Positions 1-33,605 of a stretch of DNA of 33,605 bases are shown piece after piece. The DNA lies in the NCBI GenBank assembly GCA_007692645.1, contig REBR01000105.1, positions 1-33,605 on the forward strand, read 5' to 3'. A model generated the notes under the pieces. That model was given only the letters and a program-made list of their open reading frames with translations. It was not told where the DNA came from and did not search any database. A program made the translations under genes and the position numbers. Position 1 is the stretch's first letter; each line of letters starts with the position of its first letter. The DNA is from Halomonadaceae bacterium (GTDB lineage Bacteria; Pseudomonadota; Gammaproteobacteria; Pseudomonadales; Oleiphilaceae).

Positions 1-1610
1 GGGCCGTCCCGGTTGTACAGGTCTTTGCGCAGTTGCAGCTGACCCTGTTCATCTGCCCAGGCAGTCCAGTACTGAATATGCACCGGCACCGGGTGGCGCA
101 GGTTGACCGCCCGGGTGCGGCCGCTGGCCACCAGATCATCAATGCGCGGGCGGGTCCAGTCTGAATCCCCGGCCAGTAAGGCCTGGGCCAGATCCATGGG
201 GTTTTCTATCCGGACACAGCCGGAGCTGAAAGCACGGTCTGCCTGGCGGAACAGGTCGCGGCTGGGGGTATCATGCAGATAGACGTTAAAGCGGTTAGGG
301 AACATGAATTTCACCTGGCCCAGGGCATTGCTGGGGCCAGGTTGCTGAACCAGGCGGTAAGGGAAATTGCGGGCAGTGAGGGACTGCCAGTCAACGCTGT
401 GGGGGTCCACGGTTTCCCGTCCGGCACCCCAGCCGTTATAGACCTTAAAGCCAAGACGTTGCAGGTAATCCGGATCTTTGCGAATCTGCGGCAACTGATC
501 CCTTACCGCCAGGGAGGGGGGCACCGTCCAGGTGGGGCTGAATTCCAGGTAGCGTATGTGGTCACTGAAGACCGGGGTGCGCCGGTAATCCCGCCCGACA
601 ATGACCCGCTGCTCCATGACCTGGGCGCCATTTTCAATATACTGCAGCCTGAAGCCGGCAATGTTCACCAGCACATAGCGATCCCCCAGGTGCCGGGGCA
701 GCCAGCGCCAGCGCTCAAGATTCACATCCAGTTGATGCACACGCTGAAACGGCGTCACATTCAGTGCCGCCAGGGTGGCGGGACCAATAATGCCATCTGC
801 CTCTAGCCCATGGCGGGCCTGGAAGCGAGCCAGGGCAGCTGCCAGCTGTTGATCGTAGGTTGACGAGGACTGGCTGGCTTCACTGTCTACGTCATCGCGA
901 GCCAGATCTTCCAGCAGTATCAGTCGATGCCGCAGAGCTGGCATCAGCTCCGACTCCTGCCCCGGGCGGACCAGGGTGCTGCTGCGCAGGTTAGGCCAGG
1001 GTTCACTGGTGAGCCGGGCCATGTGCTGGCGCGCCTGCTTAAGGGCCCGGAACTCCGGGTGAACCGGGCTCAGTGCCGCCAGGTGGTTACCCACTGACTG
1101 CTCTGCCAGGGCACTGGCCAGCAGGTGCTCAAGATCCTCTCCATGGCGCTGGGCATGCCATTCCGGATCAATGGTTTCCGGGTTGACCTTACCCTCAGAC
1201 AGGTGGGCGGCCAGCAGGATAAACCCGTCAGACAGCAGCAGCTCCAGATCCACCTGGGCCCGCTCTGACATGGCCAGGGTTTCCGTGGCCATGCGCGCCC
1301 GCAGCAGCGGGTAATGGTAGTCGACTGGCATCAGGCCCTGCTCCACGGCTTTTACCATGGCGTCCAGCAGTTCCTGAGCCTGATCGCTCAGGCGGCCCTG
1401 TTGCCACCAGGCCAGCTTAAAGCCATTGGCCCGGTAAAACCGCTGCAGGGGTTCAGTGGCGGCAAGGGGCTGATCTGCTGCCATCAGGGGAAAACCGGAA
1501 TCCAGGGCATCAAAACGCAGCCGCAGGTCTTCACTGGCCATACTGCTCAGGGGCAGTAGCAGGCACAACAATAGCAGGCTAACAGGGCCCAAACGGTCAG
1601 GGTATGTCAT
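1..1610 (-). CDS. Murein L,D-transpeptidase, YcbB/LdtD-like; C-terminus truncated by the window edge
   Basis: Minus-strand reading frame open from ATG at 1610 to position 1 (not in the ORF track because it has no stop in the window). Translation begins MTYPDRLGPVSLLLLCLLLPLSSMAS (signal peptide), contains a peptidoglycan-binding-like stretch (ARFQARHGLEADGIIGPATLAALN) and the YkuD catalytic motif FSSGCVRIENP. Confidence 0.88.
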   Translation of the reverse strand, partial: MTYPDRLGPVSLLLLCLLLPLSSMASEDLRLRFDALDSGFPLMAADQPLAATEPLQRFYRANGFKLAWWQQGRLSDQAQELLDAMVKAVEQGLMPVDYHYPLLRARMATETLAMSERAQVDLELLLSDGFILLAAHLSEGKVNPETIDPEWHAQRHGEDLEHLLASALAEQSVGNHLAALSPVHPEFRALKQARQHMARLTSEPWPNLRSSTLVRPGQESELMPALRHRLILLEDLARDDVDSEASQSSSTYDQQLAAALARFQARHGLEADGIIGPATLAALNVTPFQRVHQLDVNLERWRWLPRHLGDRYVLVNIAGFRLQYIENGAQVMEQRVIVGRDYRRTPVFSDHIRYLEFSPTWTVPPSLAVRDQLPQIRKDPDYLQRLGFKVYNGWGAGRETVDPHSVDWQSLTARNFPYRLVQQPGPSNALGQVKFMFPNRFNVYLHDTPSRDLFRQADRAFSSGCVRIENPMDLAQALLAGDSDWTRPRIDDLVASGRTRAVNLRHPVPVHIQYWTAWADEQGQLQLRKDLYNRDG

Positions 1611-1653
1611 ATCAATCCTCAGGGAAAAGACGCACAAGGCAGCGTCCCCCTGC

Positions 1654-1682
1654 ACTATAGGTAGGGGGTGAGTACACCGCAA
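1654..1682 (-). promoter_or_regulatory. Possible sigma70 promoter for the L,D-transpeptidase gene
   Basis: Minus strand reads TTGCGG (1682..1677), 17-nt spacer, TATAGT (1659..1654), about 40 nt upstream of the ATG at 1610. Confidence 0.35.
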
Positions 1683-1712
1683 CTCAGTAGATATACAGTT
1701 GTTTGATTGCGC

Positions 1713-2876
1713 TTATAAGGTAAGTCCCGCATCCGTATTGCCAACCCCCTGACGGAAGGGCAGTCCAGCTTCCGCTTGCTGGGCATAAGCTTCTATCCCC
1801 TGGGACTCCCGCTGGCAGAAGTCGGCTACCGCATGGCGAAAACCCGGGTGTGCCACCCAATGGTATGAGCGAAACAGCCTGGGCTCAAAGCCCCGGCGCA
1901 ATTTGTGTTCCCCCTGGGCGCCGGCATCAAAGCTCTTCAGCCCCCGGGCAATGCACAGGTCGATGCCCTGGTAGTAACAGGCTTCAAAGTGCAGGTGGTC
2001 GAATTCTTCCAGGCAACCCCAGTAGCGGCCATACAGGGTCTGCTCATCATGGAGGAACAAGGCCGCGGCACAGTACTGTCCAGCATGGCTGGCCATCACC
2101 AGGCTCAGATGCTGAGGCAGGTTCTGGTGTAAGTGCTGGAAAAAAGCCAGATTCAGGTAAGGGGCCTGGCCATGTTTACTGTAGGTGGCCTGGTAGAAAA
2201 CGAAAAAGGCCTCCAGCGCCTCAGGGGTGATCGCCGTGCCACTGAGAGTGGTGAGTGTAATTTCCTGTTGCGCTACCTGGCGCCGTTCCTTGCGGATCTG
2301 TTTGCGTTTGCGGGCGGTCAGGGTAGCGAGAAAATCCTCAAAATCCCCGTATTGCCGGTTATGCCAATGGAACTGGCAATTGAGACGGGTCATCAGGGCG
2401 GGGTGATCCTCCACTGCCGCAATGGTGGCCGAGTCCGGAAACAACAGGTGCCAGGAGGAGGCGCCAGTGGTGGCTGCCCGGGCCAGAATGTCAGCACAGG
2501 CAGTAGCTCCCAGAGCGGGGCCATCCGCATCCGCCGCCATCAGTAACCGGGGCCCTGCAGAGGGGGTGAAAGGAACGGCAGTGAGCAGCTTGGGGTAGTA
2601 GTTCAGGCCATGCTCAGCCCAGGCCTGAGCCCAGGCCCAGTCAAATACATACTCACCGTAGGAATGCCCCTTGAGGTAACAGGGCATGGCCGCCTGCAGC
2701 CTGCCGTCACGGTGGTACTGTACCCAGTGCTGGGGTGCCCAGCCGGAGCGGGCAGTGGTGCAGCCGGTTTTTTCCAGGCCGTAAAGAAAGGCATGGCTTA
2801 AAAAGGGGTTGTCACAGCCCCGTAGCTGATCCCATTCACCGGGGTCTACTTCGGCCAGACTCTGAATAAAAGGCAT
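1713..2876 (-). CDS. FemAB/GNAT-like protein (DUF482/PF04339-type, peptidoglycan biosynthesis/recognition family)
   Basis: ORF with likely start MPFIQSLAEVDPGEWDQL (the track start is 15 codons upstream). FemAB-like features: NPFLSHAFLYGLEKTGC, ARKRKQIRKERRQ, and the C-terminal KSFDAGAQGEHKLRRGFEP. Confidence 0.8.
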   Translation of the reverse strand: MPFIQSLAEVDPGEWDQLRGCDNPFLSHAFLYGLEKTGCTTARSGWAPQHWVQYHRDGRLQAAMPCYLKGHSYGEYVFDWAWAQAWAEHGLNYYPKLLTAVPFTPSAGPRLLMAADADGPALGATACADILARAATTGASSWHLLFPDSATIAAVEDHPALMTRLNCQFHWHNRQYGDFEDFLATLTARKRKQIRKERRQVAQQEITLTTLSGTAITPEALEAFFVFYQATYSKHGQAPYLNLAFFQHLHQNLPQHLSLVMASHAGQYCAAALFLHDEQTLYGRYWGCLEEFDHLHFEACYYQGIDLCIARGLKSFDAGAQGEHKLRRGFEPRLFRSYHWVAHPGFRHAVADFCQRESQGIEAYAQQAEAGLPFRQGVGNTDAGLTL

Positions 2877-2880
2877 GTAC

Positions 2881-3720
2881 TCACCAGAACAGCAGCAGGG
2901 CTGCCGCCAGGGCCCAGACATAGAAGGCGAACACTTTCAGCTGGGCTTTGTAGAGCAGGGTAATCACCAGCTTTAAAGCTACGATGCCAACCAGGGCTGA
3001 GACCACAAATACCACAATAAGCGCCGTCAGGCCGATCTGGTCCAGCCACTGGCCGGCCCGGTAAAGCTCAATGCCATATACCAGACTGATGGCGCAGATG
3101 GTGGGAATAGCCAGAAAGAATGAGTACTGGGCCACCCAGCGGCGCTTGAGGCCGGTGAACAGCCCCGCTGTCATGGTCATGGCGCTGCGGGAGATGCCCG
3201 GGGCAAAGGCAATGGCCTGGGCCAGGCCGATAAAACCCGCGGTCTTCCAGCCGATATCCCGCAGCCGCTCGGTGCGCCGGGGCAGTTTGTCGCTCCAGTA
3301 CAGCAGAATGCCGGTGATGGTCAGGGTAATGGCAATGGTGCCGGTGCGGGCAAAGATATCTTCCGCAAAAGCCCGCAGTGACAGCCCCACCAGACCGGTA
3401 ATCAGCACCGAGAACATCCCCAGCCAGAACAGCTTCCACCAAAGCCCTTCCCGCACTTTGGAGGGGCCGGTGACGGAGCGCAGCACATTCAGGGTAAATA
3501 CCGACAGGCTGGACCAGAACACCACGGCAATGGACACCAGGGTGCCCAGGTGCGCCACCAGATACACAAAGATCATTTCCGGGTGATCCGGGGGCAGCAC
3601 TTCCGCCCCGGAGTTATTCAGCCAGTGCTGGGTCAGGGTCATGTGTGCCGTAGAACTCACCGGCAGGAACATAAACAGTCCCTGCACAAATCCCAGCAGC
3701 ACTGCGCTCCATAGTGACAT
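2881..3720 (-). CDS. Undecaprenyl-diphosphatase (UppP/BacA) family protein with divergent motif 1
   Basis: Hydrophobic 279-aa protein with FLPVSSTAH and APGISRSAMT motifs and the BacA-like C-terminal layout; motif 1 is GFVQGLFMFLPVSSTAH. Confidence 0.85.
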   Translation of the reverse strand: MSLWSAVLLGFVQGLFMFLPVSSTAHMTLTQHWLNNSGAEVLPPDHPEMIFVYLVAHLGTLVSIAVVFWSSLSVFTLNVLRSVTGPSKVREGLWWKLFWLGMFSVLITGLVGLSLRAFAEDIFARTGTIAITLTITGILLYWSDKLPRRTERLRDIGWKTAGFIGLAQAIAFAPGISRSAMTMTAGLFTGLKRRWVAQYSFFLAIPTICAISLVYGIELYRAGQWLDQIGLTALIVVFVVSALVGIVALKLVITLLYKAQLKVFAFYVWALAAALLLFW

Positions 3721-3746
3721 TGTCGATCCTTGAGGTTAGTCCCTGG

Positions 3747-5111
3747 TCAACCCGCCGCAGCCGTGGGCAGGGTCAGTACGGCAGAGGCGATGGCGAAATA
3801 AATCAGTATGCCTGCCACGTCGGCGATAAAGGTGACGATAGGGGCGCTGGCGGTAGCCGGGTCCATATTCAGGCGGTTCAGCAGGAAGGGCAGTGACATG
3901 CCAATCAGGCTGCCTGCCAGCACCACAATCACCATGGTGCTGGCGACCACAAAGGCCATTTCCGGCCCGCCCCGCCACAAGCCAATGCCGGCAACGGCGA
4001 TGGCCATGGTGATGCCCAGTGCGGCACCAACACTGATTTCCCGTGCCAGCATGCGGGCCCAGTCTTTCATCACCACATCGCCGGTGGCGATGGCCCGCAC
4101 CATCAGGGTGGCGGACTGGGCGCCGGTGTTACCGGCACTGGCGATCAACAGGGGCAGAAAGAAGACCAGGCCCACATGGGCGACAATGACATCTTCATAC
4201 ATGGCGATACCGGCGCCGGAGAAGACATTGGCAAACACCAGCAGTACCAGCCAGTAGACCCGTTTCTGGTAGAGAATTCTCAGGGTGACCTGGCTGACGC
4301 CACCGGACATAACCCCCACGTTGGCGCTCTTGTGGAAATCCTCGGTGGCTTCTTCTTCCTGCACGTCCATGGCGTCATCGTGGGTGACAATACCCACCAT
4401 GGCATTATGGTCATCCAGTATCGGCACTGCCAGCAAGTCGTAGTCTGCTACCTTCTGAGCAGCTACTGACTGGGGTTCATCGGCGTTGACCGTGACCGGG
4501 TCCCGCTGCATCAGGTCTTCTACACGGTCATCGCCGTTGGCCACCACCAGGCCGCTGAGGCTGACGGTGCCCACCAGGTTACGGTCGCTGTCGAGCACAT
4601 AGGCAATGTAGATGGTTTCCTTGTCCAGGGCCTGGGTGCGAAGCTTCTCAATGGCCTGGCGGGCGGTGAGGTGACTGGCCACGGTGGCATATTCGCTGGT
4701 CATGATGGCGCCGACCGTGCCTTCCGGGTAACTGGTCAGGCGCAGCAGATCTTCCCGCTCCGCTTTGGCCAGGGCCGGCATCAGAGTTTCCTGCATGTCT
4801 TCCGGCAGTTCCTGATACAGGTCGGCCCGGTCATCGGCGTTCATCTCTGTGAACAGCCGGGCCAGGGCGTGGCGGTCCAGGCGCCGTACCATGCTGAGCT
4901 GGTGAGACGGGGACAGGTAGGCCAGTACCCGGGACTGGTTTTTCAGGTCAAGCAGATCAAACAGGGGAAAGGCGTGCTCGGGTTCGAGCTCATCAATAAC
5001 GGCACCCACTTCGGCGGGGTGGCGGCTATTGAGGAGCTCAAAGGCCTGGTCCATGTGGCTGTTGTCCAGCAGTTCCTGAATTTCACTCTGCAAATCCGTT
5101 GTTTCTGACAT
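3747..5111 (-). CDS. mgtE: Magnesium transporter MgtE
   Basis: 454 aa with N-domain (HPAEVGAVIDELEPEHAFPLFDLL), tandem CBS domains (GTVGAIMTSEYATV, VEDLMQRDPVTV) and TM domain LLIASAGNTGAQSATLMVRAIATGD. Confidence 0.95.
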   Translation of the reverse strand: MSETTDLQSEIQELLDNSHMDQAFELLNSRHPAEVGAVIDELEPEHAFPLFDLLDLKNQSRVLAYLSPSHQLSMVRRLDRHALARLFTEMNADDRADLYQELPEDMQETLMPALAKAEREDLLRLTSYPEGTVGAIMTSEYATVASHLTARQAIEKLRTQALDKETIYIAYVLDSDRNLVGTVSLSGLVVANGDDRVEDLMQRDPVTVNADEPQSVAAQKVADYDLLAVPILDDHNAMVGIVTHDDAMDVQEEEATEDFHKSANVGVMSGGVSQVTLRILYQKRVYWLVLLVFANVFSGAGIAMYEDVIVAHVGLVFFLPLLIASAGNTGAQSATLMVRAIATGDVVMKDWARMLAREISVGAALGITMAIAVAGIGLWRGGPEMAFVVASTMVIVVLAGSLIGMSLPFLLNRLNMDPATASAPIVTFIADVAGILIYFAIASAVLTLPTAAAG

Positions 5112-5122
5112 AACACGGTACC

Positions 5123-6250
5123 TCAGGGTTGGTTACTGGCTGCCTTGATCGGGGCCAGGTATTCCTCATCCAGCATGGCTTCAAAGGCAGTGGACAGGTG
5201 GGTGCGGAATTCCCCGCCACGGCGGTGGATCAGTAGTGCGGGAATGTCATGCTCTTCGGCATAGGCCAGGCTCTTCTCCAGTCCCATCACCATAAAGCTG
5301 GTGGCCAGGGTGTTGGCCTCGGTGTTACTGGGGGTGAAGACACTGGCCGACGCCAGCCGGTGGCTGATGGGTTCACCTGTGCGGGGGTCAATCAGGTGGG
5401 AATAGCGGCGGCCATCCTGCTGAAAGTAGTTGCGGTAGTCCCCGGAGGTGGCCAGAGAGCGGTCGTCCAGGGGCACTACAAACTGCGCCTGCTGCTGGCC
5501 GTCCTGGGGTACTTCAACCCCCACCTGCCAGGAACGTTCCGGGCTGCGGCGGCCTGCAGCGGTAATATCACCGCCGATATTGACCATAAAATCACTGATG
5601 CCCTGTTCTGTCAGATAATCCGCCACTTCATCAACCCCATGGCCTTTGGCAATACCGGAAACATCCACAAAAATGTCAGTCAGGCGCCGGGCCCGGTCAT
5701 TGTCCGGGTCCAGCTCCAGGTTGTGGATGCCGGTAATTTCCAACCGCTGGCGAATCTCACTGTCACTGGGGCGTTCTTCGGGCCGGGCTTCGGGGCCGAA
5801 GGTCCACAGGTTTACCAGCCCGCCGATGGTGATATCGAAAGCACCATCGGTTTTTTCACCATAGCGCCGTGATTCCTCAAGTACCTGCAGCAGGGCCGGG
5901 GGCAGTTCCACCCATGAGCCGGGTTCGGCACGGTTAAGGCGGTTTAGATCGGAGTCGTCCCGGTAAGTGGACATCTGCTTATCCACCTGCTCCAGGACTG
6001 CCAGGAAACCCGCTTCCAGCCGGGAAGCCTCCCGATCACTGTACTCACCAACCAGGGTAACCTGATAAAAGGTGCCGAATATGCCCCCGTCGAAGCGCAC
6101 TGCCGGTGGGGCTTCAGGGGGGCTGTCCCCACAGCCTGCCAGTAATAGCAGGACCAGCATGCCGATGAAAAGGCGACGAGAAACAAACCCGGAGACCCCG
6201 GGCGCTGTCATGGCTGGCAATGTCATGGAGGACCCCTGATTACGCGTCAA
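5123..6250 (-). CDS. apbE: FAD:protein FMN transferase (ApbE), lipoprotein
   Basis: Lipobox LLLLAGC; ApbE motifs MSTYRDDSDLNRLNR, FVDVSGIAKGHGVDEVADYL, VNIGGDI, YSHLIDPRTGEPI. The start is probably one of the internal ATGs (for example MTLPAMT). Confidence 0.93.
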   Translation of the reverse strand: MTRNQGSSMTLPAMTAPGVSGFVSRRLFIGMLVLLLLAGCGDSPPEAPPAVRFDGGIFGTFYQVTLVGEYSDREASRLEAGFLAVLEQVDKQMSTYRDDSDLNRLNRAEPGSWVELPPALLQVLEESRRYGEKTDGAFDITIGGLVNLWTFGPEARPEERPSDSEIRQRLEITGIHNLELDPDNDRARRLTDIFVDVSGIAKGHGVDEVADYLTEQGISDFMVNIGGDITAAGRRSPERSWQVGVEVPQDGQQQAQFVVPLDDRSLATSGDYRNYFQQDGRRYSHLIDPRTGEPISHRLASASVFTPSNTEANTLATSFMVMGLEKSLAYAEEHDIPALLIHRRGGEFRTHLSTAFEAMLDEEYLAPIKAASNQP

Positions 6251-6336
6251 AATAGCGGTTGCGCAGTATAGCGTGCTTTTGTAACGACTTCAGCGTTGGC
6301 AGCAGAAAACCTGAGGTGCACGGCTGTTGGAGTCAA

Positions 6337-6436
6337 TGTGGGAGCGGCTATAGCCGCGATCAGGCCGCTGATCATTGGAGCAGGGTAGGTGCCGTTTATG
6401 GACTGGGAAATGATCGCGGCTATAGCCGCTCCCACA
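6337..6436. repeat. Pair of inverted REP-like palindromic repeats
   Basis: TGTGGGAGCGGCTATAGCCGCGAT at 6337..6360 and its exact reverse complement at 6413..6436; each copy carries the internal palindrome GCGGCTATAGCCGC. Confidence 0.9.
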
Positions 6437-6464
6437 GGGGGTGGTTCTCTCAGAGGGGGGCAAC

Positions 6465-6489
6465 AAAAAGCCCCGCAATTGCGGGGCTT
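6465..6489 (-). terminator. Rho-independent terminator for dctP
   Basis: Minus strand reads AAGCCCCGCAATTGCGGGGCTTTTTG: perfect GC-rich palindrome followed by a T-tract, just downstream of the dctP stop. Confidence 0.85.
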
Positions 6490-6521
6490 CGGGTAGTACC
6501 TTGGCTGAAACGCTGGGCGTA

Positions 6522-7586
6522 TTAGCCTTCGTACTCTTCAATCAGTGCCGCAATCAGGTCAAGAATTTCCTGGCCTACGTCACCGGTATCTTCCAGGTAG
6601 ATATTGCGCACATCACGGCTAGCTTCACGGAAGACATCCCGCTCTGCTTCAGTGAGCTCCACGTACTCTGTGCCACCGGCATCGAGAATGCGCTGCAGGC
6701 GTTCTTCGTTGTAGCGGATCTGTTCTTTATCGATCCATTCCACCATGTCGTCACGCACCTGATCGACCATGTCACGCTGCTCTTGGGGCAGGCGGTTGTA
6801 CCAGCCATGACCGGCAACAACGGCGGCAATAAACTGCTCATGACGGGCAGATGTCAGTACATCCTGCTCTTCATAGAAGCTCATTTCCTCGATGGCGAAA
6901 ATGGGGTTTACCTGACCGTCAATCTGCCCCAGCTGCAAGCCACTGTAGACTTCAGAATAAGGGGTGGGGGTCGGGTTGGCACCGTAAGCTTTATAGGATT
7001 CCACCAGAATCGGCGAGGTCATGGTGCGGATACGGAAATCCTTGAAGTCCTCCGGTGAGCGCAGCTCTTTGTTGCCGCTCCAGACCATCCAGCCTTCCTG
7101 AACCATGCTCAGCAAGTGCAGGTCTTCATCACTGAAGGGGCCGCTCAGCAGGCTGTGCAGACGTTCATCAGCCAGTACCTGGCGGTTCACTTCTTCATCT
7201 TCGGAGAGCAGGAAGTGCAGGGTAAATGCGCCTACCTCAGGGATGATGTCACCCAGGTGGCCGGCAGAGGCAAAGCCCAGCTCAATAGCCCCGTTTTGCA
7301 GCAATTCGGTGATCTGTGAAGAGGTGCCCAGGGAACCGTAAGGGTAAACTTCCACATTGATGTCGCCGTCAGACGCCTCAGCAATACGGCGCTTGAACTC
7401 CTGCGCATAGGCATCCTGTACGCTGCCATCCACCTCTTCCAGGGCAAAGCGCCAGGTGGTGGGTTCACGTGCAGCCGCCAGTTCTTCATCGGTCATGTCT
7501 GCGGTGTCTGGTGAATCACCGCAACCGGTCATACCCAGTGCGAATGCCATCGTCAGGCCCGACAGCCAGCGAGTTGATCTGGTCAT
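6522..7586 (-). CDS. dctP: TRAP transporter substrate-binding protein DctP, probable lipoprotein
   Basis: ORF 6522..7625; likely start MTRSTRWLSGLTMAFALGMTGC (7586) preceded by GGGAGAAAATA. DctP signature: YPYGSLGTSSQITELLQNGAIELGF, FRIRTMTSPILVESYKAYGANPTPTPYSEVYSGLQLGQIDGQVNP. Confidence 0.92.
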   Translation of the reverse strand: MTRSTRWLSGLTMAFALGMTGCGDSPDTADMTDEELAAAREPTTWRFALEEVDGSVQDAYAQEFKRRIAEASDGDINVEVYPYGSLGTSSQITELLQNGAIELGFASAGHLGDIIPEVGAFTLHFLLSEDEEVNRQVLADERLHSLLSGPFSDEDLHLLSMVQEGWMVWSGNKELRSPEDFKDFRIRTMTSPILVESYKAYGANPTPTPYSEVYSGLQLGQIDGQVNPIFAIEEMSFYEEQDVLTSARHEQFIAAVVAGHGWYNRLPQEQRDMVDQVRDDMVEWIDKEQIRYNEERLQRILDAGGTEYVELTEAERDVFREASRDVRNIYLEDTGDVGQEILDLIAALIEEYEG

Positions 7587-7820
7587 TATTTTCTCCCTAT
7601 GCATTATTAAAACCCCATTAAACATAACACAACTTTAACGGTTCAACAGGTTGTGCAACGATTCATTTACCAATTACGTCTTGACGCACTAGCGAGATTG
7701 CAGCATGAAACTATTTGCGCTGTACGGCAATGGGCCGCTATGGTTATTGGGTAATTTTCTCGGCACAACAGCCAAAATGCGGCCACTGGTCGTCAATACC
7801 CGTGGAAGACGGAGTTACGC

Positions 7821-8744
7821 ATGACTGCAGAGAAACAGTCCCACAGCGGCCCCCGGTGGCAGTCTGTGCTTAAAGCCCCCTTTGAGTGGCTGGATACCGG
7901 TCTTGACTGGTTTGAGCGAAGCGCATTAATTGTTTGTATATTGGCGATGGCGACAGTCTCTGTAGCCAATGTGATGTCCCGCAATATTTTTGGCAGCAGC
8001 CTGCAATATGCCAATGACGTCGCTCAAATATTATTGGTAATAGTCACGTTTATGGGTATCGGCATCGGTGCCCGTCATGCCCGCCACATCCGCGTTTCTG
8101 CGGTTCACGATCTGCTTCCCAAAAAAGCCCAGAAAGTACTGCTGATTTTTGTCAGCTTCACTACTGCGGGGCTGCTGTTTATGCTTGCCAATTATGGCTG
8201 GGCTTATGCTACCGCGGCCCAGCGCAGTTGCCGGGTTTTGCCGGAGGCGGTCAGTCAGGTTCCCCTGGTAGGGGGCGTGCTATTGGTAGTGCTCCTGCTG
8301 GCTGTGGGTGGTCATTGTATCCGCCAGGGCCATGAACAATGGCTCAAGCGTAGCCTGGCCCTGCAGCCCATGGTCAGGCATCTGACCATGGCGGCGTTAT
8401 TGGTGGTGGGCTTTATGCTTGCTGCCTGGCTGTTCGGACTCTTTGTAGAGTTGGTGGGTAACCGCACCGGCCGCTGCCGGGTAATGTCGTCTACCGGTTT
8501 TCCGGTATATATCACCTATATGATCGTGCCACTGGGCTTCCTGCTGGGGGGCATCCAGTTTTTTCTGGCGGGTGTGCGAAACCTGATCAGTGCTGATAAC
8601 TACCTGTCCTGGTACAACAAGGATGAATATGACACTGCGGAAGAACTGGCTAAAGAGACCGGTCTGCCAGCTGGAGATCTGGACTTTGAAGATGCCGGCA
8701 CGGATGCAGTGAAGAACGACAACGGAGGCAAAGACAATGGCTGA
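7821..8744 (+). CDS. dctQ: TRAP transporter small permease (DctQ), extended form
   Basis: SRNIFGSSLQYANDVAQILLVIVTFMGIGIGARHARHIRV is DctQ-like; C-terminal GFPVYITYMIVPLGFLLGGIQFFLAGVRN; overlaps dctM by 8 bp. Confidence 0.85.
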   Translation: MTAEKQSHSGPRWQSVLKAPFEWLDTGLDWFERSALIVCILAMATVSVANVMSRNIFGSSLQYANDVAQILLVIVTFMGIGIGARHARHIRVSAVHDLLPKKAQKVLLIFVSFTTAGLLFMLANYGWAYATAAQRSCRVLPEAVSQVPLVGGVLLVVLLLAVGGHCIRQGHEQWLKRSLALQPMVRHLTMAALLVVGFMLAAWLFGLFVELVGNRTGRCRVMSSTGFPVYITYMIVPLGFLLGGIQFFLAGVRNLISADNYLSWYNKDEYDTAEELAKETGLPAGDLDFEDAGTDAVKNDNGGKDNG

Positions 8745-10068
8745 TTTCTTTGAATGGCTGGGCCTGGCCTCCATGACCACCCCGGAAGTGGCGATGATTG
8801 CCGCCATCGTTATGATGGTGCTGCTGCTGATGGGCTACCCCATGATGGTTCCCCTGATCGTCGGGGCCATTATTCTGTTGTTCGCCAAATTCTCCGGTCT
8901 GAACCCTTCCAACTTTGTACAACAGATGATTGGCGGGGTGGAGCAGAGCGTGCTGGTGGCGGTGCCCATGTTCATATTGGCGGCGGACGTCATGATCAAG
9001 GGCCATACCGCCAATCGCCTGCTGGATCTGGTGGCCAAGTTTGTGGGCCATGTGCGGGGCGGTTTGCCGGTAACCACAGCGGTATCCTGTACCTTCTTTG
9101 GGGCCGTGTCCGGGTCGACCCAGGCCACAGTAGTGGCTATGGGTAAGCCGTTGCGGCCCAAGCTGATTGAAGCAGGTTACAGTGACCGTTTTTCCATGGC
9201 ACTCATTATCAATGCCAGTGATATTGCTCTGCTGATACCCCCATCCATTGGCATGATTATCTATGGGGTTGCTTCCGGCACCTCCGTGGGTGATCTGTTT
9301 ATCGCCGGCATTGGCCCGGGCATAATGATCCTGTGCCTGTTCTCCATCTACTGCTGGGCCATTTCTGTTTACCTGAAAATCCCGGTACTGCCCAAGGCCA
9401 GCTGGAAAGAGCGTGTCGGGGCCATGAAAAAAGCCTCACTGGCCACCGGTTTCCCGGTGATTATCATCGGTGGTATCTATACCGGCACCTTCAGCCCCAC
9501 GGAAGCGGCTTCCATGGCAGTGGCCTATGCCCTGCTGCTGGAAATGGTGATTTACCGTGAGGTGAAACTCTCTGATCTGCCGGAAATTGCCCTGTCTACC
9601 GGCATGATTACCGCGGTGGTGTTTATTCTGGTGGCAGCCGGGATGGCTTTCTCCTGGATGATTTCCTTTGCCCAGATACCGGCTCTGCTGCTGGGTGACC
9701 TGTTGGCCAATGCCGCGGATAATCCATACCGGGTACTGATTATTATTGCCGTGGCCTACTTTATCGGCTGTATGTTCGTGGACCCGATTGTGGTGATTCT
9801 GGTGCTGACACCGATTTTCGCTCCGGCCATAGCCGCAGCGGGGCTGAATCCGGTGCACGTGGGAACCATCGTGGTGCTGCAGGCGGCCATAGGTTCGGCG
9901 ACACCGCCCTTTGGTTGCGATATTTTCACGGCAGTGGCGATTTTCCGCCGGCCTTATCTGGAAGTGATTCGGGGCACACCGCCCTTTGTGATCATCTTGC
10001 TGTTCTCAACTGCCCTGCTGATCATGTTCCCTCAGATCGCCCTGTTTCTGCCGGAGCTGGCGAAGTAA
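8737..10068 (+). CDS. dctM: TRAP transporter large permease (DctM)
   Basis: 443 aa; SGSTQATVVAMGKPLRPKLIEAGYSDRFSMALIINASDIALLIPPSIGMIIYG, FSPTEAASMAVAYALLLE, GSATPPFGCDIFTAVAI. Confidence 0.95.
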   Translation: MADFFEWLGLASMTTPEVAMIAAIVMMVLLLMGYPMMVPLIVGAIILLFAKFSGLNPSNFVQQMIGGVEQSVLVAVPMFILAADVMIKGHTANRLLDLVAKFVGHVRGGLPVTTAVSCTFFGAVSGSTQATVVAMGKPLRPKLIEAGYSDRFSMALIINASDIALLIPPSIGMIIYGVASGTSVGDLFIAGIGPGIMILCLFSIYCWAISVYLKIPVLPKASWKERVGAMKKASLATGFPVIIIGGIYTGTFSPTEAASMAVAYALLLEMVIYREVKLSDLPEIALSTGMITAVVFILVAAGMAFSWMISFAQIPALLLGDLLANAADNPYRVLIIIAVAYFIGCMFVDPIVVILVLTPIFAPAIAAAGLNPVHVGTIVVLQAAIGSATPPFGCDIFTAVAIFRRPYLEVIRGTPPFVIILLFSTALLIMFPQIALFLPELAK

Positions 10069-10234
10069 TTACCAGCCAACTGCGGTCGCCCGTTAATGAC
10101 GAAGGGGTGGCCGCCATTTTCCCTGGCCTGGCGAAGGACCTCACAGGATGGATATAATCCAGAAGGGACTGAGTTCGCGGCAGAGGTTATAACCCCGGGA
10201 GTTCGGTTAAACTTTGTTGTCCAGGAGCCATGCC

Positions 10235-11152
10235 ATGGAGTTACAGCGGCAGGATGTCAGCTTCAGGGTCGGTGGCAGTGATCTGGCTGGGTGGTGGTAT
10301 CTGCCGGACAATCCGGTAGGCAGCCCTGCCCCCTGTATCATCATGGCCCACGGTCTTGGGGGCACCCGTGATGCCGGGCTGGAACCTTATGCCCAGGTGT
10401 TTGCCAGTGCCGGTTTCCCGGTACTGCTGTTTGATTACCGCTTTTTCGGCGCCAGTGGTGGCGAACCCCGCCAGTTAATTTCCGTACGCCACCAGTTGGC
10501 GGACTGGGCAGGGGCCATTGCCTGGGCCCGCAAGCAGCCGACGGTGGATCCCTCCCGGGTTGCCCTCTGGGGCAGTTCTTTCTCTGGGGGCCATGTGATT
10601 GTGGCAGCGGCCCGAGACCGTCATATCGCGGCGGTTTCAGCCCAGAACCCCATGACCAGCGGGCTGGCGGCAGTCACCAATATGGTGGGCTATGCCGGTG
10701 TAGGGGCGCTGTTGCGTTTAAGTGGCCTGGCACTGCGGGATCAGATACGGGGTCTTTCCGGGCGTAAGCCGCTTTATGCACCGATTGTGGCGGCTCCGGG
10801 GGAGACTGCCGCCATGTCCAGTGCGGATGCTGCAGCCGGTTACCAGGCTATCGCCCCGGCCAATTGGCGCAATGAGTTAACCGCCAGAATGGCCCTACAT
10901 CTTCCTTTATATCGCCCGATACGTTACGCCCGCAGACTGAAATGTCCATTGTTGGTCATCGCCTGTATGGACGACACCGTGGCCCCGGCATTTTCCGCGG
11001 AAGCCACCGCTGCCCGGGCCGGGCTCAAGGCAGAGTTGAAGCGTTACGACGGTATGCGGCATTTCGATGTGTATGTGGGGGAGGGCTTTCGCCGTTCCTC
11101 TGAAGACCAGTTGGATTTTTTCCGCCGTTCCCTGGGCTCAGGCTCACCCTGA
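10235..11152 (+). CDS. Alpha/beta hydrolase
   Basis: HGLGG oxyanion region, nucleophile elbow WGSSFSGGH, late Asp (CMDDTVAP) and His (MRHFDVY). AGGAG precedes ATG at 10235 (the track start at 10214 is an upstream TTG). Confidence 0.85.
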   Translation: MELQRQDVSFRVGGSDLAGWWYLPDNPVGSPAPCIIMAHGLGGTRDAGLEPYAQVFASAGFPVLLFDYRFFGASGGEPRQLISVRHQLADWAGAIAWARKQPTVDPSRVALWGSSFSGGHVIVAAARDRHIAAVSAQNPMTSGLAAVTNMVGYAGVGALLRLSGLALRDQIRGLSGRKPLYAPIVAAPGETAAMSSADAAAGYQAIAPANWRNELTARMALHLPLYRPIRYARRLKCPLLVIACMDDTVAPAFSAEATAARAGLKAELKRYDGMRHFDVYVGEGFRRSSEDQLDFFRRSLGSGSP

Positions 11153-11446
11153 ATGGCCACGAAAGATGATTGGTTTCTTTATATGGTACGCACCGCCAGT
11201 GGCGCTTTGTACACCGGGGTCAGTACCGATGTGCAGCGGCGCTTGCAGGAACATCGCAGCAGCCCCCGGGGGGCCAGGGCATTGCGTGGGCGTGGGCCCC
11301 TGAATCTGGTCTATACCCAGGCGGTGGCGAACCGGCAGCAGGCCCAGCAGCTGGAACACCGGGTTAAACAGCTGCCGAAACCCCGCAAGGAAGACCTGGT
11401 GGCAGGGCGGCTCAGCCTGACAGATCTCTGTGGTGGTGACCGGTAA
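11153..11446 (+). CDS. GIY-YIG nuclease family protein (YhbQ/UPF0213-like)
   Basis: 97 aa: WFLYMVRTASGALYTGVSTDVQRRLQEH matches the GIY-YIG core. Confidence 0.9.
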   Translation: MATKDDWFLYMVRTASGALYTGVSTDVQRRLQEHRSSPRGARALRGRGPLNLVYTQAVANRQQAQQLEHRVKQLPKPRKEDLVAGRLSLTDLCGGDR

Positions 11447-11502
11447 AGTCTGTAAGATAGCCGGTGCATTGCCCAATGCTGCACCTCTGCCCAGGAGACA
11501 CT

Positions 11503-12531
11503 GTGTACTGGACCTTCCCCAAAACACACTTGCCCAAGCTCGACTGGGAAAGGACACAGGCGGTGGCACACATGCCGCCCATGGATTTTACCGTTGCCGG
11601 ACCCCGCTGTGCCGTTCATGACGCCTACTGCGCCTATTATGGTCTGGATGTGGACGTGGACCGCCCCCAGGTGGATTACCACCTGGGCTATCTTATTTGC
11701 GATACCTTCCGCCTGGCGACCCACTATTACCGCCAGCCCGGCAGCCGTGGCACGGCCTTTTTGCTGCACGGTTTTTTTGATCATGCGGGCTTATACAGCC
11801 GGCTGATTACCCACTGCCTGGATCAGCAACTGGATGTTCTGATTTTTGACTTACCAGGCCATGGACTTTCCAGTGGTGAACAGGCTTCAATACGCAGCTT
11901 TACCCAGTACCGCCGGGTGCTGGGGCAGGTAATGGACGCCAGCCGCCCCCACGTGAAGCAGCCCTGGGTAGCGGTGGGGCAAAGCACCGGGGGGGCGTTG
12001 CTCATTGATTACCTGTTGATGCACGGGCATGATCGCAGAAGTTCAGCATTTGCTGCTGTGGTGCTACTGGCACCGTTGATTCGGCCTGCGGGTTTTTCTT
12101 CGGTCAAGGTGCTGCACAGTGTGCTGAAGCCGTTTTTTCGCACCTGGAAGCGGGGCTTTGCCCTCAATAGCAGTGACCCGGCGTTTGTGCATTTCCAGCA
12201 ATACCATGACCCCCTGCAGTCCCAGGTGCTCGCCGTGGAGTGGGTCTCAGCGCTGCGTAAATGGGTGAATCAGATCGAAGCCGCCGCTCCGGTGAAATTC
12301 CACCTGACGGTGATTCAGGGAGAACAGGACACCACCGTCGCCTGGCGGCATAATCTGCGGGTGCTGCGGCGTAAGTTTTCCTATGTACAGGTATTTCAGA
12401 TTGCCCAGGGGCGTCACCATCTGGTGAACGAATCGGGCCCCATACTGGCGGCAGTATTTGATGCTGTGAACCAGGCTTTTGACAAGGTGTTACCCCCAGT
12501 GGAGACACCACAAGAACCAACCAGTGAGTAA
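11503..12531 (+). CDS. Alpha/beta hydrolase (lysophospholipase / Hydrolase_4-like)
   Basis: FLLHGFFDHAGLYSRLITHCLDQQLDVLIFDLPGHGLSSGE, GQSTGG nucleophile elbow, GRHHLVNE. Probable GTG start at 11503 after AGGAG; the ORF track starts at 11464. Confidence 0.85.
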   Translation: MYWTFPKTHLPKLDWERTQAVAHMPPMDFTVAGPRCAVHDAYCAYYGLDVDVDRPQVDYHLGYLICDTFRLATHYYRQPGSRGTAFLLHGFFDHAGLYSRLITHCLDQQLDVLIFDLPGHGLSSGEQASIRSFTQYRRVLGQVMDASRPHVKQPWVAVGQSTGGALLIDYLLMHGHDRRSSAFAAVVLLAPLIRPAGFSSVKVLHSVLKPFFRTWKRGFALNSSDPAFVHFQQYHDPLQSQVLAVEWVSALRKWVNQIEAAAPVKFHLTVIQGEQDTTVAWRHNLRVLRRKFSYVQVFQIAQGRHHLVNESGPILAAVFDAVNQAFDKVLPPVETPQEPTSE

Positions 12532-12541
12532 GGAAACAACC

Positions 12542-13198
12542 ATGAAAAAAATGATTCTGGTCGCCGCCATCAGCACCATGACGCTGGTGGGTTGCAGCAC
12601 CACCAATCCTTATACCGATGAAGAAGAAACCTCCCGCAGCACCATCGGCGCGGCCATTGGCGCGGTAACCGGCGCTGCGGTGGGTGCCGCTACCTCCAGC
12701 CGGGGTGATCGGCGCAAAGGCATTCTGATTGGTGCCGCAGCAGGGGGTATTGCCGGCGCCGGAGTGGGTGTCTATATGGACCGGCAGGAAGAAGAGTTGC
12801 GCCAGCAACTGCGGGGTACCGGCGTCAGTGTCGCCCGGGAAGGGGATCAGATCCGTCTTGTTATGCCGGGTAATGTCACTTTTGCGGTGAACCAGGCCAC
12901 TATTCAGCCGTCATTCCATGAAGTGCTGGGTTCCGTGGCCCTGGTACTGCAGGAATTTGAAGAAACCGCCATTTCCATCGGTGGCCACACTGACAGTACC
13001 GGGAGCCTGGAACTTAACCAGGGCCTGAGTGAGCGCCGGGCAGAATCAGTGGGTGATTTTCTGCGCCAGCAGGGGGTCAGCCGGGGCCGTTTGCATACCC
13101 GTGGCTATGGCCCCCGGGAGCCGATTGCCAGCAATGACACTGAGGCGGGTCGTCAGGCCAACCGCCGGGTGGAACTGCAGCTGATGCCGATGCAGTAA
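12542..13198 (+). CDS. OmpA-family lipoprotein with glycine-zipper (YiaD-like)
   Basis: MKKMILVAAISTMTLVGCSTT lipobox; glycine-rich GAAIGAVTGAAVGAA; OmpA C-like GGHTDSTGSLELNQGLSERRAESVGDFL and RQANRRVEL. Confidence 0.92.
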   Translation: MKKMILVAAISTMTLVGCSTTNPYTDEEETSRSTIGAAIGAVTGAAVGAATSSRGDRRKGILIGAAAGGIAGAGVGVYMDRQEEELRQQLRGTGVSVAREGDQIRLVMPGNVTFAVNQATIQPSFHEVLGSVALVLQEFEETAISIGGHTDSTGSLELNQGLSERRAESVGDFLRQQGVSRGRLHTRGYGPREPIASNDTEAGRQANRRVELQLMPMQ

Positions 13199-13213
13199 GC
13201 ACTGTTTGTGGTT

Positions 13214-13248
13214 TGCTTTACCCGGTGCCTAGGGCGCGGGGTAAAGCA
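13214..13248. terminator. Putative hairpin terminator between convergent genes
   Basis: TGCTTTACCC (13214..13223) and its exact reverse complement GGGTAAAGCA (13239..13248), overlapping the SLC13 stop; no clear T-tract on either side. Confidence 0.5.
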
Positions 13249-15001
13249 GCACTGCCATGGTTACCGTAGTAATGCCGCAGATGATATTCAGTGGTATCCC
13301 CGCCTTCATAAAGTCCATGAACTGAAACCCCCCCGGGCCATAGATCATCAGGTTGGTCTGATACCCCAATGGGGTGGAAAAGCTGGCGGAAGCCGCCATC
13401 ATCAACGTCAGCACAAAAGGCTCCGGTGGCAGGCCGGCGGCATGGGTAATGGCTAGCACCACCGGCAGGGTTAGCAGTGCTGCGGCGTTATTGGTGATCA
13501 TCTCGGTCATCAGGCTCACCAGCACATAGGTACCGATCAGCATCAGCAGGTAATCCCCCTGGGTCAGTGACAGCACCCCGGTGGCCAGCCAGGCGGCAGC
13601 ACCGGTTTTGCCCAGGGCACTGCCCAGGGCAAAAGAGCAGGCGATGGTCAGCAGCACATGGCCATCGAGACTGCGCCGGGCCAGGTTCAGGGTGAGACAG
13701 CCGGTCACCAGCATCAGAATGGCCCCGGCCATAGAGGCATTGAGCATGGAGGTGGTTTCAGTGGCTGCCAGGCCAATCACTACCGCCAGAATCAGCCAGG
13801 CCCGCCAGGATTTGCTGTGGTCCGGGCGCTCTTCTTCAGTGTCATTAATCAGCAGGAAATCCCGGGAATACTTCTGTCGGGTCACAAAGGCGGGACGGGC
13901 TTCCAGCAGCAGGGTATCAGCAGGCTCCAGGCGGATATTGCCCAGGTTGCCCTGAATCCGGCGGCCATTGCGGGCAATGGCAAGTACCACGGCCCCGTAT
14001 TTTTCCCGGAAACGGCTCTCCCGGATGGTGCTGCCCACTGACAGGCACTCAGGGGATACCACCGCTTCCACAATGCGCCGCTCCGGTGCCGCCTTGGCCA
14101 GCAGTGGCTGCTCGTCAGTGGAGGGCACCAGTCCATGGATCTGGCGCAGTTCAATAATGGCTTCCACATCCCCGGCAAACACCAGCCGGTCATTGCTGCG
14201 CAGGCGTTCTTCCGAGGGCACCGCGGTGACCAGACCGCTGTCCCGCTCGATTTCCACCAGGTAGAGTCCCTGCAGGTGCCGCAAGCCTGCATCCTGCACC
14301 GATTTACCCACCAGAGGACCGTCATTGGCCACCGCCATTTCCACGGTATATTCCCTGAAGTCACCGAAGACTTTCTTGCCATTGCCCTTGTGCCGGCGCA
14401 GGGCAATGGGCAGCCAGAACAGCAGGAACAGAATGCCCACCACTGCCACCGGCAGGCTGATCCAGGTGATATCAAACAGGCCGAAACTGCGGTTGCCGGT
14501 CATCTCCACATAGAGGCCGTTAACGATCAGGTTGGTGCTGGTGCCGATCAGGGTCAGGGTGCCACCCAAAATGGCGGCATAGCTGAGTGTCATCAGCAGC
14601 ACTGGCAGAGGCAGGTTCATCTGCTTTGCCCAGCGGGCGATGGCAGGAATAAAGGTGGCCACCACCGGGGTATTGTTGAGAAATCCCGACAGCACCGCCA
14701 CCGGACCAACAATCCGGGACTGTGCCTTACGGGCTCCGGTAGGGCGACCCAGCAGGTGTTTGATCACCCAGTCCAGGCCCCCGGTGTTTTTGATGCCGGC
14801 CGCAATGACATACATAAAGGCCACGGTCACCAGACCACTGTTGGAAAACCCGGACAGGGCCTCCTGGGAGGTGAGAATGCCGGTCAGGCTGAGAAACACC
14901 AGCGCCGTCAGCATCACCAGATCGGTGGCCAGGCGGGTGGTCATCAGGGTCAGCAGTACAGCGGCGGTAGTCAGAAGACTCGCCCAGCCCATCCAGTCCA
15001 T
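13229..15001 (-). CDS. SLC13-family permease with two RCK_C (TrkA-C) domains
   Basis: 590 aa; N- and C-terminal transporter halves (NNTPVVATFIPAIARWAKQ, GTSTNLIVNGL, TNNAAALLTLPVVLAITHAAGLPPEPFVLTLMMAASASFSTPLGYQTN) around RCK_C-like repeats (GPLVGKSVQDAGLR, LSVGSTIRESRFREKYGAVVLAIARNG). Confidence 0.92.
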   Translation of the reverse strand: MDWMGWASLLTTAAVLLTLMTTRLATDLVMLTALVFLSLTGILTSQEALSGFSNSGLVTVAFMYVIAAGIKNTGGLDWVIKHLLGRPTGARKAQSRIVGPVAVLSGFLNNTPVVATFIPAIARWAKQMNLPLPVLLMTLSYAAILGGTLTLIGTSTNLIVNGLYVEMTGNRSFGLFDITWISLPVAVVGILFLLFWLPIALRRHKGNGKKVFGDFREYTVEMAVANDGPLVGKSVQDAGLRHLQGLYLVEIERDSGLVTAVPSEERLRSNDRLVFAGDVEAIIELRQIHGLVPSTDEQPLLAKAAPERRIVEAVVSPECLSVGSTIRESRFREKYGAVVLAIARNGRRIQGNLGNIRLEPADTLLLEARPAFVTRQKYSRDFLLINDTEEERPDHSKSWRAWLILAVVIGLAATETTSMLNASMAGAILMLVTGCLTLNLARRSLDGHVLLTIACSFALGSALGKTGAAAWLATGVLSLTQGDYLLMLIGTYVLVSLMTEMITNNAAALLTLPVVLAITHAAGLPPEPFVLTLMMAASASFSTPLGYQTNLMIYGPGGFQFMDFMKAGIPLNIICGITTVTMAVLLYPAP

Positions 15002-15079
15002 CAGGAATTCTCTCGCAATTGCTCATTGAATGGGCGAGACCATAGCATTCGCTGGTTATTGCTGGAAATTATTAATTGT

Positions 15080-15108
15080 TATTTAGTTATAACAAAAAAG
15101 AACTTCAA
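15080..15108 (-). promoter_or_regulatory. Probable sigma70 promoter for the SLC13 permease
   Basis: Minus strand reads TTGAAG (15108..15103), 17-nt AT-rich spacer, TAAATA (15085..15080), in a local AT-rich stretch upstream of the ATG at 15001. Confidence 0.45.
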
Positions 15109-15140
15109 GGATGAAGGAAAAGGGAGGAGGTGACGGGGAA

Positions 15141-15164
15141 AGGTGGTGAGCAGGCTCACCACCT
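15141..15164 (-). terminator. Hairpin terminator of the small coiled-coil gene
   Basis: AGGTGGTGAG-CAGG-CTCACCACCT, perfect 10-bp stem; minus strand continues TTCCCC. Lies just past the stop at 15172. Confidence 0.6.
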
Positions 15165-15171
15165 CCAGGGA

Positions 15172-15456
15172 TCAGGACTTGCGGTCGTTAAACCAGTCTT
15201 CGACTTGGCCGCGAAGCTCTTTAAAGCGTGATTCACCACTTTCTTTGAGTTCTTTCAGCTTGTCCCGGGCGCCGTCGATATCGTCCTGGAGCTTGCCGAT
15301 ACGCTCTTTGGTCTTGTCTTTCAGATCGTCTGTGGCTTTCTCGTTCTGGGCCTTGGCCTTGTGCTCATTAAACTGGGCCTTGAGGGTTTCTAACCGGGAC
15401 TCCCAGCTATCTACCTGCTTTTCCAGCTTGTCGACAAGCGTGTCTTTCAGTGACAT
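15172..15456 (-). CDS. Small charged coiled-coil protein of unknown function
   Basis: 94 aa, highly charged and helical: MSLKDTLVDKLEKQVDSWESRLETLKAQFNEHKAKAQNEKATDDLKDKTKERIGKLQDDIDGARDKLKELKESG; own terminator downstream. Confidence 0.8.
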   Translation of the reverse strand: MSLKDTLVDKLEKQVDSWESRLETLKAQFNEHKAKAQNEKATDDLKDKTKERIGKLQDDIDGARDKLKELKESGESRFKELRGQVEDWFNDRKS

Positions 15457-15559
15457 GGTAAATCCTTAGTGGTTATGAGTGACCTCGGCCCACCAATTTA
15501 GGTAGGCAGCCATCAAATTACGCCAATCCCCTCACAGTGGCAATGCCCTGATTGGCTGT

Positions 15560-16789
15560 TTAGAACAGCACCCGGCAGCGGATGGTGCCTTTCACAGACT
15601 TCAATTTTTTCAGGGCCAGTTCGCCATAGGCCTTATCCACATCCACCACCACATAGCCAATGTCTTCATTGGTGCGCAGGAACTGGCCGCAAATGTTGAT
15701 GCCGTTTTCCGAGAACACCTTGTTGATCTCTGACATGACCCCGGGAATGTTCTCATGGATATGCAGTAAGCGGTGCTGTTCCGGGTGAGACGGCAGGGCG
15801 ACTTCCGGGAAATTCACAGAAGAGACCGAGGTGCCGTTGTCGCTGTAGGTGGAGAGTTTTTCCGCCACTTCCAGGCCGATATTGGCCTGTGCCTCGGCGG
15901 TGCTGCCCCCCACGTGGGGGGTAAGAATGACGTTGTCGAATTCCCGCAACGGTGAGATAAACTCATCATCGTTGGATTTGGGCTCCACCGGGAACACGTC
16001 AATGGCGGCCCCCAGCAGCTTGCCGCCCCTCAGGGCGTCCGCCAGGGCGTCAATGTCCACCACGGTGCCGCGGGCCGCGTTGATGAGGATGCCGCCGGGC
16101 TTCATCTGCTCCAGCTGCTCCGCCCGGATCATGTTGCGGGTGGCCGCTACATCCGGTACGTGCAGGGTGACAATATCCGCCAGGCCCAGCAGCTCCTTGA
16201 GGGAACCCACCTGGGTGGCGTTACCCAGTGGCAGCTTGGACACCACATCGTAGAAGAACACGTTCATGCCCAGGGATTCCGCCAGCACGCTCAACTGGGT
16301 GCCGATGCTGCCGTAGCCCACAATGCCGAGCTTTTTGCCGCGGATCTCATAGCTGTCTTTGGCGCTCTTCATCCAGCCGCCCCGGTGGGCCACGGCGTTT
16401 TTCTCAGGGATGCCCCGTAACAGCAGAATCGCTTCTGCCAGCACCAGTTCCGCCACCGAACGGGTGTTGGAGTAGGGGGCATTGAACACTGCGATACCAC
16501 GGCGGGTAGCAGCTTTCAGGTCCACCTGGTTGGTGCCAATGCAGAAACAGCCCACGGCTACCAGCTTACGGGCGGCCGCAAACACCGCCTCAGTGAGCTG
16601 GGTGCGGGAGCGGATGCCGATAAAATGGGCATCTTTTGCCTTCTCGATCAGCTCTGCCTCCCCCAGGGAGTGGGTCAGATACTCAATATTGCTATATCCG
16701 GCCGCATTGAGCGTATCAACGGCAGAGTGATGTACGCCTTCCAGCAGCAGAATGCGGATTTTGCTTTTATCGAGAGAAGTCTTGGCCAT
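15560..16789 (-). CDS. serA: D-3-phosphoglycerate dehydrogenase
   Basis: Start MAKTSLDKSKIRILLLEGVHHSAV; GKKLGIVGYGSIGTQLSVLAESLGM NAD site; NAARGTVVDIDALADAL; C-terminal ACT domain (NIPGVMSEINKVFSENGINICGQFLRTNEDIGYVVVDVD). Confidence 0.95.
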   Translation of the reverse strand: MAKTSLDKSKIRILLLEGVHHSAVDTLNAAGYSNIEYLTHSLGEAELIEKAKDAHFIGIRSRTQLTEAVFAAARKLVAVGCFCIGTNQVDLKAATRRGIAVFNAPYSNTRSVAELVLAEAILLLRGIPEKNAVAHRGGWMKSAKDSYEIRGKKLGIVGYGSIGTQLSVLAESLGMNVFFYDVVSKLPLGNATQVGSLKELLGLADIVTLHVPDVAATRNMIRAEQLEQMKPGGILINAARGTVVDIDALADALRGGKLLGAAIDVFPVEPKSNDDEFISPLREFDNVILTPHVGGSTAEAQANIGLEVAEKLSTYSDNGTSVSSVNFPEVALPSHPEQHRLLHIHENIPGVMSEINKVFSENGINICGQFLRTNEDIGYVVVDVDKAYGELALKKLKSVKGTIRCRVLF

Positions 16790-16926
16790 GGGGTCTGGTG
16801 TCCACTTGATTCTGGGGGTCGTTAGATTCCGTAACAGGGCGCTGCCCGGTAAACGGGGCGCTATGATACCATACTGAGCCCGTTGCATAAGCGTTGGATT
16901 GCCGACAAATGAGGACATACCCCGTC

Positions 16927-18333
16927 ATGAATGCTCCCGCACAACCCCTGGATCTGGATTTATTGGCCGCACAGCTCACCGAAGGCGGTAAGTTACTCAC
17001 CGCCCCGGAAGATCTGGCGGAGTACGGCCGTGACTGGACCCGCATTCATGAGCCCCGGCCAGTGGCCATTGCCTTACCGAAAACCACCGCGGAGGTGCAG
17101 GCCCTGGTGCGCTTTGCCAACCAGCACAAGCTGGCCCTGGTGCCTTCTGGAGGGCGAACCGGGTTAAGTGCCGGTGCTGTGGCCGCTAACGGCGAGCTGG
17201 TGGTGTCGTTTGAGCGCATGAATCGGATCCTCGACTTCAGCGCCAGTGACCGCCTGGTCCATTGCCAGGCCGGTGTGGTTACCCAGCAACTGCAGGAATT
17301 TGCCGAGGAGCAGGGCCTCTATTACCCGGTGGATTTCGCCTCAGCCGGCTCCAGCCAGATTGGCGGCAACCTGGGTACTAATGCCGGGGGCATCAAAGTC
17401 ATCCGTTACGGCATGAGCCGTGACTGGGTAGCGGGTTTGACCGTGGTAACCGGTAACGGCGATATTCTCGATCTGAACCGGGATCTTGCCAAAAACAACA
17501 CAGGCTATGACCTGCGCCATCTGTTTATTGGCGCCGAAGGCACCCTGGGCTTTATCACCGAGGCCACCATGAAACTGGCCCGCAAGCCGGATAACCTGAC
17601 GGTACTGGTGCTGGGCCTGGCGGATCTGAGCAACACCATGGATGTGCTGCGCACCTTCCAGGACAGCCTCGATCTCACCGCTTACGAATTTTTCTCCCAT
17701 GAAGCCATGGAGTTTGTGCTGGCCCATGGTGATGTGCCCAAGCCTTTTGATACCGCCGCCCCTTACTATGCCCTGATCGAATTCGAGGCGATTTCAGAGG
17801 GGGTGCTTGAAGAGGCCATGGCCCGCTTCGAACACTGCATGGATTCCGGCTGGATCGTGGATGGGGTGATCAGCCAGAGCGAGACCCAGGCGAAGAACCT
17901 GTGGCAGTTACGGGAGCGCATCTCCGAGTCCATTGCCCCCAGGACCCCTTACAAGAACGACTTATCCGTTCGAGTCTCCCGGGTACCGGCGTTTTTGCGG
18001 GAAATCGACAATGTAGTGCGGGAGCATTATCCGGATTTTGAGATTATCTGGTTCGGCCACATCGGTGACGGCAACCTGCACCTGAATATCCTCAAGCCTG
18101 AAGATATGGAGAAAGGGGAGTTCTTTGAGCGCTGCAAGGCGGTGAATGTGTGGGTCTTTGATATTGTCCAGCGCCACCACGGCAGTGTGTCTGCGGAACA
18201 TGGTGTGGGCATGGTGAAAAAGGATTACCTCAGTTACAGCCGCAGCGCCGAAGAGATTAATATGATGCGGGGCATCAAGCGGGTGTTTGACCCCAATGGC
18301 ATTATGAACCCCGGCAAGATTTTCGACCTGTAG
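16927..18333 (+). CDS. FAD-binding oxidase, D-2-hydroxyglutarate dehydrogenase-like (D-lactate dehydrogenase family)
   Basis: FAD_binding_4: PSGGRTGLSAGAVAANGELVVSFERMNRIL, GGNLGTNAGGIKVIRYGMSRDWVAGLTVV, GAEGTLGFITEATMKL; FAD-oxidase C: FGHIGDGNLHLNI, SAEHGVGMVKKDYL, DPNGIMNPGKIF. Confidence 0.9.
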   Translation: MNAPAQPLDLDLLAAQLTEGGKLLTAPEDLAEYGRDWTRIHEPRPVAIALPKTTAEVQALVRFANQHKLALVPSGGRTGLSAGAVAANGELVVSFERMNRILDFSASDRLVHCQAGVVTQQLQEFAEEQGLYYPVDFASAGSSQIGGNLGTNAGGIKVIRYGMSRDWVAGLTVVTGNGDILDLNRDLAKNNTGYDLRHLFIGAEGTLGFITEATMKLARKPDNLTVLVLGLADLSNTMDVLRTFQDSLDLTAYEFFSHEAMEFVLAHGDVPKPFDTAAPYYALIEFEAISEGVLEEAMARFEHCMDSGWIVDGVISQSETQAKNLWQLRERISESIAPRTPYKNDLSVRVSRVPAFLREIDNVVREHYPDFEIIWFGHIGDGNLHLNILKPEDMEKGEFFERCKAVNVWVFDIVQRHHGSVSAEHGVGMVKKDYLSYSRSAEEINMMRGIKRVFDPNGIMNPGKIFDL

Positions 18334-18341
18334 TCAGACAG

Positions 18342-18378
18342 TGCCGGTGGCTGCCTCAACCAAGGGCGGCTACCGGCA
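18342..18378 (+). terminator. Hairpin terminator at a convergent gene junction
   Basis: TGCCGGTGGCTGCC (18342..18355), 9-nt loop, GGCGGCTACCGGCA (18365..18378): continuous 14-bp RNA stem on the + strand allowing two G-U pairs. Confidence 0.6.
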
Positions 18379-19678
18379 ACTCCACATAATGGGCCAGGTC
18401 TTTACGGAAATCCGCCTGCACCCCCAGCCGCTTCATCATCCAGTAGTGTCCCACCACCATCCGGTCAATCAGCAGGCTCTCAACCGGCGGCTTGAAGGAA
18501 CTCAGGTTCTGGAACACCGTGCGTGACTGGGCGGCTGCCTGCTTGTGGATATCCGCCGGGCCAAAATCAAAAGGCTGGTTGGCGGCCTGAAACGGCTGCA
18601 CCAGAATGCTGCGCCACAGGGCATAATATTCCGGGGGCAGGGCGGGCTGGTCTTCCACCCGGGCGCCCAGGGTAATCAGGTGGTGATCCAGGGCGATATA
18701 GTCTTCCTGCAGTGCTGCCCGCAGGGCGTTGCGGTAAGAGGCCACCACAAAGGGCCGCAGTTTCTTCACACAGCCAAAGTCATACAGAATCACGGTGCCA
18801 TCCGGGCGATAGGCAAAATTTCCCGGGTGCGGGTCGCCGTGTATGCACTGGTGTACAAACAGCTGATCTGCCAGAGCCCGGAAAATGTTCTGGCCGATGG
18901 CGTTGATAGTGTCCTGGGAATATCGCTCCGGGGTCACCTCACTGATATGGTCACCGGTAACTTTTTCCATGGTCAGTACCCGGCGGGCGGAAAATTCCGG
19001 CACCAGGGCGGGTACCAGCAGCTTATCGTCGTTGCTGTGCATCAGCCGGAACAACTCCATGTTGCGGCCTTCATTCTCGTAATCCAGTTCTTCATGGAGC
19101 CGGTCGCGGATTTCCCCGAACAGGGCGTCCACACTCTCCCGGGACATTTTCAGCAGCCCCGCCAGACGCAATGCGGTGCGCAGCTGGCGCAGGTCCGAGT
19201 CGCAGGACTCATCCACCCCCGGGTACTGCACCTTGATCACCACCTCTCGGCCATCGTGCAGCACCCCTTCATGGACCTGGCCAATGGAGGCCGCCGCATA
19301 GGGGGTCTCGCTCAGGCTGGCAAAGACCTCAGCCACCGGCTTGCCCAGCTCCGACTCAATCTGCTGGCAGATAATGTCAAAGGGCATAGCGGGGGCTTCT
19401 TTCTGCAGGCTCTGCAGTGCCTCGGAGAACTCCGCCGGCAAAAAATCCTGGGTCTGGGAGACGATCTGGCCCACTTTCATCACGGCACCTTTCAAGTCCC
19501 CCAGGGTGCTGGCGATGTCCTCGGCCATACGGGTGTAGTTACTGCGCCGCTGTGCCTCGTCAGTTTCACTGAACCAACCCCTGGCCTGCTGACCCGCGTA
19601 GCGGGTAGCCACAGAGGCGGTCATGCCGGCCAGGCGGAAAAACCGCCCGGTGCGGGTTGTTACCGGTTTCTTACTCAT
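18356..19678 (-). CDS. ABC1/ADCK (AarF/UbiB-like) atypical kinase family protein
   Basis: LKGAVMKVGQIVSQ (KxGQ motif), AAASIGQVHEG, VVIKVQYPGV, ELDYENEGRNMELFR, HGDPHPGNFAYRPDGTVILYDFGCVK. Confidence 0.93.
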   Translation of the reverse strand: MSKKPVTTRTGRFFRLAGMTASVATRYAGQQARGWFSETDEAQRRSNYTRMAEDIASTLGDLKGAVMKVGQIVSQTQDFLPAEFSEALQSLQKEAPAMPFDIICQQIESELGKPVAEVFASLSETPYAAASIGQVHEGVLHDGREVVIKVQYPGVDESCDSDLRQLRTALRLAGLLKMSRESVDALFGEIRDRLHEELDYENEGRNMELFRLMHSNDDKLLVPALVPEFSARRVLTMEKVTGDHISEVTPERYSQDTINAIGQNIFRALADQLFVHQCIHGDPHPGNFAYRPDGTVILYDFGCVKKLRPFVVASYRNALRAALQEDYIALDHHLITLGARVEDQPALPPEYYALWRSILVQPFQAANQPFDFGPADIHKQAAAQSRTVFQNLSSFKPPVESLLIDRMVVGHYWMMKRLGVQADFRKDLAHYVELPVAALG

Positions 19679-20370
19679 ACCCTTCCTGCGTGGTTGTCCG
19701 GCGCTGGCCCCTGGGCCACATGGGTGCTCTCAAGCAGATGGTCCGCCAGGCTCAGCACAATCTGCTGCCCCTGATACAGCGGCCCCACCCCTGCCGGGGT
19801 GCCCGTGAGAACCACATCCCCCGGACACAAAGTGAAATGCTGACTCATATACGACAACAGACCGGGGATGGCTTGCAACAGGTCTGCGGTGTCGCCCTGT
19901 TGGCGCAGTTCACCGTCGATGGTGGCGGTGAACTGAAAGCGGCTGTCTGCCGCCAGGCCCCGCACCGGCACAAAGGACGAGAGCGGACAGGCGCCATCAA
20001 ATCCTTTGGCCAGTTCCCAGGGGTGACCTTTATCCTTGAGCTGCTGCTGCAGGTCCCGCAGGGTCAGGTCCAGGGCCAGACCCACGCCCACTACCGCCTC
20101 CAGAGCACTGCCGGCATCCGCCTTTGAGACAGTGTCGCCGATCAGCAGTGTCAGTTCTGTTTCAAAATGCACCGGTCCACGGTCATTGGGTAAACACAGG
20201 GGCTGAGTCAGCTCACAGACCGCGCTGGCAGGCTTGATAAACAGCAGGGGCTGATCCGGCACCGGATTGTTCAGTTCCCGGGCATGGGCGGCATAGTTGC
20301 GCCCGACGCACACCACTTTGCTGACCGGGTGGCTGAACGCGGTAGCGTTAGTAAAGCGGGCATGGAACAT
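19675..20370 (-). CDS. Fumarylacetoacetate hydrolase family protein (YcgM-like)
   Basis: VVCVGRNYAAHARELNNPVPDQPLLFIKPASAV, HFETELTLLIG, GDVVLTGTPAGVGPL. Likely start MFHARF at 20370; 4-bp ATGA overlap with the ABC1-kinase gene. Confidence 0.92.
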   Translation of the reverse strand: MFHARFTNATAFSHPVSKVVCVGRNYAAHARELNNPVPDQPLLFIKPASAVCELTQPLCLPNDRGPVHFETELTLLIGDTVSKADAGSALEAVVGVGLALDLTLRDLQQQLKDKGHPWELAKGFDGACPLSSFVPVRGLAADSRFQFTATIDGELRQQGDTADLLQAIPGLLSYMSQHFTLCPGDVVLTGTPAGVGPLYQGQQIVLSLADHLLESTHVAQGPAPDNHAGRV

Positions 20371-20515
20371 GGGCAAGGCTCCTGGCTCAGGCAAGTGGAT
20401 TCTGGCGGAGATTATGCTAGCACGTAAATGGGTCGTTCAGTGGTGCCTATGGGGTTTCTGACAAAGCGGCAAGGGGGCGGCGGGGTTGAGCGGATCTCCA
20501 ATGGCTTCTCTCATT

Positions 20516-20559
20516 CCTGCCTTTGCAGGTACACTCTGGCAAACTCCCGCAAGCGCGGG
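20516..20559. repeat. Degenerate double-hairpin repeat (REP-like)
   Basis: CCTGC-CTTT-GCAGG (20516..20529) and CCCGC-AAGC-GCGGG (20546..20559). Translated frames give IPAFAG / VPAKAG strings typical of dispersed bacterial repeats. Confidence 0.4.
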
Positions 20560-20593
20560 GTGCCCACTGACCGACCGCATCAGGAGCTTTCTG

Positions 20594-21067
20594 TTGTCTG
20601 ACAACCTTGCCCCCCAGTACACCGATGGCCAGCGCCGTCTGTTTGTGTTTGCCCTGGTTACGGTATCAGCCCTGTTGATACTGGGAGCGCAGTTCTGGCT
20701 GTTTCCCCAGTTACAGGGGTTTTCCGCCGTGGCCCATTGTTATGACTTCTTTGGTGTCAGTGGTCCGGCGGCGTTGCTTTATGGGATTTTATCCGGGCTG
20801 CCGCTGTTGCTGGCATTGACCCTGGGGAGCTGGTTCAGCTGGCGGGGACTGCGCATTTCCCGGGCCCGGCAATCACCGCTGCCCGGGGAAAAAGTGTTTC
20901 AGAGCCGGCCCTACGTCACTGGCGACAAGGCGGCAAAAATCGGCGTACTGCACCATCTGCCCATGGTGCTGTTGCTGGCCTTTGCCCTGTGGGGGGCGGT
21001 GCAGGCCCAGGGCATTCTGGCGGGCACCAGCCCACTGAATGTGGATTACAGTCTGTGTTCATCCTGA
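20594..21067 (+). CDS. Small integral membrane protein of unknown function
   Basis: ORF 20486..21067; AGGAG precedes a TTG start at 20594 (SDNLAPQYTDGQRRLFVFALVTV...). Several hydrophobic segments; no family recognised. Confidence 0.65.
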   Translation: MSDNLAPQYTDGQRRLFVFALVTVSALLILGAQFWLFPQLQGFSAVAHCYDFFGVSGPAALLYGILSGLPLLLALTLGSWFSWRGLRISRARQSPLPGEKVFQSRPYVTGDKAAKIGVLHHLPMVLLLAFALWGAVQAQGILAGTSPLNVDYSLCSS

Positions 21068-21684
21068 GCCATTTCAGGGTCCCGCTGCAGGCGGATGTCG
21101 TACTTCACCGCCAGTAGCCGCACCACCACAATAAACGTCATGCCGGTTGCCATGGCCAGAGTCTGGCTGCCGGTCCACCACTCCATAAAGAAATACAGCC
21201 AGCAGCCGGCAAAGGCCACAGACGCATAGATCTGATCTTTGCGGAAGATATAGGGCACTTCATTGCACAGGGTGTCCCGCAGCAGCCCGCCAAAGGTGCC
21301 CGTCATTACCCCAAGCAGTGACGCCACAAACCAGGAATGGTCCAGTGCCAGGGCCAACTGCGCCCCCAGCATGGCAAATATCCCCAGACCGATGGCATCC
21401 GGCAGCACAATATTGCGCTCCCGGATCTTTGCCAGTGGCCGCACATAGCTGAACAGCAGTGCCATGACCAGAATCATGATGGGCTGCTCCTGGTGTTGAA
21501 TCCAGTACAGGGGATGATTGTCCAGAATCAGGTCCCGCAGGGTGCCGCCCCCCAGGGCGGTAATAAAGGCAATGGAAAACACCCCCACCGGGTCCATGTT
21601 CTTGGCCCTGGCCGCAATCATGCCGGAGGTGGCAAAGGCCACGACGCCGATCATTTCCAGCAGGTAGATAACATCAATGGGCAT
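21046..21684 (-). CDS. Trimeric intracellular cation channel (TRIC) / UPF0126 family membrane protein (YicG-like)
   Basis: Two repeats typical of UPF0126: GVVAFATSGMIAARAKNMDPVGVFSIAFITALGGGTLRDLIL and AIGLGIFAMLGAQLAL...GVMTGTFGGLLRDTLCNEVPYIFR. Confidence 0.93.
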   Translation of the reverse strand: MPIDVIYLLEMIGVVAFATSGMIAARAKNMDPVGVFSIAFITALGGGTLRDLILDNHPLYWIQHQEQPIMILVMALLFSYVRPLAKIRERNIVLPDAIGLGIFAMLGAQLALALDHSWFVASLLGVMTGTFGGLLRDTLCNEVPYIFRKDQIYASVAFAGCWLYFFMEWWTGSQTLAMATGMTFIVVVRLLAVKYDIRLQRDPEMAQDEHRL

Positions 21685-21808
21685 GGGGATAAGGCACTCC
21701 GGAAAATGGCCAGGGATTTGCGGACCGAGAATTTTACGCGGTTGTGGCTAAAAATGCATCAGCCAGCCGGTGTAGGTAGAGCGTCGGCGTTTTATTAGCA
21801 ATCCTGAT

Positions 21809-21878
21809 AGCAGGCAATTACAAAGATTCATTTGAATCATAGTGGCCTGCTGAACTAGCGTAAGGGTTTGGCAAACCC
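21809..21878. promoter_or_regulatory. Palindrome-rich upstream region of the quinone oxidoreductase gene (putative operator/attenuator)
   Basis: AGCAGGC (21809..21815) pairs with GCCTGCT (21845..21851), enclosing GATTCA-TT-TGAATC (21825..21838); a third palindrome GGGTTT-GGC-AAACCC lies at 21864..21878, immediately upstream of the RBS and ATG (21892). Confidence 0.5.
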
Positions 21879-21891
21879 AACAGAGGTGTTT

Positions 21892-22872
21892 ATGAAAGCG
21901 ATCTTGTGCAAGGAATACGGCCCGGCGGAATCCCTGGTCATCGAGGATATTGCGTCCCCCACTGCTAAAGGCAGTGGCGTAAAGATCCGGGTACGTGCTG
22001 CCGGTCTGAACTTTCCCGACACTCTGATTATTGAAGGCAAGTACCAGCTAAAGCCCACCATGCCGTTCTCCCCCGGTGGCGAAATGGCCGGTGAAGTGCT
22101 GGAAGTGGGGGAGAAGGTCAGCCGCTTCAAGGTGGGTGACCGGGTCATGGGCCTGACCGGTTACGGCGCCTTTGCCGAGGAAGTGGTGGTGCCTGAAGCC
22201 CAGCTGATTCCCATTCCCCAGGGCATGAGCGACCAGGAAGCGGCGGCATTTTCCATGGTTTATGGCACCTCTTACCACGCCCTTAAGCAGCGGGCAGACA
22301 TTCAGCCAGGAGAGAAGCTGCTGGTGCTGGGCGCCAGTGGCGGTGTCGGCCTGGCCACTGTGGAGCTGGGTAAGATCATGGGAGCTCATGTGATTGCGGC
22401 TGCCAGTTCTGCAGACAAATTAGCAGTAGCCAAAGAGGCCGGTGCTGATGAACTGATCAACTACACCGAAGAGAACCTGAAAGATGCGGTAAAAGCCCGT
22501 GCCCGTCAGGGGGTGGATGTGGTCTATGACCCCGTCGGTGGTGAATTTACCGAACAGGCCCTGCGTTGCATGGCCTGGAAAGGCCGTCACCTGATTATCG
22601 GCTTCGCTGCTGGTGATATCCCCAAGATTCCTGCCAACCTGCCGCTGCTCAAGGGCTGCTCTGTTGTAGGGGTGTTCTGGGGCAACTTCACCATGCAGGA
22701 GCCCAAGACGAATATGCAGAACATCATGGAGCTGCTGCAGATGTACAGTCAGGGCAAGCTGAAGCCACGGGTCAGTGAGGTGTTTGCGTTTGAGGATTAT
22801 GCCAAGGCGTTGAATGCCCTGACTGAGCGGCGGGCTAAAGGCAAGATTGTGTTGAATATTGCTTCGGATTAG
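21892..22872 (+). CDS. NADPH:quinone oxidoreductase family protein (zinc-independent MDR)
   Basis: MKAILCKEYGPAESLVIEDI, GLNFPDTLIIEGKYQLKPTMPFSPGGEMAGEV, VLGASGGVGLATVELGKIMGAHVIAAASS, VVYDPVGGEFTEQALRCMAWKGRHLIIGFA. Confidence 0.93.
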   Translation: MKAILCKEYGPAESLVIEDIASPTAKGSGVKIRVRAAGLNFPDTLIIEGKYQLKPTMPFSPGGEMAGEVLEVGEKVSRFKVGDRVMGLTGYGAFAEEVVVPEAQLIPIPQGMSDQEAAAFSMVYGTSYHALKQRADIQPGEKLLVLGASGGVGLATVELGKIMGAHVIAAASSADKLAVAKEAGADELINYTEENLKDAVKARARQGVDVVYDPVGGEFTEQALRCMAWKGRHLIIGFAAGDIPKIPANLPLLKGCSVVGVFWGNFTMQEPKTNMQNIMELLQMYSQGKLKPRVSEVFAFEDYAKALNALTERRAKGKIVLNIASD

Positions 22873-22920
22873 GTGGGGCTTTAAGTCTTTGTCTGCATTG
22901 TGATGCCGCAGTTGAACATA

Positions 22921-23056
22921 ATCGCGGCCATGGCCGCTCCCACAGTTTCTGCAGTCTGGTAGTGGTCATGGTGGTTCCAGCCACCACCACTCCATTCCCC
23001 CTGTGCAACCCCCCCCTGTGGGAGCACTTCCCTGTGGGAGCGGCTATAGCCGCGAT
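22921..23056. repeat. Second REP-like locus (inverted pair plus half copy)
   Basis: ATCGCGGCCATGGCCGCTCCCACA (22921..22944), half copy TGTGGGAG (23017..23024), TGTGGGAGCGGCTATAGCCGCGAT (23033..23056), between convergent genes. Confidence 0.88.
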
Positions 23057-23067
23057 ACTCCGCAGCC

Positions 23068-24915
23068 TCAGGCACTGACCGAAGCCTGCGGTATCACACC
23101 AGTCTCACCAAACTGCAGTGCCGCCAACCGGGCATAAAGCGGGCTTTCCGTCAGCAATGCCTGGTGGGTGCCAATGGCATGAATCCGCCCCCCGTCCATC
23201 ACCACAATCCGGTCCGCAGCCCTGACGGTGGCCAGGCGGTGGGCGATCACCAGGCTGGTGCGACCCTGCATCAGGTGATCCAGTGCCTGCTGGACCTGGT
23301 GTTCACTTTCCGCATCCAGGGCGCTGGTAGCCTCATCCAGTAACAGCAATGCCGGGTCTCTCAAAATGGCCCGGGCGATGGCAATTCGCTGGCGCTGGCC
23401 GCCGGATAAGCGCACCCCCCGTTCCCCCAGGGGGGTATCCATGCCTTGAGGCAGCCGATCAATAAATTCCGTCACCAGTGCCGCATCGGCGGCGGCCTGA
23501 ACTGCGGCATCCGAAGCCTCCGGGCTGCCATAACGGATATTATCCCGGGCGCTGGCGGCAAACAGTACCGGTTCCTGGGGCACCAGCCCGATACGCCGGC
23601 GTAGCTCTTCCGGGTGAGTGGTGCGGATATCCACCCCATCAAACAGAATACGGCCGCAGGCCGGGTCGTAAAAACGCAGAATCAGTTGCAGTACCGTGCT
23701 TTTACCGGCCCCGGAAGGCCCCACCAGGGCCACCCGCTCACCGGGCTGAATATGCAGGGACAGTGCCTCCAGTACCCGGGTCTGGGCCCGTGACGGATAG
23801 GCAAAGTCCACCCCTTCCAGCTGCAGTTCCCCCCGGGCCGGTTGCGGCAAGCTCACCGGGTTGGCCGGGGCCACGATGCTGGCGTTTTCCGCCATCAGTT
23901 CCAGCAGCCGTTCGCTGGCCCCCGCGGCTCGCATTAACTCCCCGGTCACCTCGGAAATGGCCCCCACCGCCCCTGCCAGCAGCACGGCATAAAATACAAA
24001 TGCCGACAGCTGCCCCGGGGTCATGCGCCCGGCCAGCACATCATGACCCCCCATCCAGAGAATGATGCCGATGGCGGAAAATACCATCAGCAGCGCCATG
24101 CCCGTCAGCCAGGCCCGTTGCCGTACCCGTTGAATGGCGGTGGCGAAGGCCTGACCCACGGCCCCGGCAAAGCGCCGCTGTTCTTCGCCTTCATGGGAGA
24201 AGGCCTGGACCGTGTGAATGGCGTGCAGGGTTTCATCCACCTGGGCACTCAGGTCGGCGATGCGGTCCTGGCTGGCCCGGGACAGGCGCCGCACCCGGCG
24301 GCCAAACCAGAGTATCGGAACCACCACCAGGGGAATCCCCACCAGCACCAGCAGGGTTAGCCGGGGGCTGGTGACAAACAGCATGGCCAGGGCCCCCACT
24401 GCGAGAAAGGTGTTGCGCAGGGCAATGGACAGTGACGAGCCGAAAATGGTTTGCAGTACCGCGGTATCCGTGGTGATACGGGACTGGATTTCACCTACCC
24501 GGGTGGCATCATAAAACGTCTGATCCAGCCCCACTACCCGGTTAAACACCGCGGTACGAAGGTCTGCTGCCACCCGCTCGCCAATCCAGGACACCAGAAA
24601 GTAGCGCAGGGCAGAGGCCACCGACAGTACGCTGATCAGCACCAGCATCCCCAGTAATGCCTGGTTCAGCAGCGCCGGGTCCCCGGCAACAAAGCCCCGG
24701 TCCACCACCAGCCTCAGGCCATGGCCCAGGGCCAGAACACCACTGGCAGCAATTACCAGGGCCACGGCGGCAGCTGCTACCACCCGCCGGTAAGGGGAGA
24801 GAAACCGCAGCATCTGGGTCAGTATGCTCAAGGAGGCCCGGGGGCGATCTGCCGGCTGTTGGGGGGAAAGGGCCATAAGCGGGGATTCCGGTAGTGTGGA
24901 TTTGTAGTAAGGCAT
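23068..24915 (-). CDS. ABC transporter, fused TM and ATP-binding domains (MsbA/ABCB-like exporter)
   Basis: Six-TM exporter domain (VGEIQSRITTDTAVLQTIFGSSLSIALRNTF), Walker A GPSGAGKST, signature LSGGQRQRIAIARAIL, Walker B LLLLDEATSALD, H-loop VIAHRLATV. Start may be the internal ATG (MALSPQQ, 24876). Confidence 0.93.
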   Translation of the reverse strand: MPYYKSTLPESPLMALSPQQPADRPRASLSILTQMLRFLSPYRRVVAAAAVALVIAASGVLALGHGLRLVVDRGFVAGDPALLNQALLGMLVLISVLSVASALRYFLVSWIGERVAADLRTAVFNRVVGLDQTFYDATRVGEIQSRITTDTAVLQTIFGSSLSIALRNTFLAVGALAMLFVTSPRLTLLVLVGIPLVVVPILWFGRRVRRLSRASQDRIADLSAQVDETLHAIHTVQAFSHEGEEQRRFAGAVGQAFATAIQRVRQRAWLTGMALLMVFSAIGIILWMGGHDVLAGRMTPGQLSAFVFYAVLLAGAVGAISEVTGELMRAAGASERLLELMAENASIVAPANPVSLPQPARGELQLEGVDFAYPSRAQTRVLEALSLHIQPGERVALVGPSGAGKSTVLQLILRFYDPACGRILFDGVDIRTTHPEELRRRIGLVPQEPVLFAASARDNIRYGSPEASDAAVQAAADAALVTEFIDRLPQGMDTPLGERGVRLSGGQRQRIAIARAILRDPALLLLDEATSALDAESEHQVQQALDHLMQGRTSLVIAHRLATVRAADRIVVMDGGRIHAIGTHQALLTESPLYARLAALQFGETGVIPQASVSA

Positions 24916-25051
24916 TGTGAATGATTGGTGCTGTGTTTACGAAAGCAGGCGCCGATGCGTCCAGTATCAAGCATGCTGATCCTGGAAAAAACCAGGCTCA
25001 AGGCTTGCCACCCACTTGTGTTGCTCGACTGTGCTGGGGGGGTAATAAAGC

Positions 25052-25075
25052 AAAAAAGGGTGCCCGAAGGCACCC
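25052..25075 (-). terminator. Rho-independent terminator of the atu-like cluster
   Basis: Minus strand reads GGGTGCC-TTCG-GGCACCC-TTTTTT: perfect 7-bp stem, UUCG tetraloop, U-tract, downstream of the acyl-CoA synthetase stop (25119). Confidence 0.92.
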
Positions 25076-25118
25076 CCTATACTCAGTCATTGAATGGCTT
25101 CCTGGTAAGCAAAAGCCG

Positions 25119-26945
25119 TTAAAACCGATACTTGCCCTCATCAATGGCTGCAACTTTTTCTGCGTCCAGCTTCTGGTATCCTGGCTCACCAGGCAGCTCC
25201 CCATACAGATCGTCGCTGTTGTCCTGCACTTGGTAGGCCTGCTTCTGCAAGTCGGTCTTTTTATACTTGAAGGTGCCGGTCTTCTCGATGGCATCGGCAA
25301 CCCGCACAAACACCGGCACCGCATAGGGGGGCAGGTTGTCGTTCAGGTACTTGTGGAAGGCCTGTAGATCGAAGTGACTGTTGGCGGGCACCACAGTGGC
25401 CATGCCCGCCTTGCCGTTGGTGTCGGGAATTTCCACCCCGTAAACAATGGCCTCTGCGATACCGTCGAAACCGTCTATGACGTTTTCCACTTCCGTGGTG
25501 GAGACGTTCTCCCCTTTCCAGCGGAAAGTATCCCCCATGCGATCCACAAACTGCAGGTGGCGGCAGCCGATGTTGCGTAGCAGGTCACCGGTGTTGAACC
25601 AGGCGTCGTTTTTGCTGAAGGCGCCCCGGACAATGGCTTTTTCCGTGGCCTCTTTCTGGGTGTAGCCCTCAAAGGCCCACTTTTTGGTAATTTTCCCCAG
25701 CAGTAGCCCCGGTTCACCGTCTTTTACCCGCTCCAGGCGTCCTTTTTCATTGCGTACGGGCTCTTTGGTGCCCTCTTTGTATCGCACCAGAGCGAAGGGG
25801 GCGGTGGACATGCCCACGGTCTTGTCCAGATTGAAGATGTTGGTGAAGCCGATGTTGCCCTCGCTGGAGGCATAGAGTTCAGACACCTGCTCGATGCCGA
25901 AGCGCTCCTTGAACTCACCCCAGATCGAAGGGCGCAGACCATTGCCGAGCATCTTGCGCAGGGAGTGGTTGCGATCCTGGGGGCTGGGGGGCTGGTTCAG
26001 CAGGTAACGGCACAGTTCGCCCACATAACCGAAGGTGGTGGCGTTGTAATAGCGTACATCGTCCCAGAACTTGCTGGCACTGAAGCGACGTTTGATGACG
26101 ATGGAGGAGCCACCGGCCAGCACCGAGCCCCAGCAGACGATCAATGCAGTGGCGTGGTAGAAAGGCAAGGAGCAGTACAGGACATCGTCCGGTGTCATGG
26201 CCAGGGAGATCATGCCGAAACCGCCGTAGGCTTTCATGAACTTCACATGGCTGCCAGGGGCGGCCTTGGGCAGGCCGGTGGTGCCGGAGGTGAACATGTA
26301 AATGACCGTGTCACCCAGGGTGGGAGGGTCACTCAGGGTGGGGTTACTGGTGCTGTAGGCGCTGACCATTTCTGCCAGATTTTCGTAGCCGTCTGGCACC
26401 TGCCCATGATCTTCCCGGGTGTCCTGGTCCGCCAGGCACAGCCAGCCGTGGGCATGGTCAAGGGGAATGCTGTCCCGTACCCCGTCCAGGGCTTCCAGCA
26501 CTTCGCTGCCCGCCACCACCATGCGTGGGGAAACCAGGTTGATGCTGTGCTCTAGCACCCGTCCTTTCTGGGAGGTGTTAACCATGGCACAGGCTACCCC
26601 CACCTTGGCGGCACCGGCCAGAACCGCCAGCAATTCCGGCCGGTTTTCCAGGAAAATGGCAATGGTGTCGCCTTTTTTCAGGCCCTGAGCCCGGAAAAAG
26701 TGGGCGTATTGGTTGGCCCAGGCATTGAAAGTGGAGTAGGTCAGGCGCCGGTCTTCATAGAGTACCGCGGGGCGGTCCGGATACTTGTCGGCATTGCGTT
26801 CGATGAGGGTGCCCAGGGTCAGGGGTTTGGTCTTTTTCTTCACGGCGTAGTAGTACAGGCCCTTCATGATAAAGGGCAGCCGCTTGAACATCATCGGCAT
26901 CTGGCGGCTGATATCCCGGGCGGTAATCTGGTCTGCAATGGGCAT
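25119..26945 (-). CDS. atuH: Long-chain/FATP-type acyl-CoA synthetase (AtuH-like)
   Basis: 608 aa; AMP-binding motif YMFTSGTTGLPKAAPGSH, YASSEGNIGFTN, DAWFNTGDLL, DRMGDTFRWKGENVSTTEVE; FATP-like N-terminus; position in an atuCDEFGH-ordered cluster. Confidence 0.85.
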   Translation of the reverse strand: MPIADQITARDISRQMPMMFKRLPFIMKGLYYYAVKKKTKPLTLGTLIERNADKYPDRPAVLYEDRRLTYSTFNAWANQYAHFFRAQGLKKGDTIAIFLENRPELLAVLAGAAKVGVACAMVNTSQKGRVLEHSINLVSPRMVVAGSEVLEALDGVRDSIPLDHAHGWLCLADQDTREDHGQVPDGYENLAEMVSAYSTSNPTLSDPPTLGDTVIYMFTSGTTGLPKAAPGSHVKFMKAYGGFGMISLAMTPDDVLYCSLPFYHATALIVCWGSVLAGGSSIVIKRRFSASKFWDDVRYYNATTFGYVGELCRYLLNQPPSPQDRNHSLRKMLGNGLRPSIWGEFKERFGIEQVSELYASSEGNIGFTNIFNLDKTVGMSTAPFALVRYKEGTKEPVRNEKGRLERVKDGEPGLLLGKITKKWAFEGYTQKEATEKAIVRGAFSKNDAWFNTGDLLRNIGCRHLQFVDRMGDTFRWKGENVSTTEVENVIDGFDGIAEAIVYGVEIPDTNGKAGMATVVPANSHFDLQAFHKYLNDNLPPYAVPVFVRVADAIEKTGTFKYKKTDLQKQAYQVQDNSDDLYGELPGEPGYQKLDAEKVAAIDEGKYRF

Positions 26946-27075
26946 GATTTGTCCTTGTTATGAGTCTGTCCCTGGCGTGGAACTGGCCAAAAGAGCAATC
27001 AATAAGTGCAGCAAATATAAAGCTTTGCCCGGCCAGTGATATTGGCAAGGTTGACGGATGCCTTCGTCGCTGTAG

Positions 27076-27104
27076 CTGAAAGGCGTCACAGAATCGTCTT
27101 TCAG
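27076..27104. promoter_or_regulatory. Inverted repeat in the atuG-atuH intergenic gap, possible operator
   Basis: CTGAAAG (27076..27082) and exact reverse complement CTTTCAG (27098..27104); extends to 10-bp arms (CTGAAAGGCG / CGTCTTTCAG) with one mismatch. Confidence 0.35.
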
Positions 27105-27246
27105 GGTGTGTAAAGACTCCCGGCAGGGAATGCTATGGGGAGTGGCAGGGGGGATTCCCGGGGGGAGATTACCCGGCAGCGCCTGGTGTCCCGCCCGATT
27201 AATCCCCAGAAGGTCAGGGAATCAACCGGACGGGATACCAGCAGGC

Positions 27247-28080
27247 TCAATCGTCCAGAAACAGGTCGGTCATCAGCTCCGGACCATGGGGGTCGTAGCG
27301 GTAACTGCTCAGATCGGTGATGCCATCCTGCAGCAGTACGTCTTCATCCAGCAGGCATTCCCCGGTGGTGTGGCCCGCCGGGCGACGCAGCAGAGCCAGG
27401 GCGGCGTCCGCCATGATGGCGGGCTTGCGGCCACGACGCATCATCTCCGGACCGCCCACTTCAAACTCAATGGCGGCAGTGGCAATCAGAGTGCGTGGCC
27501 ACAGGGAATTAACGGAGACGGGTAGTTTGCGGAATTCTTCTGCCATGCCAATGGTGAGCATGGACATGCCGTATTTGCTCAGGGTGTAGGGGGCGTACTG
27601 GGCAAACCATTTGCGGTTCAGGTTCAGTGGGGGCGACAGGTTCAGGATATGGCCGTGGTTTGACTCCCGCAGCCAGGGCAGGGCTGCCTGGCTGCAGACA
27701 AACACCGCACGGCTGTTTACGGCCTGGATCAGGTCATAACGCTTAACTGGTAACTGGGCCACCCCTTGCAGGCGAATGGCACCGGCGTTATTTACCAGGC
27801 AGTCAATGCCACCGAAGTGAGCTGCTGCCTGCTCCATGGCGGCCGCCACGGCCTGCTCATCCTGCACATCCAGCTTGATCGCCAGGCCCTGGCCACCAGC
27901 CTCCTGCACCTCTTCCACGACGCCATGAATGGTGCCGGGTAGCTTCGGGTGAGGCCGGTCAGATTTGGCAGCGATGACTACGTTGGCACCATCAGCAGCA
28001 CAGGCCAGGGCTATTGCCCGGCCGATGCCCCGGCTGGCGCCGGTAATAAAGACGGTTTTACCCTTCAGGATCTGGCTCAT
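27247..28080 (-). CDS. atuG: SDR-family oxidoreductase (AtuG-like, HSDL2-like)
   Basis: TGASRGIGRAIAL, LVNNAG, active-site region NLSPPLNLNRKWFAQYAPYTLSKYGM; 4-bp overlap with the upstream carboxylase gene; cluster position. Confidence 0.85.
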   Translation of the reverse strand: MSQILKGKTVFITGASRGIGRAIALACAADGANVVIAAKSDRPHPKLPGTIHGVVEEVQEAGGQGLAIKLDVQDEQAVAAAMEQAAAHFGGIDCLVNNAGAIRLQGVAQLPVKRYDLIQAVNSRAVFVCSQAALPWLRESNHGHILNLSPPLNLNRKWFAQYAPYTLSKYGMSMLTIGMAEEFRKLPVSVNSLWPRTLIATAAIEFEVGGPEMMRRGRKPAIMADAALALLRRPAGHTTGECLLDEDVLLQDGITDLSSYRYDPHGPELMTDLFLDD

Positions 28081-30077
28081 GGGGCGGTTTCCTTTGCGTC
28101 GTCGGGCTCAATGGTCATCAGCAGTTCATCGGCACCCACCTGGTTGCCGGTGCTGACCAGTATCTCGGCCACGGTGCCGTCTGCCTGGGCCGTGAGGGGG
28201 TGCTCCATTTTCATGGCCTCCAGCACCGCCACAGTCTGGCCCCTGGTGACCTGCTCTCCTACAGAGACTGTCACAGCAATGATGGCGCCGTCCATACTGG
28301 CCCGTACTGCGGTCTCGTCCTGGGCGGCGGCGTTGCTGGCGGGGGCCAGGGTACGGTCGTGAATTACCAGTGAGCGGCCCTCTACCAGCAGAAACAGGGT
28401 AGCGCCGTTGAGGTGATAGTGGCAGCGGCGGCGCAGACCATCGACGCTGAAGAGCAGCACCCCGTCTTCTGCGTTTAATACGCACAGACGGTGTTGCCAG
28501 CCATCCCCGGAAACTTCCAGGCCGTCACGGGTAGAGACCAGTTGCAGGGCAATACTGTCCTGGTCTGCCGGCGCCAGCCACAGGGGGCTGGGGTTGGGCA
28601 GGCTATTGCTCCAGCCGGCCCGGTCGCCGAAGGGCTGGAAGGGTTGCTGGTCCCGGTGGAAAAACGCCAGTGCGGCCAGGGCCAGGGTGGCGTTGTCCAC
28701 GGCGGCATCACTGCCGCTGCCGGTAAGGTTCTGTTCCGTCAGAAAGGCCGTGGTGGCATCACCGGCGGCGAACACCGGGTGGGCCAGTATGCGGGTGAGG
28801 AAACCGGCGTTGTGGGTCACCCCGAACAGCACACTCTGCTCCAGGGCGCCGATTAACCGGCGCCGGGCACTGTCACGGTCCGGGCCATGGGTTATCACCT
28901 TGGCCAGCATGGGGTCGTAATGGGGGGTGACCGCCTGGCCTTCGCGAATGCCGCTATCCACCCGTACACCGTCGCCCCTGGCGGGGCGCCAACGCTGAAT
29001 CAGGCCGGTCTGGGGCTGGTAATCCCGGTCCGGGTCTTCCGCATAGAGGCGCACTTCCATGGCGTGGCCGGTGATGGTCACCTGGTCCTGGGTCAGGGGC
29101 AGCGGCAGGCCGGTAGCCACCTGTAGCTGCAGGGCCACCAGGTCGAGGCCGGTGACTTCTTCCGTGACCGGGTGTTCCACCTGCAGCCGGGTGTTCATTT
29201 CCAGGAAGTAGAAGTTGCGCTCCCGGTCGACAATAAACTCCACCGTGCCCGCACCCCTATAATCACAGGCCTGGGCGGCTTTGACTGCTGCCTCACCCAT
29301 GGCCTGGCGCATGGGTTCATCCACAAAGGGGGAGGGGGCCTCTTCCACCACTTTCTGGTGGCGGCGCTGCACCGAGCAGTCCCGCTCACCCAGGTGAATG
29401 ACGTTACCGTGGTTGTCGGCAAACACCTGAATTTCGATATGCCGGGGCTGGACGATGGCTTTTTCCAGAATCAGTTCACCGTCCCCAAAGGCCTGTTTGG
29501 CCTCAGACCGGGCCCGCTCCAGGGCATCCGCCAGCAGCTTGGGGTCATCCACCAAACGCATGCCCCGGCCACCGCCACCGGCGGAGGCCTTGATCATCAC
29601 CGGGTAGCCGATCTCTTCTGCTGCCTGCTGCCAGACTTTGGGGTCGGTGGCGTCGCTGGCGAAACCGGGTACCGTGGGCACCCCGGCGGCGGCCATGGCG
29701 TCTTTGGACTGGCGTTTGCTGCCCATCAGTTCCATGGCATCGGCGGGGGGGCCGATAAACACCAGGCCCGCCTGCTGGCAGGCGCTGACAAAATCACTGC
29801 GTTCAGACAGAAAGCCGTAGCCCGGGTGTACCGCATCGGCGCCGGTCTGGCGGGCGGCGGCAAGCAGTGCCTCAATGTTGAGGTACGACTCGGCAGCGGC
29901 GGCGGGGCCGATGCATACGGCCTCGTCGGCGGCGGCCACATGGGGGGCATCGGCATCGGCGTCGCTGTAGACCGCGACAGTGGGGTAACCCATGGCGCGG
30001 GCGGTCTTGATAACCCGCACGGCGATTTCGCCCCGGTTGGCGATCAGGATCTTATTGAACAGATTGTTGCTGGGCAT
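28077..30077 (-). CDS. atuF: Acyl-CoA carboxylase biotin-carboxylase/BCCP (alpha) subunit, probably geranyl-CoA carboxylase AtuF
   Basis: Start MPSNNLFNKILIANRGEIAVRVIKTARAMG; ATP-grasp KASAGGGGRGMRLV; ERDCSVQRRHQKVVEEAPSP; biotinylation site VLEAMKMEHPL near the C-terminus; cluster order. Confidence 0.88.
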   Translation of the reverse strand: MPSNNLFNKILIANRGEIAVRVIKTARAMGYPTVAVYSDADADAPHVAAADEAVCIGPAAAAESYLNIEALLAAARQTGADAVHPGYGFLSERSDFVSACQQAGLVFIGPPADAMELMGSKRQSKDAMAAAGVPTVPGFASDATDPKVWQQAAEEIGYPVMIKASAGGGGRGMRLVDDPKLLADALERARSEAKQAFGDGELILEKAIVQPRHIEIQVFADNHGNVIHLGERDCSVQRRHQKVVEEAPSPFVDEPMRQAMGEAAVKAAQACDYRGAGTVEFIVDRERNFYFLEMNTRLQVEHPVTEEVTGLDLVALQLQVATGLPLPLTQDQVTITGHAMEVRLYAEDPDRDYQPQTGLIQRWRPARGDGVRVDSGIREGQAVTPHYDPMLAKVITHGPDRDSARRRLIGALEQSVLFGVTHNAGFLTRILAHPVFAAGDATTAFLTEQNLTGSGSDAAVDNATLALAALAFFHRDQQPFQPFGDRAGWSNSLPNPSPLWLAPADQDSIALQLVSTRDGLEVSGDGWQHRLCVLNAEDGVLLFSVDGLRRRCHYHLNGATLFLLVEGRSLVIHDRTLAPASNAAAQDETAVRASMDGAIIAVTVSVGEQVTRGQTVAVLEAMKMEHPLTAQADGTVAEILVSTGNQVGADELLMTIEPDDAKETAP

Positions 30078-30094
30078 GGTAGCGATCCCGCTTT

Positions 30095-30922
30095 TTATTG
30101 GTCGTTGGCGTCGGTCTTGGCCCACTGGGGTGGGCGCTTTTGCATAAAGGCCGTGGTGCCTTCCTGGCCTTCGGCTCCACGGATGGCCCGGGCGAAATCC
30201 CCGGCGGCATCATCCAGCAGACCCGCTAAAGGCTCGTTGCCCACCCGCAGCAGCAGGGCTTTGGTGACCCGGCTCGCGCCTGGGGCACAGTGGCGGATGC
30301 GCTGCAGAATATGGCCAAGTTGTTGCTCCATCGACTCTTCGTCTTCCGCCATAAACTGGGCCACCCCCATGGACAGGGCTTCGCAGCCATCAAAGCGCTC
30401 CCCCAGCAGGGCCAGCCGCCGGGCCTGGGTCAGGCCAATGCGGCGCACCACGAAGGGGGCGATCTGGGCCGGGGGAATGCCCAGACTGGTTTCCGGCAGG
30501 GCAAAGCGGGCATCAGCCCGGGTCAGGGAGATATCCGCCACACAGGCGAGGCCGAAGCCACCCCCCATGACAGCCCCTTCCAGAACAGCCACCACAGTTT
30601 GAGGGCACTGTTCCACTTCCAGCAACAGGTGGCCGAAGGCCCGGTTCAAGGTATAGAAAGGGTCTTCCCCGTCGCCGGCTTTCTGACCTCGGGCCGTGAC
30701 CATGTCCCGCAGATCGCCGCCGGCGCAGAAATGGCCACCGGCGCCACGCAGAACCAGGGCGCGAACGGCGTCATCTGTAGCTGTTAGCTGGATCAGTTCC
30801 CGCAGCTCCTGCACCATTAGCAGGCTCATGGCGTTGCGGCTGTCCGGACGGTTCAGGGTGATATGCAGCACCCCCTGATCCAGCTGCAGGGCCAGGGTGT
30901 CGCATTGGGGCAATGCTGTCAT
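30095..30922 (-). CDS. atuE: Enoyl-CoA hydratase/isomerase family protein, probable isohexenylglutaconyl-CoA hydratase AtuE
   Basis: VLHITLNRPDSRNAMSLLMVQELREL, GAGGHFCAGGDLRDM, EGAVMGGGFGLACVADISL, ALPETSLGIPPAQIAPFVVRRIGLTQARRLAL; strongly resembles the remembered P. aeruginosa AtuE. Confidence 0.87.
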   Translation of the reverse strand: MTALPQCDTLALQLDQGVLHITLNRPDSRNAMSLLMVQELRELIQLTATDDAVRALVLRGAGGHFCAGGDLRDMVTARGQKAGDGEDPFYTLNRAFGHLLLEVEQCPQTVVAVLEGAVMGGGFGLACVADISLTRADARFALPETSLGIPPAQIAPFVVRRIGLTQARRLALLGERFDGCEALSMGVAQFMAEDEESMEQQLGHILQRIRHCAPGASRVTKALLLRVGNEPLAGLLDDAAGDFARAIRGAEGQEGTTAFMQKRPPQWAKTDANDQ

Positions 30923-30944
30923 GATCAGGCTCCTTGTGGCCGGC

Positions 30945-32105
30945 TCAGGATTTCGGCTTGCTGGGCAGAATGCCCATCAGCTTGCAGATAATGCCCTGCA
31001 TGATTTCGTCCGCACCACCACCGATGGAGACCAGGCGCACGTCACGGTAAGCCCGTGATACCGGGTTTTCCCACATGTAGCCGTTACCGCCCCAGTACTG
31101 CAGGCAGCTGTCGGTGACTTCACGGCCCAGGCGGCCGGCCTTGAGCTTGGCCATGGACGCCAGTTTGGTGATGTCCTTGCCGGCAATGTGCAGTTCACAG
31201 CCCTGGTAGGTGAGGGCGCGCAGGCATTCAATCTCGGTCTGCAGCTCCGCCATGCGGTAGTGAATCACCTGGTTGTCGATCAGGGGCTGGCCGAAGGTCT
31301 TGCGCTCACGGCAGTACTCAATGGTGCTGTTCACACAATGCTCAAGGGCCTTGAGGATATTGGCGGAGCCCCACAGGCGCTCTTCCTGGAACTGCATCAT
31401 CTGCATCATAAAGCCGGTGCCTTCAGCCCCCAGACGGAAACGCTGGGGAACCCGCACATCGTCAAAGAACACCTGGGCGGTTTCCGAGGAACGCATGCCC
31501 AGTTTGTCCAGGTGCGGCGACACGGTGATGCCGGGGGTGTTCATGGGCACCATGATCAGGCTCTTGTTCTTATGGGGCTTGCCCTCAGAGGTGTTCGCCA
31601 GCAGGCAGATGAAGTCCGCCTGGGGAGAGTTGGTAATCCACATCTTGCTGCCGTTGATGACATAGTCATCGCCGTCTGGCTTGGCGGTGGTTTTCAGGCC
31701 CGCTACATCAGAGCCGGCACCCACTTCACTGACACCGATGCAGCCCACCTGTTCACCGGTAATGGAGGGGCGCAGGAACTGCTCTTTCAGTTCATCGGAA
31801 CCAAACCGGGCCAGGGCCGGGGTGCACATATCGGTCTGCACGCCGATGGACAGGGGGACGCCACCACACAAGGCGGTGCCGAATTCTTCGGCAGCCACCA
31901 GGTTGTAGCTGTAATCCAGGCCCATACCACCGAAGGCTTCCGGCTTCTGGATACCCAGCAGGCCCAGGTTGCCCAGTTTCTTGAAAATCTCGTGAATCGG
32001 ATAGGCACCGGCCTTTTCCCATTCGTCACAGTGGGGGTTGATTTCTTTCTCCACGAAGTCCCGGACGGTTTTGCGCAGGGCTTCGTGCTCTTGGGTAAAT
32101 TGCAT
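30945..32105 (-). CDS. atuD: Acyl-CoA dehydrogenase, probable citronellyl-CoA dehydrogenase AtuD
   Basis: MQFTQEHEALRKTVRDFVEKEINPHCDEWEKAGAYPIHEIF, CIGVSEVGAGSDVAGLKTTA, MWITNSPQADFICLLANTS, CLQYWGGNGYMWENPVSRAYRDVRL; start after AAGGAAAACACC. Confidence 0.87.
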   Translation of the reverse strand: MQFTQEHEALRKTVRDFVEKEINPHCDEWEKAGAYPIHEIFKKLGNLGLLGIQKPEAFGGMGLDYSYNLVAAEEFGTALCGGVPLSIGVQTDMCTPALARFGSDELKEQFLRPSITGEQVGCIGVSEVGAGSDVAGLKTTAKPDGDDYVINGSKMWITNSPQADFICLLANTSEGKPHKNKSLIMVPMNTPGITVSPHLDKLGMRSSETAQVFFDDVRVPQRFRLGAEGTGFMMQMMQFQEERLWGSANILKALEHCVNSTIEYCRERKTFGQPLIDNQVIHYRMAELQTEIECLRALTYQGCELHIAGKDITKLASMAKLKAGRLGREVTDSCLQYWGGNGYMWENPVSRAYRDVRLVSIGGGADEIMQGIICKLMGILPSKPKS

Positions 32106-32173
32106 GGTGTTTTCCTTCATTGTTTGAGTCAGTGAAAACGAAAAAAGTCAGTATTATTCTGGCTGCCAGCTGT

Positions 32174-33605
32174 TTACAGCCTGGCCACCCCGTAGGAATT
32201 GGTATTGGGAGTGCGCGCCTCGCCTTCAGCACAAATGGCAAAGGCCTCACCCAATACCCGGCGGCTATCCCGGGGATCGATCAGTCCGTCGTCCCAAAGT
32301 CTGGCGGTGCCAAACAGCGCATGCGAGCCGTCGTCCAGTTTTTTTGCCGTGGACTGCTCCAGAAAGTCCAGGGTCTTGGGATCCGGTTCGATGCCGTTCT
32401 TGCGCTGTTTGTCTTCCGCCACGATGCGCATCACCTTGCCTGCCTGGGCGCCACCCATGACGGCGGTGCGGCTATTGGGCCAGGCAAAGATAAACCGGGG
32501 GTCCAGGCCGCGGCCGCACATGGCGTAGTTGCCGGCGCCGTAGGAGCCGCCCACCACCAGGGCTATTTTCGCCACCCGACAGTTGGCCACCGCCTGAATC
32601 ATCTTGGAGCCGTGCTTGATAATGCCGTTCTGCTCAGAGCGGGTGCCCACCATAAAGCCGGTGGTGTTGTGTAAAAACAGCAGCGGGGTGCCGGCCTGGT
32701 CGCACAGTTGGATAAACTGCGCCGCCTTGCTGGCACCGGCGGGGGTAATGGGGCCGTTGTTGCCGATAATGCCGATGGACTGACCATAGAGCTGGATGGT
32801 GCCGCACACGGTCTGTTTGTCGGTGGCGTTCTTGAAGTCGAGAAAGCGTGAGCCATCGGCGATGCGAGCGAGAATTTCCCGCACATCATAAGGCTGGCGG
32901 GTATCCGCGGGAATAATACCGGGCAGTTCGTCCGGGCTGTAACGGGGCTCATCCCAGACCTTAGGCGCAGGGGGAGCCTGGCGCTGCCAGTCCAGGGCGG
33001 CCATGATTTCCCGGGCTTGGCGAATGGCATCGGCGTCGTTTTCAGCCAGATATTCGGCGGTGCCGGCGACCTGGGCGTGCATTTCCGCACCACCCAGTTC
33101 CTCGTCGGTAGCCACTTCACCGGTGGCGGCTTTCAGTAGTGGGGGACCCGCCAGGAACATCTTGGACTGCTCCCGCACCACGATCACATAATCCGACAGT
33201 CCGGGCTGATAGGCTCCACCGGCGGTGGCATTGCCGTGCACCACGGTAATCTGTGGCAGGCCGGCGGCGGACATGCGGGCCTGATTGGCAAAGCCACGAG
33301 CCCCCTGAACAAAAATGTCCGTGGCGTAGTTCAGGTTGGCGCCGCCACTCTCCGACAGGGAGATCACCGGCAGGCGGTTTTCCATGGCAATGGTCTGTGC
33401 CCGCAGGGTCTTGTCGAGCCCCGCGGGGGTGATGGTGCCGCCTTTAATGGCACTGTTGCTGGCCACCACCATGCAGCGGCTGCCGGCGACAAAGCCGATG
33501 CCGCAGATCATGCCGCCACCGGCCATGCTGCCGTCTTTGTCGTCGTGCATTTTGTAGCCGGCCAGGGTGCACACTTCCAGAAACGGGCTGCCCCGGTCCA
33601 GCAGC
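32174..33605 (-). CDS. atuC: Acyl-CoA carboxylase carboxyltransferase (beta) subunit, probable geranyl-CoA carboxylase AtuC; N-terminus truncated by the window edge
   Basis: FANQARMSAAGLPQITVVHGNATAGGAYQPGLSDYVIVV, FLAGPPLLKAATGEVATDEELGGAEMHAQVAGTAEYLAENDADAI, IQLCDQAGTPLLFLHNTTGFMVGTRSEQNGIIKHGSKM. The frame stays open to 33605 (LLDRGSPFLEVCTLAGYK...), so the track start at 33574 is not the true start. Confidence 0.9.
   Translation of the reverse strand, partial: LLDRGSPFLEVCTLAGYKMHDDKDGSMAGGGMICGIGFVAGSRCMVVASNSAIKGGTITPAGLDKTLRAQTIAMENRLPVISLSESGGANLNYATDIFVQGARGFANQARMSAAGLPQITVVHGNATAGGAYQPGLSDYVIVVREQSKMFLAGPPLLKAATGEVATDEELGGAEMHAQVAGTAEYLAENDADAIRQAREIMAALDWQRQAPPAPKVWDEPRYSPDELPGIIPADTRQPYDVREILARIADGSRFLDFKNATDKQTVCGTIQLYGQSIGIIGNNGPITPAGASKAAQFIQLCDQAGTPLLFLHNTTGFMVGTRSEQNGIIKHGSKMIQAVANCRVAKIALVVGGSYGAGNYAMCGRGLDPRFIFAWPNSRTAVMGGAQAGKVMRIVAEDKQRKNGIEPDPKTLDFLEQSTAKKLDDGSHALFGTARLWDDGLIDPRDSRRVLGEAFAICAEGEARTPNTNSYGVARL

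Follow-up and report, generated by a model that had tools for sequence, protein, structure and literature searches.

BacA homologues with methionine in place of the motif-1 glutamate stand in for canonical BacA in several gammaproteobacterial families

BacA/UppP is a bacterial membrane protein that serves the recycling of the lipid carrier for cell-wall synthesis. Can a BacA/UppP protein that lacks the essential glutamate of its first motif be the BacA of the cell, and if so, what does it do? The question is raised by a bacA/uppP homologue in a stretch of 33,605 nucleotides (the window), positions 1 to 33,605 of contig REBR01000105.1 from the Halomonadaceae bacterium assembly GCA_007692645.1, the remainder of which is ordinary chromosome. 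In the mechanism published for E. coli BacA, Glu21 deprotonates Ser27 and Arg174 binds the β-phosphate of the substrate, and the enzyme needs a divalent cation that is perhaps held by Glu17 and Glu21 (PMC4641660; PMC5852022; PMC5861054). The E. coli E21A variant retained 1.4% of the activity and did not complement (PMC4641660), and Chang et al., as cited in PMC4641660, reported 40% activity of E21A on C15-PP. In the window protein, Gln and Met occupy the positions of Glu17 and Glu21, and this protein and its relatives with the same residues are here called the QM type. The features of the gene are the following, with residues assigned by alignment to E. coli BacA:

2881–3720, reverse strand: bacA/uppP homologue of the QM type, 279 aa (PF02673, E = 6.1e-60, 203.5 bits, residues 6–273)
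3640–3693, reverse strand: motif 1 in the first re-entrant hairpin, GFVQGLFMFLPVSSTAHM
3682–3684, 3673–3675 and 3670–3672, reverse strand: the motif-1 residues Q13, F16 and M17
3652–3654 and 3643–3645, reverse strand: the putative motif-1 nucleophile S23 (E. coli S27) and H26 (E. coli H30)
3175–3201, reverse strand: motif 2, PGISRSAMT, intact, with R178 (E. coli R174) at 3187–3189
2917–2919, reverse strand: V268, aligned with E. coli R261; this position holds Arg in 77 of the 78 canonical sequences and either Val or Leu throughout the QM type

The sequence-only reading of this locus had placed Gln at 3682–3684 and Met at 3670–3672, and both assignments hold: the matched DNA CAGGGACTGTTTATGTTCCTGCCGGT at 3659–3684 contains CAG and ATG at these codons, and motif 1 aligns without gaps to E. 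coli BacA in the PDB (5oon/6cb2), Q13 corresponding to E17 and M17 to E21. It was equally correct that the PGXSRSXXT motif is intact in the translation of 2881–3720 (279 aa on the reverse strand, MSLWSAVLLGFVQGLFMFLPVSSTAHM...FAPGISRSAMT...), that Gln is tolerated at the first motif-1 position, where it occurs in 59 of 78 canonical comparators, and that Met at the second is unusual, all 78 comparators having Glu. The UppP motif-1 pattern (E/Q)xxxE with its essential E21 is therefore absent from the window protein (Q13...M17). Membership in the family is clear, since the full-length match to PF02673 exceeds the Pfam cut-off (203.5 versus 33.4 bits), and PF02673 was the only hit of the window protein in the Pfam scan, with no match to DedA (PF09335) or DUF368 (PF04018). 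The same protein falls below the UppP equivalog cut-offs (TIGR00753 and PRK00281 models; best 155.7 versus 260 and 149.3 versus 217.5) and, like three further QM proteins, fails all 12 NCBIfam UppP equivalog models, of which three canonical proteins each pass at least two. The sequence alignment to 5oon spans the BacA fold, in which inverted repeats interdigitate and two hairpins are re-entrant; an AlphaFold model built from just five sequences (pLDDT 51) was too poor for placing residues. A sequencing or assembly artefact was ruled out by the occurrence of the same residues in 39 distinct proteins, and a mis-binned contig by the tetranucleotide composition, which matches that of the contig's own genome (r 0.87–0.96, versus 0.30–0.81 for other genomes).

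These 39 distinct proteins, all with Met at position 21 as the sequence-only reading had led one to look for, come from six gammaproteobacterial families (Halorhodospira, Thioalkalivibrio and others), have Q17, F20, M21 and V/L261 without exception and share the pattern QGxFMFxPVSSTAH. Scanning one genome per species revealed the substitution in proteins of 55–58% identity from Halorhodospira abdelmalekii, a Thioalkalivibrio MAG and two Ectothiorhodospiraceae MAGs; DNA pattern scans added four genomes among 369 sampled across the class and two among 392 across the order of the window, and the remaining members were obtained by family-wide searches, again with one genome per species. Pattern matches of the class scan in G419, G077 and G230 were discarded, as they had no homology to BacA. 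Identity of the QM proteins to canonical relatives is about 32–34%. In the tree, a single branch with support 100/99 sets the QM proteins apart, and the window protein lies inside the QM clade on a long branch (1.02). The long branches make the placement of the clade relative to the canonical groups unsure, while its unity is secure. No published description of the variant was found in the literature searched, and the clade, in which E21 is always replaced by Met, appears to be previously undescribed. The gene tree mixes host families: the g145 genes, which belong to family f129, are placed with a gene of the Halorhodospira family, apart from most f129 genes. This mixing suggests that the clade spread laterally. 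A plasmid-borne QM-like gene was not found, no plasmid record reaching 60% identity. In codon-based comparisons of 13 related pairs, dN/dS was 0.02–0.11 for 12 pairs and 0.32 for one, indicating that the QM genes are maintained.

Within the pocket, three residues that are near-universal in canonical BacA are changed together in all QM proteins, T20 to F, E21 to M (39 of 39) and R261 to V or L, the first and last of which had escaped the sequence-only reading. The QM proteins keep S26, S27, H30, Q164, S173, R174, S175, T178, R189 and S196, and S23 and R178, the counterparts of E. coli S27 and R174, are invariant in all 39. Newly (nearly) invariant are H32-W33 and K192-R193-[RK]194-W195; basic residues newly occupy E. 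coli positions 188 and 190, and a short insert precedes the mostly conserved E48. The sequence-only reading would have been refuted by an alignment in which a residue nearby provides the catalytic Glu. No such residue was found: motif 1 contains no acid, and across the 39 proteins no replacement acid for E21 was detected in or beside it. The acids that are conserved among the QM proteins lie elsewhere in the chain, namely E48 (37/39, Gln in the other two), E120 (38/39) and D144 (39/39); the first two are thus not strictly conserved, and D144 is D or E in canonical BacA too. The first and second re-entrant motifs are more similar to one another in QM proteins than in canonical BacA (mean BLOSUM62 score 18.3 versus 3.5).

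Which BacA do the hosts have besides the QM protein? In every well-assembled QM genome, the QM gene is the only PF02673 gene found. Among 60 genomes of the families f129 and f181 that are at least 90% complete, 26 carry the QM type alone, 33 the canonical type alone, one has neither and none has both, where about 14 with both would be expected if the types occurred independently (relatedness ignored). The exclusion holds also within the three mixed genera g145, g231 and g197. In the Halorhodospira family (genomes of unstated completeness), eight genomes have only the QM type, one has only the canonical type and three small ones have neither. Two 98%-complete QM genomes from other families within the order of the window yielded no canonical bacA. 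The canonical locus of g197, L158 (G423, on one contig), and the QM loci L151–L153, L083 and L084 from five further genomes of that genus share flanks with 81–89% nucleotide identity up to about position 4823 of L158 and again from about 5874, and only the roughly 1 kb bacA segment beside a maf gene differs. The QM type thus takes the place of canonical BacA, once at the same chromosomal spot. In the window's lineage the slot is a different one, as none of the neighbours of the window bacA adjoins any of 86 canonical loci. The best reading of these sequence comparisons is that QM BacA is xenologous to canonical BacA, and it is probably functional.

Of the proposals of the sequence-only reading, only the inactive paralogue is disfavoured, and this on both counts: being a paralogue does not agree with a sole PF02673 gene that excludes the canonical one, nor decay with the mostly low dN/dS ratios. 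A paralogue that is inactive or regulatory, or a gene in decay, would explain why the essential general base is missing, but it would hardly be the only family member in its genomes, under strong purifying selection and with the same residues fixed across six families, so that this reading is largely refuted and we give it next to no weight. The search for a canonical uppP elsewhere in the window's genome returned one PF02673 gene only, the QM bacA. This genome is 88% complete in 288 contigs, and a canonical gene could lie in the missing 12%, with the QM gene as an accessory second copy there, a scenario with which the long branch of the window protein (1.02) would also agree. We consider it very unlikely, because no genome of at least 90% completeness contains both types. 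G435 (87% complete), a candidate holder of both, was set aside: both of its contigs carry, at their ends, 92%-identical copies of the same flank, and the genome is therefore read as a strain mixture, which fits the data.

Three further observations concern the distribution of the gene. The exchange in g197, where maf and a Zn-peptidase gene border the divergent bacA types, is a clean single-gene swap and is useful for studies of lateral replacement in essential pathways. In G485 (f129, 96% complete), BacA of neither type was detected. A Thioalkalivibrio MAG with only the QM type (locus L040 on contig C159, G061/G486) contains a short, disrupted segment similar to canonical bacA (VQGLTEFLPISS..., then stop codons), possibly a relic of the replaced gene.

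The window bacA is flanked by the following genes:

3747–5111, reverse strand: mgtE, magnesium transporter (TIGR00400 over cut-off), 26 nt upstream of bacA
5123–6250, reverse strand: apbE, FAD:protein FMN transferase family (PF02424), upstream of mgtE
1713–2921, reverse strand: FemAB-like/GNAT gene (PF04339), directly downstream of bacA

No terminator-like site was found in the gap between mgtE and bacA, and apbE, mgtE and bacA probably belong to the same transcription unit. A terminator-like site is located at 1655–1632 on the strand of the FemAB-like gene. The ATG of this gene at 2921 overlaps bacA, while an internal Met at 2873 would not and is the likelier start. The PF04339 family has been described in terms of peptidoglycan biosynthesis or recognition. 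In the Halorhodospira family, mgtE adjoins QM bacA in eight of eight QM loci in several orientations (L032, L033, L034, L208–L211 and L213); it was not found in the flanks of 86 canonical loci, many of them just 1.5 kb per side, and QM bacA has no mgtE beside it in the remaining families examined. The association may go back to a common origin of the locus or to a requirement for Mg2+, and a functional link with Mg2+ uptake is possible.

What, then, might QM BacA do? Since the QM and canonical types substitute for each other, they presumably share the function that matters. We regard it, with moderate confidence, as most likely that QM BacA is the BacA of its hosts, from a laterally spread clade that replaces the canonical type, and that it still is an undecaprenyl pyrophosphate (C55-PP) phosphatase. 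It would dephosphorylate C55-PP to C55-P at the periplasmic face, with Ser23 attacking the β-phosphate, which may be held by Arg178, backbone amides and the dipoles of the two re-entrant helices. Deprotonation of Ser23 would have to proceed without the motif-1 glutamate and might be achieved by His26 (H30), by the substrate's own phosphate or by an acid outside motif 1, such as E120 or E48. The metal may not be held at motif 1, and the loss of R261, a proposed pyrophosphate ligand (PMC5852022), could be offset by the additional invariant basic residues around R193 (K192 and R/K194). A phosphatase with another mode of serine activation appears to be the most economical account. Against phosphatase activity speak the effect of E21A in E. 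coli, the loss of R261, the failed 12 NCBIfam cut-offs and the presence of PAP2 phosphatases. At least one PAP2 gene was found in every QM genome tested, and the host PAP2 enzymes could dephosphorylate C55-PP there. Compensation for the swap by extra PAP2 genes was not seen in comparisons within genera, in which the number of genes over the family cut-off was not higher with the QM type (one in G167 versus one in G382; three each in G329 and G219 versus three in G423). The swap was hence not paid for by more PAP2 enzymes. Because PAP2 genes are present in all QM genomes tested, sequence data cannot decide between a phosphatase and a flippase.

The flippase reading is the strongest rival to the phosphatase. 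It holds that QM BacA is no longer a phosphatase and that its role, whether retained or newly gained, is to flip C55-P or C55-PP, dephosphorylation being left to PAP2 enzymes: loss of E21 would remove catalysis, loss of R261 would break the bond joining the two inverted halves, and the more similar hairpins would bind the head group symmetrically. A flippase role for BacA was suggested in both crystal-structure papers of 2018 (PMC5852022; PMC5861054), and the interaction of R261 with the backbone, named in one of them as an argument against flipping (PMC5852022), is a lock that every QM protein has lost; the increased likeness of the re-entrant motifs and the PAP2 genes of the hosts agree with this as well. 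On the other hand, the putative nucleophile S27 and the other catalytic residues are invariant, for which a pure transporter has no obvious need, the likeness of the motifs may merely follow from the removal of polar residues, and no BacA is known to flip C55-P, the reported candidates being DedA and DUF368 proteins. We consider this reading rather unlikely. Its most specific form, slightly less probable again, sees the QM clade as a natural separation-of-function BacA: without catalysis and without the R261 lock, and with hairpins that have become more symmetric, it would work solely as an undecaprenyl-phosphate flippase. If this were true, lipid transport and not dephosphorylation would be the selected role of BacA in these bacteria with PAP2 enzymes, because the QM type replaces canonical BacA in place. 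QM BacA might also be a phosphatase for a different lipid (di)phosphate, e.g. on another polyprenyl or glycolipid carrier, with PAP2 enzymes making canonical BacA dispensable. The coordinated changes of the pocket (T20F, E21M, R261V/L, the basic residues at 188 and 190 and the insert before E48) would suit a new substrate or a different mode of binding, but the loss of the canonical gene and the exchange in the same slot would be left unexplained, and we judge a change of substrate improbable.

Compared with canonical BacA/UppP (E. coli BacA, 5OON/6CB2; PF02673, TIGR00753), QM BacA belongs to the same family over its full length, preserves S26-S27-H30, Q164, PGxSRSxxT and R189, is likewise the sole BacA of its genome and can occupy the same chromosomal slot, whereas it differs in E21 to M, T20 to F, R261 to V/L, H32-W33, K192-R193-[RK]194-W195 and the insert before E48. 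The C55-PP phosphatases of the PAP2 family (PgpB, YbjG, BcrC) would share their reaction with QM BacA in the case that the latter is a phosphatase, but are unrelated to it in sequence and catalytic motif and are present besides BacA in these genomes. The C55-P flippases DedA/UptA (PF09335) and DUF368/PopT (PF04018) would resemble QM BacA in function under the flippase reading, but the Pfam scan of the window protein matched neither family. BcrD-type BacA paralogues are from the same Pfam family and just 30–34% identical among the matches listed; they are plasmid-borne, whereas each QM gene occurs as a single copy in its genome.

A clade that stands in for the canonical gene while having no carboxylate in motif 1 challenges the accepted Glu21 mechanism. 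Either the textbook mechanism is not general and a carboxylate-free C55-PP phosphatase exists, which would bear on BacA inhibitors designed around that site, or the replaceable function of BacA is lipid transport, as suggested from the crystal structures in 2018, and not its phosphatase activity.
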